Shown here: positions 1-64,000 of the stretch, piece by piece
Numbering within the stretch: position 1 is the first letter of the stretch
Layout of the letters: every line of letters begins with the position of its first letter
Assembly (NCBI GenBank): GCA_025054955.1
Contig: JANWZE010000030.1
Coordinates: forward strand, 1-64,000
DNA length: 64,000 nucleotides
Source of the DNA: Blastocatellia bacterium
GTDB lineage: Bacteria > Acidobacteriota > Blastocatellia > HR10 > J050
Reading direction: 5' to 3'
Translations under genes and position numbers: made by a program
Notes under the pieces: generated by a model
Databases searched by the model: none
Told to the model about the DNA's origin: nothing
What the model saw: the letters and a program-made list of their open reading frames with translations, nothing else

Positions 1-608
1 CTCATCGTCTTGACCACCGCGCGCGTCTCAGCGACGAATTTGCTCCACACGTCGTCTACTACCTTAACGGCCAGCGGATCGGGAATCACTGAGAAATAGG
101 TCTCCGCCGGGTTAGGAAAGCTCACCCAATCGCGCATCGGCGCGTTCAAGTCCTGTTGAACGGCGCGGGGGAAATCGTCTGCGTCCAGATGGTGTCGCTT
201 CAAGAAAGCAATGTATTCGGTGCCGGCCATGAACGTGACTGGCCCTTGCAGTGGGTGAGCCGGTGGACCAGGCACGTAAATCATCACGGCATCGTCGGCG
301 TGAAACTCGCGGTGAAGGCGGTCGGATTGACGCGCCGGTTTCTGATAGAGCACCTCGTTGATCACCAGTTTGTAGACCGTGCCCGTCGTATAGCGCGACC
401 GCCGGCGCGGATCATAGCCGCCGCGCTCTTCGCGTTCGAGACGGTACTTCTCGATGTCAATGATCGGATAGGTGGCCTGCGCTGTGGCCACCACAACCAG
501 ATCGCTTTTTTTGAGCAAATCCTCGATCTGCTCCTGCCGCTTCTTGCTCTGCGCGGCGACGGAAGCGGTCAGTGCCGCGATCAACACGGTGAGCCACGCT
601 CTCTTCAT
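1..608 (-). CDS. Secreted protein of unknown function (3' end outside window)
   Basis: The reading frame is open from an ATG at 608 through the window edge, giving about 202 codons without a stop. The first 20 residues (MKRAWLTVLIAALTASVAAQ) form a clear signal peptide, so the product is exported. GAGGGG just upstream is a usable ribosome binding site. The rest is mixed and charged, with no motif I recognise. It follows pfk by 15 nt on the same strand, so the two are probably cotranscribed. The C-terminus is not visible and the family is unknown to me. Confidence 0.6.
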   Translation of the reverse strand, partial: MKRAWLTVLIAALTASVAAQSKKRQEQIEDLLKKSDLVVVATAQATYPIIDIEKYRLEREERGGYDPRRRSRYTTGTVYKLVINEVLYQKPARQSDRLHREFHADDAVMIYVPGPPAHPLQGPVTFMAGTEYIAFLKRHHLDADDFPRAVQQDLNAPMRDWVSFPNPAETYFSVIPDPLAVKVVDDVWSKFVAETRAVVKTM

Positions 609-623
609 GCGCGTCCCCTCAAT

Positions 624-1727
624 CTACAATTTTGCCGTGTAGTGTTCCGTGTCGTAGTATCGCTCGACATCAACCAGCTTCAATTGACCGACTGCCTCTG
701 CCAGCGGCACCATCGAAATCTCGCATGCCGGCGCAATGCCGCGACTGCTGACCATCATATCGAATCGGCCTTCCATGACGGCTTGCACGGCCGCCGCGCC
801 GAACAATCGCCCCATTAATCGGTCTACTGCGCTGGGCATACCCCCGCGTTGCGCGTGACCGGGAATGACGGCGCGCGATTCATAAGGCGTATTCTCGCGG
901 ATGCGTTTGGAGAGGACTTCGCCGATGCCACCCAAATGAACGTGACCAAAGGCGTCGCGTTCTTTGTCAATGGTGACGACTTCCTCGTCAACGGCTGTAG
1001 AGCCTTCGGCGACGACAACGACCGCGTAGCGGGGGTAACGCCGGTCGCGCGCGCCAAGGCGCAGCCGCGTGTCGAGCAATTCGTAGACACGTTCATAGCG
1101 GAACGGACATTCCGGGATGAGCGTCATCATTGCGCCGCCGGCCATGCCGCTCCACAAGGCCAGATGGCCAGTGTGCCGGCCCATCACTTCGACGACCTGG
1201 ACCCAATGATGCGACCCAGCCGGCGTGCGAACGCGTTCGATGATGTCCACACAATTTCGTATCGCCGTATCAAAGCCCAATGAGTAGTCGGTCGCTGACA
1301 GATCATTATCAATCGTCTTGGGCACGCCCACGATCGGCGCGCCTCGCCCACACAGCGTGTGAGCAACGCCGAGCGTGTCCTCACCGCCCATCGCAATGAG
1401 CGCATCCAGGCCGAGTCGCTCAATGTTGCGCAGCACTTCATCGGAACGGTCCGTCGGCTTGCCGCCGCCCGGCGGCTTGACGCGAAACGGATTGGTCCGT
1501 GAAGAGCCGATATTGGTTCCACCGTCTCGGTCCCATCGCCTGACCATGTATGGCTCCAGCACCAACGTCTCTTCACAGTAACCATCCAGCAGACCTTGCC
1601 AGCCGTCGTAAATGCCCACGACCTGAACATTCACTTCGGCTGCCTTGTAAACGACCGCTTTGAGCGCCGGATTCAATCCGGGCGCATCGCCACCACCTGT
1701 GAGAACTCCTATTGTTCGAATCGCCAT
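624..1727 (-). CDS. pfp: 6-phosphofructokinase, predicted pyrophosphate-dependent
   Basis: The protein phosphorylates fructose 6-phosphate in glycolysis, or runs the reaction reversibly if PPi is used. The 367 residues show the PFK fold: GGGDAPGLN at 11-19 in the phosphate-binding loop, GGEDTLG at 114-120, PKTIDND at 136-142 with the catalytic Asp, MGRHTGH, and a C-terminal GHAQRGG sugar-phosphate motif. In this superfamily Asp at the position after GG[DE], together with Lys in PKTIDND, marks PPi-dependent enzymes, whereas ATP enzymes have Gly at the first and usually the second position. Both PPi-type residues (D117, K137) are present, as in the actinobacterial PPi-PFK subgroup. The donor is therefore inferred from two residues and is not proven. 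The gene is probably cotranscribed with the secreted protein downstream. Confidence 0.88.
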   Translation of the reverse strand: MAIRTIGVLTGGGDAPGLNPALKAVVYKAAEVNVQVVGIYDGWQGLLDGYCEETLVLEPYMVRRWDRDGGTNIGSSRTNPFRVKPPGGGKPTDRSDEVLRNIERLGLDALIAMGGEDTLGVAHTLCGRGAPIVGVPKTIDNDLSATDYSLGFDTAIRNCVDIIERVRTPAGSHHWVQVVEVMGRHTGHLALWSGMAGGAMMTLIPECPFRYERVYELLDTRLRLGARDRRYPRYAVVVVAEGSTAVDEEVVTIDKERDAFGHVHLGGIGEVLSKRIRENTPYESRAVIPGHAQRGGMPSAVDRLMGRLFGAAAVQAVMEGRFDMMVSSRGIAPACEISMVPLAEAVGQLKLVDVERYYDTEHYTAKL

Positions 1728-1814
1728 AGCCCTTCCAAAGGTGCACAGTATAAACCAAAATCCTACACAGAGACACGGTCGGCGCGGAGATTTTTCCGCC
1801 GGTCGCTTTCCCGG

Positions 1815-1863
1815 ACCACCGACAGCTCACCGTTGAGGACGCCAAACCACCGACAGCTCACCG
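1815..1863. repeat. Short direct repeat, 18 bp, two copies
   Basis: The 18-bp string ACCACCGACAGCTCACCG occurs at 1815 and again at 1846, a 31-bp period, in the spacer between the divergent pfp and helicase genes. Its function is unknown; it lies just upstream of the helicase -10 box. Confidence 0.6.
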
Positions 1864-1892
1864 CTGTGGATGCTGGCCTGCGCATCGTTTGT

Positions 1893-1898
1893 TATACT
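1893..1898 (+). promoter_or_regulatory. Probable -10 box of helicase gene
   Basis: TATACT lies 11 nt before the ATG at 1910, with no Shine-Dalgarno sequence between them. This predicts a leaderless or nearly leaderless transcript. No convincing -35 box is visible. Confidence 0.45.
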
Positions 1899-1909
1899 CT
1901 GGCGCGAGC

Positions 1910-3268
1910 ATGTCCGAACTGACTCTCCAATTTGACGCAGGAACGCTCGTGCTGGATGGAGCTGAGCAAACCAGCTCTCTGCCAACGCCGTTTCACTGGG
2001 ATGAGCGTGCGCGCTGCTGGCGCGCGCCGGCAATGGCGTATCGTCAAATCATTGAAGAATTGATCCGCCAAAAAACGGCCTATTGTGATCAAGCTCGTTG
2101 CTACCAGACGTTCCAGTTCCGCGTCACGCTCGACATTGAGCCGCGCCCCTATCAAACCGAAGCAATAGCCCGCTGGCAGCAGAGCGGGCGACGGGGTGTC
2201 GTCATATTACCGACCGGCGCTGGCAAAAGTCTGGTGGCGCAGATGGCCATTGAACGCGTCGGGCGCTCAACGCTCATCGTCGTGCCAACAATTGACCTGA
2301 TGAACCAGTGGTATGACTTGCTGCTTGCCACATTCCAAGCAGAAGTCGGCTTGATCGGCGGCGGCTACTTTGAACTCGGCGCGTTGACGGTCACGACGTA
2401 TGCTTCAGCCTTTCGCATCATGGAGCGGATGGGCAATCAATTTGGCTTGATCATTTTCGATGAATGCCATCACTTGCCCGGCAGCGTCTACCGGTATGCT
2501 GCCGAGATGGCCATCGCGCCATTTCGACTCGGATTGACGGCGACGCCGGAGCGTTCCGATGGCGCCGATGCCTTGCTTGAGCAGTTGATCGGCCCGATTG
2601 TCTATCGGAGCACAGCCCGCGAGCTGGCCGGCGAATACTTGGCCGATTATCTGGTTGAGCGTATCCACGTGCATCTGAGCGCCCAGGAACGCGCGGCCTA
2701 CGAACGCGAGCGGGCGATCTTGCACGCCTTCTTAGACCAACACGGCATCCGTTTGAGCAGCCTCCAGGGATGGCAAGCATTCGTCGGCGCCAGCGCCCGC
2801 AGCGAAGCCGGTCGCCGCGCCATGATGGCCTATCGTGAATCGAAGCGAATTGCGCTGGGCACGAACGCTAAGCTGCGGGTGCTGGCTAAGCTGTTGCAGC
2901 GGCATCGGCGAGACCGGGTGCTGATTTTCACCGCCGAAAATGAAATGGTCTATCGCATTGCCGAGCAGTTTCTGATCCCGGCGATCACTCATCAGACGCC
3001 CATTAAAGAACGTCGTCATTGGTTACACGCGTTCAACCAAGGCGACGTGCTGGCGTTGGTCACGTCGAAAGTCCTTAACGAAGGTGTGAACATCCCTGAT
3101 GCCTCTGTGGCTGTCATCTTGTCAGGTTCCGGCTCATCGCGCGAACACATTCAACGACTCGGACGCATTTTGCGCAAACGTCCTGACAAGCACGCCGTCA
3201 TGTATGAAGTGGTGACGGCGAACACAACAGAGGAGCGCATCAGCGAGCGCCGCAGCAGCAGTGTGTAA
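1910..3268 (+). CDS. XPB/Rad25-like superfamily 2 DNA helicase
   Basis: This is an ATP-dependent helicase of the bacterial XPB/SSL2-like group (COG1061), probably acting in DNA repair or transcription-coupled processes. Counting from the ATG at 1910 it has 452 residues. The Walker A motif PTGAGKS is at 101-107, the DECH box at 184-187, TATPER near 210-215, and the C-terminal helicase motif QRLGRILR lies about 40 residues before the end. The N-terminal 75 residues resemble the damage-recognition-like region of XPB homologues. A frame extension begins at a TTG at 1889, but that sequence overlaps the -10 box, so the ATG is preferred. The 3' end of the gene is partly duplicated about 71 bp downstream. 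Confidence 0.85.
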   Translation: MSELTLQFDAGTLVLDGAEQTSSLPTPFHWDERARCWRAPAMAYRQIIEELIRQKTAYCDQARCYQTFQFRVTLDIEPRPYQTEAIARWQQSGRRGVVILPTGAGKSLVAQMAIERVGRSTLIVVPTIDLMNQWYDLLLATFQAEVGLIGGGYFELGALTVTTYASAFRIMERMGNQFGLIIFDECHHLPGSVYRYAAEMAIAPFRLGLTATPERSDGADALLEQLIGPIVYRSTARELAGEYLADYLVERIHVHLSAQERAAYERERAILHAFLDQHGIRLSSLQGWQAFVGASARSEAGRRAMMAYRESKRIALGTNAKLRVLAKLLQRHRRDRVLIFTAENEMVYRIAEQFLIPAITHQTPIKERRHWLHAFNQGDVLALVTSKVLNEGVNIPDASVAVILSGSGSSREHIQRLGRILRKRPDKHAVMYEVVTANTTEERISERRSSSV

Positions 3269-3362
3269 CGCTCAGGCAACTCACCGAGCTCCTAGTCCAG
3301 CATCCATCTCTAGCGGGTTAGGCGCAGCAGCGCGTGTAACGCTCGTGCGACTCACCGACGGC
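3250..3362. repeat. 71-bp-period direct repeat including helicase stop codon
   Basis: The string around GTGTAACGCTC and ACTCACCGA occurs at 3263-3288 and again at 3334-3359 with a few mismatches. The second copy includes a decayed version of the last helicase codons and stop. The spacer 3269-3527 holds nothing else that I can identify. Confidence 0.6.
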
Positions 3363-3527
3363 TTGGAAGGGACATCTTCTCGACGGCCCATGAACGATGA
3401 GATGCCAGCGGCCTGCAAATGAGCAACGTGCGTCGCCCTCGTCGTTGGCGGTTCCATAAGAGCTTGCTTTGACAAATCGCGCAGGTCAAGCCATACTACT
3501 TGTCCACTCAGTTCCCAAGGAGGCTCC

Positions 3528-4913
3528 ATGAAGAAATCAATTGTGTTGGCAGCGATGGTGGTTGTTGGTTTCTGGATGACCGAATCACGTCCATTGATTG
3601 GACGAAGTGCAGCGCCAAGTCAGGCGACACCGACATTCAACAAAGAGGTCATACGAATTTTGCAAAACAACTGTCAGGTATGTCATCGCCCCGGTGATAT
3701 TGCGCCGTTCTCGCTGATGACCTACGAAGAAACGTGGCCGTGGGCTGAACGCATCCGCGAGGTTACCGAGTCACGCTATATGCCGCCGTGGAAACCGGCC
3801 GATGGATGTGGCGATTTTCAATTTGAGCGTAAGCTGACCCAGCAAGAGATTGACACGCTGGCACGATGGGTCGAAGTCGGCGCGCCGGAAGGCGATCCGG
3901 CAGACTTGCCGCCGCCGCTTGAATTTCCTGACCAGTGGCGGCTGGGCCAGCCTAATGTGGTGTTGGAGCTGCCAACAGACTTCATGCCTGATCCCTACGG
4001 ACAGGACGTCTACCGCTGCTTCAGCTTGCCCACGCCGTTCACCCGCGATCAATGGATCAGCGCCGTTGACATTCAGCCCGGCAATCGCGCGATTGTGCAT
4101 CATGTGCTGCTGTTTGTGGATCGGCGTGGACAATCCGCCGCGTTGGATGAGCAAGATGTCGGGCCAGGCTATTCCTGCTTCGGCGGACCGGGCGTCGAGC
4201 CGGCGAATGAAACTGAAGGCGTAGAATTTCTGCTCGGCGCGTGGGCACCGGGCGCGCAACCGCTCGTAGCCCCTGATCAGGTGGCCTTCAAAGTCCCAGC
4301 AGGCGCGCGCATTGTCATTCAGATGCACTATCGCCCCAACGGCCGACCGGAAAGCGACCGCACCAAAGTCGGATTGTATTTCCCCACCACGCCTATCAAG
4401 AAGCAATTTCGCACGCTTCCTATTCTCAATCGCAATTTCACCATTCCGGCCGGCGCTGAACGACATCGCGTGACCGCCACATTCCGTATCCCGTCGTTCA
4501 TTGATTTCCACGGCTGGCTGATCGCGCCACACATGCATTTACTGGGCCGAGAAATCAAAGTGACCGCCAAGCCGCTCAATCGCCCGCTTCAATGCCTGAT
4601 CCATATCAAAGATTGGGATTTCAACTGGCAAGACGGCTATTGGTTTGAGAAACCGGTGCCGCTGCCGAGGAATACCACGATTACTGTTGAAGCCTACTAT
4701 GACAACTCGGCTAACAATCCGCTCAATCCGAATTCGCCGCCGCAGCCCGTCAGTTGGGGCGAGCGAACCGTTGACGAAATGTGTCTTGTCTTTTTGGGCT
4801 TTACGGTGGATGCCGAGCAATTAGGCCCAAATGGCGAATCGAATCTCAGTGAAGATGCCAAGCAATTTCTTAAAGCGATTGAGGAACAATCGGTGTTTTG
4901 CCGTCCACAGTGA
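3528..4913 (+). CDS. Secreted c-type cytochrome/copper monooxygenase-like protein
   Basis: A signal-anchor-like N-terminus is followed by a haem-binding CxxCH motif (CQVCH, near 51-55), so the protein is exported and probably carries haem c. The rest resembles the PHM/DBH type II ascorbate-dependent copper monooxygenase fold. It has a VHHVLLF di-histidine pair, an MHYRP segment and PHMHLLG (an HxH pair), and a Met in the late DEMCLVF strand suits the copper-M site. Such fusions are common in Acidobacteriota and Planctomycetes, but I know of no substrate. It has a good ribosome binding site (AGGAGG) and stands alone. Whether it is catalytic or an electron-transfer protein is open. Confidence 0.75.
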   Translation: MKKSIVLAAMVVVGFWMTESRPLIGRSAAPSQATPTFNKEVIRILQNNCQVCHRPGDIAPFSLMTYEETWPWAERIREVTESRYMPPWKPADGCGDFQFERKLTQQEIDTLARWVEVGAPEGDPADLPPPLEFPDQWRLGQPNVVLELPTDFMPDPYGQDVYRCFSLPTPFTRDQWISAVDIQPGNRAIVHHVLLFVDRRGQSAALDEQDVGPGYSCFGGPGVEPANETEGVEFLLGAWAPGAQPLVAPDQVAFKVPAGARIVIQMHYRPNGRPESDRTKVGLYFPTTPIKKQFRTLPILNRNFTIPAGAERHRVTATFRIPSFIDFHGWLIAPHMHLLGREIKVTAKPLNRPLQCLIHIKDWDFNWQDGYWFEKPVPLPRNTTITVEAYYDNSANNPLNPNSPPQPVSWGERTVDEMCLVFLGFTVDAEQLGPNGESNLSEDAKQFLKAIEEQSVFCRPQ

Positions 4914-4930
4914 AAGAGCATGACGCTGCG

Positions 4931-4976
4931 CAACGAGGCGCCCGCCAGCTTGCACATCAGCCGAGGCGCCTCGTTG
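4931..4976 (+). terminator. Perfect 12-bp inverted repeat after the monooxygenase-like gene
   Basis: CAACGAGGCGCC at 4931-4942 pairs exactly with GGCGCCTCGTTG at 4965-4976 across a 22-nt loop, 18 nt after the stop codon. No T tract follows, so intrinsic termination is uncertain. The hairpin could instead protect the mRNA 3' end. I see nothing else in 4914-5216 apart from the ribosome binding site of the next gene. Confidence 0.4.
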
Positions 4977-5216
4977 CCAACGCCATTGTTGATAGGTATG
5001 GCGCGCGTTGACTCAATCGAATCAGTTAAGCACGCCGCTTAGGAAGGCTCACACACGCGAGCCAGGCCATGACCGACTCTTGATCGGTGGATTGGCATGT
5101 TGGCATGCACAGTGACCAGTGAAAAATCCGTTGATACGACCAATCAATTTGGGTACGGGCGCAGCGATGCACGCACAGCGCGCCCTTGACATTTGTCAAC
5201 AGGGAGGAAGCACCTT

Positions 5217-5807
5217 ATGCAACTGAACAAAATCGCTTCAGCGATCATCATGAGTTTGATGTGGACCGGCGTCGCCTGGGGCGCCGACAACTATGTCATT
5301 GACCCTGTGCACAGCACTGTTGGGTTTGCCGTCCGGCATTTGGTCATTAGCAACGTCAAGGGCAAGTTCAAAGAGTTCTCAGGAACGATTGCTTATGATC
5401 CGCAAGACATCACCAAATCATCTGTCACGGTGACCATCAAAGCTGCCAGCATTGATACCGGTGATAATGAGCGAGACAAGCACCTGCGCAGCGCCGATTT
5501 TCTCGCGGCTGATCAATATCCAGAGATCAAATTCGTCAGCAAACGGATTCAAAAAAAGGGCAGTGGCTATATCTGCGTGGGTGACTTGACAATTCGCGGG
5601 GTGACCAAAGAAGTCGCCATTCCGTTCAAGATCACCGGCACGATTAAAGACCCATGGGGAAATACCCGCTTAGGCGCAGAAGGCAGTTTGTCTATCAACC
5701 GTCAGCATTACGGCGTCTCGTGGAATAGGAATTTAGACGCCGGCGGGGTGGTCGTTGGCGATACAGTCAATATCGAACTGATCGTCGAGGCGATCAAGAA
5801 AAAATAG
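5217..5807 (+). CDS. yceI: YceI family periplasmic lipid-binding protein
   Basis: This 196-residue protein begins with a signal peptide (cleavage expected after about residue 22, ...AWGAD) and continues with the YceI lipocalin-like beta-barrel. Visible hallmarks are the DPVHSTVGFAVRH strand, FSGTI, DTGDNERDKHLRS, DFLAADQYPEIKF and the closing GDTVNIELIVEA strand. YceI proteins bind isoprenoid or other amphiphilic molecules in the periplasm and are often stress-induced. The ATG at 5217 sits behind GGGAGG at 5202-5207; an in-frame TTG at 5193 precedes the ribosome binding site and is rejected. The gene is monocistronic, followed by repeats. Confidence 0.93.
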   Translation: MQLNKIASAIIMSLMWTGVAWGADNYVIDPVHSTVGFAVRHLVISNVKGKFKEFSGTIAYDPQDITKSSVTVTIKAASIDTGDNERDKHLRSADFLAADQYPEIKFVSKRIQKKGSGYICVGDLTIRGVTKEVAIPFKITGTIKDPWGNTRLGAEGSLSINRQHYGVSWNRNLDAGGVVVGDTVNIELIVEAIKKK

Positions 5808-5876
5808 CCGGAAAAGATCACACAACCAACATCACGGACCGTGCTGAAGCGGGCAGGTCGTGGAGCCTCTCTCAGC

Positions 5877-5981
5877 CTTAGAAGGATTTTCACTGGCCTT
5901 TACTCGGGCAGCGCCCGCTTTGCTGGCTCATGCACGCTGGAAGTGCGCACCCCAGGGTAGATTGATTCGGAAACCGCTCTA
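5877..5981 (-). repeat. Dispersed repeat R1, copy 1
   Basis: Read on the minus strand this is a copy of the ~105-bp R1 element. It has a TAGAGCGGTTT-like left end, a GCGCAC...GTGCATGAGCC core, a short variable part, and an AAAATC-GCTCTA-like right end that is the imperfect inverse of the left. Six copies lie in this window: 5877, 5977, 43238, 43383, 43711 and 55280. It encodes no protein and resembles a MITE or REP-type element. Confidence 0.75.
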
Positions 5982-6080
5982 GAGCGATTTTCACTTGGCC
6001 TAGTGGCCGTGCATCTTGCTGGGTAGTGCGCGCTGCAAGCGTGCGCTCCCAGCGTCAACCCGTTCACAAACCGATCTAAG
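5977..6080 (-). repeat. Dispersed repeat R1, copy 2
   Basis: This second minus-strand R1 copy shares its terminal CTCTA with copy 1, so the two are head-to-tail and overlap by a few bases. The core GGGAGCGCACGCTTGCAGC matches the 43711 and 55280 copies more closely than copy 1 does. The adjacency suggests recent duplication or insertion of one copy at the end of the other. Confidence 0.75.
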
Positions 6081-6082
6081 TA

Positions 6083-6212
6083 GGTGGACAAAAGTTCTGG
6101 GACACGTTGGGGGGACGGGAGATTTTGGCGTACGGTGACGTGTCACCGCTTTCCGGCCAAAGCTGCGACACGTCGCGCCACCCCAAAAACGCCCCAAACT
6201 TTTGTCACATCA
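6083..6212. repeat. Imperfect ~130-bp palindromic element
   Basis: The left arm GTGGACAAAAGTT at 6083 is mirrored by AACTTTTGTCAC ending at 6212. Further internal pairing includes GACGTGTC against GACACGTC, so the whole stretch can fold on itself. A second, separate inverted pair (CACCACCGAG near 6230, CTCGGTGGTG near 6301) and a third (CTCCGACC near 6341, GGTCGGAG near 6371) follow. The 5808-6429 spacer is made of such repeats and holds no gene that I can support. Confidence 0.5.
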
Positions 6213-6429
6213 CTTAGCATCTGCTTCAGAACCCACCACCGAGGCACGGCCAATGCCGAGGGTGACGGTTTACTGCCGGTGTTGCTCTGTGTTCTACATC
6301 TCTCGGTGGTGAAAAAGAGGCTTTGAAGAAGCCCGCAGTGAGCTCCGACCATTAGCCGAAATAGACTAACGGTCGGAGTCTATATGACTGCACCTTCGGG
6401 GCGTCAATGAACACGCTCAGGCCGGCCAC

Positions 6430-7026
6430 TCAACGCGACGAAGGCTCGCTGCGCTTGAACACCAACGTTGATGTGTGCGTTCCTCTGGGGGTCTCGCTGG
6501 TGCGGTGAACCGTCAAGGTTTGGCCATCGGCAGATAGCTCCCATCGCTCCACTGTGGTGAATGTAAACTCACCGTCCGGAGTGCTCATCTGCCGAATTTG
6601 AGATAGTTCCAAGACCGTTTGGTTTTGTTTCCACTCGGCCTTCAACAGGACGCGGCCACGCCCATTGTGCTCAACAGTGGTAGTTGTACCGTCGAGTTTG
6701 TATGTAGCCGTCGGAAGCGCCATGCCGAACGGTCCTGGCCCGCCGCGTGGTCTGCCCGGCGGACCAGGTCGCGGCGATTGATCAACATCGGCTGGATGAC
6801 GTCGCTGCGCGGGTTTCCGACCGCCTGTGAGAGTGACTTGCAATTGTTCGCCGTCTTGAGTGACGACCATCGTGTAGCCTTCCAGGCGGAGTGGCCGATC
6901 CGCAGTTTTCTCTTTGTCTAAAACCCATGTGCCGGAATAATTCGTTTGAGTAGTTGCCGCGCTGCCAATGTAGACAACGAGGGCGGGCAAGGTCACCGAC
7001 AGGTAAATAAGCCATAATCGTTTCAT
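6430..7026 (-). CDS. Secreted protein of unknown function
   Basis: The 198-residue protein starts with a strong signal peptide (MKRLWLIYLSVTLPALVVYIG) and has GGAGGA upstream of the ATG at 7026. The mature part alternates beta-strand-like stretches (YSGTWVLDKEKT, TYKLDGTTTTVEHNGRGR, TVERWELSADGQTLTVHR) with a Pro/Gly/Arg-rich linker at about 80-105. This is a pattern seen in small acidobacterial lipocalin-like exported proteins. I cannot assign a named family. It lies downstream of the dioxygenase gene on the same strand, separated by about 220 nt containing an R3 repeat, so cotranscription is doubtful. Confidence 0.75.
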   Translation of the reverse strand: MKRLWLIYLSVTLPALVVYIGSAATTQTNYSGTWVLDKEKTADRPLRLEGYTMVVTQDGEQLQVTLTGGRKPAQRRHPADVDQSPRPGPPGRPRGGPGPFGMALPTATYKLDGTTTTVEHNGRGRVLLKAEWKQNQTVLELSQIRQMSTPDGEFTFTTVERWELSADGQTLTVHRTSETPRGTHTSTLVFKRSEPSSR

Positions 7027-7036
7027 AAGTTTGTTT

Positions 7037-7160
7037 CCTCCGAAAAGGTAGGCACAGATGCTTGATCAACAGATTTTCAATCGGTCAATCAGTGGGTCTG
7101 TGCTTGTTTTTCATCGTTTCTCCCGCGTCGCCACGGGCGACATGAATAACTCCTGTCAAC
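7037..7160 (+). repeat. Dispersed hairpin repeat R3, copy 1
   Basis: A GGCACAGAT...TCAATCAGTGGGTCTGTGCT inverted repeat is followed by the tail TTTTTCATCGTTTCTCCCGCGTCG and ATGAATAACTCCTG. Related copies are at 13853 and 19976, and the tail is shared with the R4 hybrids at 13776 and 60714. Confidence 0.7.
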
Positions 7161-7246
7161 GTTCCGAGTGTTGTTCCATCAGGCGGTTGGTCCCGCTAGG
7201 AACCGCTATGGCGATTCTGCTCAGCGGAGCCGAACCCAATGGGTGT

Positions 7247-8041
7247 TTAGCTCATTCTGAGACCAATATCGAACGTCGCCACATAACCTTCAACGCACTT
7301 GTTCAGATTAAGCAGCAACTGGGCCCCAGAATTGTTCTGCGTATAGATGCCATCTCGATTATTTCGTGTGTCGCGCGGGCCTTTGGTGTTATACGGAGGC
7401 TGCGCATGGACCACATCGGTGATGGCATCGTCAAAGTAGAGCTGTGAAGTAAACTCAAAGGTTCGTTGTGTGCCTGCAAACAACCGAACTTTGAAGTGAA
7501 TGTGAACAGTCCGACCGCTGTACCATCCTGGATAAATGGTGATGAATTCCACGTGGCCATTTTGGTCGGTGATTTGATAACCGCGCAAGAACATCTGACC
7601 TCTGGTATCAAACGAGCGATCGCGTACGTCCGAATAAAGACCTAACGCATCGCAGTGCCAAACATCCACGTAAGCGCCCGTCAGCGGCGTGCACGCACTG
7701 CCGTCCACTCGATAGACGGTCATCGCCAGCCGCAGCGGCACGCCAGGTTTCACCATGTTGGTCATGGGGTCCGTCCGGATGTCAGAGCGCTCAAGCCGCT
7801 CATCAACGAAGAATGGCCCTTCGGTTTGCGAAGGTCGCACCACGCAGGGAATCTGGGCAGGGGTGAGAAGAGCAGCGGCATGGGCATCGTCTCCCAATCG
7901 GCCCTTGCCTGAATCGCTCAGCCCGACCAAGGCAGTGGCGCCCGCTCCCCCAATGAGGCGCAGCGTCGCCCGTCGGTTCAGCAACCGCTCAGTCTTTGAA
8001 GGCGCTACAATCCGATTGCCAGAGTGATCAGTTTGTGTCAT
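7247..8041 (-). CDS. Intradiol ring-cleavage dioxygenase-like protein
   Basis: The 264-residue product resembles the protocatechuate 3,4-dioxygenase/catechol 1,2-dioxygenase superfamily, which opens catechols between the hydroxyls with non-haem Fe(III). Visible landmarks are QTEGPFF near 73-79, GAYVDVWHCDALGLYSD with the first Tyr ligand, YPGWYSGR with the second Tyr, and HIHFKV with the two His ligands. The N-terminus has an RR-containing hydrophobic segment (RRATLRLIGGAGATALVG), suggesting Tat export, as in many secreted intradiol-like proteins. AGGAG precedes the ATG at 8041. The natural substrate is unknown, and no aromatic-degradation genes are nearby. Confidence 0.85.
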   Translation of the reverse strand: MTQTDHSGNRIVAPSKTERLLNRRATLRLIGGAGATALVGLSDSGKGRLGDDAHAAALLTPAQIPCVVRPSQTEGPFFVDERLERSDIRTDPMTNMVKPGVPLRLAMTVYRVDGSACTPLTGAYVDVWHCDALGLYSDVRDRSFDTRGQMFLRGYQITDQNGHVEFITIYPGWYSGRTVHIHFKVRLFAGTQRTFEFTSQLYFDDAITDVVHAQPPYNTKGPRDTRNNRDGIYTQNNSGAQLLLNLNKCVEGYVATFDIGLRMS

Positions 8042-8558
8042 AGCTATGCTCCTTGATGATAAATCTGCTCCTTAGTTCTAAAGATTGAGTCGGCGAAACT
8101 CGAACATCGCTCTCGCCGTCCGCGTCTATAGATGAGCAATATGGTGAGCTCAGACGTAAAGTCTGTGTAAATTGTGAAGCCCAGTGCTGGTCATGCTGTC
8201 CCTTGTTATTTTTCAACAGGCTCTCGCCCATGGCTCGATTTACCGTTTCATAACCAAGCTGGCCGCGCTTACCAAAATATGACCGTCATTTTCCCCTCTC
8301 TTATGACTTCGCCCTCCGATTCACGTTATATCTCATGCCGTCATGAATGAATGTGAATGAATGAATGAATGAATTGATAAGCCTCGGCGAACGAGTCCAC
8401 AGGCTGAACGTCTGGCTATCTGCTGCTGCGGCGTTTGCCGACGCCGCAGAACGAAATTCATCCCGCACACCGTGAGACTCCATACCCAGATTGTAAAAAC
8501 CCGGTAAACTTTGCCTGCCTCCGATTGAGCCAACATGCCAACAGGGCGCGTGATCATT
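8042..8558. other. Gene-free spacer with GAAT microsatellite
   Basis: Between divergent transcription units there is no supported gene. At 8345-8374 seven GAAT tetranucleotides occur, interrupted once by GT, forming a short microsatellite. No other repeat family of this window is recognised here. Confidence 0.6.
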
Positions 8559-8564
8559 TATAAT
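8559..8564 (+). promoter_or_regulatory. -10 box of the histidine kinase operon
   Basis: A perfect TATAAT ends only 7 nt before the ATG at 8572, and no ribosome binding site exists. Transcription would begin at or within a base or so of the start codon, so the mRNA is predicted to be leaderless. The -35 region (8536-8541) is weak. Confidence 0.6.
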
Positions 8565-8571
8565 ACAAGCG

Positions 8572-10500
8572 ATGCAACGCATACGATGGAGACCAAACCT
8601 ACTAGGAATTCTGTTTGGCATCTTACTTGCCCTGCTGATCGTTTCTGGGTGGTTGGTCTATCGCTGGGTTAATCGCGTGAGCGTGGCGGATCGCCTCCAG
8701 CAGAAAGAGCTTGTGGAGACGGCGCTCCACAATGTTGATCGTGAATTTTCTGGGGCGCTTCAGGAGGCGCTCTCAATGTTTCGGCCCGTTTCTCGGCAGC
8801 GGACCATGAGCGATGTAGAGTCGGTGGTTGCCGAAGCGTATGCCCAATGGCGCAGCACGGCCGCGCATCCGCAACTGATCAAACAAATCAGCGTGGTCAC
8901 CATTGAGCCAGATGATAGCCTCACCTATCGCCGCTTCGAGCTTGAAGGGCGTCAGTTCAACCCGCAACCGTGGCCTGAGCCGCTGAATGATCTTCGCCAT
9001 CAGTTGCAGGAAATACAGCAGAGGCGCGTGCCGCCTCGACCGGTTCGCTCGCCTCATCCCCCGCTTATGTTTTCTCAGGACACGCCGGTGATGGTGTTTC
9101 CGCTGCTGACCGTTGCAACCGGCACGGCGCGGCCACTGACGCATCGCAATGAACGAGTGGATTCGCCAGCTTCTATCAGAGTAGCGCATCGTCACGGCTT
9201 GGGCTCGCCTCGTCAAGAGCAGTCAGGGCCGCCGGCGGCGGCAAGGCAAACTCAGCATGAACGACGGCAAGACGGTGAACGAGAACGACCGGGCGGGCCC
9301 CCACCGCCACGAGCAGGCCACCCACCGCCGGCTATTGAATTGATGGGGTGGTGCCTTGTTGAACTGGACGCCGCCTTCCTGCAACAGCAATTTCTCCCAG
9401 AGCTGGTCAAACGACATTTCAGCAGCGCCGAGCTGTCGAAGTATCGGCTGGCTGTGGTCACTGGCAATTCGCCGCGCCTGCTTTACACTTCAGACACGGC
9501 GCTGACCTCCGACGAGCTACTCTCGGTAGATGCTGCTACCATCTTGATGAAGCCGATGTCACCAGTGGCGACGAACCAGCCCGATGCACGGCGCGAAAAC
9601 GAGACAGCGGCAGCCGCCAATGCGCCAGCCGATGCTTGGCAACTGGTCGCCAAGCACACGGCCGGTTCGATTGACGCGGCCGTGAACGCGACCCGGCGTC
9701 GCAATCTAGGCATCGGCTTTGGACTGCTCGGTCTTGTTGGCAGCGGCACAGCGTTGCTGATGTGGACAGCGCACCGCGCGCGGGCCTTAGCACAACGCGA
9801 AATGGAATTGGTGGCCGGCGTCTCGCACGAGCTGCGCACGCCGTTGTCGGCCATTCAGTCGGCTGGATTCAACCTGTCGAGCGGGCGCGTCAAAGATGCT
9901 GACCGCGTCCAGCAGTACGGCATGATGATTCAGACGGAAAGCCGCCGACTCTCAGGGATGATCGAGCAAATGCTGAGCTACGCCGGTATTCAATCAGGCC
10001 GTAAGCAGTACGAATTTGTCCCGACATCGGTCGCCGAGCTGATCCGTCGTCTGCTGGCCGAGTACGCACCGGTCTTTGAGGACGCTGGCTGGCACGTTGA
10101 GACGCAGATTCAGGAGCCGCTGCCGCTCATTGAGGCTGATCCGCCAGCGTTGGAAAGCGCGATTAAGAATTTGCTTGAAAATGCCCTGAAGTATGCCGCC
10201 GAAGGAAAGTGGCTTCGCTTGAGCGCCCGCGCCGTGTCAAAGGCGAATCGGCCGGAGATCGAAATCAGCGTTGAAGATCGTGGCCCGGGCATTGACCCGC
10301 AAGATAAGCCTCACCTGTTCGACCCGTTCTATCGTGGTCGAGGATTGGCTGCATCGGCCATTCCCGGCGTTGGCCTGGGGTTGAGCCTCGTGCAACGCCA
10401 CGTGCAAGCGCATCGCGGGCGGCTCAGCGTCAAAACTGCGCCCGGACATGGAACCACATTCACGATCCATCTGCCGGCTCTACCGGATTCAGGTGAATGA
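8572..10500 (+). CDS. Membrane sensor histidine kinase
   Basis: This is a two-component sensor that autophosphorylates on His and passes phosphate to the regulator encoded 9 nt downstream. An N-terminal membrane helix (about 11-32) is followed by a long extracytoplasmic region containing a proline/arginine-rich stretch (about 236-260). A second helix (about 379-400) leads to the HisKA box SHELRTPLSA with the phospho-acceptor His near 419. The ATPase domain shows the N box NLLENALKYA near 535, DRGPGI near 570 and GVGLGLS near 601. At 642 residues it is a classical transmembrane kinase with an unrecognised sensor domain. The transcript appears leaderless. The ligand is unknown. Confidence 0.93.
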   Translation: MQRIRWRPNLLGILFGILLALLIVSGWLVYRWVNRVSVADRLQQKELVETALHNVDREFSGALQEALSMFRPVSRQRTMSDVESVVAEAYAQWRSTAAHPQLIKQISVVTIEPDDSLTYRRFELEGRQFNPQPWPEPLNDLRHQLQEIQQRRVPPRPVRSPHPPLMFSQDTPVMVFPLLTVATGTARPLTHRNERVDSPASIRVAHRHGLGSPRQEQSGPPAAARQTQHERRQDGERERPGGPPPPRAGHPPPAIELMGWCLVELDAAFLQQQFLPELVKRHFSSAELSKYRLAVVTGNSPRLLYTSDTALTSDELLSVDAATILMKPMSPVATNQPDARRENETAAAANAPADAWQLVAKHTAGSIDAAVNATRRRNLGIGFGLLGLVGSGTALLMWTAHRARALAQREMELVAGVSHELRTPLSAIQSAGFNLSSGRVKDADRVQQYGMMIQTESRRLSGMIEQMLSYAGIQSGRKQYEFVPTSVAELIRRLLAEYAPVFEDAGWHVETQIQEPLPLIEADPPALESAIKNLLENALKYAAEGKWLRLSARAVSKANRPEIEISVEDRGPGIDPQDKPHLFDPFYRGRGLAASAIPGVGLGLSLVQRHVQAHRGRLSVKTAPGHGTTFTIHLPALPDSGE

Positions 10501-10509
10501 GAACGCATC

Positions 10510-11217
10510 ATGAATAAGACGTCACGTCGCCTGTTGCTGGTTGAAGACGAATTGGGACTGGTCATGACGTTGACCGATCTGTTGACCAGCGAAGCGTATC
10601 AGGTCGAAACGGCGCATGATGGGCAGAAAGCCCTCGACATGGCCTTGGATGGGCGATTTGATCTGATCATTCTCGATATCATGTTGCCGGGAAAAAACGG
10701 ATTTGATGTATGCCGTGATTTGCGTCAGCGCGGCGTGCAAACGCCGATTCTGATGCTGACCGCGCGTGGGCAGATTGTAGACAAGGTGCTGGGATTCAAA
10801 CTGGGGGCTGACGATTACCTGACCAAACCGTTTGATCCTTCGGAACTGCTGGCCCGCATCGAGGCGCTGTTGCGCCGAGCGCCGGCAGCCGATACAGCCA
10901 AGATGCCTGAGACATTTCAATTCGGGTCTGTGGTGGTGGATGTGCCTCGCACCAGCGTGCAGCGGAACGGTCAACCGGTAGAACTCTCGGCGCGCGAGTT
11001 TGAGCTTCTCTGTTATTTCATTCAACATCGCGGCCTCACGGTCTCGCGCGAGCAATTATTGCGGGACGTGTGGGGCTACGACGCGGCTGTCGTGACGCGC
11101 ACGGTAGATGTTCACGTCGGCTTGCTGCGTCAAAAGCTCGAAGATGATCCCAAAAATCCTCGTCATTTCTTGACCGTGCGCGGGTTCGGCTACAAGTTCG
11201 TGGACGAAAATCCATAG
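10510..11217 (+). CDS. OmpR/PhoB-family response regulator
   Basis: The 235-residue regulator has a receiver domain (about 8-120) with the acidic pocket VEDE, phospho-acceptor D56 in ILDIMLP, T84 in LTAR and K106 in LTKPFD. A C-terminal winged-helix DNA-binding domain of the OmpR type follows, containing LSAREFELLCYF, TVDVHVGLLRQKL and TVRGFGYKF. It is encoded 9 nt after the kinase gene and is its evident partner. Targets are unknown. No operator-like repeat is evident near its own promoter. Confidence 0.95.
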   Translation: MNKTSRRLLLVEDELGLVMTLTDLLTSEAYQVETAHDGQKALDMALDGRFDLIILDIMLPGKNGFDVCRDLRQRGVQTPILMLTARGQIVDKVLGFKLGADDYLTKPFDPSELLARIEALLRRAPAADTAKMPETFQFGSVVVDVPRTSVQRNGQPVELSAREFELLCYFIQHRGLTVSREQLLRDVWGYDAAVVTRTVDVHVGLLRQKLEDDPKNPRHFLTVRGFGYKFVDENP

Positions 11218-11940
11218 CAAGACCGGTGTGACATCCGCGCGCCGTATGACGCGCCAGAGAAACGTTGTCATACCGATAGACTGGAGAAAGGCCCATGTTT
11301 GATGAGCGGCATGGAGAGCAGCAGCAGGACGCCCCAAGCGGCCGTCTCCGATTTTCTGCGCGCGTTTTATCACATCGTCATGATGATGGGTCAGCATCCA
11401 GAGGCCGCACAAGCGGTCTGTGACAACGTAGGCAGACGCGCAACGTCTGGAAGGCAGAGGTCCCAGCTCAGCTCGTGCCGGAGGCGCAAACAGCGGGTAG
11501 CCAGACGTGCAACGTCTGGAACAGCAGAGCTCCCAGCTCAGCTCGCGCCGGAGGCGCAAACAGCAGGTAGCCAGACGTGCAACGTCTGGAACAGTAGACC
11601 GAACAATCGTGGCGCGTTGGAGACGCGCCGAGATGTGCGCGCGCGTGGCCAGCGACCAGACAGCATAAACGAGCCGATGGTAGAGCGAAGTGGCGCCCCT
11701 TCAGGGCGCGAGCTTAACCAGACGTTTCACGTCTGGCTCCCCTCTGATGGGCGGCTGCTGCCGCCGCTGCTCGGAGCTCGGTCGGTTGCACCACACCTCA
11801 GCGGGCACCCACACGGCGACGAGCTACAAAGAACATGGTTTTTTCCGCAATTGGCATACCCGTGCATGGAGCCGTGCGAGACTTGCCGATTATGCTATGA
11901 TTGCGCCTTGTGAAATACATTGCTTATGGAGGAGACACTC
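11218..11940. other. Repeat-filled spacer without a supported gene
   Basis: Long open frames across this stretch are low-complexity readings through repeats. It holds the 70-bp tandem repeat at 11428-11600 and a third exact palindrome CCAGACGTTTCACGTCTGG at 11718-11736. The right end of an R2-like repeat (ATGGTTTTTTCCGCAATTGGCATAC) is near 11836-11860. TATGCT/TATGAT candidate -10 boxes at 11891-11901 probably serve trxB. Confidence 0.6.
11428..11600. repeat. 70-bp tandem repeat with CCAGACGT/ACGTCTGG palindromes
   Basis: Two and a half units start at about 11428, 11497 and 11567. Units two and three begin with the perfect palindrome CCAGACGT-GCA-ACGTCTGG (11501-11519, 11571-11589); unit one carries a decayed version. 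The intervening part (CCCAGCTCAGCTCG, GCCGGAGGCGCAAACAGC) is also conserved. Confidence 0.8.
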
Positions 11941-12945
11941 ATGACTGAACAAAACGGGCATGCGTCGCCCGCGCCAGATCTTTCTGCGTTCGCTGCCATT
12001 GATTTTTCTGCTGCTGAACATCGCACGGTGATCATCATCGGCACCGGCCCAGCCGGACTGACGGCGGCGCTTTACGCAGCGCGAGCGAATTTGAACCCGC
12101 TGGTCCTGAGAGGCCCGGAGCCGGGCGGGCAATTGATCACCACGACCGAGGTGGAAAACTACCCTGGATTTCCCAACGGGATACTGGGGCCGGAGTTAAT
12201 GCAGTTGTTTGAGCAACAGGCCGCGCGCTTTGGCGCTGACCTGCGCTTCGGAACGATTACGGCTGTGGACTTCTCACAGCGGCCATTCCGCTTGTTGCAA
12301 GACGGCAAGAAGCCGCTGCTGGCCGATGCCGTGATCATTGCCACCGGCGCGTCAGCCAAGTATATCGGCTTAGAAAATGAGAAACGGCTGATCGGTCGTG
12401 GCGTCTCAGCGTGTGCCACATGCGACGGCGCATTCTTCAAAGGATTGGAGCTGGCCGTCGTCGGCGGCGGAGATACGGCGATGGAAGAGTCGCTCTTCCT
12501 GACCCGATTCTCGCCCAGAGTCTACGTCATCCATCGGCGTGACCAATTGCGTGCGTCAAAGATCATGCAGGAGCGCGCGCGGGCTAACGAGAAAATCACG
12601 TTCATCTGGAACACCGTCGTTGAGGACGTATTGGGAGATACGCAGGTCGAAGGAGTGGTCTTGAGGAACGTCAAAACAGGCGACATCTCGACGCTGCCTG
12701 TGAAAGGCTTATTCGTCGCCATCGGGCACAAGCCCAACACCGATATTTTCCGCGGCTGGCTTGACATGGATGAGATCGGATATATTCGGACCCGTCCCGG
12801 CTCCACATACACCACTATCCCCGGTGTCTTCGCCTGTGGCGATGCGCAAGATCGAGTGTATCGCCAAGCCGTCACCGCGGCGGGGAGCGGCTGCATGGCT
12901 GCTATTGATGCGGAGCGATGGTTGGCCGAGCACTTGAACGCATAG
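11941..12945 (+). CDS. trxB: Thioredoxin reductase
   Basis: This flavoenzyme transfers electrons from NADPH to thioredoxin in the cytoplasm. Counting from the ATG at 11941 it has 334 residues, with about 25 extra residues before the usual start. The FAD loop GTGPAGL is at 34-40, the redox pair C158-A-T-C161 followed by DG is typical, the NADPH-binding GGGDTA is at 175-180, and HRRDQLRA is the usual NADPH-selecting segment. The C-terminal GVFACGD FAD motif is present. GGAGGAG lies directly before the ATG, so the in-frame TTG at 11920, upstream of that site, is rejected. TATGAT about 40 nt upstream is a candidate -10 box. Confidence 0.95.
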   Translation: MTEQNGHASPAPDLSAFAAIDFSAAEHRTVIIIGTGPAGLTAALYAARANLNPLVLRGPEPGGQLITTTEVENYPGFPNGILGPELMQLFEQQAARFGADLRFGTITAVDFSQRPFRLLQDGKKPLLADAVIIATGASAKYIGLENEKRLIGRGVSACATCDGAFFKGLELAVVGGGDTAMEESLFLTRFSPRVYVIHRRDQLRASKIMQERARANEKITFIWNTVVEDVLGDTQVEGVVLRNVKTGDISTLPVKGLFVAIGHKPNTDIFRGWLDMDEIGYIRTRPGSTYTTIPGVFACGDAQDRVYRQAVTAAGSGCMAAIDAERWLAEHLNA

Positions 12946-13102
12946 TTCAAGCGTAGTTGATGGGGCGTTGATGGGGCAGCGACGCGCTGAATTTTTTCCC
13001 GTCCCACTCACCTGAACCGGCGTCTTTAATAGTGTGAGAACACAGACGGCACAGCGCACCGGTGAGAACCGGTGCACAATGGAAAATGAAGGAGGACTTA
13101 TT

Positions 13103-13603
13103 ATGAAGAACAAGATCATGATTGCCCTGAGCTCGATCCTGTTGCTCACTTCCGGCGTAGTCTATGCGGCAACGGACGTGACTCAAACGAGCGTCGTCAA
13201 GCCGGCTACCGTTCAGGATGAACATGCGCCTGGCTATGGCCCCGGTGGACGGCGTCACCGGCGCCTGGCAGCTCGCATTGCTCGCCGGTTGGACCTGACG
13301 GAGGCGCAAAAAGAACAAATCAAGGCTATCCATCAAGCGGAAAAGCAGACCATCAAACCGTTGCTCGACCAGCTTCAGGCGATTCACCGTCAACTGCGCG
13401 CTATGACCGGCAGCGAGCCGTTCAATGAAGCGCAGGTCCGCGCACTGGCCGAGCAGAAGGCGAAAGTCATCGCTGAGCTGACGGTCGCACGCGAGCGCAT
13501 CAAATCAAAAGTGATGGCCGTTTTGACGCCGGAGCAACGAGCCAAACTCAACCAAATGCGCGAGCGGGCACGTGAGCGCTTCCTCAGACACCTGTCTAAT
13601 TGA
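13103..13603 (+). CDS. Spy/CpxP-like periplasmic protein (LTxxQ)
   Basis: The 166-residue protein has a signal peptide (about 1-21, ending VYAA) and a helical basic mature part. It contains two LTxxQ motifs, LTEAQKEQIK and LTPEQRAKLN, which define the Spy/CpxP family of periplasmic chaperones and stress sensors. GGAGGA at 13091-13096 fixes the ATG at 13103; the longer upstream frame has no such signal. A strong intrinsic terminator follows the stop codon. It stands alone after trxB. A metal-resistance or envelope-stress role is possible, but no partner gene is nearby. Confidence 0.82.
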   Translation: MKNKIMIALSSILLLTSGVVYAATDVTQTSVVKPATVQDEHAPGYGPGGRRHRRLAARIARRLDLTEAQKEQIKAIHQAEKQTIKPLLDQLQAIHRQLRAMTGSEPFNEAQVRALAEQKAKVIAELTVARERIKSKVMAVLTPEQRAKLNQMRERARERFLRHLSN

Positions 13604-13635
13604 AGGTTCAGGTTCACCCTGCATCATCAGTGATC

Positions 13636-13668
13636 AGGACGAGCGACACCCGCTCGTCCTTTCTTTTT
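13636..13668 (+). terminator. Rho-independent terminator
   Basis: A perfect 10-bp stem (AGGACGAGCG / CGCTCGTCCT) with a 5-nt loop is followed by TTTCTTTTT, 32 nt after the Spy-like gene. Confidence 0.9.
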
Positions 13669-13775
13669 CCACAAGAGCCGAAACAGACCTGCCAGACCCG
13701 CTGACGAGACAACCCGGTTCATACATCCTTGGTGACGAGCGTGGGAGCAGAGAGAAAAATCCAAACTCCTCAGAA

Positions 13776-13850
13776 AAAGTGGCACGCATTCCTGCCTGTG
13801 GCGTTTTTCATCGTTTCTGGGCGTCGTCCGGACGGCATGCAGAACTTCTC
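13776..13850 (+). repeat. Dispersed hairpin repeat R4/R3 hybrid
   Basis: AGAAAAAGTGGCACGC-ATTCC-TGCCTGT is followed by GCGTTTTTCATCGTTTCTGGGCGTCGTCC and CATGCAGAACTTCTCT. The minus strand of 60714-60845 is nearly the same sequence, so this is one mobile-looking unit in two places. Confidence 0.75.
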
Positions 13851-13852
13851 TG

Positions 13853-13960
13853 AAAAATGCAGGCACAGATTCACTGACGAACAGACTTTTCAATCAATCA
13901 ACCAGTGAATCTGGTGCTTGTTCTCTATTATCTCCGGGTATCGTTGCTAACGACAGAGAC
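13853..13960 (+). repeat. Dispersed hairpin repeat R3, copy 2
   Basis: GGCACAGATTCACTGA and TCAGTGAATC...GTGCTTGTTCT form the hairpin arms typical of R3. The tail has diverged. It abuts the R4 hybrid at 13776-13850, and together they fill the spacer 13669-14042 before the racemase gene; no gene is seen there. Confidence 0.7.
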
Positions 13961-14042
13961 CTCTGCTCAAACAGCTCGCATCGTAGACAGGCCGTCGAGC
14001 GCTTGCTACACTACCCGCTCAATCTGATGGCGAGTAGAACCC

Positions 14043-15221
14043 ATGATGAAGCAAGCTTTGGAAGGAATTTGCATCGTTGATCTATCGCGGCTGCTGCCCG
14101 GTCCCTATTGCTCGATGCTCTTGGCCGACCTGGGCGCTGAGGTGATTAAAGTGGAAGACCCGCATCTGGGCGACCCAACACGTTGGACACCGCCTCAGAC
14201 GCACGACACCGGCATTGTATTTCTCAATCTCAATCGCAATAAGCGCAGCTTGACGCTCAATCTGAAAGACCCGCGTGGCGTCGCCATTTTTCATCGGCTC
14301 GCCGAGCGGGCTGATGTCATCCTGGAAACATTTCGGCCGGGCGTCATGGATCGTCTGGGCATCGGCTACAAGGCGATTGCGGCCATCAATCCACAGATCG
14401 TCTATTGTTCGCTCACCGGTTATGGGCAAAGCGGGCCGTACCGTGACCGGAGCGGCCACGACCTGAATTACATTAGTCTGGCCGGTATTCTGGGACTCAC
14501 CACCGATCAAGAAGGCCGACCCACGATTCCGGGAACACAGATCGCTGACCTGGCCGGCGCGATGGCGGCTACGATTGCCATCCTGGCCGCTCTGCTGGCA
14601 CGCCAGCGATTAGGTCATGGGCAGTACATTGACGTGGCCATGACTGACGTGGCCGTCAGCCTGCTGACTGTCGCAGCGGCCAGCGCGTTTGCCGGCCACC
14701 CGTTACCGGTCGGCGGACGCTTTGAGCTGAACGGACGATTCCCCTTCTTCAACATCTACGAGACAAGCGACGGAGGCTTTGTGTCGCTGGGCGCGCTCGA
14801 ACCTAAATTCTGGCAGGAGTTCTGCCGCGTCGTTGGGCGAGCGGACTGGCTGGACAAGCAATTTGTTTCTGATCAAGAGCGCGAGCACTTGTTCGCCGAG
14901 CTGCGTCAGCTCTTCCGCTCCAAGTCGCGCCGCGAGTGGCAAGAGATTTTCGCCGACGCCGATGCTTGCTGTGAACCGGTTCTCTCACTCGATGAGGCCT
15001 TCTCGCACCCACAGGTACAACATCGTCAGATGATCGTTGACGTGCCGGAGCCGGGACGTGGCACCGTTCGACATTTAGCCTCGCCGTTGAAATTGTCCGA
15101 GACACCACCCTCAATACGAACGCCAGCGCCTCAGCTTGGTCAGCACACGCTCACGATCCTACACGAGCTCGGTTATACGGAGGCTGAATGTCAGGAATTG
15201 AAGCAGGCCGGCGTCATTTGA
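14043..15221 (+). CDS. Alpha-methylacyl-CoA racemase-like (CaiB/BaiF family III) enzyme
   Basis: The 392-residue protein belongs to the family III CoA-transferase fold (LSRLLPGPYCSMLLADLGAEVIKVE at the N-terminus). Residues used by alpha-methylacyl-CoA racemases appear conserved: H139-D140 in SGHDLNY, D169 in IADLAGA and E253 in GALEPKFW. They correspond to the His, Asp and Glu of the mycobacterial racemase. This favours epimerisation of 2-methylacyl-CoAs in branched-fatty-acid oxidation over formyl- or carnitine-CoA transfer, which uses an Asp nucleophile. The two start codons ATG ATG are adjacent. It stands alone, so the substrate rests on these residues only. Confidence 0.85.
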   Translation: MMKQALEGICIVDLSRLLPGPYCSMLLADLGAEVIKVEDPHLGDPTRWTPPQTHDTGIVFLNLNRNKRSLTLNLKDPRGVAIFHRLAERADVILETFRPGVMDRLGIGYKAIAAINPQIVYCSLTGYGQSGPYRDRSGHDLNYISLAGILGLTTDQEGRPTIPGTQIADLAGAMAATIAILAALLARQRLGHGQYIDVAMTDVAVSLLTVAAASAFAGHPLPVGGRFELNGRFPFFNIYETSDGGFVSLGALEPKFWQEFCRVVGRADWLDKQFVSDQEREHLFAELRQLFRSKSRREWQEIFADADACCEPVLSLDEAFSHPQVQHRQMIVDVPEPGRGTVRHLASPLKLSETPPSIRTPAPQLGQHTLTILHELGYTEAECQELKQAGVI

Positions 15222-15357
15222 ATTTCCGATGCCCCTGCTGTCAATGGTTAAAGCCTCTTGTGGTAGCATCAACGTGCAATTGTGAAGGTCACCACAAATG
15301 CATGATGCACCTCAGCTCGGAAAAAGGCTGAAGCCGCGGTTCAGGGGAATCTTTTCA

Positions 15358-15485
15358 AATGTTCGATCAAGAACATTGGCACGGCTGCAGCCGCACTATG
15401 CTGAGTGCCGGTCGGAGACGCAACTCTTACACACGTTCGATCAGGCAACTCTTACACACGTTCGATCAGAAACATTGGCACGGCC
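15358..15485. repeat. Partial duplications of the 3' end of the ATP-grasp gene
   Basis: A 24-bp unit CAACTCTTACACACGTTCGATCAG occurs at 15421 and 15446. The adjoining GTTCGATCA-GAAACATTGGCACGGC at 15461-15485, which encodes the last residues of the ATP-grasp enzyme, recurs as GTTCGATCAAGAACATTGGCACGGC at 15361-15385. Small duplications have therefore occurred at and beyond the gene's stop codon. Confidence 0.75.
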
Positions 15486-16798
15486 GAGCCGCCGCCAGCG
15501 CTGACATTGAGCAGGGCGGCCGCCGAAAGTCGGATGCCGCAGCCTTCAGCTCGGCGCCCATGCCAGACATAGGGATCAACATCGAAGTAACGATCCGCTA
15601 GCAGCACCTGTCCATCATGGTAGGTTGGATACGGTTCCGAGCCGATGCCGACCCGCTCCTGCACAACAAACGAACCAGCCAACGCCTCAGCCATCGCCTG
15701 TTCCCAGACGGTTTGATCGCACTCCCAACCAAGCGTCACGCCGCGACCGCCATATTCTCCATTTGGTTTAAGCACCAAGCGATCTTTGTTGCGCTGGACA
15801 AACGGTATGAGGTCAATTCTCTCTCCCCGATAGCTCGTATACCCTTGCTGGAACTTGCGCGTCCAGGGAATGTGTTCAGCAAGCGCGGCTTGCTCTTCGG
15901 CGTCGTATAGATGCGCATAGGCCGGATCACTCAACAAAACGAACGTCATCTTCTTGTAGAGCATCTGTACCTGAAACGCATTGACGACACAGACCGCTCC
16001 ATCACGAGCCGCATGGAAGAGCGGATGATCCAGTCCGTATTTGTCGAGCAATTCGCCGGTCACCACGCGCTTGTACACTATGTCAATCTCCATATCACCA
16101 GCTCGCAGCTTACCATGACTGTAGCTGAGCTCATCAGGATCAACAATGACAGACTCGTAGCCTTCCGCGCGGAGATGGTCTTGATAGATCAAGAACTCGT
16201 TGTAAGTTTTGACTGTCCGCCAATCCACAATGGCAATGCGCGGCTCACGCCGTCCACCCCATTGCACGTAACTGTCCAGCAATGCGTCAAGATGAAAATC
16301 GCGGATGGGAAAGCTGGCCAGCGAATATCGCCGAGAAAATTGCTGCATGACCGGTGAGTAAAGAAACACCTCGCTCAACACATCGCCGTAAAACAGGCCA
16401 CCAGGACTTTCAGCGTTGTATTCAACAAACTGGAACCGGCCATCTTCGTCGAGAAATGCGTCCAACCGTGCGCTCACATCGGGCGCAGGGAATCCGGCTG
16501 GAATCATCACGACCTGCTCTTCTAACGGCGTCAAGTCCATCTGCGCGCGCAATTGATCGTCAGCCATCAGCGCCTGATAGAGTTTGCTGATCGCCCGCAG
16601 CACAAGCTCGGTTTTCGCTTTGATCCGGTCATACACAGTCGCTTCAATGAAAAATGGCCGCAGCACGTGGCAGACCGGCCTCTCGCCAAATGAGAGACGG
16701 CGTTGCTCGGTCGCTTCGACCAACATCGCGTGCATCCGCGCCGCCATGTCACCGGCGGCCAGTAAATCGTGATAATAAGAAATTGCTTCGTTGATCAT
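15452..16798 (-). CDS. Circularly permuted ATP-grasp ligase-like protein
   Basis: The 448-residue protein resembles circularly permuted ATP-grasp enzymes (glutathionylspermidine-synthase-like fold), which join a carboxylate to an amine through an acyl-phosphate. EYNAESPGG at 126-134 looks like the metal- and substrate-binding segment, [12 protein letters not shown] at 343-354 is the ATP-binding glycine loop, and VVQERV at 378-383 is the strand that contacts the adenine. No glutaminase or CHAP domain is present. It is the last gene of a co-directional block with ProC, a conventional ATP-grasp enzyme and an aldo/keto reductase. The gene's 3' end has been partly duplicated. The substrate is unknown. 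Confidence 0.7.
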
Positions 16799-16820
16799 AC
16801 TCCCCTACCGGAGGCGCGGA

Positions 16821-16921
16821 GCCGGTAACGACCGAGCTATTGCCACCGACCGGCGCTTGCTGGATGATGGTCAGCTCTCCTGCGCGGCGCGCAGCCGGTA
16901 ACGACCGGGCTGTTGCCAGCG
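16821..16921. repeat. 73-bp-period direct repeat between proC and ATP-grasp gene
   Basis: GCCGGTAACGACCG-GCT-TTGCCA is found at 16821 and 16894 with two mismatches. It lies in the 170-nt gap between proC and the circularly permuted ATP-grasp gene. Confidence 0.65.
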
Positions 16922-16968
16922 GAGGCAGCTCTCAAAGAAATGAGCCAATTGGTCATCGGCGACGCCGC

Positions 16969-17796
16969 TCATTTAGAATTTTGCGTGAGGACCAACTCGC
17001 GGGCGCGTTCAGCCGCTTTGACCACAGCTTTAATCAGCGTCACCCGCAGTTTGCCTTCCTCCAATTCCAACAAGCCATCAATCGTACAGCCGGCAGGCGT
17101 CGTCACCATATCCTTCAGCAAAGCCGGGTGGGCTTTCGATTCCAATACCATGCGAGCCGCGCCCAGCATCGTTTGCGCAGCCAGCAGCGTCGAGACATCA
17201 CGCGGAATGCCCAGTTTGACGCCGGCTTCAGCCAGTGATTCGATGACGACATACACGTAAGCCGGCCCGCTGGCCGACAAGCCGGTGACGCCATCCATCA
17301 ATGTTTCATCAACCAAGACCGTCTCGCCGACCGAGCGAAATATCTCTTCAGCAACACGTAGGTGTTCCGCGCGCGCGTAGAGACCGGCGCACAGCGCCGT
17401 CATCCCGGCATTGAGCACACAGGGCGTGTTGGGCATCGCGCGCACAACTGGCACAGGATTTTCCATGCGTTGTTCAACAAAGGTCGTGGTCACCGATGCC
17501 GCCACCGTGATGATCAATTGCTGTGAGGTGACGACCTCGCCAATGTCGCGGGCGACCTTATCCATATTCTGCGGCTTGACGGCCAACAGAACAATATCAC
17601 GATCTCGAACCAACTCGCGATTGTCCAGCGTTACGTGAATGCCCAGTCGCTGGCGCACCCGCTCAACCGATGACTCGTGTGCGACGCTGCCGGCAATATC
17701 CTCACGTCGCAGATCACCTTGCTTGAGCAAGCCTGTGACCAGCGCCTCACCCAGCTTACCAACGCCAACAACCGCCATTGTTTTTCCTCTCAACAT
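16969..17796 (-). CDS. proC: Pyrroline-5-carboxylate reductase
   Basis: This enzyme reduces pyrroline-5-carboxylate to proline with NAD(P)H in the cytoplasm. The Rossmann motif VVGVGKLGEAL is at the N-terminus, LLAVKPQNM and VRAMPNTPC are the conserved cofactor-side segments, and GLSASGPAYVY with the C-terminal TTPAGCTIDGLLELE form the P5C-binding helix region. I start at the ATG at 17796, behind GAGGAG, in preference to a TTG two codons upstream; the protein is then 275 residues, normal for ProC. Its place between two ATP-grasp genes is unusual and may mean that a proline or P5C-like unit feeds the same pathway. It could equally be plain housekeeping. Confidence 0.93.
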   Translation of the reverse strand: MLRGKTMAVVGVGKLGEALVTGLLKQGDLRREDIAGSVAHESSVERVRQRLGIHVTLDNRELVRDRDIVLLAVKPQNMDKVARDIGEVVTSQQLIITVAASVTTTFVEQRMENPVPVVRAMPNTPCVLNAGMTALCAGLYARAEHLRVAEEIFRSVGETVLVDETLMDGVTGLSASGPAYVYVVIESLAEAGVKLGIPRDVSTLLAAQTMLGAARMVLESKAHPALLKDMVTTPAGCTIDGLLELEEGKLRVTLIKAVVKAAERARELVLTQNSK

Positions 17797-17887
17797 ATCC
17801 AAAGCTCCTCATCAGTGGGCAGAGGTCAACGAACAAGTATTCTGCTTAGCTCCTGGCTTCCGCTTCTTCCTGTCCATGCTCTGCCGT

Positions 17888-18850
17888 TCACATTCCACTT
17901 AAAAATGCATCCCAGCGATACGCCGGCGGCTGCGAATTGGATCGCAGCGCCCGCGCAATCACCAGATCAGCCATCGCATTGACCACCCACTGAAAGTAAA
18001 CCGGCTGCAACGAGGTGATGTCAAAATCCGGCGCCGAATTCATGAAATCAATCGCATAAGGCACGCCGTCACGAATCGCAAATTCGACTGTATTCATGTC
18101 GTAGCCCAGCGCCCGATTGAGCTTGATTGCATCGCTGATGACCCGCTCTTGCAACGCCGGATCGAGCGGCGGATCGTCAGGGCGGTATCGCTCAAAGTGT
18201 GGCCGGCGCGGGTCCCACATCGTCACTAGGACGTTTTCTTGGCCAATACAGATGCAGCGCACATAGTGCTGCCAATCAATCATCTCTTGCACCATCATCG
18301 TGAGTGTGCCGGTCTGGTTGTAGCAGGCAATCAGCGCCTCAAGCGAATCTACGCGGTAAATATGTTTCCACCCACCACCCCAGTGCGGCTTGAGAATCGC
18401 CGGCAATCCGGTATAGGCAACAATGGCCTCCCAGTCTAATGGAAAGATCAAATTGCTCAGGCTCTCAGCCGTCGTATCCGGCGAGTAGTCCTTCGACGGC
18501 AACACCACCGTTTTGGGACAGGCAATACCCAATTTCACGGCTAAGGCGGTGCCGAAGAATTTATCATCAGCAATTCGCCAAAACGGATTGTTGATGACGA
18601 CAGTGCCAGACAGGACAGCGTTCTTCAAATAAGGTTGATAGCAGGTCACATCGTGCGAGATGCGATCCACAATCACATCGTAAGGACATGGCTCGGCCAT
18701 CCGGGCGCCACCAAGCTTGACGTATTCAGCAACTACACCGGCGTTGCGGGCATTCACCTCGCGGATAAGCGCGTCAGGAAATGAGCGCTCGCGTCCGACC
18801 AGTAATCCAACTCTTCGGACTGCGGATTGAGCGTGCCGCTCATTGACCAT
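17888..18850 (-). CDS. ATP-grasp family ligase
   Basis: The 320-residue protein has the ordinary ATP-grasp order. An N-terminal preATP-grasp part (RRVGLLVGRE) is followed by NNPFWRIADDKFFG, the central ILKPHWGGGWKHIY loop, QEMIDW as the adenine-contacting strand, and a C-terminal metal site VEFAIRDG...AIDFMNSAPDFD. It would ligate a carboxylic acid to an amine or similar nucleophile. The start ATG at 18850 overlaps the stop of the upstream reductase gene (TGATG), so the two are translationally coupled; a GTG one codon upstream is an alternative. The family is not assigned to a known pathway. Confidence 0.75.
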   Translation of the reverse strand: MVNERHAQSAVRRVGLLVGRERSFPDALIREVNARNAGVVAEYVKLGGARMAEPCPYDVIVDRISHDVTCYQPYLKNAVLSGTVVINNPFWRIADDKFFGTALAVKLGIACPKTVVLPSKDYSPDTTAESLSNLIFPLDWEAIVAYTGLPAILKPHWGGGWKHIYRVDSLEALIACYNQTGTLTMMVQEMIDWQHYVRCICIGQENVLVTMWDPRRPHFERYRPDDPPLDPALQERVISDAIKLNRALGYDMNTVEFAIRDGVPYAIDFMNSAPDFDITSLQPVYFQWVVNAMADLVIARALRSNSQPPAYRWDAFLSGM

Positions 18851-19968
18851 CACTCCGATTCCTCCACAAACAATTTCATGAAGTCCTCCAAAGGAGCCGG
18901 CGCGACTTGAGCCGTCCTGAGATTTTCCTGAACATGCGCCACGCGGCTCATGCCAACCAGCGCCGTTGTTACACCCGGCGTTGAGCGAACGAATTGAATC
19001 GCCCGCTGCGCATCCGTCTCCAATGAGGGCAGCGCCCGCTGAAGGTCAGCCGGCAACTGGCGCGTCAACCGTCCTTGCAAAATCGAAGCGCTGGCCATGA
19101 CGATCATCCCATGCCGAGCCGCCAATTCCAATGTTGAACAGAAGTCGCCATTGCACGGCTGATTGCGCCAGCCAAATGCCTCCGTCATGCCCAAATTGTA
19201 CGGCAATTGAATGACGCGAAAGTGATGGTCAACGCCGGCCACATCGCGGGCAATTTTCAATAATTGATCGAGCGAGAGAAAATCCGGCGCTGTCGGCGGC
19301 TGGCGATACCCATTCCACGTAGCTGTGCCATACAAGCGGATTTTTCCTTCGTTGACACATTGTTCTAGCAACTCGAACGCAGCACGCATGCGAGTGTGAA
19401 ATTCATCGCGCGAGACGTCGCCAAGCTGCTGTTCAGGGTTGTGCAGATAATAAATGTCAATGCACGCAAGCCCCAGATTGCGCCGGCTCGCTTCGAGCTG
19501 ATGTTGCAAGTAGGCCGGCGCCAAACAATGCCAGCCGCCGCCGGCTAAATCGCTCGGCGTGATGATCCCCGTGTCAAAAAAGGTCTCTTGAAAATAGCGT
19601 CGCAGGTCGGGCGGCGGCGCGCCGTCAAACGGAATGTACCCGCCCTTCGTCGAGATGATGAGCTCGTCTCGTTTTGCCTGCCCTTGACTAAACAATGTTC
19701 GCAGTGCTTGACCGATCGCGCGCTCGCTGCGTTGGAACCGGTAATTGATCGCCGAGTCAATCACGTTACAACCTAACTGCACAGCGTGCACAACCGCGTC
19801 ATGATAGCGCGCATCCGTAGCTTCATCCGCCTCGCCAAGATACGTCCCCAGACCAATGGATGAAAGCCACAGCCCACGCTGACGACGAAAGTGGCCATCG
19901 GCAACAAGCCCATCGAACCGCGCCCGATAGCGGGCTGTGCCGACTTCTGTCGCATATAATTCGGTCAT
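18850..19968 (-). CDS. Aldo/keto reductase
   Basis: This predicted NADP-dependent oxidoreductase has 372 residues and a TIM-barrel AKR signature. The tetrad appears intact: Asp and Tyr in NVIDSAINYRFQRSE, Lys in IISTKGGY and His in IYYLHNPE. The C-terminal TTALVGMSR is the usual cofactor-phosphate region. GGAGGATCT before the ATG at 19968 fixes the start; the longer upstream frame has no such signal. It is coupled to the following ATP-grasp gene. Its likely role is to reduce a carbonyl intermediate of the same uncharacterised pathway. Confidence 0.85.
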   Translation of the reverse strand: MTELYATEVGTARYRARFDGLVADGHFRRQRGLWLSSIGLGTYLGEADEATDARYHDAVVHAVQLGCNVIDSAINYRFQRSERAIGQALRTLFSQGQAKRDELIISTKGGYIPFDGAPPPDLRRYFQETFFDTGIITPSDLAGGGWHCLAPAYLQHQLEASRRNLGLACIDIYYLHNPEQQLGDVSRDEFHTRMRAAFELLEQCVNEGKIRLYGTATWNGYRQPPTAPDFLSLDQLLKIARDVAGVDHHFRVIQLPYNLGMTEAFGWRNQPCNGDFCSTLELAARHGMIVMASASILQGRLTRQLPADLQRALPSLETDAQRAIQFVRSTPGVTTALVGMSRVAHVQENLRTAQVAPAPLEDFMKLFVEESE

Positions 19969-19975
19969 AGATCCT

Positions 19976-20103
19976 CCGAAACATGCAGGCACAGCTTCAC
20001 TGATGAACAGAGTTTCACCCAGATTTTCAATCCGTCAATCAGTGAATCTATGCTTATTCTGCATCATTTCTCCCGCGTCGTCACAGACAAGATGAACAAC
20101 TCC
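19976..20103 (+). repeat. Dispersed hairpin repeat R3, copy 3
   Basis: GGCACAGCTTCACTGAT and ATCAGTGAATCTATGCT form hairpin arms, followed by CATCATTTCTCCCGCGTCG and GATGAACAACTCCT. It lies just upstream of the aldo/keto reductase gene, where that operon's promoter is expected. Confidence 0.75.
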
Positions 20104-20175
20104 TCCCTGTCGCAAAGACGATTTATTGTAGCAGACGCGGCCACATTCGTCGTGAATTGGACAGCCTGTGACCAC

Positions 20176-21396
20176 TCAAGGCCGCTGTTGCTTGATTGTT
20201 GAACCGGCCCGACGCGCTTCCGCAGACGGCCGGACCAACGCTTGCTTGATACCGCGCACCGCCTGACGGATGCGCTGTTCGTTCTCGATCAACGCGAACC
20301 GCACGTAGGCGTCGCCATAGGCGCCAAAGCCGATGCCAGGCGAGACGGCCACCTTCGCTTCGCGTAAAAGGAATTTGGCAAATTCTAATGATCCCATATC
20401 GGCGAACGCCGGCGGAATCTTGCCCCAGGCAAACATGGTGGCGCGCGGCTTGGCAATCGGCCAGCCGATGCGCTCGAGGCCTTCAACTAGCACATCGCGA
20501 CGACGCTGATACATGGCGCAAATCTCCTGAACAACCTGTTGCGGCCCGTTCAACGCATGTATCGCCGCAATCTGAATCGGTTGAAAGAGGCCATAATCCA
20601 GATAGCTCTTGATCCGCGCCAAGGCAGCGATCATCTCTCGGTTGCCGACGCAAAATCCAACACGCCAGCCGGGCATATTGTAGCTTTTAGAGAGCGAAAA
20701 GAACTCCACGCCGATGTGCCGCGCTTCGGGAATCTGCATCATGCTTGGCGCGCGATAGCCATCGAAGCATAAGTCGGCATACGCCAGATCGTGAATCACC
20801 AGCAACTCATACTGCTTGGCAAAATCCACCACGCGGCGGAAGAAATCGAGCTCAACCACCTCGGTTGTCGGATTATGAGGAAAATTGATAATGAGGAGCT
20901 TCGGTTTGGGCCACGTCTGCCGGTAGGCCTCTTCCAGATTGGCGAAGAAATCCACGCCCGGCAATAATGGCACGCTGCGCAAATCGCCACCAGCGATGAC
21001 GACCGAATACTGATGAATCGGATACGTTGGGTCCGGACACAGCACAACATCACCTCGATCAATCATGGCCAGCACTAGGTGGGCGATGCCTTCCTTGGAA
21101 CCAAGCGTCACAATCGCTTCGGTTTCAGGGTCCAACTCGACCTGAAACCGTCGGCGATACCAATCAGTAATGGCCAGCCGAAGTTTGTAAATGCCACGCG
21201 AGGCTGAGTACCGATGATTGCGTGGATTGGTGGCTGCCTTGATCAGTTTGTCCACAATCGGCGCTGGCGTTGGTTGATCAGGATTGCCCATGCTCAAGTC
21301 AATAATGTCTTCACCGGCATGCCGCGCCTGCATTTTCAGTTCATTCATCACAGCAAAAACATACGGGGGTAGCCGTTTTATACGATTGAATTCCAT
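20176..21396 (-). CDS. alaC: Glutamate-pyruvate aminotransferase (AlaC type)
   Basis: This is a PLP enzyme making alanine from pyruvate and glutamate. It matches E. coli AlaC through long stretches that I know: [61 protein letters not shown] and [14 protein letters not shown]. The Schiff-base lysine is K237 in [12 protein letters not shown], with N175 (NFPHNPTTE), D203 and Y206 (HDLAYAD) around the cofactor. GAGAGGA before the ATG at 21396 sets the start; an in-frame TTG at 21420 is rejected. It is co-directional with the downstream AKR/ATP-grasp block, but a 207-nt gap with an R3 repeat separates them. Confidence 0.92.
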
Positions 21397-21462
21397 CACA
21401 GTCCTCTCTGCGTAACTCAATCAAAGAGCTTAGCGACAAATGAGGGATGGGTCGTCATATCG

Positions 21463-21562
21463 AATGGCGAGTGAAGATCACCGATTGCCGCTTACTCAGT
21501 TCCGGTCCCGCTATGCTTTTTGGTTCCATGAACGGGTCTTTTCCTCCGCAATCGGTATTAGC
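21463..21562 (+). repeat. Dispersed repeat R2, copy 1
   Basis: The R2 pattern is GTGAAGATC-CCGATTGCCGCTTACTCAGTTC, then TCCCGCTATGCTTTTTGG-TCCATGAACGGG and finally CCGCAATCGGTATTAGC. Other copies are at 43854 and 60200, with a fragment near 11836. It encodes no gene. Confidence 0.75.
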
Positions 21563-21602
21563 ACACGCTGCCTGATTGAACCGAGACTGGCTCCGCCAGT
21601 GA

Positions 21603-23033
21603 CTAGGCCGAACCAAGCATCTCTCGAATGACATCTACCATCCTGGCTCGCGGCACAGTGACCTGACCGAAGCGAGCCTTCAACCATTGGCTGCGGTCCG
21701 ACGCTTCGTGCTGGCGACGCAGGCCTTCCATCAAATCCTTAATGGAGACCTCGTCACGCGCGAATTCATCAGGCCCGATGATGACCGCCACAGGAATCTT
21801 CTGCCGATCAGCATACTGCAATTGCTTGCGAATGCTGCGTTCCTCACCCAGATATAATTCGGCATTGAGACCGGCCAGCCGCAATTGGCGCGTGATTTGC
21901 TGATACTCAACCAAACGCGCTGGGTCAAAGACCGTCACCAGCACCTGCGCTGTCGAAGGCTTCAGCTCCAGCACGTTCAGTTTCAGCAGCGCGGCCAGCA
22001 AGCGGTCAACACCAATCGAGGCGCCGGTGGCCGGAATCGGTTCGCCGAGGAATCGCTGCACCAACCCATCATAGCGCCCGCCGCTGAATACGGCGCCGAA
22101 CTCCGGAGCGTCCAGCAACTGCGTTTCAAAGATCGGCCCTGTGTAGTAATCAAGGCCTCGGGCAATCGTCACATCAAACACCACCTTGTCCGAGCCAATG
22201 CCAAGCGCCGACAGGTACTCATCAATCTGTCGTAATTCACCAATCCCTTGCCCGGCGTCAGGCACATGACGGAACAATTCACTCACTGCATCCAAGACCT
22301 GCGCGCGGTTTCCTGCCGGTAGTTGCAGAAATTCGTCAATGCGCGTGACCGCGTCCACATCCAACCCCAACCCAGGAATCACGTCACCCGACGCATCTTC
22401 GCGGCCCGTCGTCAATTCTTCCCATACGCCTTGACGGCCAATCCGATCCAGCTTGTCCAACACGCGAAACAGTTGCGTAGCCCGCTCCGGTTCGATGCCA
22501 GCAAATGTGAGCAGCGCGTTGAGGATTTTCCGATTGCTGCACCGCACGCGGAAACGGTTGATGCCGAGAGCTTCCATCGTGTCGCATATTCCTACGAGAA
22601 TCTCGGCGTCCGCAGCCATGGACGGCGATCCAACCGTGTCGAGGTCAAACTGAATGAACTCGCGGAAGCGGCCCGGATCGGGCTTGTCAAACCGCCACAC
22701 CGGCCCAACCTGATAGCGACGGAATGGCCGAGGCAGGTCCCGGTATTGAGCTACGACGCGCGCCAGCGGCACTGTCAGATCAAACCGCATGGCCACATCA
22801 TTATCTTCCAGATCAGTGAATCGGAAAATCTGCTTGCTGCCTTCGCCGTAGTGCCCCAGCAGCGTCTCAGTGTACTCCAGCGCCGGCGTCTCCAGCGGCA
22901 CGAAGCCATAGCGCTCGTACACCTGTCGAATCGTCGTTATCATCTTCTGTCGAGCAATCACCTGCTCCGGCAAATAATCGCGAAAACCCCGCAGTAACCG
23001 AGGTTCGACTAACCTTGCTCGTTGCGTGCTCAT
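21603..23033 (-). CDS. hisS: Histidyl-tRNA synthetase
   Basis: This class II synthetase charges tRNA-His. The 476 residues include GFRDYLPEQ at the N-terminus, MRFDLTVPLAR, the motif 2 region FRRYQVGPVWRFDKPDPGRFREFIQFDLDTVG split across the loop, RGLDYYTGPIFE (the histidine-A signature), FSGGRYDGL, and GASIGVDRLL as motif 3. A C-terminal anticodon-binding domain (about 375-460) follows. The ATG at 23033 has no ribosome binding site, but a TATGAT box lies 9 nt before it, so the mRNA appears leaderless. Confidence 0.96.
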   Translation of the reverse strand: MSTQRARLVEPRLLRGFRDYLPEQVIARQKMITTIRQVYERYGFVPLETPALEYTETLLGHYGEGSKQIFRFTDLEDNDVAMRFDLTVPLARVVAQYRDLPRPFRRYQVGPVWRFDKPDPGRFREFIQFDLDTVGSPSMAADAEILVGICDTMEALGINRFRVRCSNRKILNALLTFAGIEPERATQLFRVLDKLDRIGRQGVWEELTTGREDASGDVIPGLGLDVDAVTRIDEFLQLPAGNRAQVLDAVSELFRHVPDAGQGIGELRQIDEYLSALGIGSDKVVFDVTIARGLDYYTGPIFETQLLDAPEFGAVFSGGRYDGLVQRFLGEPIPATGASIGVDRLLAALLKLNVLELKPSTAQVLVTVFDPARLVEYQQITRQLRLAGLNAELYLGEERSIRKQLQYADRQKIPVAVIIGPDEFARDEVSIKDLMEGLRRQHEASDRSQWLKARFGQVTVPRARMVDVIREMLGSA

Positions 23034-23042
23034 AGGGCAGCC

Positions 23043-23048
23043 ATCATA
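23043..23048 (-). promoter_or_regulatory. -10 box of hisS
   Basis: On the minus strand, TATGAT ends 9 nt before the hisS ATG with no Shine-Dalgarno sequence between them. A leaderless or nearly leaderless mRNA is inferred. Confidence 0.5.
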
Positions 23049-23130
23049 GCACAGCCGTGAGAGAGCCTAAAAGGACCGCGCCTTCTTTACCAATGTTTTT
23101 GCTGCTTGATGATGATTGAACCAAACGACT

Positions 23131-24168
23131 TCACCGCTGCGTGGTGCTATTGGCTCGCCATGAAGGTGTGGATGGTGCGCCATCAGACTCACTCGGCGCA
23201 GCGGCTGCAATAGCGTCACAGGTAGACTCAGTATCTACTGCCGATTCAACAATCGAATAGTCCCGCTCGCGGCGATAAGTCGCAGCAATCATCTCTCCTA
23301 GTAATCCGAAGAAGACAAATTGCACTCCAATAATCAGCAGCAACGTGCCTAGCAGCAGCAGCGGACGATCACTCAGCCATTTCCTGAACAACAACCGCTC
23401 CAGAGCCAAATAGCCGTTAATCAACAACCCAACGGAGGCCGTCACAAGACCAACGATGCCGAAGAAATGAAGCGGCCGATTTGTATAGCGGGTCAGCAAA
23501 ATCACCGTCAGTAACGAAAAGAAGCCACCGAAGAACCGGTCCCATCCGAACTTTGAACGACCATAGCGGCGCGGCGCATGCTCAACCTTGACTTCGCCAT
23601 TGCGGAAGCCGCGATAGCTGGCCAAAACCGGTATATAGCGGTGCTGCTCGCCATAAACGCGCAATTCGTCCAATACCGCCCGCCGATATGCCTTGAAGCC
23701 ACAATTGAAATCATGCAATCGCACGCCGGTCATGAATGCTGTCGTCAGGTTATAGATTTTCGAGGCCAAGCGCTTGGACCACGGATCATGACGCTGATAA
23801 CGCCAGCCGGAAACTAAATCATAGCCCTCTTCCAATCGCGCTAAGAGCTTTGGAATCTCTTCCGGCAGGTCCTGCAAATCCGCATCCAGCGTAATGACGA
23901 TCTCGTAACGCGCTACTGCGAATCCAGCAGCCAGCGCCGCCGATTTACCGAAATTCCGCCGAAACCGTATCAACCGAACACCGGGATGCTCACGACGGAT
24001 GTTTTGTAGGACTTGATATGAGCGGTCACGACTGCCGTCATCCACGTAAATGCATTCGTAGCCGGAGCTAACTTGCTCCAAGATCGAACGAAGCCGCCGA
24101 TGCAACTCTTCGAGGCTTTCTTGCTCGTTATAGACAGGGATAACAGTCGAAACGCTCGGCTTTTTCAT
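23131..24168 (-). CDS. GT2 family membrane glycosyltransferase (DPM1/GtrB-like)
   Basis: The 345-residue protein probably transfers a sugar from a nucleotide donor to a polyprenyl phosphate at the inner membrane. It has the GT-A fold signature: TVIPVYNEQ, YVDDGSRD near 41-47, FRRNFGKSAA, and the DxD metal site in LDADLQDLPEE. Two C-terminal membrane helices (about 234-255 and 270-294) match the GtrB/DPM1-like class. The last 40 residues are a low-complexity cytoplasmic tail. The start has TATAAT 9 nt upstream and no ribosome binding site. No acceptor-pathway genes adjoin it. Confidence 0.88.
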   Translation of the reverse strand: MKKPSVSTVIPVYNEQESLEELHRRLRSILEQVSSGYECIYVDDGSRDRSYQVLQNIRREHPGVRLIRFRRNFGKSAALAAGFAVARYEIVITLDADLQDLPEEIPKLLARLEEGYDLVSGWRYQRHDPWSKRLASKIYNLTTAFMTGVRLHDFNCGFKAYRRAVLDELRVYGEQHRYIPVLASYRGFRNGEVKVEHAPRRYGRSKFGWDRFFGGFFSLLTVILLTRYTNRPLHFFGIVGLVTASVGLLINGYLALERLLFRKWLSDRPLLLLGTLLLIIGVQFVFFGLLGEMIAATYRRERDYSIVESAVDTESTCDAIAAAAPSESDGAPSTPSWRANSTTQR

Positions 24169-24177
24169 CAGGCCCGG

Positions 24178-24183
24178 ATTATA
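24178..24183 (-). promoter_or_regulatory. -10 box of the glycosyltransferase gene
   Basis: On the minus strand, TATAAT ends 9 nt before the ATG at 24168. There is no ribosome binding site, again suggesting a leaderless message. Confidence 0.55.
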
Positions 24184-24217
24184 TCACACTCAACTTGACA
24201 GGCCTATAAAATAATGA

Positions 24218-24246
24218 TTGACTGCCTCACGGCTCAATGATAAAAT
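24218..24246 (+). promoter_or_regulatory. Sigma-70-type promoter upstream of secreted protein gene
   Basis: TTGACT and TAAAAT are separated by exactly 17 nt. Transcription from about 24253 would give a 5' leader of about 230 nt before the ATG at 24483. Confidence 0.55.
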
Positions 24247-24383
24247 CCCAGCCGTCCCATACGGTTGAAGTTGTTTTATAAGAACCTGCGTGGGGCCGTT
24301 GTCTTTGAGGTTGTGCACAAAGCTCGTCGGCGTTTTTGCTCAGCCGGGGAGAAATGGATTTGAGGTTGTAACGATGCAAAACA

Positions 24384-24454
24384 AGCAATCCTGCAAGATT
24401 TCAGGAGGGTTGGATTGCTGGTTTATCTTTTGATTGAGTTTGATCCGGATCAAA
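24384..24454 (+). promoter_or_regulatory. Structured leader: hairpin and 16-bp palindrome
   Basis: AGCAATCC at 24384-24391 pairs with GGATTGCT at 24412-24419, followed by a T-rich stretch (TTTATCTTTT). Then comes the perfect palindrome TTTGATCCGGATCAAA at 24439-24454, 15 nt before the ribosome binding site AGGAGG (24470-24475). These could be an attenuator plus an operator, or a translational control site. The assignment is inferred from structure only. Confidence 0.4.
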
Positions 24455-24482
24455 TTTCACTCGTAGACTAAGGAGGAACGTT

Positions 24483-25058
24483 ATGCGCAAATCAACACTC
24501 CTGCTCAGTGTCCTAGCCGTCCTGGCCCTGTGTATGTTGGCAGCGAACTTTCCGATGCCGGTGTCGGCTCAGCGCGGCGCGCCGCCAGCGCCCAATAATG
24601 CGTGTCCTGGCATTGCCGTTGGAAATGCCATTGGAACGGTGTCGCGGACGCGGTTCAATACCACAGGAGCGACGCGAGCAACAAATGATCCTTGCATTTC
24701 TTGCTGCTTCTTCGGCGTGGGTCAGAATGACAAGAGCATTTGGTATTCTACAACCCCCCCTGCAAACGCCGTCGTTCGGGTGAGCACACAGGGGAGTGAT
24801 TATGACACAGTGGTGGCAGTGTATCGTCGCACTGGTAACACCTGCCCAACAGGCGGTCCTAACACAAGTGCCTGCACGAACGCTGCTGGCGTCACAGAAG
24901 TCGTTTGCAACGATGACTCTGGCGGCACGCTTCAGTCAGATGTGGCGTTCGTCGCCAATGGCACTTCCACCTACTTCATTGAAGTGGCCGAGTGCACCGG
25001 CACGGCCAATGGGTTTGGTGGGACGGCCGTTGTGAACATCTCTATCAATCCGCGGTAA
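24483..25058 (+). CDS. Secreted protein of unknown function
   Basis: The 191-residue protein has a signal peptide (about 1-30, ending SAQ) and a beta-rich, cysteine-containing mature part (CPGIAVGN, DPCISCCFFG, CNDDSGG, AECTGTANGFGG). The arrangement KSIWYST, VVRVSTQGSDYDTVVAVYR and DVAFVANGTSTYFIEVA resembles the bacterial pre-peptidase C-terminal (PPC) beta-sandwich domain, found in secreted proteins and sometimes alone. I assign no activity. AGGAGG precedes the ATG, and an intrinsic terminator follows the stop codon, so the gene is monocistronic with a long structured leader. Confidence 0.75.
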   Translation: MRKSTLLLSVLAVLALCMLAANFPMPVSAQRGAPPAPNNACPGIAVGNAIGTVSRTRFNTTGATRATNDPCISCCFFGVGQNDKSIWYSTTPPANAVVRVSTQGSDYDTVVAVYRRTGNTCPTGGPNTSACTNAAGVTEVVCNDDSGGTLQSDVAFVANGTSTYFIEVAECTGTANGFGGTAVVNISINPR

Positions 25059-25109
25059 GACGGTTCAATCGCCTCCTTCACGAAGGCGAAGGGAAACCAA
25101 ATTCTTAAG

Positions 25110-25149
25110 AATCATCGCAGGGGCCTCTTGCAACCCTGCGATGATTTTT
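25110..25149 (+). terminator. Rho-independent terminator
   Basis: AATCATCGCAGGG (25110-25122) pairs perfectly with CCCTGCGATGATT (25134-25146) and runs into a short T tract, 51 nt after the secreted-protein gene. Confidence 0.85.
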
Positions 25150-25197
25150 GGTCTTACCCAGCATCCACAAGAAAATTGAACAACCAGGCTGTTGGCA

Positions 25198-25761
25198 TCA
25201 AGCCGATTCCCTTTGATCAAGCAGTTGCTTTTCATCAAATCGTTGCACAGTAAAGCGAAAGTACTTAACCGGGGCGCCTTCGGGAATCTTGGCTTTTCTC
25301 ATGGCGATGGTTACCTGCTGTTGCGCTGTCTCAATTCCCTTTAACCGAGGAAGGAGTAGTCCCCTGCGCCCACCTTCACCTTCAACCACCACGCCATACA
25401 CAGCCGGGTCGAGTTGACCTATATCGGAAACTGGCTCCAGCTCAGAGAGTATGTCAACTGAATAAACCAAATCGGCGAGCTCCTGCGATTGTATCGGAGC
25501 AAATCGTGGGTCTTGCGTAGCGGCTGCAATGGCATTGTGAATGGTTTCTTCAGCGATATTGTCTTGTTCAGGAGCAATTGTTCCGATACATCCTCTGAGC
25601 TCACCGTTGCGCGTCTTGATAGAAACAAACACGCCGGCGCGCTCGGCCAGTTGGCCAACGACTGGAGATGGCGGGCTGACGACTCGTCGCTCCTTGACAT
25701 AAAGTTCAACCGCCCGGCGGGCCAATTCGACAATGCTTATCGGCTCAGCTTGCTGACTCAA
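25198..25761 (-). CDS. AMMECR1 domain protein (AmmA)
   Basis: The 187-residue protein is an AMMECR1/TTHA-type domain, the A member of the conserved AmmeMemoRadiSam trio of unknown function. GVFVSIKTRNGELRGCIG is the family hallmark (LRGCIG), followed by AAATQDPRF. It starts at TTG (25761), with GGAGG 7 nt upstream inside the end of the preceding gene. Its first codon overlaps the TGA stop of that gene (TTGA), so translation is coupled. The MEMO/extradiol-like partner is directly upstream. No radical SAM partner is in the window. Confidence 0.9.
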   Translation of the reverse strand: MSQQAEPISIVELARRAVELYVKERRVVSPPSPVVGQLAERAGVFVSIKTRNGELRGCIGTIAPEQDNIAEETIHNAIAAATQDPRFAPIQSQELADLVYSVDILSELEPVSDIGQLDPAVYGVVVEGEGGRRGLLLPRLKGIETAQQQVTIAMRKAKIPEGAPVKYFRFTVQRFDEKQLLDQRESA

Positions 25762-26582
25762 TTGGATTCCTCCGTTTTCGACCAGTCGGCTAACACAGCC
25801 GTCAAATAACCAACACCAAACGGATACTCGTAGGAATAAACCTGCGGCTGATGAAATCGCTGCCCCAACGCGCCGAGCGCCACCAATAAGGATTGGTAAG
25901 TATCTTCACCGGCCACATGACGCAATTCGGCTGATATATTCATAACATCCGTGACCGACCCTGCAGCGATGGCGGCCACCAGTTGCTCATCGTAGAGATG
26001 CGCATCGGGATGATATTCATACGGCGCATCAGGCGTGAGTCGGTGGCTCATGTCGCCGCTGGCAATAATGGCGAGCCGCCTGTTCATCTGAGCAGCAGCC
26101 TCGGCCAAACACGAACCAAACCCTAGATGATCGGGTTTAAGATCATACGACAATCCCAACACGATAACCGATGCTGCCCAACCCGCCTGCTCAAGATAGT
26201 ACAACGGGACTAATGCACCGTGATCGAGTTGCCGCCCAGCCGGAATCATCCAGAGAGGTATACCGGCGGTTTCGCACAGTGCCGCAATTCGCGAAAGTAA
26301 CGTCAGATCATTGGGCACATCCAGACTCACCTTGGGAAAACCGAATGGGGCAAAGCCTCCTCTCAATCTGGGACCACTGTATGCCGTGAATCCTCTTTGA
26401 TCACGAGGCGCATGCGGGCTGATGATCGCAACCACATCAGGCGCCGCCGCCATCAGGCGTTGCATGACGCGCCGGAGCCCTTCGACGGTTTTCGCCACCT
26501 GGCTGAGCCGCTCACCGCCAATCTCAGGAATGATGACCGGTGGATGAGGCGAGAGACCAACAAATACGACGGCTTGTTCCAT
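25758..26582 (-). CDS. MEMO/class III extradiol dioxygenase-like protein (AmmB)
   Basis: The 274-residue protein has the LigB/MEMO fold: GLSPHPPVIIPEIGG at the N-terminus, IISPHAPRD in the first conserved loop, LDHGALVPLYYL in the middle and IASGDMSHRL towards the end. In dioxygenases the histidines of these segments bind Fe(II); in MEMO homologues the site is non-catalytic or binds copper or iron. GAGGAGG precedes the ATG at 26582. Coupling with the AMMECR1 gene supports a shared function, which in this conserved pair is still unknown. Confidence 0.85.
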   Translation of the reverse strand: MEQAVVFVGLSPHPPVIIPEIGGERLSQVAKTVEGLRRVMQRLMAAAPDVVAIISPHAPRDQRGFTAYSGPRLRGGFAPFGFPKVSLDVPNDLTLLSRIAALCETAGIPLWMIPAGRQLDHGALVPLYYLEQAGWAASVIVLGLSYDLKPDHLGFGSCLAEAAAQMNRRLAIIASGDMSHRLTPDAPYEYHPDAHLYDEQLVAAIAAGSVTDVMNISAELRHVAGEDTYQSLLVALGALGQRFHQPQVYSYEYPFGVGYLTAVLADWSKTEESN

Positions 26583-26690
26583 GACATGCCTCCTCTACAT
26601 GCTGGAGTTGACCGGCGCTCCGTTGTGAGCTTCTGGGCCGCACTCGGCAACGAACGAGCCGATGAGCGGATGCCCATCAACAATGACCAG

Positions 26691-26984
26691 CTATGCCGCT
26701 TGGGCTAATTCCGACAAGCCAATCAACTCAGCCTGACTGATCTCTCGACCCGTTTGCAGATTCGGGTCACGGCTATCAATCAAAAAGAACGAAGGGGAGC
26801 TAATCCGCTGTTGGACCCATTGAAGATCAAGCACAGCCGGCACGTAGACAAGCAGGGCGGGATTGGCCAGCTTGCTCCGCCGGACTGCGCCCGGATGATC
26901 CCAAACGGCGACATAGGTCTTGCCGGCAACATCTATTGTCAAAACCTCTCCATTAGCCTTTCGCAAAATGTAATAAGTACTCAT
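26691..26984 (-). CDS. Small protein of unknown function
   Basis: The 97-residue product starts MSTYYILRKANGEVLTIDVAGKT and is a compact alpha/beta sequence without signal peptide, Cys or membrane segment. Coding looks genuine: it is co-directional with htrA upstream (77-nt gap) and with the MEMO-like gene downstream. I do not recognise a family. It may be read with the heat-shock operon, but no regulatory link is visible. Confidence 0.55.
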   Translation of the reverse strand: MSTYYILRKANGEVLTIDVAGKTYVAVWDHPGAVRRSKLANPALLVYVPAVLDLQWVQQRISSPSFFLIDSRDPNLQTGREISQAELIGLSELAQAA

Positions 26985-27061
26985 GTGCCTATCAGTCGAA
27001 GTTGCCTAAACCGCTCGCCGGTCGCTTGTCTTGATGTTGACAAGCAACCGGCAAACGGCGA

Positions 27062-28582
27062 TTACTGACGCGGTTTCAACACAACGTACCGCGAAACGGT
27101 CGAACGGGGATCATAAACCAAAACCAACACATTTTTATTGCCAGCTTGCGCTGCCGCAGCTTGGAAATCAGCGACGCTGCGAATCGGCCGGCGGTTGATT
27201 TCCTGAATAATGTGGCCTCGCACGATCTCTTCATCCGCCGCACTGCTTTCAGGGTCAACGTCCGTTACAACCACACCGTTGACGCTGGCTGGCAGATTCA
27301 ATTGTCGGCGCAGCGTCGGTGTCAACTCTTCGACCCGGATGCCGCTGAGCGCATTCTCGCGGTTCAGGTCTTGACCGGTCCGCGCTTGTTGTTGACCCGG
27401 ACGTGTCCCGACTTTGACGGTGACAGTCCGCTCACTGCCATCTCTGAGCAGCTTAATCTTGACGCTGGTGCCAGGAGCCGTTTCGGCCACCATGTTGCGC
27501 AACGAGTTGGCGTCCTCGACGGGACGACCGTTGTACTCAACAATGACGTCGCCATTCTGGATGCCACTCTGGGCAGCCGGCGTGCCCTCGGTGACACTGG
27601 CCACCAACGCTCCCTTGGGACTCTTCAACCCAAACTGCTCAGCGATGGCCGGCGTCACGTCTTGAGGCAATAACCCTAGGTAACCGCGAACTACGCTGCC
27701 CGTTCGCAAGAGCTGGTCCATAATGTCACGCGCCATGTGAATCGGGATGGCAAAACCGATGCCGATATTGCCCTGCGCAAATCCGCTGGTCTTAATCGCC
27801 GTGTTGATACCGATCAATTGTCCACGCATATTTACCAGCGCGCCGCCGGAGTTGCCGGGATTGATCGCTGCATCCGTCTGAATGAAGTCGCCATAATCAG
27901 CAATATTCAGGTTGCCACGACCTGTCGCGCTGATAATGCCGAATGTAACCGTATGGCCAAGGCCAAAGGGATTGCCGACCGCCAATACAAACTCGCCGAC
28001 CTGCAAATTTCGCGAATCTCCCAACGGCATCGCTGGTAAATCCTTGGCATCAATTTTGATCACAGCCACATCGGTAGGCGCATCGGTGCCGATGATCTTA
28101 GCAGTCATCTCACGCTTGTCGGCAAGGGTTACTTTGACTTCGCTGGCGCCCTCGACAACGTGGTTATTCGTTAAGATGTAGCCATCTGGGCTAATAATAA
28201 CACCGGAGCCAAGCCCAGCTTCTCGTCGTTGGCGTGGCTGAAATGGTTCAAAATCGTCGCCAAAAAAACGCCGGAAGAATGGATCATCCATGAACGGATG
28301 GATCGGTTGTCCTCTGACCACCTTTGTCAAAGAGATGCTGACAACGCTCTGGCGCACGGCGCGAGCCAGCGGCGCCAGTCCCTCTTCAAGCGAAAGGTTA
28401 CCAACTAAGCCAGGCGTGTTGGTCGCCACATAAATGGGCACTTTTTGCTCGTCCTTTTGATGGAACGGATTCCATGATGTATAAGCTGTCATCACTGTGC
28501 CGGCCAAAATCCCCACGGCCAACATCACCGCGCCGCCAAGGGCTATCGCCCACCGACGCGAACGAAAACCAATTGATCCCAT
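27062..28582 (-). CDS. degP: HtrA/DegP-type serine protease
   Basis: This envelope protease/chaperone removes misfolded periplasmic proteins. An N-terminal membrane anchor (about 11-30) is followed by the trypsin-like domain with H141 (NNHVVEGA), D171 (TDVAVIKID) and S245 (GNSGGALV), then two PDZ domains (about 290-375 and 400-500). GGAGGTG precedes the ATG at 28582; the longer frame from TTG 28621 is rejected. It lies 73 nt after clpB on the same strand and is plausibly the last or next-to-last gene of the heat-shock operon. The length, 506 residues, is normal for the family. Confidence 0.94.
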   Translation of the reverse strand: MGSIGFRSRRWAIALGGAVMLAVGILAGTVMTAYTSWNPFHQKDEQKVPIYVATNTPGLVGNLSLEEGLAPLARAVRQSVVSISLTKVVRGQPIHPFMDDPFFRRFFGDDFEPFQPRQRREAGLGSGVIISPDGYILTNNHVVEGASEVKVTLADKREMTAKIIGTDAPTDVAVIKIDAKDLPAMPLGDSRNLQVGEFVLAVGNPFGLGHTVTFGIISATGRGNLNIADYGDFIQTDAAINPGNSGGALVNMRGQLIGINTAIKTSGFAQGNIGIGFAIPIHMARDIMDQLLRTGSVVRGYLGLLPQDVTPAIAEQFGLKSPKGALVASVTEGTPAAQSGIQNGDVIVEYNGRPVEDANSLRNMVAETAPGTSVKIKLLRDGSERTVTVKVGTRPGQQQARTGQDLNRENALSGIRVEELTPTLRRQLNLPASVNGVVVTDVDPESSAADEEIVRGHIIQEINRRPIRSVADFQAAAAQAGNKNVLVLVYDPRSTVSRYVVLKPRQ

Positions 28583-28655
28583 AGTGTCACCTCCAATGCA
28601 ACCCAGAGCAGCCGCGCCCAAGCTGACCGCCCAGTCAGATGATCAGATTTCCCTA

Positions 28656-31301
28656 CTAACTACTAACGGCTGCCGTCTTCGCCTCAGGCTTGAAGACGAG
28701 TTTTCCGTCCTCAGCATCTACCACGACTGTCGAATGGTCCTGAATCTGACCTTGCAAAATCAACCGAGCAAGCGGCGTCTCGATTTCTCGTTGGATCGCT
28801 CGCTTGAGCGGCCGGGCGCCGTAAACCGGGTCATAGCCAACCCGCGCGACATGCGCTTTGGCCGCATCCGTCAAGACTAACTCAATGTGTCGTTCATTCA
28901 GTCGCAACTGCAACCGCTGTAGTTGAATCTCGACAATCTGCTTCAAATGCACTTCGCTCAGCGCATGAAACACAACGATCTCGTCAACACGATTGAGGAA
29001 CTCCGGTCGAAAATAATGACGCAATTCACCGAGCACGGTTTCCTTCATCCGCTGATAACTGGCTTCATCAACGCCGCCACGATACTCCAAAATCAGGTGG
29101 CTACCGATGTTGGACGTCATGATAATGATCGTGTTCTTGAAATCAACTGTCCGACCGTGACTGTCAGTGAGCCGACCGTCGTCTAAAATCTGCAACAGGA
29201 TATTGAACACGTCCGCATGAGCCTTTTCGATTTCGTCAAACAAAATGACCGAATATGGCTTTCGCCGTACAGCTTCCGTCAACTGCCCGCCCTCCTCGTA
29301 ACCGACATAACCGGGCGGCGCGCCGATGAGCCGAGCGACCGTGTGCTTCTCCATATACTCAGACATGTCAAGCCGAACCATCGCCCGCTCGTCGTCAAAC
29401 AGCGCCTCGGCCAGGGCGCGGCCTAACTCGGTTTTGCCAACGCCGGTCGGCCCAAGAAATATGAAACTGCCAATCGGACGATTCGGGTCTTTCAATCCAG
29501 ACCGTGCACGCAAGACGGCCTCCGCTACCGCCTGAACGGCTTCGTCCTGCCCGACGACCCGCCGGTGTAATTGCTCATCCAAGTGCAACAGCTTTTGTAA
29601 TTCACCTTCCAGTAATTTACTGACCGGCACGCCCGTCCACCGACTGACCACCTGCGCAATGTCTTCCTCGTCCACTTCCTCTTTAATCAATCGCGCGCGG
29701 CCACGCTGACGAGCCAGTTCATCCAGTTGCTGCTGAACACGCTTCATTTGATTTGTCAACTCAACCAGCTTGCCATACTTCAACTCAGCCGCTCGACTCA
29801 AATCATACTCTCGCTCTGCCTGCTCAATTAAAATCTTTGTCTCTTCAATCTGCTGCTGGGTCTCCCGCAGTTGCGCGATGATCTTTTTCTCCTCTTCCCA
29901 TTGGGCCTTGATGTCGTCGGCTTGCAGGCGAAGCTCGGCCAGTTCCTCTTCCAACTTGCGCAGCCGCTCACGCGACACCTCGTCAGTTTCCTTCCGCAAT
30001 CCCTGACGCTCGATTTCCAATTGCATGATGCGCCGCGTCGCTTCATCCAGTTCAAGCGGCATTGAATCAATCTCGGTGCGCAACCGCGCCGCCGCCTCAT
30101 CAACTAAATCAATGGCCTTGTCCGGCAAGAAACGGTCGGTGATGTACCGATGACTTAACACCGCTGCCGCCACCAACGCGGCATCTTTGATGCGAACGCC
30201 ATGATGCACTTCGTACCGTTCGCGCAAGCCGCGCAGAATCGAAATCGTGTCCTCGACCGAAGGCTCATCAACCAAGATCGGTTGGAACCGGCGCTCCAAC
30301 GCTTTGTCTTTTTCGATATACTTCCGGTACTCATCCAACGTGGTCGCGCCGATGCAATGCAATTCGCCCCGCGCCAGCATCGGCTTGAGCAGATTACTGG
30401 CGTCGGTGTTAGAACCCTCGGCGCGGCCTGCCCCGACCACTGTGTGTAGCTCGTCAATGAACAGGATAATGTCGCCTTGCGACTCTTGAATCTCTTTGAG
30501 CACGGCTTTCAACCGCTCTTCAAACTCGCCTCGATATTTGGCGCCGGCAATGAGCGCCCCCATATCAAGGGCTACCACGCGCCGATTCTTCAAGCCTTCA
30601 GGCACATCACCGCGAATGATGCGCTGCGCCAGCCCTTCAACAATCGCCGTTTTCCCGACACCCGGATCGCCAATCAAGACCGGGTTGTTCTTAGTTCGCC
30701 GAGACAGAACCTGAATGACCCGACGAATTTCCTCATCACGACCGATCACCGGATCAACTTTGCCCTGCGCAGCTAACCTAGTCAGGTCGCGTCCATAACG
30801 CTCAAGGGCTTGATACGTGGCTTCCGGCGTGGGACTGGTCACACGCTGGGAACCGCGAACCTCGCGCAACACATTCATCAGCTTGTCCCGCGTCAATCCC
30901 AATTCCAGCAAAATCCTTCCAGCCGTCCCTTTCCGCCCCTCTTCAAGAATCCTCAACAGCACATGCTCAATGCTGACGTACTCATCATTGAGCCGCTTGG
31001 CTTCATCCTCAGCCTCGGCCATCATGCGATTTAGCCGCGATGTGATATAAATTTGCTCCGGTCCAGCAGCAGGCCCGCTGACCTTAGGTAACCGAGCTAA
31101 TGCTTGCTCCAACGCCTGGCTCACAACCGCCGGCCTGATGCCTGTCCTCTCCAAGAGGATTGAGGCCAGCCCTCCCTCCTGCTGAAGTAAAGCCAGTAAT
31201 AAATGTTCAACGTCAATCTGCTGGTGGCTGTAACGAGCTGCAATGGCTTGCGCCCTGCCAAACGCCTCCTGAAGTTTCTCTGTAAACCGATTGATGTCCA
31301 T
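28656..31301 (-). CDS. clpB: ClpB disaggregase
   Basis: This hexameric AAA+ chaperone rescues aggregated proteins together with DnaK/DnaJ. The 881 residues contain the N-terminal double Clp repeat (about 1-145), the first AAA+ module with Walker A GDPGVGKT at 211-218, and the middle coiled-coil domain (about 400-530, strongly charged). A second AAA+ module has [11 protein letters not shown] near 610 and the C-terminal D2-small domain. The middle domain distinguishes it from ClpA and ClpC. I start at the ATG at 31301 ([14 protein letters not shown]), matching ClpB N-termini, not the TTG at 31322. It is 60 nt after cbpA and under the probable HspR promoter upstream of the rpoZ-like gene. Confidence 0.96.
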
Positions 31302-31361
31302 ACTTGTCTGCTCGTTGGTCAATGAGCCATCGCCGAAGACGAATGGCGCATCGCTAAATGA

Positions 31362-32294
31362 TTATCTTTGTGCCCAACCATTGCGCGGGTTGAAACGCGA
31401 CTCCTTGGCGAGTTGTTCAAACAATTTCTTTTCAGCAGGGCTCACCTGGGTCGGGACGACGATTTTCAGCCGAACGTATTGGTCACCCCGACCACCACCG
31501 CGCCGCATCAAGCCCTGACCACGAAGCCGTAGCTTTTGCCCATTTTGAGAATTCGGGGGAATCTTCACATCGGCAAAGCCGTCCAACGTAGGAACGACAA
31601 CAGTCGCTCCGAGGACGGCTTCCCATGGAGTAATGGGAATCTCCACCGTCACATCATCGCCAGAAACCTGGAACACAGAATGGGGCTGCAACTTCACACG
31701 CAAATAAACGTCTCCAGGCCGCCCACCACCGTGAGCCTGTCCCGCCAACCGGATCAATGAACCCTCTCTCACCCCCGCAGGAATCTTCACATCCAAAGCC
31801 CTGCCATCGGCCAGTACAACACGCCGTGAGCCGCCCCGATGGGCTTCTTCAATGGTCAGCGGTAATTCCATTTCGGTATCGGCTCTGGGCATACCCCACG
31901 AACTAGGTCCCGCCTTCGCCTGCGTCCGTCCACCCCGCCAGGCATCGCCAAACAGCATCTCAAAAAAATCACTGAAACCACTTGGTGACCCACCACCGAA
32001 GCCGAAATCACCAAAATTAATGCGGATATTTTCCCACCCAGGAGGCGGCGTAAAATCAGCGCCTCCCTTCCAGTTGGTGCCGAGGCGGTCGTACATCTGT
32101 CGCTTTTGCGGATCACTCAGGACCTCGTAAGCTTCGTTGATCTCTTTGAACTTCTCTTCTGCCGCCTTGTCTCCCGGATTGACGTCCGGGTGATACTTGC
32201 GAGCCAGTTTACGAAACGCCGCTTTAATCTGATCCTGCGTCGCCGAGCGACTGACTCCCAAAATCTCGTAATAATCTTTGTACTTAACGGCCAT
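31362..32294 (-). CDS. cbpA: DnaJ-family co-chaperone (CbpA type)
   Basis: The 310-residue J-protein has the J domain at 1-70 with HPD at 35-37, a Gly/Phe-rich linker ([10 protein letters not shown]), and two beta-barrel substrate-binding domains ([16 protein letters not shown]..., [13 protein letters not shown]). The zinc-finger CxxCxGxG repeats of DnaJ are absent, so it is CbpA-like. It would present substrates to DnaK, which is not in this window. GAAAGGAAC precedes the ATG. The gene sits between the acidic ORF and clpB in the same operon, as is common in HspR-regulated clusters. Confidence 0.93.
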
Positions 32295-32377
32295 GTTCCT
32301 TTCACCGGCGCTCGCTCACGGGAGCCGCCGCTGGCCATTTTTGCCAGCAACCAGCGCCCGCAGCAAGCGACCGCGGT

Positions 32378-32980
32378 TCATCCTCGCCAATTTAATACTT
32401 GCATGAGTTCCGCCCGAGCAAAATTTTCTTCACGACGGGCCCGGCTCAACTCAGCAATAGCTTTTTGGTACGCCTCCTTCAACCTCTCAGGGGGTCGAGG
32501 CCCAGCTTCGCGCAATTGCGTGTTCAGGTCGCGAACCCGCTCTAGCGCGATATGAACTCGCTCGCGATCCGCCAGCAACCGCGACATCAACCGACCGAGC
32601 ATCTCCTGGCGCGTTTCTCGCCGTGGCGGCGCTTCAGGTACTTCAGTGACTTCCTCTTCATCCTCCTCATCCCCGTTTCCATACTCGTCATACGACGAGC
32701 GCATTGGCCGTTGCTCTACCTCTCTTGATGTCTCCACCCGATCTCTGGCAACCGATGCGACTGGTTCTACTTCGACCTGCTCACGAGCAGCAGCCATTTG
32801 ATCTACTTCATGAGCATCAAGATTGGTCAACACTTCTTCTTCCGAAAACTCTTCCTCCAAAGACTCCAGCTCCTCAAGAGCCAGTTCATCTTCAAGCTCA
32901 ACGACACTTTCATCTATGGCATCTTGAGCCATCTCTTTCACTTCGTTATCTCGATCCGCTTTTGTACGCTTCCGTGGCAT
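32378..32980 (-). CDS. Highly acidic protein of unknown function in heat-shock operon
   Basis: The 200-residue protein is strongly acidic in its first 120 residues (LEDELALEELESLEEEFSEEE, then DEEDEEEVTEVPE) and basic and helical in the last 75 (RQEMLGRLMSRLLADRERV..., AIAELSRARREENFARAEL). No signal peptide, cysteine or known motif is visible. The helical C-terminus with an acidic N-terminus recalls GrpE-like architecture superficially, but GrpE signatures are missing. GGGAG precedes the ATG, and the gene lies 30 nt after the rpoZ-like gene. Its position in front of cbpA-clpB suggests a stress or RNA-polymerase related role, which is inference. Confidence 0.65.
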   Translation of the reverse strand: MPRKRTKADRDNEVKEMAQDAIDESVVELEDELALEELESLEEEFSEEEVLTNLDAHEVDQMAAAREQVEVEPVASVARDRVETSREVEQRPMRSSYDEYGNGDEEDEEEVTEVPEAPPRRETRQEMLGRLMSRLLADRERVHIALERVRDLNTQLREAGPRPPERLKEAYQKAIAELSRARREENFARAELMQVLNWRG

Positions 32981-33011
32981 ATCAATGACTCCCTACAAAA
33001 TAACATCTTTG

Positions 33012-33281
33012 TTACTTGGCGCTCCCTTGTGACCTTGCGCCAGTGCGTGTACTACCCCAGGACGAATTCTGCTCTAACCACCGTTGAAGCTCAGGCACCT
33101 CAGGCTGAATTCGTCCATCAACCAATTCTCTGAGAGCCTGGTTCACCGCCCATGCAATGCCCTGACTCTCACTGTGTTTAATGTATTGGTTTGCTCGCTT
33201 GGCTACAAGCGCACAAACCAAGTAACGGCTTCCGACCTTTCCTAATGCTTCCTCAACAAATTTCTTTCTCGACCCGCTCAT
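33012..33281 (-). CDS. rpoZ: Probable RNA polymerase omega subunit
   Basis: The 89-residue protein fits omega in length. The segment SRYLVCALVAKRANQYI, followed by a spacer and AVNQALRELVDGRI, mirrors the conserved omega pattern of a hydrophobic helix ending in AxRAxQ and a second helix EIAxGKI. Omega helps to assemble beta-prime and can mediate ppGpp response. GGGGGA precedes the ATG. It is the first gene behind a strong TTGACA/TATTCT promoter carrying the candidate HspR operator, an unusual setting for rpoZ. The identity rests on pattern and length only. Confidence 0.55.
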   Translation of the reverse strand: MSGSRKKFVEEALGKVGSRYLVCALVAKRANQYIKHSESQGIAWAVNQALRELVDGRIQPEVPELQRWLEQNSSWGSTRTGARSQGSAK

Positions 33282-33321
33282 ATTAGTCCCCCAAGAATTG
33301 TTATCTTATTAGTCCACGACA

Positions 33322-33350
33322 AGAATAAAATATGAGTCAAATTTTGTCAA
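33322..33350 (-). promoter_or_regulatory. Sigma-70 promoter of the rpoZ-like/cbpA/clpB operon
   Basis: On the minus strand, TTGACA (33345-33350) and TATTCT (33322-33327) are separated by exactly 17 nt, about 40 nt before the rpoZ-like ATG at 33281. A candidate HspR operator overlaps the -35 box and spacer. Confidence 0.8.
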
Positions 33351-33351
33351 C
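33331..33351 (-). promoter_or_regulatory. Candidate HspR operator (HAIR-like), operon side
   Basis: Read on the minus strand the site is GTTGACA-N7-ACTCATA. The known HspR element HAIR is CTTGAGT-N7-ACTCAAG; the half-sites TTGA and ACTCA and the 7-nt spacing agree. The same sequence occurs at the divergent hspR promoter (33455-33475). Confidence 0.65.
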
Positions 33352-33454
33352 GTAGTCTTATTTTTCGCCAAAAACCAAACGACAAACTAAAACGATTTCA
33401 AGGGTTAGGAAGGGAGCTAGCTACCTGCTCAAGGCCCCTCAGAAACAGTCAAAA

Positions 33455-33475
33455 CTTGACAAATGCGTACTCATA
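33455..33475 (+). promoter_or_regulatory. Candidate HspR operator (HAIR-like), hspR side
   Basis: CTTGACA-N7-ACTCATA matches the other operator (33331-33351) at 13 of 14 half-site positions. It keeps the HAIR spacing of 7 nt and overlaps the hspR -35 box, so binding would block RNA polymerase. Confidence 0.68.
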
Positions 33476-33484
33476 TATTAGGAT
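33456..33484 (+). promoter_or_regulatory. Promoter of hspR-infA
   Basis: TTGACA (33456-33461), a 17-nt spacer and TAGGAT (33479-33484) form a plausible sigma-70 promoter. A second -10-like TATTAT lies at 33498-33503. No ribosome binding site precedes the hspR ATG at 33516. Confidence 0.6.
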
Positions 33485-33515
33485 TGCGTCGGCTTGCTAT
33501 TATAGCCCTTGTAGT

Positions 33516-33962
33516 ATGGTGCTGAAGCAGCGAAGAAAACGAGGCTACACAATCAGCGCTGTCGCTGAAGCCTATGATATCCATCCCCAAACCCTGCGTC
33601 TGTATGAGCGTCAAGGCCTTCTCACTCCATCGCGCTCTCAAGGTAACACGCGCTACTATACGGAAGAAGACCTTGGACGGCTCGAGCTGATTCTTACGCT
33701 GACACGCGATTTAGGTGTGAATTTAGCCGGCGTCGAAGTCATCCTGAACATGCGTGAGAAGATGGATGCGATGCAGCGTGACTTTGAGCGGCTAATAGAA
33801 TCCATCCGTCGCGAAGTGAGCGAGCAGTTTGCCCATCAGGTTGCTGAGCGGTTCCCTATCGTACCCGTTTCTCCGGCGGCAATCGTTCGACTCCAGACTG
33901 ACTCGCCACTGGAGGACGGCGCCCATGCCTCGGACGGCATGACGCGTCGGAAAAAGAAATAA
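33516..33962 (+). CDS. hspR: HspR-type MerR-family heat-shock repressor
   Basis: The 148-residue protein has a MerR winged-helix domain: YTISAVAEAYDIHPQTLRLYERQGLL at about 11-36 and SRSQGNTRYYTEEDLGRLELI at 40-60. The LTRDLGVNLAGVEVILNMREKM segment characteristic of HspR follows. HspR, usually with DnaK as co-repressor, represses chaperone genes at normal temperature. The first 20 residues of the longer frame have no HspR similarity, so the ATG at 33516 is used. It diverges from the rpoZ-like-cbpA-clpB operon, with matching candidate operators at both promoters, and is followed after 20 nt by infA. Confidence 0.93.
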   Translation: MVLKQRRKRGYTISAVAEAYDIHPQTLRLYERQGLLTPSRSQGNTRYYTEEDLGRLELILTLTRDLGVNLAGVEVILNMREKMDAMQRDFERLIESIRREVSEQFAHQVAERFPIVPVSPAAIVRLQTDSPLEDGAHASDGMTRRKKK

Positions 33963-33982
33963 CATATCGGAGGTGAAAGACT

Positions 33983-34207
33983 ATTCCTAAGGAAGAAACC
34001 ATTCCAGTTGAAGGGACTGTCGTGGAAGCGTTGCCCAACACGACGTTTCGTGTGAAGCTTGACGGAAATGGCCATGAAGTCTTGGCCCACTTGTCCGGCA
34101 AAATGAGAAAGAATTACATCCGCGTCCTGCCAGGGGACCGTGTGCGCGTGGAATTATCCCCCTATGACTTAACCCGGGGACGCGTTACCTATCGCTACAA
34201 CAAGTGA
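33983..34207 (+). CDS. infA: Translation initiation factor IF-1, apparent AUU start
   Basis: IF-1 occupies the 30S A site during initiation. The 74-residue product aligns with IF-1 throughout ([53 protein letters not shown]). The expected N-terminus, Met-x-Lys-Glu-Glu, corresponds to ATT CCT AAG GAA GAA, so the start codon is ATT at 33983. It stands 9 nt after a strong GGAGG (33969-33973). An in-frame TGA at 33974-33976 excludes earlier starts, and the first canonical start codon, GTG at 34022, would remove 13 residues including part of the conserved first strand. A sequencing error for ATG is the main alternative. It is cotranscribed with hspR. Confidence 0.93.
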
Positions 34208-34507
34208 GCTAATACCGAGAAGAAGGACTTTCCCCACACCGTCCAATGTTGGCAAGCGCGAAGTAGGGGCCTTTGGCCTGTTAGTGCCGTTCACCTTGCC
34301 GTGGTTCGTTTGGCGCGCCGGCAAGCGAACAACGCCGAGAAGAAGTTGAGGTGTCCAAGAGGGCCGAGCAAGCGGCTATGCGGTGGTGGTCTTCTCTCAT
34401 TGAAATCTAAAGCTCGGCTTCAATCTCCACGACCTGACGAACAAGCGGCTACGCAGTGGTGGTTTGCTCTCATTAATAATTCTAAAAGTTGCGCCGGATC
34501 AATCGGC
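34208..34507. repeat. Spacer with 73-bp-period direct repeat
   Basis: CAAGCGGCTA-GC-GTGGTGGT-TGCTCTCATT occurs at 34369-34400 and 34442-34473 (period 73 bp, few mismatches). CCGAGAAGAAG also occurs twice (34216, 34335). No gene is supported in this stretch. Confidence 0.6.
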
Positions 34508-34759
34508 TCATCGTTTCCAATCGTCCATGCCAGTGCCCTCAAACGGCCAGTCGGCTAACAGGTGAAGCGAGTTCAATTGGTTGGAGAAGGCTGTGTGTGT
34601 AATGCCGCATTCAGGGCACTTCACGTCATCCCCTTTCTGCGGCTGAATGTAAGCCGGCTGCGTAGGAACAAAGTAGCTCGCTTTGAAGCTGACTTTGTCC
34701 TCCGGCCCGTAATAATCATAAATGTGGGTATTGCAATAGGTGCAAATCACGCGCTTCAT
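34508..34759 (-). CDS. Small zinc-ribbon protein of unknown function
   Basis: The 83-residue protein has two CxxC knuckles, CTYC at residues 6-9 and CPEC near 48-51, suggesting one structural zinc site. The sequence between them (YDYYGPEDKVSFKASYFVPTQP) is aromatic-rich. GGAGAAG lies before the ATG. I do not recognise the family. It is co-directional with holA upstream (116-nt gap) and has no other obvious partner. Confidence 0.7.
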   Translation of the reverse strand: MKRVICTYCNTHIYDYYGPEDKVSFKASYFVPTQPAYIQPQKGDDVKCPECGITHTAFSNQLNSLHLLADWPFEGTGMDDWKR

Positions 34760-34875
34760 AACTTTTCTTCTCCTGGTGCTGAGCGGCCTATTATAACGGA
34801 ATAGACCACTGATACAAGTCCTTCAAACTAGCGAGCAGGCATCGGATTCGTCTGGGCAATCAGACCTGAGTGTTC

Positions 34876-36009
34876 CTATGCCCATTCTGCCGGCGGTCTG
34901 TGGGTTGCTGCGTCTGAGGTTTCATGAGGGTTGCACAATTCGTAGACTAAAAATTCTAGCTGTAACGCAGCCGCGCCAAGCGAACTCTTGATAGCTCGAT
35001 CAACGGCGGCGATCTGTCCGATGCCTCGCAGGATTTCATGCATCTGGATACGTCGCACGTGCTTATTGAACTCGCCGGCGGCATAGGGCGACATGCCAAT
35101 GGCTTTGGCCAGCTCGGCAGCCGGCGCACCTTGAGCCATCAAATCTTTAGCCAATGCCATTTGACGATAGAGCCGCGCAATCGCGCCTAAAATCATGACA
35201 GGCTCCTCGCGGTTCGCAAGCAAGTGTCTGAGCAGTTTCAGGGCGGCGACGGTATCTCTCGCCAGGATCTTATCATTCAGTTCAAAATTCGTATGGCGCT
35301 TCCACTGCGGCACCAGCGCATCAACCTCAGCCCGGCCGATCAGCCCACGTCGAACATACGTTGTCAACTTGTCCAACTCGTGAGCCAGCAAAGTGAGGTT
35401 TGTTCCTGTGCGTCCAATGAGCAGACCCAACGTGGCATCATCCGCCGCACAGTCACGCTGCCGAAGGTATTGCTTAGCCCAGGCTCGCGCCTCCATCTCG
35501 CTTAACGGCGCAAACTCAACGACGGTACAACCTTTGAACAATGCCGTTGTCAGATTCAGGCGTCTATCCGGCCGGTCATAAAAGAAAACCATTGTCGTGG
35601 TTGGCTGAGGCCGCTTCAGATACTCAATCAATTGCTGAACGCCAGGTGAATCGGCCACCGGTTTGACTTCAGCCAGCTCCGAATCGCTGCCAGACTTCAA
35701 AGCTCGATCCAGATCATAGACCAATACGAGCCGACGCGAAGAGAACGCCGGTAGCTGCCGAGCGGCGTCAACAATTTCTGACAATGTCGCCTCTGCCGCA
35801 GAGAACACCGACAGATTAAACGCCTCAAGATGTGGATCAAGCGTCTGCCGCTTCAGTGCACGAACAGCCTGCCGCTGCAAATAGACTTCCGGCCCGTCCC
35901 GTCCGTATGATTTTCGAGGCTGTGAGATGGGACCTGTGAACAAGTAAAGCGGATCAATCTGACCGCCAGCGACGGCCTGCATGAATGCTTCTGGCGTCAG
36001 TGGCTTCAT
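34876..36009 (-). CDS. holA: DNA polymerase III delta subunit
   Basis: Delta opens the sliding clamp within the clamp-loader complex. The 377-residue protein begins with the PLYLFTGP ATPase-like segment, which lacks a Walker A as usual for delta, and has the family pattern PAFSSRRLVLVYDLD, EFAPLSEMEARAWAKQY, LLIGRTGTNLTLLAHELDKL and EEPVMILGAIARLYRQM. Its start ATG overlaps the lptE stop (36006-36009). The order leuS-lptE-holA is conserved from Proteobacteria onward and supports the call. An insertion near residues 30-40 is slightly longer than in E. coli. Confidence 0.92.
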   Translation of the reverse strand: MKPLTPEAFMQAVAGGQIDPLYLFTGPISQPRKSYGRDGPEVYLQRQAVRALKRQTLDPHLEAFNLSVFSAAEATLSEIVDAARQLPAFSSRRLVLVYDLDRALKSGSDSELAEVKPVADSPGVQQLIEYLKRPQPTTTMVFFYDRPDRRLNLTTALFKGCTVVEFAPLSEMEARAWAKQYLRQRDCAADDATLGLLIGRTGTNLTLLAHELDKLTTYVRRGLIGRAEVDALVPQWKRHTNFELNDKILARDTVAALKLLRHLLANREEPVMILGAIARLYRQMALAKDLMAQGAPAAELAKAIGMSPYAAGEFNKHVRRIQMHEILRGIGQIAAVDRAIKSSLGAAALQLEFLVYELCNPHETSDAATHRPPAEWA

Positions 36010-36527
36010 AATCCTTCCAGAATGGTGGAGATCAAGCTTTGAGCAAATTCCTTAGCGATTCGATCAACGGCCGGGTCCTCTTCGTCAAACAGGCTAGCGG
36101 GGTCCTCGGCCAATTCATATTCGCCGCGGAACACATAGTTTGGCTGATTGAATATCACCTGCTGTGAGGTTTGATCACGCAGCGTCACGCTCACGGTGAT
36201 GGTCACCTGAAAGACACGTGTGCGACCTGAGTTATCCAGCAACACGCCGGCGACGTGAAAGCCTTTGATATTACCCTGGAGCACGGCGTCCGCGTGCTGC
36301 GGCTCCGACACAACGGCCAGCCGGCGGCTACGTTTGAGAATCTCTTCCATGACTGCCTGAGTGAACCGTTGCTCAACTTTGTAGCGCGCGCTTGCATTCT
36401 GAAATGCAGGGACAGCGATGGTCTGAATGTGTCGCGGGAGGCTTTCGCCATGACCCGACCGGCGATACCCACAGGGCCCGGCCGCCAGACTCATCACAGC
36501 TAACAGAACTATCAACGCTCTGGGCAT
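36006..36527 (-). CDS. lptE: LPS-assembly protein LptE
   Basis: LptE plugs the LptD barrel that delivers LPS to the cell surface. The 173-residue product has a signal sequence ending LAAGPCGYR; the Cys suggests lipidation, although Pro at -1 is atypical for a lipobox. It then shows the family pattern CGYRRSG, IQTIAVPAFQNAS and a C-terminal DRIAKEFAQSLISTIL. It lies between leuS and holA and overlaps holA by 4 nt. Its presence argues for an LPS-bearing outer membrane. Sequence conservation in LptE is low, so the synteny is important evidence. Confidence 0.85.
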   Translation of the reverse strand: MPRALIVLLAVMSLAAGPCGYRRSGHGESLPRHIQTIAVPAFQNASARYKVEQRFTQAVMEEILKRSRRLAVVSEPQHADAVLQGNIKGFHVAGVLLDNSGRTRVFQVTITVSVTLRDQTSQQVIFNQPNYVFRGEYELAEDPASLFDEEDPAVDRIAKEFAQSLISTILEGL

Positions 36528-36979
36528 ACCGTCATCAGTTTGGAATCCGAAATGAGAAATTGCAAACTGAGATCAGGGCACTTTGAAGTTTTGAAAGATT
36601 TGAAAGTTTTGAACGCTCATCAGGCTGCAAGTCCGTTGCTCAACGACCGCAAATGCAAAGAAAAACTACATTGTCACACCATTGCTTTTTGAGAACGCCA
36701 TGTTCAGTTGCCCGTGGTGCTTGCCAATCTGAAGCTTTATCAACCTGCATTTCACAGTCGGCATTCTCCACCGGCTGTGGATCATAACATTCAAGCATTG
36801 TAGTAAGCCGTGATCCGCATGAATGCACCTCGACCACATTCGCTCGCTCTGCTGCGCTCAGTTTCGTCCCTTTGCAACACGAATGAGTTCGACCTTAACC
36901 ACTCGCTTCACGATTTCTCGTCCCTTTGCAACGAGCGTCGGCAGGCTGGTGTGATCCAAGCTTCCGGCTGCTCATCCTC
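36528..36979. other. Gene-free spacer between leuS and lptE
   Basis: No supported gene is present. TCGTCCCTTTGCAAC is found twice (36864 and 36918, 54 bp apart), and TTGAAAGTTTTGAA-like strings recur near 36580-36615. I see no clear promoter for lptE. Confidence 0.5.
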
Positions 36980-39520
36980 CTACTTGACGACGACGTTGAC
37001 CATGCGCTGCGGGACGACAATGACTTTAATCACGCTCTTGCCGTCCAGATATGATTGGATTTTGGCATCGCTCAGAGCAGCCTGTTCATAGTGCTGTGGC
37101 GTGGCATCAGGCGAGACGAAAATGCGACCTCGGAGCTTGCCGTTGATCTGCACAGGAATCTCCAACACATCCTCTTGGGCTAATGCTTCGTTATAGGTGG
37201 GCCAGCGAGCTTGGACTAAGCCGCCCGTATGCCCCAGTCCTTCCCACATCTCTTCGGCCACATGTGGGGCAAAAGGCGTCAGCAATCGCACCAGTACGCT
37301 GAGCGCTTCGTTGAACACAGTCACATCAGTCTCGGTGGCCGAGGCAGCGCCACCGACTGAGGCATCGAAGTCATACATGGCGTTGACCAGTTCCATCAAC
37401 TTCGCAATGGCCGTATTGAATTGCATGCGATCTTCGATGTCGTGGGTCACGCCGAGAATTGTTTGGTGGGTTTTCCTGAGCAATTGACGTTGCGCTTGAG
37501 TGAGCTGATTTGTCTCCTGGAGCTGGGCTGGGGTGCTTTGACGAATGACCTGATGCCATCGCGCAACCAGTGTGTAGACGCGGCGCAGGAAGCGAGCGGC
37601 TCCTTCCACGCCCTCTTCTTGCCATCGCAGCTCTGCTTCAGGCGGCGCGGCAAATAGCATGAAGACGCGCACCGTGTCAGCGCCATAGATGTCAATCATC
37701 TCGTCAGGATCAACGCCGTTGCCCAGCGACTTGGACATTTTTTTCCACTGTCCTTTGTCCGGTCCTTCCGTCACTATGTTTGTCACCATACCCTGTGTCA
37801 ATAGACGGGTGACCGGTTCGGAGAATTCAATCAAGCCGAGGTCGCGCATCAATTTTGTCCAGAAACGAGTGTAGAGCAGGTGCATCACGGCGTGTTCGAC
37901 GCCGCCGATGTACTGCTCAACAGGCATCCAGTGGCGGATGAGGGCCGGATCAAACGGCGCCCGATCATTGCTCGGGTCACAGTAGCGGTAGTAATACCAG
38001 TTTGAGTCCACGAACGTATCCATCGTATCGGTATCGCGTCGTGCTGGTCCCTGGCACTGCGGGCATGTCGTGTTGACGAACTCCGGCACATGATCCAGTG
38101 GCGAGCCGCTTTCGCCGGTGAACGGCGCTGTCGGCGGCAAGAGCACTGGCAGTTGATCTTCAGGCACGGGCACAATGCCGCAGTTCGGGCAGTGAATCAT
38201 CGGAACCGGCGTTCCCCAATAACGCTGCCGTGACAAGCCCCAGTCGCGCAGTTTGTATTGAACCGTTCCTTTACCGAAGCCATTCTCTTCGGCGTGCTGC
38301 GTCATGCGTCGGATCGCTTCTTGATTGGGCAGCCCGTCAAACGCGCCGGAATTGATCAGCACGCCATCGCCCTCGTATGCTGCTTTGAGCTCGCTAAATT
38401 CGATTGGCTGGCCGCGCTCATCCAGCGGGGCAATCACCTGACGGATCGGCAACCCGTATTTCTTAGCAAAATCGTAATCGCGCTGATCGTGCGCCGGCAC
38501 CGACATGATCGCGCCGGTGCCATAGTCCATCAGGATGAAATTGGCGATCCAGACCGGTAGCCGCTCCCCGTTAAACGGATTGATCGCACGGAGCCCTGTA
38601 TCAATACCTTGTTTGTCAGTGTCATCAAGCGAACGAACGCGCCGATCCTGCTTGATTAAGCGCTGGATGAACGCCAAGACCTCTTGGCGATTGGGCGCTC
38701 GCTCACCAAGTCGCTGCGACAGCGGGTGCTCCGGAGCCAGCAGCACCGCGTTGGCGCCAAAGATCGTGTCAATGCGCGTGGTGAAGATGGCGATCTTGTC
38801 ATCCAACTCTTCGACGGCAAAATCCACCAACGCGCCTTCGCTGCGACCGATCCAGTTGCGTTGCATGGTCAGGACCTTTTCCGGCCAACCATCTTGCAAC
38901 TGATCCAGTCCGTTGAGTAGCTCTTCGGCGTAATGGGTGATGCGGGCGAACCATTGCTCTAACTCACGCTGTTCGACCGCGGAGCCGCAGCGCCAGCACC
39001 CGCCTTGAGCTTGCTCATTGGAAAGCACTGTCTGGCACTGAGGGCACCAATTGACAGGCGAACTCTTGCGGTAAATCAAACCGCGCTCATACATCTTGAG
39101 GAAAAACCACTGATTCCACCGGTAGTAGTCAGGCCGATGCGCCGCCACTTCGCGCCGCCAGTCATAGCTAATGCCGAGACGTTTCAGTTGCTGACGCATG
39201 TGGACGATGTTCTGCTCGGTCCACGTGGCTGGATGGACACCATGTTTGATCGCAGCTTGTTCGGCCGGCTGCCCGAATGAATCCCAACCGATCGGATGCA
39301 GCACATTATAACCTTGCAACCGCTTGTACCAGGATAAAGCATCGCCAATAGCATAATTGCGCACATGCCCCATGTGAATCCGGCCTGACGGGTAAGGAAG
39401 CATCTCCAGGCAGTAGAATTTCGGCTTGCAGGGGTCCGGCTCCACTTCAAAAGCATGGGTTTCAGCCCAGCGTTGTTGCCATTTGGCTTCGATCTCTTGG
39501 GCAAAATACTTTTCTTTCAT
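36980..39520 (-). CDS. leuS: Leucyl-tRNA synthetase
   Basis: This class I synthetase charges tRNA-Leu and edits mischarged products. The 846 residues show MLPYPSGRIHMGHVRNYAIGD (the HIGH motif, HMGH) near 45-60, a zinc-type CPQCQ...CWRC cluster, and the CP1 editing domain (about 220-420) with the T-rich motif IFTTRIDTIFGA. A second CPNC...CPQC site and KKMSKSLGNG follow, then the C-terminal anticodon domain. I start at the ATG at 39520 (MKEKYFAQEIEAKW), which matches other LeuRS N-termini. It heads the leuS-lptE-holA set. Confidence 0.97.
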   Translation of the reverse strand: MKEKYFAQEIEAKWQQRWAETHAFEVEPDPCKPKFYCLEMLPYPSGRIHMGHVRNYAIGDALSWYKRLQGYNVLHPIGWDSFGQPAEQAAIKHGVHPATWTEQNIVHMRQQLKRLGISYDWRREVAAHRPDYYRWNQWFFLKMYERGLIYRKSSPVNWCPQCQTVLSNEQAQGGCWRCGSAVEQRELEQWFARITHYAEELLNGLDQLQDGWPEKVLTMQRNWIGRSEGALVDFAVEELDDKIAIFTTRIDTIFGANAVLLAPEHPLSQRLGERAPNRQEVLAFIQRLIKQDRRVRSLDDTDKQGIDTGLRAINPFNGERLPVWIANFILMDYGTGAIMSVPAHDQRDYDFAKKYGLPIRQVIAPLDERGQPIEFSELKAAYEGDGVLINSGAFDGLPNQEAIRRMTQHAEENGFGKGTVQYKLRDWGLSRQRYWGTPVPMIHCPNCGIVPVPEDQLPVLLPPTAPFTGESGSPLDHVPEFVNTTCPQCQGPARRDTDTMDTFVDSNWYYYRYCDPSNDRAPFDPALIRHWMPVEQYIGGVEHAVMHLLYTRFWTKLMRDLGLIEFSEPVTRLLTQGMVTNIVTEGPDKGQWKKMSKSLGNGVDPDEMIDIYGADTVRVFMLFAAPPEAELRWQEEGVEGAARFLRRVYTLVARWHQVIRQSTPAQLQETNQLTQAQRQLLRKTHQTILGVTHDIEDRMQFNTAIAKLMELVNAMYDFDASVGGAASATETDVTVFNEALSVLVRLLTPFAPHVAEEMWEGLGHTGGLVQARWPTYNEALAQEDVLEIPVQINGKLRGRIFVSPDATPQHYEQAALSDAKIQSYLDGKSVIKVIVVPQRMVNVVVK

Positions 39521-39720
39521 ATTCACCAACAATTCTTAGCTACATGTTTGAAAAGGGTTCTCAACCCAGCTCTCACACAGCAGCGAGAACCAACGCGCAG
39601 ATTATACGGTTGTTCATTGAAGTTGTCACCTGTGCGAGCGGATTGTATCGCTGGCTTGGTTCTTTGCTCACGAGCCGTTATGATAAGGCATCTGAACCAA
39701 CCCAAACGAGGAGGTAGAGC

Positions 39721-42700
39721 ATGATTGGCCAGTACGACACCACGCGGAAGCTCAGCGCATGGATCGGCTTGTTGCTCATTGCAACGATGAGCCTCAGCGT
39801 TGGCGCTGAACAAATCAACGAAGCAGCCAGAAAAGATGTCCAGAAAGACGACAAGCCATGGGATGTCAGCGCTCCGCCGGGACCACAAGAGGAGATTACA
39901 ATTGACACAGACGAAGGCACTTGGATGAGCCTCGATGTCAGCCCCGACGGACGCGAGATCGTCTTTGATTTACTCGGCGACATCTACACGATTCCCATCA
40001 CGGGCGGCGAAGCGAAATCCTTGACCAGCGGCATCGCCTGGGACATGCAACCGCGTTACAGTCCGAACGGAAAATACATCGCGTTCACCAGCGACCGCGC
40101 CGGCGGCGACAATATCTGGATCATGAATCGTGACGGGTCTGACCCCAAGCAGGTGACCAAAGAAAACTTTCGCCTGCTCAATAGTCCAGCCTGGACGCCG
40201 GACAGCGAGTACTTGGTCGCACGTAAGCACTTCACGTCTCGACGCTCGCTCGGCTCAGGCGAGATGTGGCTCTATCACCGCACGGGCGGCGACGGTTTGC
40301 AAATGACCAAGAGACCGAATGATCAGAAAGACGTTGGCGAGCCGGCGTTTTCGCCTGACGGCCGTTACCTCTACTTCAGTCAGGACGTGACGCCCGGCGA
40401 CGTCTTCGAGTACAACAAAGACTCAAACGGGCTGATCTACGCTATCAATCGGCTTGATCGCCAAACCGGCGAAATAGAACGGTTCATCAGTGATGCTGGT
40501 GGCGCATGCCGCCCAACGCCCTCGCCCGATGGTAAATGGCTCGCATTCGTGCGCCGTGTGCGTTTCAAGAGTGTATTGTTCATTCACGACCTGCAATCGG
40601 GCGCGGAGTGGCCTCTTTACGAAGACCTCGAACGCGACATGCAGGAAACGTGGGCGATTCATGGTGTCTATCCAGCTATGGCTTGGACGCCTGATAGTCA
40701 GTCGGTGGTGTTTTGGGCGCGTGGCAAAATTCGTCGCGTCCATCTCAAGACCAAAGAGTCAAGCGTCATTCCATTTCGCGTCCGCGCCACCCGACGCATC
40801 ATCAAAGCGCTTCGCTTTCCCGTGCAGGTCGCGCCTGAGCGGTTTGATGTGAAGATGCTACGTTGGGTCGAGGTCTCACCTAACGGTGACAAGGTCGTTT
40901 ACCAGGCATTGGGCTACTTGTACGTGCGTGATTTGCCTGAGGGCACACCAAGACGATTGACCTCCCAGACGGAACACTACGAAGGCTATCCCTCATTCTC
41001 GCGTGACGGCCGGTGGATCGTCTACACAACGTGGAACGATGAAACGCTAGGCAGTGTGCGCGTGATGGCTGTTGATGGCGGCGAGAGTCGCGTCCTGACC
41101 ACTGAGCCGGGTTATTACGTTGAACCGACATTCACGCCTGATGGAAGCAAAATCGTATATCGCAAGATGGCTGGCGGATTCTTGACAAGCCCGACGTGGT
41201 CGCGTGGCAGTGGCCTCTACTGGGTTTCCGTTAACGGCGGCGATTCGACGCTCATCACCAAAACGGGCATCAGGCCACAATTCGGCGCTGAAAATGACCG
41301 CGTTTATTTCATGACGTTCGAGCCGGAAGATAAGCGCGCGCTCAGGAGCGTCGAACTGGATGGCAGTGATCCACGCTCACATCTGCTGAGTGAGGCAGCG
41401 ACTGAGTTTAGGATTTCGCCGGACGGGCGGTGGCTGGCCTTCACTGAGCGATTCAATGCCTACATCATGCCGTTTCCACACGTCGGCAAGCAATATGACA
41501 TTGGGCCGAAGGCGAAAGCGATTCCAGTCAAGCGGGTCTCGCGTGATGCTGGCGAGTATCTGCGCTGGTCAGGCGATAGCACCAGGTTATACTGGTCGTT
41601 AGGACCGGAGCTGTTCACCCGCGATGTGAAAGAGGCCTTCTCGTTTGTTGAAGGTGCGCCGAGTGAGTTACCCAGTCCTCCTGAGACCGGCTTGAATATC
41701 AGCTTTCAAGCCCCGAGCGATGTGCCAACCGGCAGTGTGGCCATTGTCGGAGCTCGCCTGATCACCATGCGCGGGGACGAGGTGATCGAAGATGGCACTG
41801 TGGTCGTCCACCAGAATCGCATCACGGCTGTTGGCCGTCGAAAAGACGTCAGAGTGCCGCCGGGCGCGTATGTCGTTGACGGGCGCGGGATGACGGTCAT
41901 ACCCGGCCTGATTGATGTGCACGCGCACGGACCACAAGCGACTACGCATGATTTCGTGCCGCAGCAGAACTGGAAGAATTATGCTGGGCTGGCGTTCGGT
42001 GTGACGACGATTCATGACCCGTCCAACGACACGGCGACTGTCTTTGCCGCCAGCGAGATGGCGCGCGCCGGCTTGGTCGTCGGGCCGCGCATATACTCAA
42101 CCGGCACGATCTTGTACGGTGCAGCGGGGTCGTTCAAGGCAGAGATTGATAGCCTGGACGACGCGCGATCTCATCTGCGACGCATGAAAGCCGTAGGCGC
42201 TATCAGCGTCAAGAGCTATAACCAGCCGCGCCGCGATCAGCGCCAGCAGATATTAGCTGCAGCGCGTGAGCTGGGCATGATGGTCGTGCCAGAAGGCGGC
42301 TCGTTGTTTCAACACAACATGACGATGGTCGTTGATGGCCACACGGGCATCGAGCACGCGCTTCCTGTCGAGGCTGCTTACAAGGATGTCCTTCAACTGT
42401 GGGGCAAAACAGATGTCGGTTACACGCCGACGCTTGTCGTTGGCTATGGCGGCATCTGGGGTGAGAACTACTGGTATCACCATACGAAGGTCTGGGAGAA
42501 TGCGCGTCTGCTGACATTCGTGCCGCGACAGTTCATTGATCCGCGCGCGCGACGGCGCGTGATTGCCCCTGAGGAAGAGTACAACCATATCAACATTGCC
42601 CGGACGTGCAAAAACCTATTGGATGCCGGTGTGCGCGTTCAACTGGGCGCGCACGGTCAGCGCGAAGGTTTGGCTGCCCATTGGGAGTTGTGGATGTTGG

Positions 42701-42975
42701 CGCAAGGCGGCATGACGCCGATGCAGGCGTTACGGGCCGGCACGCTCGACGCCGCGCGTTATCTCGGTATGGACAAAGACCTCGGTTCGCTCGAACCAGG
42801 CAAACTGGCCGACTTACTCGTGCTAGAAAAGAACCCGTTGCAAAACATCCGCGATTCGGAGGCGATTCGCTACACAATGGTGAACGGACGACTCTACGAT
42901 GCCCGCACGATGGACGAAATCGGCAATCATCCTCGTCGGCGGAAACCTTTCTATTGGGAGAAAGCGCGGTTGTAG
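39721..42975 (+). CDS. Secreted TolB-propeller/amidohydrolase fusion protein
   Basis: This 1084-residue exported protein (signal peptide about 1-29) has an N-terminal TolB-like WD40 propeller of repeated SPDGRxI...F blocks (about 60-640) and a C-terminal metal-dependent amidohydrolase (about 685-1070). The hydrolase part shows DVHAHG (HxH), ISVKSYN (the Lys that may be carbamylated), GHTGIEH and GAHGQREG; the last stands where an Asp is usual. The fusion is widespread in Acidobacteriota and is thought to hydrolyse peptides or cyclic amides, but its substrate is unknown. GAGGAGG precedes the ATG. A second amidohydrolase gene follows after a repeat-rich spacer. Confidence 0.88.
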   Translation: MIGQYDTTRKLSAWIGLLLIATMSLSVGAEQINEAARKDVQKDDKPWDVSAPPGPQEEITIDTDEGTWMSLDVSPDGREIVFDLLGDIYTIPITGGEAKSLTSGIAWDMQPRYSPNGKYIAFTSDRAGGDNIWIMNRDGSDPKQVTKENFRLLNSPAWTPDSEYLVARKHFTSRRSLGSGEMWLYHRTGGDGLQMTKRPNDQKDVGEPAFSPDGRYLYFSQDVTPGDVFEYNKDSNGLIYAINRLDRQTGEIERFISDAGGACRPTPSPDGKWLAFVRRVRFKSVLFIHDLQSGAEWPLYEDLERDMQETWAIHGVYPAMAWTPDSQSVVFWARGKIRRVHLKTKESSVIPFRVRATRRIIKALRFPVQVAPERFDVKMLRWVEVSPNGDKVVYQALGYLYVRDLPEGTPRRLTSQTEHYEGYPSFSRDGRWIVYTTWNDETLGSVRVMAVDGGESRVLTTEPGYYVEPTFTPDGSKIVYRKMAGGFLTSPTWSRGSGLYWVSVNGGDSTLITKTGIRPQFGAENDRVYFMTFEPEDKRALRSVELDGSDPRSHLLSEAATEFRISPDGRWLAFTERFNAYIMPFPHVGKQYDIGPKAKAIPVKRVSRDAGEYLRWSGDSTRLYWSLGPELFTRDVKEAFSFVEGAPSELPSPPETGLNISFQAPSDVPTGSVAIVGARLITMRGDEVIEDGTVVVHQNRITAVGRRKDVRVPPGAYVVDGRGMTVIPGLIDVHAHGPQATTHDFVPQQNWKNYAGLAFGVTTIHDPSNDTATVFAASEMARAGLVVGPRIYSTGTILYGAAGSFKAEIDSLDDARSHLRRMKAVGAISVKSYNQPRRDQRQQILAAARELGMMVVPEGGSLFQHNMTMVVDGHTGIEHALPVEAAYKDVLQLWGKTDVGYTPTLVVGYGGIWGENYWYHHTKVWENARLLTFVPRQFIDPRARRRVIAPEEEYNHINIARTCKNLLDAGVRVQLGAHGQREGLAAHWELWMLAQGGMTPMQALRAGTLDAARYLGMDKDLGSLEPGKLADLLVLEKNPLQNIRDSEAIRYTMVNGRLYDARTMDEIGNHPRRRKPFYWEKARL

Positions 42976-43001
42976 TCAGACTTGATGAAGATGAACACTT
43001 G

Positions 43002-43067
43002 ATGCAGGAATCGTCCATGAGCTCCGCGCTCGCCATGAAGCATGAAAATGGTTATTTTCGAAGGAGG
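43002..43067 (-). repeat. Dispersed hairpin repeat R4 tail
   Basis: On the minus strand: CATTTTCATGCTTCATGGCGAGCGCGGAGCTCATGGACGATTCCT. It matches the tail of the R4 copies near 60400. The hairpin half is missing or decayed here. Confidence 0.65.
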
Positions 43068-43237
43068 AGTCGGCACAGATTGCACCGATTGTCACCGAGA
43101 GAACCATAGGTGTGAATCTGTGAAATCTGTGGCTATTTTCAAGGGAATCGCTCCTATGCAACAGCACGCCACGAACGATAAAAATACAATTCTTTCGTGA
43201 GGTTCGTGTGTTTCGTGGGCGATTTTCAGAGGAATTC

Positions 43238-43343
43238 CTAAAGTGGTTTGCGAGTGAGCTTATCCTGGAGCGCCCGCTCCAGCATGTATGAGCCGGTAAG
43301 ATGTGGGGCCCCAGGCCAAAGGCAATTGAAAATTGCTCTAGAG
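43238..43343 (+). repeat. Dispersed repeat R1, copy 3
   Basis: The R1 pattern has the left end CTAAAGTGGTTTGCGAGTGAGCTTATCCTGG, the core AGCATGTATGAGCC and AAGATGTGGGGCCCCAGGC, and the right end ATTGAAAATTGCTCTAGA. Confidence 0.8.
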
Positions 43344-43382
43344 ACGGATGCGCGTCCGTTTAGAAAGCCAGCCGTTTTTAGC

Positions 43383-43487
43383 TTTAGAGCGGTTTGCGAA
43401 TCAAGCTACCCTGGGGCGCGCACTTGCAGCGTGCATGAGCCCGCAGGCGAGCGCTGCCCGGGTAAAGACAATGGAAAATCGCTATGA
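43383..43487 (+). repeat. Dispersed repeat R1, copy 4
   Basis: TTTAGAGCGGTTTGCGAATCAAGCTACCCTGG is followed by the GCGCACTTGCAGCGTGCATGAGCC core and a GGAAAATCGCTAT right end. Its variable part matches the 5877 copy. Confidence 0.8.
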
Positions 43488-43500
43488 GTTAATAAGAAGC

Positions 43501-43709
43501 TCATGGAACACGGATGACACGGATTGGGCTGATCAACGCAGATCAATCGGCGAAAATCCGCCACATCCGCCTCATCCGCGTTCTACCCAATACTCCACGA
43601 ATAATGCCATTCATGGAACACGGATGACACGGATTCGGCTGATCAACGCGGATCAATCCGTGAAAATCCGCCGCATCCGTCTCATCAGCGCTCTATCCAA
43701 ACTCCACGA
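43501..43709 (+). repeat. 110-bp tandem direct repeat, two units
   Basis: TCATGGAACACGGATGACACGGATT-GGCTGATCAACGC-GATCAATC starts at 43501 and again at 43611. Both units continue with GAAAATCCGCC-CATCCG-CTCATC and end in ACTCCACGA. Identity is about 90 percent by eye. The unit is non-coding. Confidence 0.85.
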
Positions 43710-43710
43710 G

Positions 43711-43817
43711 CTTAGAGCGGTTTGCGAATGAGTTTACCCTGGGAACGCACGGTTCCAGCATGCATTAGTCCGCAAGATGTGGGGCCCCAGCTAAACGCAA
43801 CTGAAAATCGCCTTATA
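43711..43817 (+). repeat. Dispersed repeat R1, copy 5
   Basis: CTTAGAGCGGTTTGCGAATGAGTTTACCCTGGG, then AGCATGCATTAGTCCGCAAGATGTGGGGCCCCAG, then CTGAAAATCGCCTTA. The flanking TTTAGAA-CCAGCCGTTTT-AGCTTTA at 43823-43850 repeats 43360-43387. Confidence 0.8.
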
Positions 43818-43853
43818 CCATTTTAGAACCCCAGCCGTTTTAGCTTTATACCA

Positions 43854-43955
43854 TTTGCGGATTGAAGATCGCAGATTCCCGCTTGGTCATTCAGGTCCCG
43901 CTATACTTTTGGGGCCCATGAATGCGGTCTTTCTCTTCCCAATGGGTATCAGGTT
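43854..43955 (+). repeat. Dispersed repeat R2, copy 2
   Basis: GATTGAAGATCGCAGATTCCCGCTTGGTCATTCAGGTCCCGCTATACTTTTGGGGCCCATGAATGCGG and CAATGGGTATCAGG follow the R2 pattern of 21463 and 60200. The stretch 42976-44020 is all repeats; I see no gene in it. Confidence 0.7.
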
Positions 43956-44020
43956 TGCTCATTCTTGTCGAAACGGTGATCACCGCGCGCCGAGTGGTTT
44001 TCTTCTGGTACGACTCACGC

Positions 44021-44026
44021 TATACT
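44021..44026 (+). promoter_or_regulatory. Probable -10 box of YtcJ-like gene
   Basis: TATACT lies 39 nt before the ATG at 44066. The -35 region is weak. AGGAGA at 44052-44057 is the ribosome binding site of this transcript. Confidence 0.4.
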
Positions 44027-44065
44027 GCGCGACGATTCATTGACGCGCTTCAGGAGATTAACGGC

Positions 44066-45763
44066 ATGAAGAGACGAGCCAGCATTCGATTGATCATTGG
44101 TTTCATGACGGTGAGTTTGATACTGCCGGCGTTTGGTGCGAGCGCTCAACGGCCCTCGGCAGATGTGGTCCTGCACAACGCGAAGATCATTACCATGAAT
44201 CGGGCACAACCGCAGGCGCAAGCCATTGCCATCGTGGGCGACCGAATCGTCGCAATAGGCAGTAACCGGCAGATTAAAAGATGGATCGGTCCGGCCACTC
44301 GCATCATAGATGTACAAGGCAAGCTCGTCATTCCTGGATTGATTGAGTCGCACGGTCACATGCTCGGCATCGGACAAGCCAAGCTGGCACTCGATTTGGT
44401 CGGCACAACCAGCGAAGCGCAGATCGCAGAGATGGTCGCCGCGCGAGCAGCGCAGACACCACCGGGTGAATGGGTGCTGGGACGTGGCTGGGATCAGAAT
44501 GATTGGCCGCAGAAGCAATTTCCTACGTTTCATTCCCTTTCCCGTGCCGCTCCCGATCATCCGGTCTATTTGACCCGCATTGATGGTCACGCCGGCTGGG
44601 CTAATGAACGCGCCATGCAGTTGGCCGGACTGAATCGCAATACGCCTGATCCGCCCGGCGGACGTATCATCCGTGATGAGCAAGGCAATCCCACCGGTGT
44701 GTTGATTGATCGCGCGCAAGGGCTGGTCACAAGCAAAATCCCACCACCGAGCCGCGAGCGACAAAAACAGGCGCTATTACTCGCCATGCAGGAGTGCGTG
44801 GCGGCGGGGCTGACCAGCTTTCATGATGCCGGCACGAGCCGCGAGGTGATTGATCTTTATAAAGAGTTGCTGAGCGAAAACCGGCTTGCTATTCGAGTCT
44901 ACGTCATGCTGGCCGGCGCCGACCGGTCATTACTGGCCGATTACTTCAAGCGCGGCCCGGAAATTGGTCTGGGCGATCGTCGGCTGACGATCCGCGCGAT
45001 CAAGCTCATCGCTGATGGCGCGCTTGGCTCGCGTGGAGCCGCCTTGCTGGAAGACTATGCGGATGAACCGGGCAATCAAGGATTATTGATTCTCTCTGAA
45101 GATCAGGTGTTCGAGGTGGCCACGCAAGCGTTGTCTCATGGATTTCAAGTCTGCACACATGCCATTGGTGACCGCGCCAATCGGGTCGTGTTGAATGCCT
45201 ACGAACGCGCGTTCAACGCTCATGCCGACATCAAGGACCCGCGATTTCGTATCGAACATGCGCAGATACTGGACGCGGCTGACATTCCGCGGTTTGCCCG
45301 ATTACGGGTCATTGCCTCTATGCAAGCGATCCATTGCACCTCGGATATGCCGTGGGTGCCGGATCGAATCGGTCTCGGACGCGCGCAGGAAGGCGCTTAC
45401 GTCTGGCAAAAACTACTCAAATCAGGCGCCCGTATTGCCAATGGCTCTGACGCACCGGTCGAATCCTTGAATCCGCTCTGGGGATTCTACGCCGCCGTGA
45501 CGCGGCAGGATCATCACGGCAAACCCGCTGGCGGCTGGATGCCCGATCAACGCATGACACGAGAAGAAGCACTACGCTCATTCACGCTGGACGCAGCCTA
45601 CGCTGCATTTGACGAGGAGTTCACTGGTTCATTGCAAGTCGGCAAGCTGGCCGATCTCGTGGTTCTTTCTCAGGACATCATGACGGTAGCGCCCCGCCAG
45701 ATACTGCAAACGGTTGTCGTGATGACGATGGTGGCAGGCAAGATCGTCTACCAACGACCATGA
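44066..45763 (+). CDS. Exported YtcJ-like amidohydrolase
   Basis: The 565-residue enzyme belongs to the amidohydrolase_3/YtcJ group, metal-dependent hydrolases of N-acylated or cyclic amide substrates. A signal peptide (about 7-30) precedes ADVVLHNAKIITMN, GLIESHGHM (the HxH metal site) near 90, GRGWDQNDWP, FHDAGTS, the Lys in IKLIADGALGSRG, THAIGDRAN (His), IEHAQI (His) and GSDAPVESLNP with the final Asp. All metal ligands seem intact. The ATG at 44066 behind AGGAGA is preferred to a far-upstream frame start within R2. The substrate is unknown. Confidence 0.88.
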   Translation: MKRRASIRLIIGFMTVSLILPAFGASAQRPSADVVLHNAKIITMNRAQPQAQAIAIVGDRIVAIGSNRQIKRWIGPATRIIDVQGKLVIPGLIESHGHMLGIGQAKLALDLVGTTSEAQIAEMVAARAAQTPPGEWVLGRGWDQNDWPQKQFPTFHSLSRAAPDHPVYLTRIDGHAGWANERAMQLAGLNRNTPDPPGGRIIRDEQGNPTGVLIDRAQGLVTSKIPPPSRERQKQALLLAMQECVAAGLTSFHDAGTSREVIDLYKELLSENRLAIRVYVMLAGADRSLLADYFKRGPEIGLGDRRLTIRAIKLIADGALGSRGAALLEDYADEPGNQGLLILSEDQVFEVATQALSHGFQVCTHAIGDRANRVVLNAYERAFNAHADIKDPRFRIEHAQILDAADIPRFARLRVIASMQAIHCTSDMPWVPDRIGLGRAQEGAYVWQKLLKSGARIANGSDAPVESLNPLWGFYAAVTRQDHHGKPAGGWMPDQRMTREEALRSFTLDAAYAAFDEEFTGSLQVGKLADLVVLSQDIMTVAPRQILQTVVVMTMVAGKIVYQRP

Positions 45764-45794
45764 GCCAAGGGCTTACCGGTAACGGAGGAATTTC

Positions 45795-46067
45795 ATGGAT
45801 TGGAAAACATTGGTCTCGACATTTGCTCTGATTTTTCTTGCAGAGATGGGCGACAAAACACAGTTAGCGGCCATTACGATGGTCGCGAAAACTAACGCGC
45901 CTTGGGCGGTGTTTATCGGCGCAGCATTGGCGTTATGCCTCGTCTCATTGATCGGCGTCTTTGCCGGGACGATTCTTGTTCGTTACGTGCCGGAAGAGCA
46001 ACTAGAGAAAGTTGCTGCCTTAGCGTTCATTGCCATTGGCCTGTTGATGCTATGGGGAAAGCTGTGA
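45795..46067 (+). CDS. GDT1/TMEM165-type single-domain transporter
   Basis: The 90-residue membrane protein has three predicted helices and one EMGDKTQ motif at about 17-23, the signature of the UPF0016/GDT1 family of Mn2+/Ca2+ exporters. Full-length members contain two such motifs in inverted repeats; this is a half-size form that must dimerise or pair with another half. No second half is adjacent. GGAGG precedes the ATG, and the gene lies 31 nt after the amidohydrolase, so they may be cotranscribed. No manganese riboswitch is seen. Confidence 0.88.
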   Translation: MDWKTLVSTFALIFLAEMGDKTQLAAITMVAKTNAPWAVFIGAALALCLVSLIGVFAGTILVRYVPEEQLEKVAALAFIAIGLLMLWGKL

Positions 46068-46082
46068 CATGCGGTGTGTGAG

Positions 46083-46160
46083 AATGTGGTACAGGCGTTC
46101 CCGCCTGTGCGTCATTTTCATGTTTTGTGGCGTGCTCTCGCATAGGGACGATTCCCTTGA
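46083..46160 (+). repeat. Dispersed hairpin repeat R4
   Basis: GTACAGGCGTTCCCGCCTGTGCGTCATTTTC forms the hairpin half and GTGGCGTGCTCTCGCATAGGGACGATTCCC the tail. The loop is TTCC between CAGGC-type arms. An open frame on the opposite strand (46118-46348) has no recognisable homologue and is not called. Confidence 0.65.
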
Positions 46161-46340
46161 AGGAGATGCGGGTACCCTCGAATGAGGCCTGTGTGGAAGC
46201 GCTGTTTGTGGTAATGGTGCAGCCGGTAGATCATGTTCGCGTGGCGGCCAGTTGCGTCGGTCAACAGCACATGGTTGGCAGGCACGTCAGGGCCAAGCAA
46301 GATGTGTAGCCGTCCGTGAAGTGCTCTGCCCCCAAAGAGA

Positions 46341-46451
46341 ATGGTCACTATTGAAAATTACTGAACATTGAGTGATGCACCTGCAGATCATACACCACAT
46401 CGAATGCGGTATTATGGTCACCATTGAAAACTACTGAACATTGACTAATGC
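46341..46451 (+). repeat. 38-bp direct repeat, 73-bp period
   Basis: ATGGTCACTATTGAAAATTACTGAACATTGAGTGATGC at 46341-46378 recurs with 5 mismatches at 46414-46451. The motif resembles the repeated ends of IS21-family elements, so it may be a relic of one, but no transposase piece is evident. The rest of 46161-46644 has no supported gene. Confidence 0.6.
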
Positions 46452-46644
46452 GCCCTCCGCTCGGTCACACGAGGCAGGTATGTTTTCATCAGGTTGCTCA
46501 TCATGCTGGGAAACATTGAACCAGTCAGACCAGCAAAATTGCAGATAACGGGTCAGAATGCTAGAATGAGCAGCCATTTGGCTGAGTCCGCAAAGGAGAT
46601 GAATGACCCTAGCCGAAACCACTAGATCAAACGGAGGAGTTCAC

Positions 46645-48927
46645 ATGAACAGCTTCAGGCACCAGCACATTGTTTCACGGATGCGGCGAAAAGCTCTCGA
46701 CCTTGTGGCCGTCGCTCTCATTGGTGCGGTCGGCAGCCTAGTAATAATCACTCGGTTCTCCCCTGCTCCATCTACTCAAAAGACCAGTGATGCAAGCCTC
46801 TCATCGCCAGCTTGCGCCTCACAGGCGCGAATTGTTGAAGCATACGGAAAACTGCCGTTACGATTTGAGGCAAATCACGGCCAGTATGGTGAAGATGTTC
46901 AGTTTTCTGCTCAGGCGAATGGTTACGTGATGCTATTGACGGCGACGGAAGCAGTGTTTGAACTCAGCAGGCGACATCATCTTACATCCATCGCTGAAAC
47001 TCACCGTTCCACCGGTCAATCTGTTGATAGCTCCGCGCGGCAGTTGCAAAGCCGACAAATCAAGTCGGAGCCTCTCCGTATGAAACTGGTTGGTGCCAAC
47101 CCAGCGCCGGCTATTACCGGCCATGATGCGCTGGGTGGGACGAGCAATTATCTGATCGGCAACGATCCAACACGTTGGATTACCGGTGTGCCTCACTACG
47201 GCCGCGTCCAATACAAGCAGGTCTATCAAGGGATTGATCTAGTCTACTACGGCAACCAACGAGAATTAGAATATGATTTCATCGTCCAGCCAGGCGCTGA
47301 CCCCGGTGTGATTGCGCTCTCGTTTGAAGGATGTGATCAAGCCGAAATTGATGAGCGCGGCGACCTGCTGCTGCACACCGCCGTTGGACTCGTCCGACAG
47401 CGGCGCCCCGTGATCTACCAGGAAGTTGCTGGAACTCGGATTGAGGTCGAAGGGCGCTACAAGCTCTTGAATGCGCCAACAGCGGCTGGCTGCCGTGAGC
47501 CAGTCATCGGGTTTGAGCTTGGTTCCTATGATGCCACCCAGCCGCTGGTCATTGACCCGACGCTCGTCTATGCCAGCTACCTGGGTAGCACGGAATATGA
47601 CGAAGGGAACGATGTGGCGGTTGATAGTAACGGCAACGCTTACATCGTGGGCGCAACGGCGTCTGCAACGTTTCCTCGCGCTAATCCGTTGCAACCCAAC
47701 TATGGCGGCGGCTCGACCGATCTGTACGTCATCAAGTTGAATCCGGCTGGCAATCGCTTGGTCTATTCGACGTTCATCGGGGGCGTCTCCGGCGATGATG
47801 GCAATGGCGTGACGGTTGATGCTGAGGGCAACGTGTATGTGACCGGCGCAACGGCCTCGCCTGATTTCCCTGTGGTCGGCCCGGCGCAACGGGCGCTGAA
47901 CGGCGGGATAGACGCATTCGTGTTGAAGCTCAATCCTGATGGCAATCGCCTTCTCTTTTCGACGTACCTCGGCGGCAGCCGTGATGATAATGGCTTGAAC
48001 ATCGCCATTGATTCGGCTCGAAACGTTTACGTGACCGGCAACACGCTCTCGGTGGATTTTCCAACGGTCAATCCGATTCAGCGTCTCTTTCAAGGAGGCC
48101 AGCGGTTGCCTTTTGGCGGTGACGCGTTCGTCACCAAGCTCAGCGCGACAGGCTCCAGCCTCGTCTATTCCACCTATCTTGGCGGCAGCAGTGAGGAGAC
48201 TGGTTTGGATATCGCCGTCAACGCAGCCGGAGAAGCCTATGTCGTAGGTGATACCTATTCATCCGATTTCCCGACGGCAAATCCGCTGCAAGCTAGCAAC
48301 GCTGGTGAACAAGACGCCTTTGTCGCCAAACTGACGGCGGCCGGTTCGGCGTTTGTTTTCTCAACGTATCTGGGCGGTAACCGATTTGATCGCGGCTTAG
48401 CTATAGCCTTAGATGATCAGGGGTCCGCTTATGTGGCTGGTTTCACCAATTCGCCGAACTGGGTCACGACACCCCGTCCATTCCAAGAGACGCTGCGTGG
48501 ACCTCAAGACGCATACGTGGTCAAGTTGAATGCGAGCGGCACAACGCGACTTTATTCCACCTACCTTGGCGGCAGTCAATCCGACCAAGCGCTGGGCATA
48601 GCGGTTGATCGCAACCGTTTTGCCTATGTCACCGGTAGCACGATCTCCAACGATTTTCCACGCGCCCGCGACTTGCAACGAACATTGGAAGGCGACCGTG
48701 ATGCGTTCATCAGCAAATTGGCTGAAGATGGACGCGAGCTGCTCTATTCAACCTATTTCGGTGGCGGCGGCTTTGATCAAGGATTCGCCATCGCCGTAGA
48801 CAGAGCGGGTAGCGTGTACATCACAGGCGTGACCAACTCGCTCACGTTTCCCCAAACCAACCCTGTGCAAAACAATTTCGGCGGCGGCACAAGCGACGCA
48901 TTCATTGCCAAAGTCTCTGATCCGTAA
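46645..48927 (+). CDS. Secreted SBBP-repeat (seven-bladed beta-propeller) protein
   Basis: The 760-residue protein has a signal anchor (about 14-35) and an N-terminal domain (about 60-310) with LRFEANHGQ and YGNQRELEYDFIVQPG, the family preceding SBBP propellers. At least seven ~55-residue repeats of the form VYSTYLGGS...GIAVD..GNAYVTGxTxSxDFP follow from about 320 to the end. Such proteins are surface or extracellular scaffolds typical of Acidobacteriota and myxobacteria; their ligand is unknown. GGAGGAG before the ATG at 46645 fixes the start. It is a single-gene unit. Confidence 0.9.
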   Translation: MNSFRHQHIVSRMRRKALDLVAVALIGAVGSLVIITRFSPAPSTQKTSDASLSSPACASQARIVEAYGKLPLRFEANHGQYGEDVQFSAQANGYVMLLTATEAVFELSRRHHLTSIAETHRSTGQSVDSSARQLQSRQIKSEPLRMKLVGANPAPAITGHDALGGTSNYLIGNDPTRWITGVPHYGRVQYKQVYQGIDLVYYGNQRELEYDFIVQPGADPGVIALSFEGCDQAEIDERGDLLLHTAVGLVRQRRPVIYQEVAGTRIEVEGRYKLLNAPTAAGCREPVIGFELGSYDATQPLVIDPTLVYASYLGSTEYDEGNDVAVDSNGNAYIVGATASATFPRANPLQPNYGGGSTDLYVIKLNPAGNRLVYSTFIGGVSGDDGNGVTVDAEGNVYVTGATASPDFPVVGPAQRALNGGIDAFVLKLNPDGNRLLFSTYLGGSRDDNGLNIAIDSARNVYVTGNTLSVDFPTVNPIQRLFQGGQRLPFGGDAFVTKLSATGSSLVYSTYLGGSSEETGLDIAVNAAGEAYVVGDTYSSDFPTANPLQASNAGEQDAFVAKLTAAGSAFVFSTYLGGNRFDRGLAIALDDQGSAYVAGFTNSPNWVTTPRPFQETLRGPQDAYVVKLNASGTTRLYSTYLGGSQSDQALGIAVDRNRFAYVTGSTISNDFPRARDLQRTLEGDRDAFISKLAEDGRELLYSTYFGGGGFDQGFAIAVDRAGSVYITGVTNSLTFPQTNPVQNNFGGGTSDAFIAKVSDP

Positions 48928-48987
48928 CGCTGAATCAGACAGCTCACAGGGGCCGGGGTCAGCCTCGGCTACCCTGTGATCGCTTCT

Positions 48988-49851
48988 TCATCGCGTCGCC
49001 GTATCGGCTGTTGGCTTATCAGTGAGTTTGACATCCACCCAGATGGGGCGATGATCAGATGCAGTCACTTCTGTTTCGACAGCGGCTTTGGTGGCATTCA
49101 CGTGGCGGACCCAGATCCAATCAAGTTTGAGGCGTAATATCTGCAATCGTTGAAACGTCGCCTTATTGCCAGGCATCGGGCAAGAGAATCCGGCAGCCTG
49201 CATCAGCTCGAACATCTTTTTTCGCGCCCCTTCTGTAATCGTGTTGAAATCGCCGAGCACGAGGGTCGGCATGCCACGATACCGTTCAAGTTGGTCAATG
49301 ATCGCTTTGATTTGTTGGGCGCGCTGCTCGACAGAAATGCGCGTCTCCAGATGGGTCGTATAGACCCGCAGTCGCTCTGTTCCCAGATGCACCGTCGCGC
49401 CCAGCAGAATGCGCCGCCGCCCGCCTGGGCCTGGAACCGGCAGCAGTGTGCGCTCTACATCGCTCATCGGGTAACGGCTCAACAAGGCCAGGCCGCGCAC
49501 GCCGCCGCCGTCCTTGTCTGGATAGGAGTTTTCTACAGCAAACGCATAATGAACGTCTAGCATCTCGGCCAGCTCACGCGCCATGTCGCGGTAGGCTGTC
49601 TCTTTACGCTGACGATTCACCTCCTGCAAAGCAAAGACAGCCGCATGTGTGAGCGCAGGATGGGTGGTCAAGACTTGCTTGATGTCGTCAATACGTTTGG
49701 CAAATGGGCCGTGAAGATTGTAGCTCACGATACGAATTTGCTCACTGAGCGGCGGCGGTGAACCGGTGGCAAACGTCCCGACCTCTACCAGCGGATCGGT
49801 CGGCGCCATAATCCAACCAAAGCCGATCACCAAAGCGAGTATGACCTTCAT
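48988..49851 (-). CDS. Exported endonuclease/exonuclease/phosphatase family protein
   Basis: The 287-residue protein has a signal peptide (about 1-20) and the EEP fold: IRIVSYNLHG, FALQEVNR (metal-binding Glu), LLSRYPM, TVHLG, YTTHLE (His), LGDFNT (Asp/Asn) and ASDHRPIW (the Asp-His pair). Members cleave phosphodiesters in nucleic acids, sphingolipids or phosphoinositides. Together with the alkaline-phosphatase-like gene 52 nt upstream and the phosphoalcohol genes further up, a phospholipid or polyol-phosphate substrate is possible. Secreted nuclease is the plain alternative. Confidence 0.85.
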   Translation of the reverse strand: MKVILALVIGFGWIMAPTDPLVEVGTFATGSPPPLSEQIRIVSYNLHGPFAKRIDDIKQVLTTHPALTHAAVFALQEVNRQRKETAYRDMARELAEMLDVHYAFAVENSYPDKDGGGVRGLALLSRYPMSDVERTLLPVPGPGGRRRILLGATVHLGTERLRVYTTHLETRISVEQRAQQIKAIIDQLERYRGMPTLVLGDFNTITEGARKKMFELMQAAGFSCPMPGNKATFQRLQILRLKLDWIWVRHVNATKAAVETEVTASDHRPIWVDVKLTDKPTADTATR

Positions 49852-49903
49852 ACGTCAACCACCATGAACAACCGGACGAACGACAATTCACCCTGTGGGC
49901 TGA

Positions 49904-52606
49904 TCATCGTCCATCGGCCTTCTGCAAGGCGCGCGTCACTTGTTGGTCTGCTGTGTCAGTCCGCCATAGATCAATCGTGCGTCCAGGAAACGGATGGAAC
50001 GTCCGCTCAGGGATGGAAGCCGGATCGCGAATCACGCGATTCTTGTCGTCCAGCATCCCGATGGCGCGAAACAGTGTCGGCGCGACATCGAGCGTTGTCA
50101 GCACATCCCGATTGGTGCGACCTCGCGCGATGGCGGTGCGCTCTCCGCCCCAGGCGACGAACGTCACTCGCGTGACGATTGGCTTGAGCCCAGCGTGACT
50201 GCCTCCTGACGTGCGCGCCTTGGAATTGAAGTTCCACAGGTCATTCGACCAGACAATGAAGTCAGCAAGATGATTGGCATATTTGCGCTTCAGGCCGCGC
50301 AGGTAACGTTGCTTGAGTTGATCGGAGCTGAAATAAATCAGGTATTGTTGAAACTCTGGCGAGTCAATGAACGTCGGCGCCGGATCATTAAGGATGTCCA
50401 GCAGCGAATAGATCGCGATGCCATATTCCGTGCGATACGTGGCGTTCAACCACGGCTCCAACGGATGAAACTGGCGCATCCACGCGAGCGGTGATGCTGC
50501 CGCGCCCGGCGCAAACCCAGCCCCTTTTAAGAAACCGAGCGGATCAACGTCATCGGCTAACGAAAACGTGATGCGGCCGTCAGCCTGCTGTTGCAGGTGA
50601 TTGATAGGAACATAGGCAATCGTCCCATCCTGCGCTTGCAGGATTAACGCCTCGCCGCCCTTATGAGGGTGGCGTCGCGCCGTTGATTTGAGCCAGACAA
50701 CTTCCCGCAAGGCCCGCTCGGCATCAAGCAGGCCATGCGCGCGCAGCGCCGATTCGATCTCAGGCACGGGCGCTTTGACGGCGATTAGATCGAACGGATT
50801 ATACAATCCGGCAGCAGGCGCATTGGCCGCTTTGTAATCGCTCAGGATTTGAAAATAGTTCATCGGCACGGGTCGGCCTTGCGGGTCCACCGTTGTTTCG
50901 ATCCACTGTAGGTTCTCATCCAAGCCGATAGTGTAATGCGACAGTTGATAGATGGTGTTGCGAACGCCAAAGTATTTCTTGGGAATGAAGTCCGAAATGC
51001 GGAATGGCTTAGAAAACACTTCGTCAAACAACAGGCCGGGCTGGCCTGGCTCGAATCGGATGCTCAACAACCGGCGCAGTGTTTGAATCTGGCCAGCGTC
51101 ACGTTCAGCTTCGGTCGTTAACCGCCAGGCAATATCCTTGGAATAGTTGTCGGCCTTGCCGCCGAGCTGTCGAGCGAAATCCTTGGCGCCCGCGTGGTAA
51201 TCTTCAAACAACGCCAGGTCCGGCTCTAACCACCGGCGCGTTTCTTCCAACGTCTGTTGAAACAGGCGACGCAACGCAGCGAAACGCTGCGGCGGCACCG
51301 GCTGCTTTTGTAGCTCCAGCAAGATCAGGTGCAATCGGTTCAGATCGTTATTGCGCAAATTGACATCGGCGCGCCCGTTGCCGAAGTTGTCAATGAACGC
51401 CGTGACATACCCGTCTTCGCCGCCACGCGCATTTCGTTTTCGACCATAGGGTGAGGTGTCGCTTTCATAGACGCGCGGAAAATCAACACCCGGCACCGGC
51501 GTCGTGAGCGCGCGGTAGGCATCTTCGACGAGCAACGTGGTGACCGTATGACTGCCAAATAGCGGCGTGCGAAACAGCCGCGTGATCGGCAACGAGAAGG
51601 CGACCTGCCCCGGCTTGATGTCAGAGCCATGATCGGAGATCATAGCCACGACGGTCTCATCGCGTCGTTGACTGCGTTCGACCGCTTCAAAAATCCGCCC
51701 GATGAGTCCATCCAGCTTGACCAACCAGTGGATCAGGTTGTCCGGGTGTGGGTCCACGTGCTGCTGATGATCCATCAATGTGAAGTAAGGGCTCAGGTAA
51801 TCATACCGCTCCTGACCCGTCAGGTCTCGTTCTAACACTTTGATGGCCGTCATCTCGGCGGCCACTTCTTGATTGAACTCGGTGTAGTCTATGCCGGTGG
51901 CCAAACGCGACAAGTGCGAGCGAACGATGTCTTTCACGCCGCGCTGATCATTCGTCAGCCACTTCTTTCCCATGAGAAAAAGCTGCTCGCTGTTACCCAA
52001 GCGTTGGTAGATTTGCGGACTTGTCCACGTCCGTTGAAAATCGAAGGCATCCAACATCAGGCTCACACCGATTTGGTCTAACATCCAGACGGCGGATGTC
52101 TTTTCGCCGCGATAGCGCAATGCGTCCCAGGTGTCACGAAATCCATCCAGGTGCGAGCGCAGGTAACCGGTGTCCCGGCTAAATGTGCCGTGCTTTTTGA
52201 TGACGCTTGGTTGCCCCGTATCAATCACTGACCAAGAAGCTGCTGACAAGGTCAGCGTTGAAGCAAACATGTTTTCACAGACAACGCCTTGCTCGAAGAA
52301 GTAGCGCCGTGCATTGGGCATGATGCTCTCACGCCCAGTTTGTTGATAAAAGAGGTGAACGGCGCGACGAAATTCCTCAGCATAGGGCAACCGCTTGAGC
52401 AGGTCGTCGCGTTCAGGAAACGCGGCTGCCGCCAACAAATCAGGCGGCAGTCCATCCACTTTGATCACGATCAGACGGTTGGGCCGTTGTCTGGAAGCAG
52501 ATGCGCCGGTCGCCGGCCAGAGGGCCACCAGCAGCAGAAGCGCAACGACCCAAACACCTGCAAAGGCGTGCAATCGCACACAGCGGTTGATGGCTCGTGA
52601 TCTCAT
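49904..52606 (-). CDS. Exported alkaline-phosphatase-superfamily phosphodiesterase-like protein
   Basis: The 900-residue protein has a signal peptide (about 10-35) and an alkaline-phosphatase/NPP-type core. Its signatures are LIVIKVDGLPPD (first metal Asp), STLTLSAASW with a Ser/Thr nucleophile candidate, MISDHGSD (the D-H metal pair) and late histidines such as GGSHAGLK. About 400 residues of the C-terminal half are unfamiliar. I start at the ATG at 52606 behind AAGGAG; the longer frame runs into an R4 repeat. It is followed by an EEP-family gene and preceded by the 801-residue protein, all co-directional. Confidence 0.72.
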   Translation of the reverse strand: MRSRAINRCVRLHAFAGVWVVALLLLVALWPATGASASRQRPNRLIVIKVDGLPPDLLAAAAFPERDDLLKRLPYAEEFRRAVHLFYQQTGRESIMPNARRYFFEQGVVCENMFASTLTLSAASWSVIDTGQPSVIKKHGTFSRDTGYLRSHLDGFRDTWDALRYRGEKTSAVWMLDQIGVSLMLDAFDFQRTWTSPQIYQRLGNSEQLFLMGKKWLTNDQRGVKDIVRSHLSRLATGIDYTEFNQEVAAEMTAIKVLERDLTGQERYDYLSPYFTLMDHQQHVDPHPDNLIHWLVKLDGLIGRIFEAVERSQRRDETVVAMISDHGSDIKPGQVAFSLPITRLFRTPLFGSHTVTTLLVEDAYRALTTPVPGVDFPRVYESDTSPYGRKRNARGGEDGYVTAFIDNFGNGRADVNLRNNDLNRLHLILLELQKQPVPPQRFAALRRLFQQTLEETRRWLEPDLALFEDYHAGAKDFARQLGGKADNYSKDIAWRLTTEAERDAGQIQTLRRLLSIRFEPGQPGLLFDEVFSKPFRISDFIPKKYFGVRNTIYQLSHYTIGLDENLQWIETTVDPQGRPVPMNYFQILSDYKAANAPAAGLYNPFDLIAVKAPVPEIESALRAHGLLDAERALREVVWLKSTARRHPHKGGEALILQAQDGTIAYVPINHLQQQADGRITFSLADDVDPLGFLKGAGFAPGAAASPLAWMRQFHPLEPWLNATYRTEYGIAIYSLLDILNDPAPTFIDSPEFQQYLIYFSSDQLKQRYLRGLKRKYANHLADFIVWSNDLWNFNSKARTSGGSHAGLKPIVTRVTFVAWGGERTAIARGRTNRDVLTTLDVAPTLFRAIGMLDDKNRVIRDPASIPERTFHPFPGRTIDLWRTDTADQQVTRALQKADGR

Positions 52607-52620
52607 CGGCGTCACTCCTT

Positions 52621-52690
52621 TGAGAATGTGGCACAGGCATTCCTGCCTGTACTCCATTTTCTTCGTGACGTGCTGTTGCACATGGGCGAT
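52621..52690 (+). repeat. Dispersed hairpin repeat R4
   Basis: GAGAATGTGGCACAGGCATTCCTGCCTGTACTCC is the hairpin half, followed by the tail ATTTTCTTCGTGACGTGCTGTTGCACATGGGCGA. It sits 15 nt upstream of the phosphodiesterase start. A tail-like fragment GCGCATGGACGATTCCT recurs at 52762. Confidence 0.7.
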
Positions 52691-52778
52691 GCCGCTGACA
52701 ATAGGTGTAGCGCAAGTTGCCAACTCACGCTGCGCCATTTTCCGTCTTCGGAGCGTGCAATAGCGCATGGACGATTCC

Positions 52779-55184
52779 TCACGGCTGGCCAGCCGTACTG
52801 GCGTGCGCCCTCGGTTGCTCGTCCAACGTGGAGGCGCGCTGCTCGCTCGTCGCCAGCAGCAGCGCCTGTACCTGCCGGAGTGACTCCTGACAGGTCAACT
52901 TGTGTTCCTGGAGCCACGCCGGTTCTGCCGGCGGTTGATAAGCTTCCAACCGTTGCGCCACCTGATTTAATAACTGCTGAATGCTGCCTTCCCACTGCCG
53001 ATACGCTTTTGCGATAGCCGGATTGCTGTCCGACATTTGCGGCACATCGCGCAGAAAATTGAGCGCGCGCATCACGTACCAGGGGGAGAACTTTGTTAGG
53101 TTTGCTCCGCTCTGAGCAAAACGTTGCAGAAAATCCATGTTCTGTTTCAGCTCACGGGCAAACTTCTCCGCCTGCTTTTTCTGCTGCCGGGCGAAGGCCG
53201 CCGCGTCTTCTTTTCGCCATTGCTGGGTCATCCGAGCGATCTCGTAGCGAGCATCAGCGTCCGTTTTTCCAGCAGCCTGATAGAGCCGTGTCAGTGTAGC
53301 GTCTGTTTGCGCGATCAAGCCATTCAAATCCCAATCAATCGGGCGGCCCGCCTGCTCTCGCTCGCGGAACTGCTTCTCCAGGTGCTGGCGAAACTGCCAC
53401 AGCACTGTCATCACCGGTTGATCATATCTATCAGCTTCGTGAGCAAGCACACTGAGCGCCTCGCGCAGATGTTCAGTCAACACGCCGGCAGCATGGGTAT
53501 CGTTCAAGTAAGTTTGCAGCCGACGTAGATATGGCCGCTTGCGCAGCCACCGCCTGTATGCATCATAATCTGAAGCTGTCAGCGCGCCTTGCCGCTTGTT
53601 GACGAGGGCGCGAATCAACTCTTCCCGAACACGGCGCGCCGTCTGGACAACCGCCCGGCCACCATCGGCGAGCAACGCTTGATAGTGCAATTCAGCGCGG
53701 GCGCGTTGCACTCGAGCCGGCTGCACCAATGGATTCACCACGCGCCGATCAATCTGATCCAATAATGAATCGGCCATGTCCGGTTCAAAGTAGAGATACC
53801 CTTGCAGCGATAATCGCAATTCTTCGATCCCTAAGGCCGGACCTTTCTCGCTATACCGGGAGGACGTTTTGCGATTCGCGGCAAAATTGGCTACGCGATT
53901 GGCCGTCGTGTAGAAAAATCCTATGTCACTGGCGGCGATCGCTTCGTTGGTCAACCGGCGCCAGTAGCGACCTGACTCGCGCGCGCGCGGATTATCAGGC
54001 CTGAAGAAATCCACAACAATAATCGGCTTCAACGCATGATTGCTTTGATAAACATACAAAGCCAGCGGCACGCGACCGTCGGGCTGCTGCTGAGCTGCGC
54101 GCTGCACCTCAGGATCAGTGAACGGATTATAGGTCAAATCAAACGGATTCGATCGTGACCATTTCACCTGCTCCGGAGCAGGGGCGAGCTTGGCATCGTA
54201 GTAGAGAATGCCACCTAGGGCTAGCGGGACGCCGCTTGTGGTGATCCGTTGGATTTCCTCGTACCCCAGATGATACTCATTAGCCGCGCCGGCTAAAAAA
54301 CACGACGTGCCCCAGAGATGATCGCGCATCTGATTCTCAAACGCGAAAACCAATTCATCACGCATCTGCTCATCTACCCACCGACCGAGTGCCTTGCGAT
54401 TGGCCAACAGGCGGAATTTGATCTCTTGAATAGCATCGGCTGACAGTTGTTCGGTTTCTGGCGTCGTTTGACTCAGGTCGTTATACCAGCTCAACCCGAC
54501 ATAGGTTTGCTGAAACGCACGCTCATGATAGTCGTGCCGGTGGATCAAAAAATTGCGAAACATGAGCTGAGCCGGATAAAGCACGTTGACCATATCCAGC
54601 GCGCGCGCAATGCCTCCTAAGACCAGGTTTATGGTCGAACGCCGATACAGATGAGTCGCATCAAGATACGGCGACGGGACTTTCACGCGCCCCTGCGCCC
54701 ACGCGGACGTGAAGTCCTCAACCTGTTCTTCGATGCGCTCCAGCTCTTTTTCCTGAACGCGCTTGCTGGCGCGGAATCCTGGAATCGTGGCACGCAAACG
54801 ACTCAACCAGCCGGGCGGTTTTCTCCCCAAGTTCCACACGGCTAACCATTGCCCTTGGCCGGCATCCGTGAACGTTTGATCAATAGCGATGCTGACGAAC
54901 GGCTGGAAAACATTCTCCTGGTCTTCCGTCCGCTCGATGCCAACAGTGGTCAGCACAATCCGCTCGCCGGCAACAACCGGATCATCAATCAAACACTCAT
55001 CGTCTTTGATCACGATTCGGGGCGGCTGTGGCGTGTCGGGCAACAGGCGACCCAGCGGATGGCTCCTGGCTCGTGGTTTTGTTAACTCACTCTCCGGTTC
55101 GCCTCGCGCCCAGCCCGTTGTCACCGAAACGAGCGTGATGATGGTGATAAGAACGATGGCCCTCGTGCACACAGTGTGACGCAT
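52779..55184 (-). CDS. Large secreted protein of unknown function
   Basis: The 801-residue protein has a signal peptide (about 1-26, ending GWARG) and no motif I recognise. Residues about 50-150 are mixed beta-rich, 150-470 mixed alpha/beta with many Tyr, Trp and Arg residues (FLAGAANEYHLGYEEI, LILYVYQSNHALKPIIVVDFF-like), and 470-790 mostly helical with coiled-coil potential (QQKKQAEKFARELKQNMDF). It lies between the CDP-alcohol transferase gene and the phosphodiesterase gene on the same strand. No ribosome binding site is obvious before the ATG at 55184. It is probably a partner of that gene set. Confidence 0.7.
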   Translation of the reverse strand: MRHTVCTRAIVLITIITLVSVTTGWARGEPESELTKPRARSHPLGRLLPDTPQPPRIVIKDDECLIDDPVVAGERIVLTTVGIERTEDQENVFQPFVSIAIDQTFTDAGQGQWLAVWNLGRKPPGWLSRLRATIPGFRASKRVQEKELERIEEQVEDFTSAWAQGRVKVPSPYLDATHLYRRSTINLVLGGIARALDMVNVLYPAQLMFRNFLIHRHDYHERAFQQTYVGLSWYNDLSQTTPETEQLSADAIQEIKFRLLANRKALGRWVDEQMRDELVFAFENQMRDHLWGTSCFLAGAANEYHLGYEEIQRITTSGVPLALGGILYYDAKLAPAPEQVKWSRSNPFDLTYNPFTDPEVQRAAQQQPDGRVPLALYVYQSNHALKPIIVVDFFRPDNPRARESGRYWRRLTNEAIAASDIGFFYTTANRVANFAANRKTSSRYSEKGPALGIEELRLSLQGYLYFEPDMADSLLDQIDRRVVNPLVQPARVQRARAELHYQALLADGGRAVVQTARRVREELIRALVNKRQGALTASDYDAYRRWLRKRPYLRRLQTYLNDTHAAGVLTEHLREALSVLAHEADRYDQPVMTVLWQFRQHLEKQFREREQAGRPIDWDLNGLIAQTDATLTRLYQAAGKTDADARYEIARMTQQWRKEDAAAFARQQKKQAEKFARELKQNMDFLQRFAQSGANLTKFSPWYVMRALNFLRDVPQMSDSNPAIAKAYRQWEGSIQQLLNQVAQRLEAYQPPAEPAWLQEHKLTCQESLRQVQALLLATSEQRASTLDEQPRAHASTAGQP

Positions 55185-55279
55185 AACGTTGTTTGATATT
55201 GCGGTTACGCGGCCATTTTGTCAACTCCCAGAAAAACCCCTCGGTGCGCACGCCGCCGGCGTGTCCTGGCGTCCGGAGA

Positions 55280-55387
55280 TTTAGAGCGGCTTGCGAATGA
55301 GTCTGCCTTGGGAGCGCACGCCGCCGGCGCGCATCAGCCCACTAGATGCGGAGCCCCAGGCTAAAGGTGATTGAAAATCGCTCTAGC
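55280..55387 (+). repeat. Dispersed repeat R1, copy 6
   Basis: TTTAGAGCGGCTTGCGAATGAGTCTGCCTTGGGAGCGCACG, then CATCAGCCCACTAGATGCGGAGCCCCAGGC, then GATTGAAAATCGCTCTAG. It occupies the gap between the CDP-alcohol transferase and 801-residue protein genes. Confidence 0.8.
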
Positions 55388-55437
55388 GGTTCGCCGGCGA
55401 TCTCCCGTCATCACAAGAGAGGCGTCTTCAGGTGAAA

Positions 55438-56754
55438 TTAGGCGGCGCGCTCGCGCTGGAAGAAATGATTTGAGTAGAGCGAAACCATCCAGGCAATGTT
55501 GGCGGCAATGGCGCTGGTCACCAAAATGAATTCCAAGAAATTGATCAACGCAAATGCCATTACAGCATACGGCACGAAGGCGCGACGCAACAGGAAATAG
55601 AGATGTCGCGCCATTCGCAAGATCGGATTCGTCGCTTGGTGCGCTTCCATCTTCTCTTCCCATTGCTTGCCGAACTTCTCCGGCCGATCTTTGGCCACGC
55701 GACGCCGTTGATAGCCAATGGTCAGACTACTGAGCACAACGCCAAACAACAAGAATCCACCCGTGATTGGGTAGAACAAACTCTCAGAATGTCGCATCAT
55801 GCCGATGACCATACCGCTGAACAGAAACACGTAGTAGAGGTAATCACAGACTGTCTCCAGCCAGCAGCCAAACTCAGATTCCTGAAATGTCAATCGCGCG
55901 ACTTCGCCATCCGTTCCATCCAGAATGCACGTCAGGTGTGAGAGCGCCGCGCCAATCAGATTATTGACGTAGCCGCCCATGGCGAAAAACAACCCTGAAG
56001 CCATGCTGACCAGCAGCGCAAACACAGAAACCATGTTGGGCGTGATGCGTGTGCGGATCAAGAGCCGACTGATCGGTATCGAGACTTTTCGATTGAGTCG
56101 CGCATAAATCCCGTCCGTCTCTTTGAACAACCACCGATCGAGCTTCGCCTCAGCTTGCGGCACGTCGGATGGACTGTTGATCGGCTGCCAGAATGTAGCG
56201 TCAGCGTCGGTGCGCTTCAGTAAGCGCCGCTGCTCGAGCCAGGACTCCAAATCATTCAACGAGTAGAGTGGCGGCGCCTGTTGGGCAACGACCATCGCAG
56301 CGCGACGAGAAAACCGGTAAATGCCGGTCGGCTGATCGGCCACACGCAACGCCAGCGCGCTATCCCCGTCGGGCGACTTGATGACATCCAGCAAGCGCGC
56401 GTCAAATGTGGCTGTGCCCGGCAGCAACAGAAATTGATTATCCACCAACCCGACAATCTTCTGCAAAATGGCGTTCAGTGAACGGTCATCCTCGGCGAGC
56501 GTCAGCCATTGCACGCCCTGTGGCCATCGGCGATGTTGCTCCACCACGTGACGAAACTGGGCGACGCGGTGCTGGTCGGCTACCACTAAGAATTTGCTTG
56601 CGCCGATCTTCTGAGCCGTCAGTATCGAACGCAATAGGATGGGCATCGTGGCGACCCGCAGCAACGGCGCCTCGGCGGCGCTTGGGCCACGAAAACTCTC
56701 CGTCAGAATGACCGCTTGCTCAATCATCGCCGGTGGTCGCTTCTGATGAGACAT
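55438..56754 (-). CDS. CDP-alcohol phosphatidyltransferase with degenerate nucleotidyltransferase domain
   Basis: The 438-residue membrane enzyme would join a CDP-activated alcohol to a second alcohol. Its C-terminal half carries the CDP-alcohol motif D279-x2-D282-G-x2-A-R287-x8-G296-x3-E300-x3-D304, where the third acidic residue is Glu instead of Asp. Four to six membrane helices follow. LFKETDGIYARLNRKVSIPISRLL...TPNMVS before it closely resembles the linker of archaeal and Thermotoga bifunctional inositol-phosphate cytidylyltransferase/DIPP synthase. The N-terminal ~200 residues look like that enzyme's nucleotidyltransferase domain but lack GxGTR and KP. An intact version is encoded two genes upstream. 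Confidence 0.8.
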   Translation of the reverse strand: MSHQKRPPAMIEQAVILTESFRGPSAAEAPLLRVATMPILLRSILTAQKIGASKFLVVADQHRVAQFRHVVEQHRRWPQGVQWLTLAEDDRSLNAILQKIVGLVDNQFLLLPGTATFDARLLDVIKSPDGDSALALRVADQPTGIYRFSRRAAMVVAQQAPPLYSLNDLESWLEQRRLLKRTDADATFWQPINSPSDVPQAEAKLDRWLFKETDGIYARLNRKVSIPISRLLIRTRITPNMVSVFALLVSMASGLFFAMGGYVNNLIGAALSHLTCILDGTDGEVARLTFQESEFGCWLETVCDYLYYVFLFSGMVIGMMRHSESLFYPITGGFLLFGVVLSSLTIGYQRRRVAKDRPEKFGKQWEEKMEAHQATNPILRMARHLYFLLRRAFVPYAVMAFALINFLEFILVTSAIAANIAWMVSLYSNHFFQRERAA

Positions 56755-56761
56755 CGAGCTG

Positions 56762-57805
56762 TCACTCCATGACCAGATGTGGGCCAGGTGGATTCAGGCT
56801 GACGTCCGACGTCGCAGCCACGGAGCGTCGTCCCAACCCGTGAAAAAACAAGACCGTCAGTCCAACAGCAGCCCAGCACAAGCCGCGCAAACGGCGCGTC
56901 AAGCCCAGCGTCAAACCGGTCTCAGCGCCCAAACCAAGCGCACTCAGGATCAGCATATTGCCGCCTTCGTAAGCGCCATAGTTACCCGGAATGAGAGCGC
57001 CCGCAGCATTCACCAACTTGGTCAGCACTTCGATGAAAAACGCAGCAAGCCATGTCGGTTGAGCGCCCAGCAACCACAAAATCAAATAAACTTCCAAAAT
57101 GCTATGCGCATGACCGACAAGGTTCAGCAGCAGACTGCACCAAAAATCGCGCCGCCGTTGATGATAAAACGAATAGATATGAGCTTCGACTGCCTGTACG
57201 CCGGCTTTCCGACGCTCTGCCCAGGATTTCAGATGGGGAATTCGCCCGACTACTCCTACTATTGCCGAGAGCGCCGGCCAACGATGATGAATAGCCCGAT
57301 TCATGGCGACAATCAGACTCAGTAGCGCAAGCGCCGCGATGGTGTCCACGCGCTGCACCGTTTCGGACAACGGCAGCGCCATTAACGAGACCAGTGCTCC
57401 AACGATAATCAGCAGCACACCGGTGAAGATATACATGCCACGATCGAGCACGACCGACGAAATCCCGCTGACCATCGGCATCTGTGACCGTAACATGAGC
57501 GCGCGCGTCGTCTCACCAAAGACCTGACCGGCGAACGAAAGTTGACTCACGGCCTCACCGGCCAGCCGGACGCGCAGCGTCCAGAGAAACGAGACCCGGC
57601 GATGCTCCGGCGGCAATGTGAACCGCCATGCCCATGTCTTCACCGTATGCGACATGCCGCCGACAGCAACAATCGCCACGAATCCCCAACCAATCCGCGC
57701 AATGTTGCTCACCACTTGCGTCAGGCCAACGCTGCGCACTAAAAGCACGAATAATCCAATGCCCAGCGCCGCCATCAAAACTCTGAGAATACGATGCATC
57801 GCCAT
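56762..57805 (-). CDS. Flippase-like membrane protein (LPBT/UPF0104 family)
   Basis: The 347-residue protein has about seven to eight membrane helices and matches the flippase-like domain of MprF and AglD (family UPF0104). The later segment VNAAGALIPGNYGAYEGG corresponds to the conserved PG-x-GxxEG loop. Homologues move or transfer lipid-linked intermediates across the inner membrane. It lies 6 nt after the nucleotidyltransferase gene and 7 nt before the CDP-alcohol transferase gene, so the three are one operon. A role in flipping the lipid or polyol product is inferred from that placement. Confidence 0.82.
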   Translation of the reverse strand: MAMHRILRVLMAALGIGLFVLLVRSVGLTQVVSNIARIGWGFVAIVAVGGMSHTVKTWAWRFTLPPEHRRVSFLWTLRVRLAGEAVSQLSFAGQVFGETTRALMLRSQMPMVSGISSVVLDRGMYIFTGVLLIIVGALVSLMALPLSETVQRVDTIAALALLSLIVAMNRAIHHRWPALSAIVGVVGRIPHLKSWAERRKAGVQAVEAHIYSFYHQRRRDFWCSLLLNLVGHAHSILEVYLILWLLGAQPTWLAAFFIEVLTKLVNAAGALIPGNYGAYEGGNMLILSALGLGAETGLTLGLTRRLRGLCWAAVGLTVLFFHGLGRRSVAATSDVSLNPPGPHLVME

Positions 57806-57811
57806 GGTGTG

Positions 57812-58609
57812 TTATTGAGCGGCACGGGTTGCTGCCGAGGGCGCGCCACAGGCGCTATCCGCCGAATGGCGCGATTGAATCGGGCGAACAGCCAAGCCAT
57901 TCAGATGAGCTTCGGCATGTTGAATCGCCTCTGGCGTATCAATGTCAAACCACTGAGCGTCCTGAATGTCGAATGCACGAGCGCGACGTTGCGCCGCGAG
58001 GTAGCGAATCCCGTCGGACAACGAGCAATCGCCATCCCTCAAACTGGCCTGTAGCGCCTCAAACAGCGCCGGATGACAAAGAAACAAGCCTGTGTCAATC
58101 GCATCATACTCGGTCAGCGATTTGCCAATGTCAACAATCCACTCGCCGGACAAGCGAACCTTGGTCGCATCATCTATGTCAAAAATGCAATGCAATTTCC
58201 TATCAACGCCTAGCACAACGTCGCCGGCGCCGACGGGGTACTGCAATAACTGATACGCTGTCTGTGCGTCAAAAATGTGATCGGCCATTGTCAGCAAAAA
58301 CGGCTCGCTCAATGTGTGGCGGGCCTTGAGCGCTGAGACGCCATTGGCCTTTTCGTACTCATCATTGACGACCCATTCAAAGGTGACCCCAGCAATCGCG
58401 TGCTGAGCGAAATGGTCCTGCACCATCTGCCCCAAGTGCCCGACGACCACGACAAAATGAGTGATCCCAGCCTGATGAGCATTGAGCACCACGCGCCGCA
58501 GCAACGGCATCCCACCGACTGAGACCAACGGCTTAGGCAGGTGTGATGACTCGCGTTGCAGACGGGTTCCATTGCCGGCTGCCAATATCAACGCTTTGGT
58601 TATGTTCAT
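57812..58609 (-). CDS. Nucleotidyltransferase, likely inositol-1-phosphate cytidylyltransferase-like
   Basis: The 265-residue GT-A-fold enzyme has LILAAGNGTRLQ (GxGTR at 12-16), LPKPLVSVGG (KP at 26-27), NDEYEKANGVSALKAR and LTMADHIFD. Next comes the combination DIDDATKVRLSG...IGKSLTEYDAIDTGLFLCHP, which I associate with the IPCT half of bifunctional IPCT-DIPPS, and finally FDIDTPEAI. It would form CDP-inositol or a related CDP-polyol. The start ATG at 58609 has only a distant GAGG. With the flippase-like and CDP-alcohol genes it forms a three-gene operon. Confidence 0.78.
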   Translation of the reverse strand: MNITKALILAAGNGTRLQRESSHLPKPLVSVGGMPLLRRVVLNAHQAGITHFVVVVGHLGQMVQDHFAQHAIAGVTFEWVVNDEYEKANGVSALKARHTLSEPFLLTMADHIFDAQTAYQLLQYPVGAGDVVLGVDRKLHCIFDIDDATKVRLSGEWIVDIGKSLTEYDAIDTGLFLCHPALFEALQASLRDGDCSLSDGIRYLAAQRRARAFDIQDAQWFDIDTPEAIQHAEAHLNGLAVRPIQSRHSADSACGAPSAATRAAQ

Positions 58610-58825
58610 TTGAATTCTTTGCCTCGACTTGTGCGCAGGCTCTGCCTACTGCTTCGGCCATAACTGCCATGCGATCTTTGAGAACAAACGAATCGTTGCT
58701 CCTTGTTCTGCTCCCACAGGGAGCCTGAGCGTATCAAATCCCTCCCTGTTACGTCAAGTGAACGCTCCGAGCGAGCCATCTGATGAGCGGTGCGGCTGTG
58801 AGTCAGCGACGCGTTCGCAGAACTA

Positions 58826-60004
58826 CTAGTAGAGGCGCACCTGCTCGATGTAACCTTGATAATTGCGCATCATCTCGCCGAGCGAATCGCCGCCAAACTT
58901 TTCCAACATCGCCTGCGCCAGCACAATCGCCACCATCGCTTCGCCGACCACGCCGGCTGCCGGCACAGAGGTGACATCCGATCGCTCGAAGTGGCCTCGC
59001 TCCGGTTCTTTGGTCGTGATATTGACGCTCATGAGCGGCTGCCGCAGCGTGGAAAGGGGCTTCAAGTGACCGCGCACGCGAACCTCTGAGCCGGTGCTGA
59101 TGCCGCCTTCTATGCCACCCGAACGGTTGGTTGTGCGATAGAATTTCCGCTCACTTGAATCATAGAAAATTTCGTCCTGCGCCTGCGAGCCAGGCCAGCC
59201 GCTGATGGTCGCGCCAAGCCCGATTTCGACCGCTTTGACCGCTTGAATGGACATGACCGCTTGCGCGAGGCGTCCATCCAGTTTCACATCCCATTGCGTG
59301 TGGCTGCCCAAGCCGACCGGCACGTTCCGGGCCACGACCTCAAAGACACCGCCGAGCGTGTCGCCCGCCTTCCACGCTTCATCAATCTTAGCGATCATTC
59401 GCTGCTCGGCCTCTCGGTCAGCGCAGCGCAACGGAGAGTCTTCCGGGATGGCAACAATGACATCCCAAGGGACTTCTTGCGGCGCTGCCTGGGGGATACC
59501 GCCGAGCTGAAGCGTATGACTGGCCACCGCGATGCCGAATTGCCTGAGTAACAGTTGCGCCAGCGCGCCAACGGCGACTCGCGCCGCTGTTTCGCGAGCG
59601 CTGGCTCGCTCCAAAATGTCGCGTAGATCACGCCGATCATATTTCAATCCGCCGGCCAAGTCAGCATGGCCCGGACGCGGACGAATCAGACGTCGCGCTT
59701 TGGATTCATCTAACTGGCGCGGCACAGTGGCCATCACATCTTCCCAATTGGCAAAATCCTTATTCTCAATCATCAGCGCGATGGGCGAGCCAAGCGTCTG
59801 GCCATGACGCACCCCTGAAAGAATCTGAACCTCATCCGATTCAATCTTCTGCCGTCCGCCACGCCCATAGCCGTGTTGTCGGCGACGCAGTTGATGGTTG
59901 ATAAAATCAAAATCAATCGGCAGGCCTGCCGGGATGCCTTCAACAATTGCCACCAACGCTCGACCGTGCGATTCACCAGCAGTGAAAAACCGAAATAGGG
60001 ACAT
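58826..60004 (-). CDS. aroC: Chorismate synthase
   Basis: This enzyme converts EPSP to chorismate with reduced FMN, the last shikimate step. The 392 residues carry the family signatures: [21 protein letters not shown] at the start, [64 protein letters not shown], and the late [13 protein letters not shown] and [15 protein letters not shown] precedes the ATG at 60004. It is co-directional with the phospho-alcohol operon, but a 216-nt gap intervenes and no other shikimate gene is present. Confidence 0.97.
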
Positions 60005-60199
60005 GCAATGCTCCTCCGAGTGACCGACACCCGCTCACATATTTGATGAGCTACCTCGCTGGCCCAATAGACTTGTTCATTAGCTATATCATCACTTCTC
60101 AAGAGATGATCGGAAAAACAGCAAGCAAGTATGTCACTTCCCCGACAGGCCAGGCAAGGATTACGCCGATTGCGAAATGCGGATTGATCAGACTCATAC

Positions 60200-60301
60200 C
60201 AGATGCCGAGTAAAGATCGCACATTCTCGCTCAGTCAGTTCATGTCTCACCATGCTTTTTGGCTCCATGACGGGCTTTTGCTGCGCAATTGGCATAAGCT
60301 G
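60200..60301 (+). repeat. Dispersed repeat R2, copy 3
   Basis: ATGCCGAGTAAAGATCGCACATTCTCGCTCAGTCAGTTCATGTCTCACCATGCTTTTTGGCTCCATGACGGGC and GCGCAATTGGCATAAGC match the R2 pattern. Confidence 0.75.
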
Positions 60302-60308
60302 TAAAGAG

Positions 60309-60465
60309 AATCGCTCATGTGCAACAGCACCTCACGAAGCATGCAATGGAGCACAGGCGGAACGCCTGCGCCACATGCTCACAGGAATCGTCCATGAGCT
60401 CCGCGCTCGCCACGAAGAACGAAAATGGCCACAGGCAGGAATGCCTGTGCCACTTTTTCTGAGGA
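60309..60465 (-). repeat. Dispersed hairpin repeat R4, two units in tandem
   Basis: On the minus strand, AGAAAAAGTGGCACAGGCATTCCTGCCTGTG plus its GAGCGCGGAGCTCATGGACGATTCCT tail is followed by TGTGGCGCAGGCGTTCCGCCTGTGCTCC with a TGCTGTTGCACATGAGCGATT tail. The units are 78 bp apart. The second tail is the version seen at 52621. Confidence 0.75.
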
Positions 60466-60466
60466 T

Positions 60467-60715
60467 AAAGCGCCGTCGCCGCTTCGCTCTGCCGGCGCAC
60501 TCCAAGATAAAGTCAGCAACGCATGAGCATGCGCTTTGGAGTGCGGCGGCAAGCCCCAAGGGCGCGACGCCGCTTTGGCCTGGTGCGGAGTGGCGGAACA
60601 GAAAGCGCCGTCGCCGCTTCGCTCTGCCGGCGCACTCCAAGATAAAGTCAGCAACGCATGAGCATGCGCTTCGGAGTGCGGCGGCAAGCCCCAAGGGCGC
60701 GACGCTGCTTTGGCC
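60467..60715. repeat. Near-identical 114-bp direct repeat, 135-bp period
   Basis: AAAGCGCCGTCGCCGCTTCGCTCTGCCGGCGC starts at 60467 and 60602, and both copies run for about 114 bp with 2-3 mismatches. Inside each, CGCACTCCAA and TTGGAGTGCG (TTCGGAGTGCG in copy 2) form an inverted pair around the palindrome GCATGAGCATGC. The spacer 60005-60997 is repeat-only; frames across it are artefacts of the repeat. Confidence 0.85.
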
Positions 60716-60845
60716 ATGAGCTCCGCGTTCACCACGAAGGATGAAAATGTTATTTTTTAGAGGAGTTGTTCATGTCGTCTGGGACGACGCCCAGAAACGA
60801 TGAAAAACGCGACAGGCGGGAACGCCTGCGCCACTTTTTCTGAGG
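60714..60845 (-). repeat. Dispersed hairpin repeat R4/R3 hybrid, second copy
   Basis: The minus strand reads CTCAGAAAAAGTGGCGCAGGCGTTCCCGCCTGTCGCGTTTTTCATCGTTTCTGGGCGTCGTCC, then GACATGAACAACTCCTCTAAAAAAT. It is nearly identical to 13770-13860. Confidence 0.75.
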
Positions 60846-60997
60846 AGACAGCAGACGGCGTAAACGGTCCGGCTCGCTTGCTGCTAAAGCGCAGACCGAC
60901 AGCGCAGCGCGAAGCGCCCGCCCCCTCACGATGTTGAACCTGTGCTGTCATGCCTTGATGGCGCGGCTTCAATCGGGTAAGCTTGGAAAGCATAAAC

Positions 60998-61357
60998 ATG
61001 ACACCACGCGAATTGGTTCAGTCCTGGGTAGAAGCGTTCAATCGCGCTGATGCTGACGCGCTAGCAAATTTCTATAGCGATGACGCGGTCAATCATCAGG
61101 TCGCCGAGCAGCCGGTGGTTGGCCGCGAAGCCATCCGCGAAATGTTTGTGGCCGAGTTCGCACGGGCCAAGATGGTTTGCATCGTCGAGCACATCTTTGA
61201 AGACGGTGAGTGGGCTATCCTTGAGTGGCGCGATCCTCTTGGTCTGCGGGGCTGCGGCTTCTTTCACGTCGTCAACGGAAAGATCGTCTTTCAACGCGGT
61301 TACTGGGACAAGCTAACCTTCCTGCGCATGCATGGCCTTCCGCTTCCCACTCAATAG
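60998..61357 (+). CDS. SnoaL-like (NTF2-fold) protein
   Basis: The 119-residue protein starts MTPRELVQSWVEAFNRADADALANFYSDDAVNHQ, the opening of SnoaL-like nuclear transport factor 2-fold proteins. It closes with FFHVVNGKIVFQRGYWDKLTFL, the standard last strands. Members are small cyclases, isomerases or binding proteins; no substrate can be inferred. The ATG at 60998 is preferred to a TTG five codons upstream, although the ribosome binding site (GGAA) is weak. It is a single gene between a repeat-rich spacer and the B12 operon. Confidence 0.8.
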   Translation: MTPRELVQSWVEAFNRADADALANFYSDDAVNHQVAEQPVVGREAIREMFVAEFARAKMVCIVEHIFEDGEWAILEWRDPLGLRGCGFFHVVNGKIVFQRGYWDKLTFLRMHGLPLPTQ

Positions 61358-61494
61358 AACCTAATTCCTAATGCGCGCAGAAAATCGTAGAGTGCTGCGT
61401 GGGACGTTCCGCACCTGCTATTCATTTCGCTTTAACAAACGTGGGCTCTCCCCGGATTATTGGTATGAGACGCATCGCCCGGATGGGTCTGGGC

Positions 61495-61524
61495 TTGACA
61501 ACTCGACTCCGGACAGCCTTAATT
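61495..61524 (+). promoter_or_regulatory. Probable promoter of the DUF6580-BtuF-DUF71 operon
   Basis: TTGACA (61495-61500) and TTAATT (61519-61524) are 18 nt apart, about 36 nt before the ATG at 61561. I looked for a B12-box riboswitch in 61358-61560 and saw none. Confidence 0.5.
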
Positions 61525-61560
61525 GTGTCGAACTTTAATAACGAATCATCAGGAGTTGCT

Positions 61561-62118
61561 ATGTACAAACTTCGTTTCTGGGTTGTCGCGTCTATGATCC
61601 TCGTGGCAGCCGCATCTCGACTGATTCCGCATCCACCCAACTTCACCCCCATTGGAGCGATGGCGCTGTTTGGTGGAGCGTGTTTGGCCAACTGGCGGCT
61701 GGCGCTGCTGGTGCCGTTGGCAGCGATGTTTCTCAGCGATGTGGCAATTGGTTTGCTCAGCGGCAACTGGGCAGTAGGATTGCATCGGTCGCTGCCGGTC
61801 GTTTACGGTAGCTTCGTGGCGATTGTGTTCCTAGGATTTTGGCTGCGCACGCGCCGGCGCCTTCTGCCGATTATGGGGGCTACGCTGGCTGCGTCATCGC
61901 TCTTCTTCCTGCTGACCAATTTTGGCGTGTGGGCGCTCGGCTCGATGTATCCCAAAACGTGGCAAGGGTTGGTTGCCTGCTATGTAGCGGCGATTCCATT
62001 TTTCGGCAATACGTTGATGGGTGATGCCGTCTACGTTGCGGCATTGTTTGGCGGTCTGGCATTGGCCGAGAAAAAGTTTTTGGCATTGCGGCAGCCCGAG
62101 CCACTGCCGGTTCAATAG
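61561..62118 (+). CDS. DUF6580-type membrane protein, possible vitamin transporter subunit
   Basis: The 185-residue protein has about five membrane helices. Its N-terminal AASRLIPHPPNFTPIGAMALFGGA and the FLSDVAIGLL and PFFGNTLMGDAVYVAALFG segments fit the family annotated as DUF6580 putative transport protein, small integral membrane proteins reminiscent of ECF substrate-binding subunits. AGGAG precedes the ATG at 61561; an upstream in-frame extension lacks any signal. The btuF-like gene follows after 9 nt and DUF71 overlaps that, so a role in corrinoid or related nutrient uptake is inferred from context only. Confidence 0.7.
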   Translation: MYKLRFWVVASMILVAAASRLIPHPPNFTPIGAMALFGGACLANWRLALLVPLAAMFLSDVAIGLLSGNWAVGLHRSLPVVYGSFVAIVFLGFWLRTRRRLLPIMGATLAASSLFFLLTNFGVWALGSMYPKTWQGLVACYVAAIPFFGNTLMGDAVYVAALFGGLALAEKKFLALRQPEPLPVQ

Positions 62119-62127
62119 GAGCCGATC

Positions 62128-63126
62128 ATGAGGATTGTTTCGTTATTGCCCAGCGCGACCGAGATCATTTGCGCGCTGGGACTGGACGATCACCTGGTCG
62201 GCGTCACACACGAGTGTGACTATCCGCCCTGGGTCTGTCGGTTGCCGAAGGTCACGCACACGTTGATTCCCACCGACGCCTCAAGCAGTGAGATTGATCG
62301 CTTGGTACGAGAGCGATTGCGGACCAATCGAGCGTTGTACACGCTTGACCTGCCGACACTGGAAGCGTTGCGACCGGACTTGATCGTCACGCAGGCGTTG
62401 TGCGATGTCTGCGCCGTTGCCGAAGAAGAAGTTCAGGCAGCCGCCTGTACGCTTCCCGGCAATCCACAGGTTGTGAATTTGGAGCCGCAGACACTGTGGC
62501 AGGTGATGGAATCCATTCGGCAGGTTGCCCATGTCGTGGGGCTGGAGTCACGAGCTGAATCGGTCATTGCCGGCTTGCAAGCTCGGATTGAGGCAGTGGC
62601 CGCACGGAGCGCCGAACTCGATGACCGGCCACGAGTCGCCTTGCTGGAATGGCTTGATCCACCGTTTTGTTGCGGCCATTGGAATCCAGAATTGGTTCGA
62701 CTCGCCGGCGGCATTGAAGGACTCGGTCAGGAGGGACAACCTTCAAGAACGCTTGATTGGGAGCAGGTGTTGGCATGGCAACCTGAGGTTGTTTTCATTG
62801 CCTGTTGTGGCTTCAGTGTTGAGCGCACTCTGCGTGATCTTCCACTGCTTTCATTGATCCCCGGTTGGCAGCAACTGCCGGCTGTGCGCGCCGGTCGCGT
62901 TTATGTCACTGATGGCTCTCATTATTTTAGTCGGCCTGGCCCTCGCCTCGTAGACAGTTTGGAGATCCTGGCCCATGCGCTACACCCTGAGGTTCATCCA
63001 TTACCCAACGGTCTGTCTCCGGCCATCTGCGTGAACACTGTTGCTGCAAGCGGCGCGGAGAGCGCCTGTATGGAGCGCCATGACACCCTCCCGCGTGTTG
63101 CTCTCATGGAGTTCGGGAAAAGATAG
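62128..63126 (+). CDS. btuF: BtuF-like cobalamin-binding protein without signal peptide
   Basis: The 332-residue protein matches COG0614 cobalamin-binding proteins: RIVSLLPSATEIICALGL at the N-terminus, VGVTHECDYP, RPDLIVTQALCDVCAV in the middle, and EVVFIACCGFSVERT, LPAVRAGRVYVTDGSHYFSRPGPRLVDSLEILA near the C-terminus. It has no signal peptide or lipobox, unlike periplasmic BtuF, so it is either cytoplasmic or exported by an unknown route. Its 3' end overlaps the DUF71 gene by 47 nt. Together with the upstream DUF6580 gene this looks like a corrinoid salvage operon. Confidence 0.85.
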   Translation: MRIVSLLPSATEIICALGLDDHLVGVTHECDYPPWVCRLPKVTHTLIPTDASSSEIDRLVRERLRTNRALYTLDLPTLEALRPDLIVTQALCDVCAVAEEEVQAAACTLPGNPQVVNLEPQTLWQVMESIRQVAHVVGLESRAESVIAGLQARIEAVAARSAELDDRPRVALLEWLDPPFCCGHWNPELVRLAGGIEGLGQEGQPSRTLDWEQVLAWQPEVVFIACCGFSVERTLRDLPLLSLIPGWQQLPAVRAGRVYVTDGSHYFSRPGPRLVDSLEILAHALHPEVHPLPNGLSPAICVNTVAASGAESACMERHDTLPRVALMEFGKR

Positions 63127-63772
63127 CGCGTGGGCGCTTCACCGACTGCGTCAGACGCCGCAGGTGGAGCTCGTCGGCCTGTTGACCACTTTCAATGAAG
63201 CAGCCGACCGCGTCGCCATGCACGCTGTTCGCCGCAGCCTGGTCCAAGCGCAAGCCGCGGCGGCAAGATTGCCACTGTGGCCAGTCTCGTTGCCGTTTCC
63301 TTGCTCCAATGCAGAGTATGAAGAACGGATGCGCGCGGTCGTAACACGCGCGCGCCAACAAGGCATTACGCACATCGCATTTGGCGACCTGTTCCTGGAA
63401 GACGTGCGCGCGTATCGTGTCGGCATGTTGGCTGGGAGCGGCATCGAACCGTTGTTTCCTTTGTGGTGCTCGCCTGCCGACACACCGGCGCTTGCCCGCG
63501 CCATGTTGCAGAGTGGTCTACGGGCGGTGCTGACCTGCGTTGATCCCAAACAACTGCCCGAACGGTTCGTTGGACGAGCCTACGACGAGGCGCTGCTCAC
63601 CGAGCTGCCACCGACGGTTGATCCTTGTGGAGAACGCGGAGAATTTCACACATTCTGCTTTGCCGGTCCGATGTTTGACCGCGAGATTTCTATAGAGCTT
63701 GGGCAAACGGTCGCTCGTGATGGATTCTACTTTGCCGACGTGCTGCCTGCCGGCATGTCGTCGTCCGCCTGA
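63080..63772 (+). CDS. DUF71 (COG2102) ATP-pyrophosphatase, predicted B12 salvage
   Basis: The 230-residue protein opens with VLLSWSSGKDSAW; the SGKDS PP-loop at 12-16 defines N-type ATP pyrophosphatases. GDLFLEDVRAYR and the closing DPCGERGEFHTF are typical of DUF71/COG2102. In eukaryotes and archaea the family performs the last amidation of diphthamide; bacteria lack diphthamide, and comparative genomics has linked bacterial members to B12 salvage. The overlap with the btuF-like gene agrees with that. The start ATG at 63080 has GGAG 5 nt upstream. The exact amidation substrate is unknown. Confidence 0.85.
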   Translation: MTPSRVLLSWSSGKDSAWALHRLRQTPQVELVGLLTTFNEAADRVAMHAVRRSLVQAQAAAARLPLWPVSLPFPCSNAEYEERMRAVVTRARQQGITHIAFGDLFLEDVRAYRVGMLAGSGIEPLFPLWCSPADTPALARAMLQSGLRAVLTCVDPKQLPERFVGRAYDEALLTELPPTVDPCGERGEFHTFCFAGPMFDREISIELGQTVARDGFYFADVLPAGMSSSA

Positions 63773-63828
63773 CGCGCCCAGATCGCACGGCTGCAACCTC
63801 AACAAGCGCACGAAAGAGGACCGCACAC

Positions 63829-64000
63829 ATGCCCGAATTGCCGGAAATCGAACATGTGGTGGAAACATTGCGCCGTTATGTGTGTGGGGATGTGATTGAG
63901 CGAGTCAGCATCTTGCGGCCAGCCTTGATCCGGCCGCTCAGCCCGGCCAGATTCCGCGCCTGTGTTTGCCGACGAACCATCGAGCATATTCGCCGACGCG
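63829..64000 (+). CDS. mutM: Formamidopyrimidine-DNA glycosylase (N-terminal part)
   Basis: This base-excision enzyme removes 8-oxoguanine and FaPy lesions. The visible 57 codons start MPELPEIEHVVETLRRY, the Fpg signature: after Met removal, Pro2 is the catalytic nucleophile and Glu3 assists. GAGGA before the ATG at 63829 is its ribosome binding site. It follows DUF71 after 56 nt on the same strand. The H2TH and zinc-finger parts lie outside the window, so intactness cannot be judged. Endonuclease VIII-type (nei) paralogues begin similarly but rarely with PELPE. Confidence 0.88.
   Translation, partial: MPELPEIEHVVETLRRYVCGDVIERVSILRPALIRPLSPARFRACVCRRTIEHIRRR

What the first reader, a model, noticed from the sequence alone, without database searches (positions are those of the whole stretch)
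33322..33484. Twin HAIR-like operators on divergent heat-shock promoters
Between hspR and the rpoZ-like-cbpA-clpB operon, both promoters carry [C/G]TTGACA-N7-ACTCATA in the orientation of transcription, with TTGACA serving as the -35 box. The sites are 33455-33475 (plus) and 33331-33351 (minus). Known HspR HAIR is CTTGAGT-N7-ACTCAAG; the half-site cores and the 7-nt spacer agree, but the outer bases differ. This predicts a variant HspR operator that competes directly with sigma binding at both promoters, giving autoregulation and operon repression from paired sites.
Basis: partly seen in the sequence, partly recalled or inferred. Interest (0 to 1): 0.75.

Follow-up and report, generated by a model that had tools for sequence, protein, structure and literature searches.

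The report
HspR operator fused to -35 box
Two back-to-back heat-shock promoters in an Acidobacteriota bacterium carry the same conserved DNA site, in which one half of the likely binding site for the heat-shock repressor HspR doubles as the promoter's -35 box, and this layout is shared by heat-shock genes across much of the phylum.

Summary
It is far beyond chance. All ten genomes examined from the same order keep both divergent sites while the spacers vary; one of the 20 sites has a changed right arm. Genome scans find the motif almost only at heat-shock genes; the host has five such promoters (hspR, rpoZ-clpB operon, hsp20-dnaK, groESL, hsp20-lon). An unbiased dyad search recovers it in 41/41 dnaK promoters of the class. 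Across 297 Acidobacteriota genomes the motif with its -10 occurs in 88 (reversed control: 3 hits), while textbook HAIR is at chance level. dnaK promoters in HspR-bearing genomes have the downstream half-site (59/71); those in HspR-lacking genomes do not (1/29). It is a lineage-wide variant of the known HspR/HAIR system, not a new kind of system.

The parts
33455..33475 (+). HAIR-like operator of hspR, CTTGACA-AATGCGT-ACTCATA (CTTGACA-N7-ACTCATA); left arm contains the -35 box
33331..33351 (-). HAIR-like operator of the rpoZ-orf200-cbpA-clpB operon, GTTGACA-AAATTTG-ACTCATA; left arm contains the -35 box
33456..33484 (+). hspR promoter core TTGACA (33456-33461) -N17- TAGGAT (33479-33484)
   Evidence: -10 conserved as TA(G/C)(G/C)AT in the order genomes
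33322..33350 (-). chaperone-operon promoter core TTGACA (33350-33345) -N17- TATTCT (33327-33322)
   Evidence: -10 conserved as TATT(A/C)T in the order genomes
33516..33962 (+). hspR, MerR-family heat-shock repressor (148 aa)
33012..33281 (-). rpoZ-like gene (RNA polymerase omega, PF01192); the only such hit in the genome
32378..32980 (-). conserved 200-aa ORF of unknown family; in another family of the order it follows dnaK
31362..32294 (-). cbpA/DnaJ-type co-chaperone
28656..31322 (-). clpB

Best explanation
The two sites are operators for the neighbouring repressor HspR, of a form in which the upstream half-site (CTTGA-CA) is merged with the sigma70-type -35 hexamer TTGACA and the downstream half-site (ACTCA-TA) lies in the promoter spacer, 7 bp further on. 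At normal temperature an HspR dimer sits on the site and occupies the -35 region, so RNA polymerase cannot use the promoter. When protein damage draws HspR (and, by analogy with actinobacteria, its co-repressor DnaK) away, a near-consensus promoter is freed. One site controls hspR itself (autoregulation, with a -10 further from consensus) and the divergent one controls rpoZ-orf200-cbpA-clpB. Shown here: the sites, the promoter geometry, conservation, restriction to heat-shock genes, and co-occurrence with hspR. Inferred: HspR binding, exclusion of polymerase, heat release, DnaK as co-repressor.
For: Exact twin sites. Both divergent sites in 10/10 order genomes: arms nearly invariant while the middle of the N7 spacer and most flanking columns vary. 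Genome-wide scan of 10 genomes with <=1 mismatch: 30 hits against 6 for the reversed control; 28 of the 30 lie at hspR, rpoZ, hsp20/dnaK, hsp20, groESL or lon. Host genome: of 26 TTGACA-N17-TATNNT sequences only four have the CTCA/CTAA half-site in register, and all four precede heat-shock genes. Unbiased dyad search: TTGA-N10-CTCA in 41/41 dnaK promoters of the class, shuffles at most 6. Phylum: motif with -10 in 88/297 genomes, reversed control 3 hits; all 30 fetched loci precede dnaK, hsp20(-clpB), cbpA-hspR or hspR/rpoZ. 85 of the 88 encode HspR; the other three are 72-92% complete. dnaK promoters: 59/71 with the half-site when HspR is present, 1/29 when absent, Fisher p 2.7e-14. The arginine matching M. 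tuberculosis HspR R29, reported as involved in HAIR binding, is invariant as R28. M. tuberculosis HAIR has the same ACTCAT right arm.
Against: No binding or expression data. Only 10/14 (plus) and 9/14 (minus) bases match textbook HAIR, and exact textbook HAIR is at chance level in the phylum. The HspR here scores 99.6 against NCBIfam's cut-off of 105 for HspR. In 12 of 30 sampled dnaK upstream regions from HspR-bearing families outside the class the degenerate motif was not found. The HspR-presence test is confounded by phylogeny because losses are family-wide, and a few upstream regions belong to DnaK paralogues.
Confidence: 0.9

Rival explanations
1. The conserved block is a promoter for a dedicated heat-shock sigma factor, and ACTCA is part of what that sigma reads rather than a repressor site.
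For: The motif is restricted to heat-shock genes, and CTTGA resembles the E. coli sigma32 -35 (established knowledge).
Against: The core is a near-consensus sigma70 promoter, TTGACA-N17-TATTAT. The sigma32 -10 (CCCCATnT) and its spacing are not present. ACTCA lies at about -23 to -19, where sigma70 is not known to read specific sequence. It is lost in HspR-lacking families while a CTTGAC -35 stays. The site sits on hspR itself.
Confidence: 0.05
2. The operator is bound by a different repressor (HrcA or an unidentified factor) that happens to control the same genes.
For: Binding specificity has not been measured.
Against: The HAIR half-site cores and 7-bp spacing match. No GCACTC-N9-GAGTGC (CIRCE core) was found in the 2.2-kb groESL region. 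The motif co-occurs with HspR.
Confidence: 0.04
3. Chance plus ordinary strong promoters: ACTCA is incidental.
For: TTGACA is a common promoter hexamer.
Against: 0 of 20,000 shuffles; conserved in 10/10 order genomes; 41/41 dnaK promoters in the class; 22 other TTGACA-N17-TATNNT sequences of the host lack it.
Confidence: 0.005

Closest known systems
HspR/HAIR of Streptomyces (CTTGAGT-N7-ACTCAAG; minimal TTGAGY-N7-ACTCAA, MEME TKGARTNNNYNNRAYTCA; PMC2687793)
   Same: MerR-family HspR, 7-bp spacer, TTGA/TCA half-site cores; targets dnaK operon, clpB, lon
   Different: Here the left arm is CTTGACA, fixed as the -35 box; usually one site per promoter (S. coelicolor dnaK has three); the right arm drifts between lineages (ACTCAAG, ACTCATA, ACTAAGG, GCTTAGG)
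M. tuberculosis HAIR (CTTGAGC-N7-ACTCATC oligo; PMC10415612)
   Same: Right arm ACTCAT is the same as here; DNA-binding arginine position conserved
   Different: Left inner bases GC rather than CA
HAIR-like operators of Helicobacter pylori and Campylobacter jejuni (PMC6102357, PMC7464140)
   Same: Degenerate, asymmetric HAIR, in C. jejuni with one arm better conserved; the H. pylori site overlaps HspR's own (cbpA) promoter
   Different: Extended binding (70-80 bp in H. pylori) with flanking low-affinity or non-conserved regions; several sites lie upstream of the core promoter; no fixed fusion to TTGACA reported in the passages read

Membership tests
HspR repressor | MerR-type HTH and best curated match HspR | tested here: met
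   PF13411 9.4e-19; best NCBIfam matches are the two HspR models
HspR repressor | Score above NCBIfam NF047375 cut-off (105 bits) | tested here: not met
   99.6 bits, 5 bits short of the curated cut-off; this is an annotation threshold, not a functional criterion. Orthologues in the class lie downstream of dnaJ and dnaK as classical HspR does
HspR repressor | Genetic linkage to dnaK/dnaJ/clpB | tested here: met
   Divergent to rpoZ-orf200-cbpA-clpB here; downstream of dnaJ outside the order
HspR repressor | DNA-binding arginine (M. tuberculosis R29) | tested here: met
   R28 invariant in 14 orthologues, with E18/H23 at the same spacing as E19/H24/R29
HAIR operator | Two inverted half-sites with TTGA/TCA cores, 7 bp apart | tested here: met
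HAIR operator | Exact CTTGAGT-N7-ACTCAAG | tested here: not met
   10/14 and 9/14 matches; exact form at chance level in the phylum. HAIR is known to be degenerate, so this is filed as a variant, not as a standard member
HAIR operator | Bound by HspR; derepression on heat shock or hspR loss | not testable with these tools
   needs EMSA/footprint and expression data

The most novel reading that the evidence does not exclude
Across Acidobacteriota the HspR operator has been rebuilt so that one half-site and the -35 box are the same fixed sequence. That would make the operator obligatorily asymmetric, force direct competition between HspR and sigma at every heat-shock promoter, and leave only the downstream arm free to evolve. 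In the order studied it would also place the cell's only RNA polymerase omega subunit under heat-shock control.
Probability: 0.6. Interest if true: 0.5.

Novelty: new variant of a known kind. Interest (0 to 1): 0.45.

Why it matters
It gives a concrete heat-shock operator for Acidobacteriota, a large and poorly studied phylum: no paper describing HspR regulation there was found in the held library (coverage is partial). The operator is specific enough to predict the regulon in many genomes of the group. It is also a clean natural case of a repressor site whose one arm is locked by the promoter while the other drifts, and the HspR-lacking families provide a built-in control.

Tried and rejected
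Exact textbook HAIR across 297 genomes: chance level. sigma32-type promoter: no CCCCAT-type -10 or matching spacing. CIRCE/HrcA at groESL: no GCACTC-N9-GAGTGC core in the 2.2-kb stretch. RNA element in the region: no Rfam match. DNA looping between the paired sites: centre distances are 122-124 bp in the host's family but 81-85 and 102 bp elsewhere, so no fixed spacing argues for it. L093 and L086 matched with 1 mismatch but have no -10 in register and no heat-shock gene.

Full report
Observation. The two sites are present at the stated coordinates with no error. Each is part of a promoter-like TTGACA-N17-hexamer: TAGGAT for hspR, TATTCT for the divergent operon. Shuffling the 234-bp intergenic region 20,000 times never gives the full motif and never gives two cores.

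Setting. The window lies on contig 30 of a 4.69-Mb, 99.5% complete genome. The nearest named relatives of its HspR are Acidobacteriota MAGs, one labelled Blastocatellia (77-78% identity), so I place it in that class. hspR (33516-33962, +) is followed by infA. Divergent are rpoZ-like, a 200-aa ORF, cbpA and clpB. In all ten genomes of the order examined, hspR is divergent to rpoZ or to hsp20-rpoZ; in one family rpoZ is followed by dnaK. In other orders of the class hspR instead lies downstream of dnaJ, with dnaK upstream.

Conservation. In the ten order genomes both divergent promoters carry [C/G/A]TTGACA-N7-ACTCATA, with only small departures: one right arm ACTCACA (L014, plus) and one GCTAAGA (L013, minus). 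Over the 20 aligned sites TTGACA and the C, T and A of CTCA are invariant, and the A and second C of ACTCA are 19/20. The middle of the N7 spacer has 0.1-0.35 bits per column, and most of the sequence outside the promoter is similarly variable. The -10 is TA(G/C)(G/C)AT on the hspR side and TATT(A/C)T on the chaperone side in all ten, which suggests a weaker promoter for the repressor gene.

Regulon. Scanning ten order genomes with at most one mismatch gave 30 hits against 6 for the reversed pattern. All but two lie before hspR, the rpoZ or hsp20 side, hsp20-dnaK, hsp20, groESL or lon. In the host, further sites precede groESL (CTTGACA-N7-ACTCAAA, TATAAT), hsp20-dnaK (CTTGACA-N7-GCTCAGA, TATTAT) and hsp20-lon (CTTGACA-N7-ACTAAGA, TATTAT). 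Of the 26 TTGACA-N17-TATNNT sequences in the host genome, only these three and the rpoZ-side promoter have the half-site in register, so ACTCA is not a general feature of its strong promoters.

Beyond the order. An unbiased search for spaced 4-mer pairs in 41 dnaK upstream regions of the class found TTGA-N10-CTCA in all 41; shuffled sets reached at most 6. Several of these have right arm ACTCAAG, the full HAIR half-site, with left arm CTTGACA, which links the window's form to HAIR. hsp20-clpB operons of the class have it too. In 297 phylum genomes the motif with a -10 in register occurs exactly in 88 genomes (roughly 120 sites; control 3), and all 30 fetched loci are heat-shock promoters. Exact CTTGAGT-N7-ACTCAAG is at control level. 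In sampled families outside the class the right arm drifts (ACTAAGG, GCTTAGG) while CTTGACA mostly stays.

Link to HspR. 85 of the 88 motif-bearing genomes encode HspR; the other three are 72-92% complete assemblies from families in which relatives have it. In genomes without a detectable HspR, 1 of 29 dnaK upstream regions has the half-site, against 59 of 71 with HspR (Fisher p 2.7e-14). HspR losses are clustered by family, so the p-value overstates independence. The HspR orthologues share an invariant HPQTLR recognition segment whose arginine corresponds, by spacing to E19 and H24, to M. tuberculosis R29, which is reported as involved in HAIR binding.

Mechanism. The -35 box lies inside the operator, so steric competition with polymerase is the simplest reading. 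Heat release and DnaK as co-repressor are carried over from actinobacteria and are not tested here. Known HAIR variants already include ACTCAT right arms (M. tuberculosis oligo) and degenerate asymmetric sites (H. pylori, C. jejuni). I therefore call this a new lineage-wide variant of HspR/HAIR. Whether databases of inferred regulons already list it could not be checked.

Noticed in passing
33983-34207 (+), and L010-L012, L014-L018: infA (IF-1) has no ATG/GTG/TTG start: an AGGAGG-type ribosome site overlaps an in-frame TGA and the frame then opens at ATT. The ATT is conserved in all nine order genomes where infA follows hspR, suggesting an AUU start codon for IF-1 (AUU is known for infC, which makes IF-3).
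   Followed up: partly
33012-33281 (-): The rpoZ-like gene is the only PF01192 match in the host and in each order genome searched, so the apparent sole omega subunit of RNA polymerase is in the heat-shock operon.
   Followed up: partly
L300-L325 (dnaK upstream regions of HspR-lacking Acidobacteriota families): 20 of 29 carry a different conserved promoter-like pattern, CTTGAC-N15-TCTTA (e.g. L316 CTTGACAGCCCCGATATCGAATCTTA), possibly an alternative sigma factor replacing HspR control.
   Followed up: partly
32378-32980 (-): Conserved 200-aa ORF without Pfam or NCBIfam match between rpoZ and cbpA; in L189 (another family of the order) its relative follows dnaK, the place where grpE often sits.
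   Followed up: no
L013, L014 and L190, L191: In two genera of the order an hsp20 gene lies between the minus operator and rpoZ-dnaK; in the host's own family hsp20-dnaK sits elsewhere in the genome with its own copy of the operator.
   Followed up: partly
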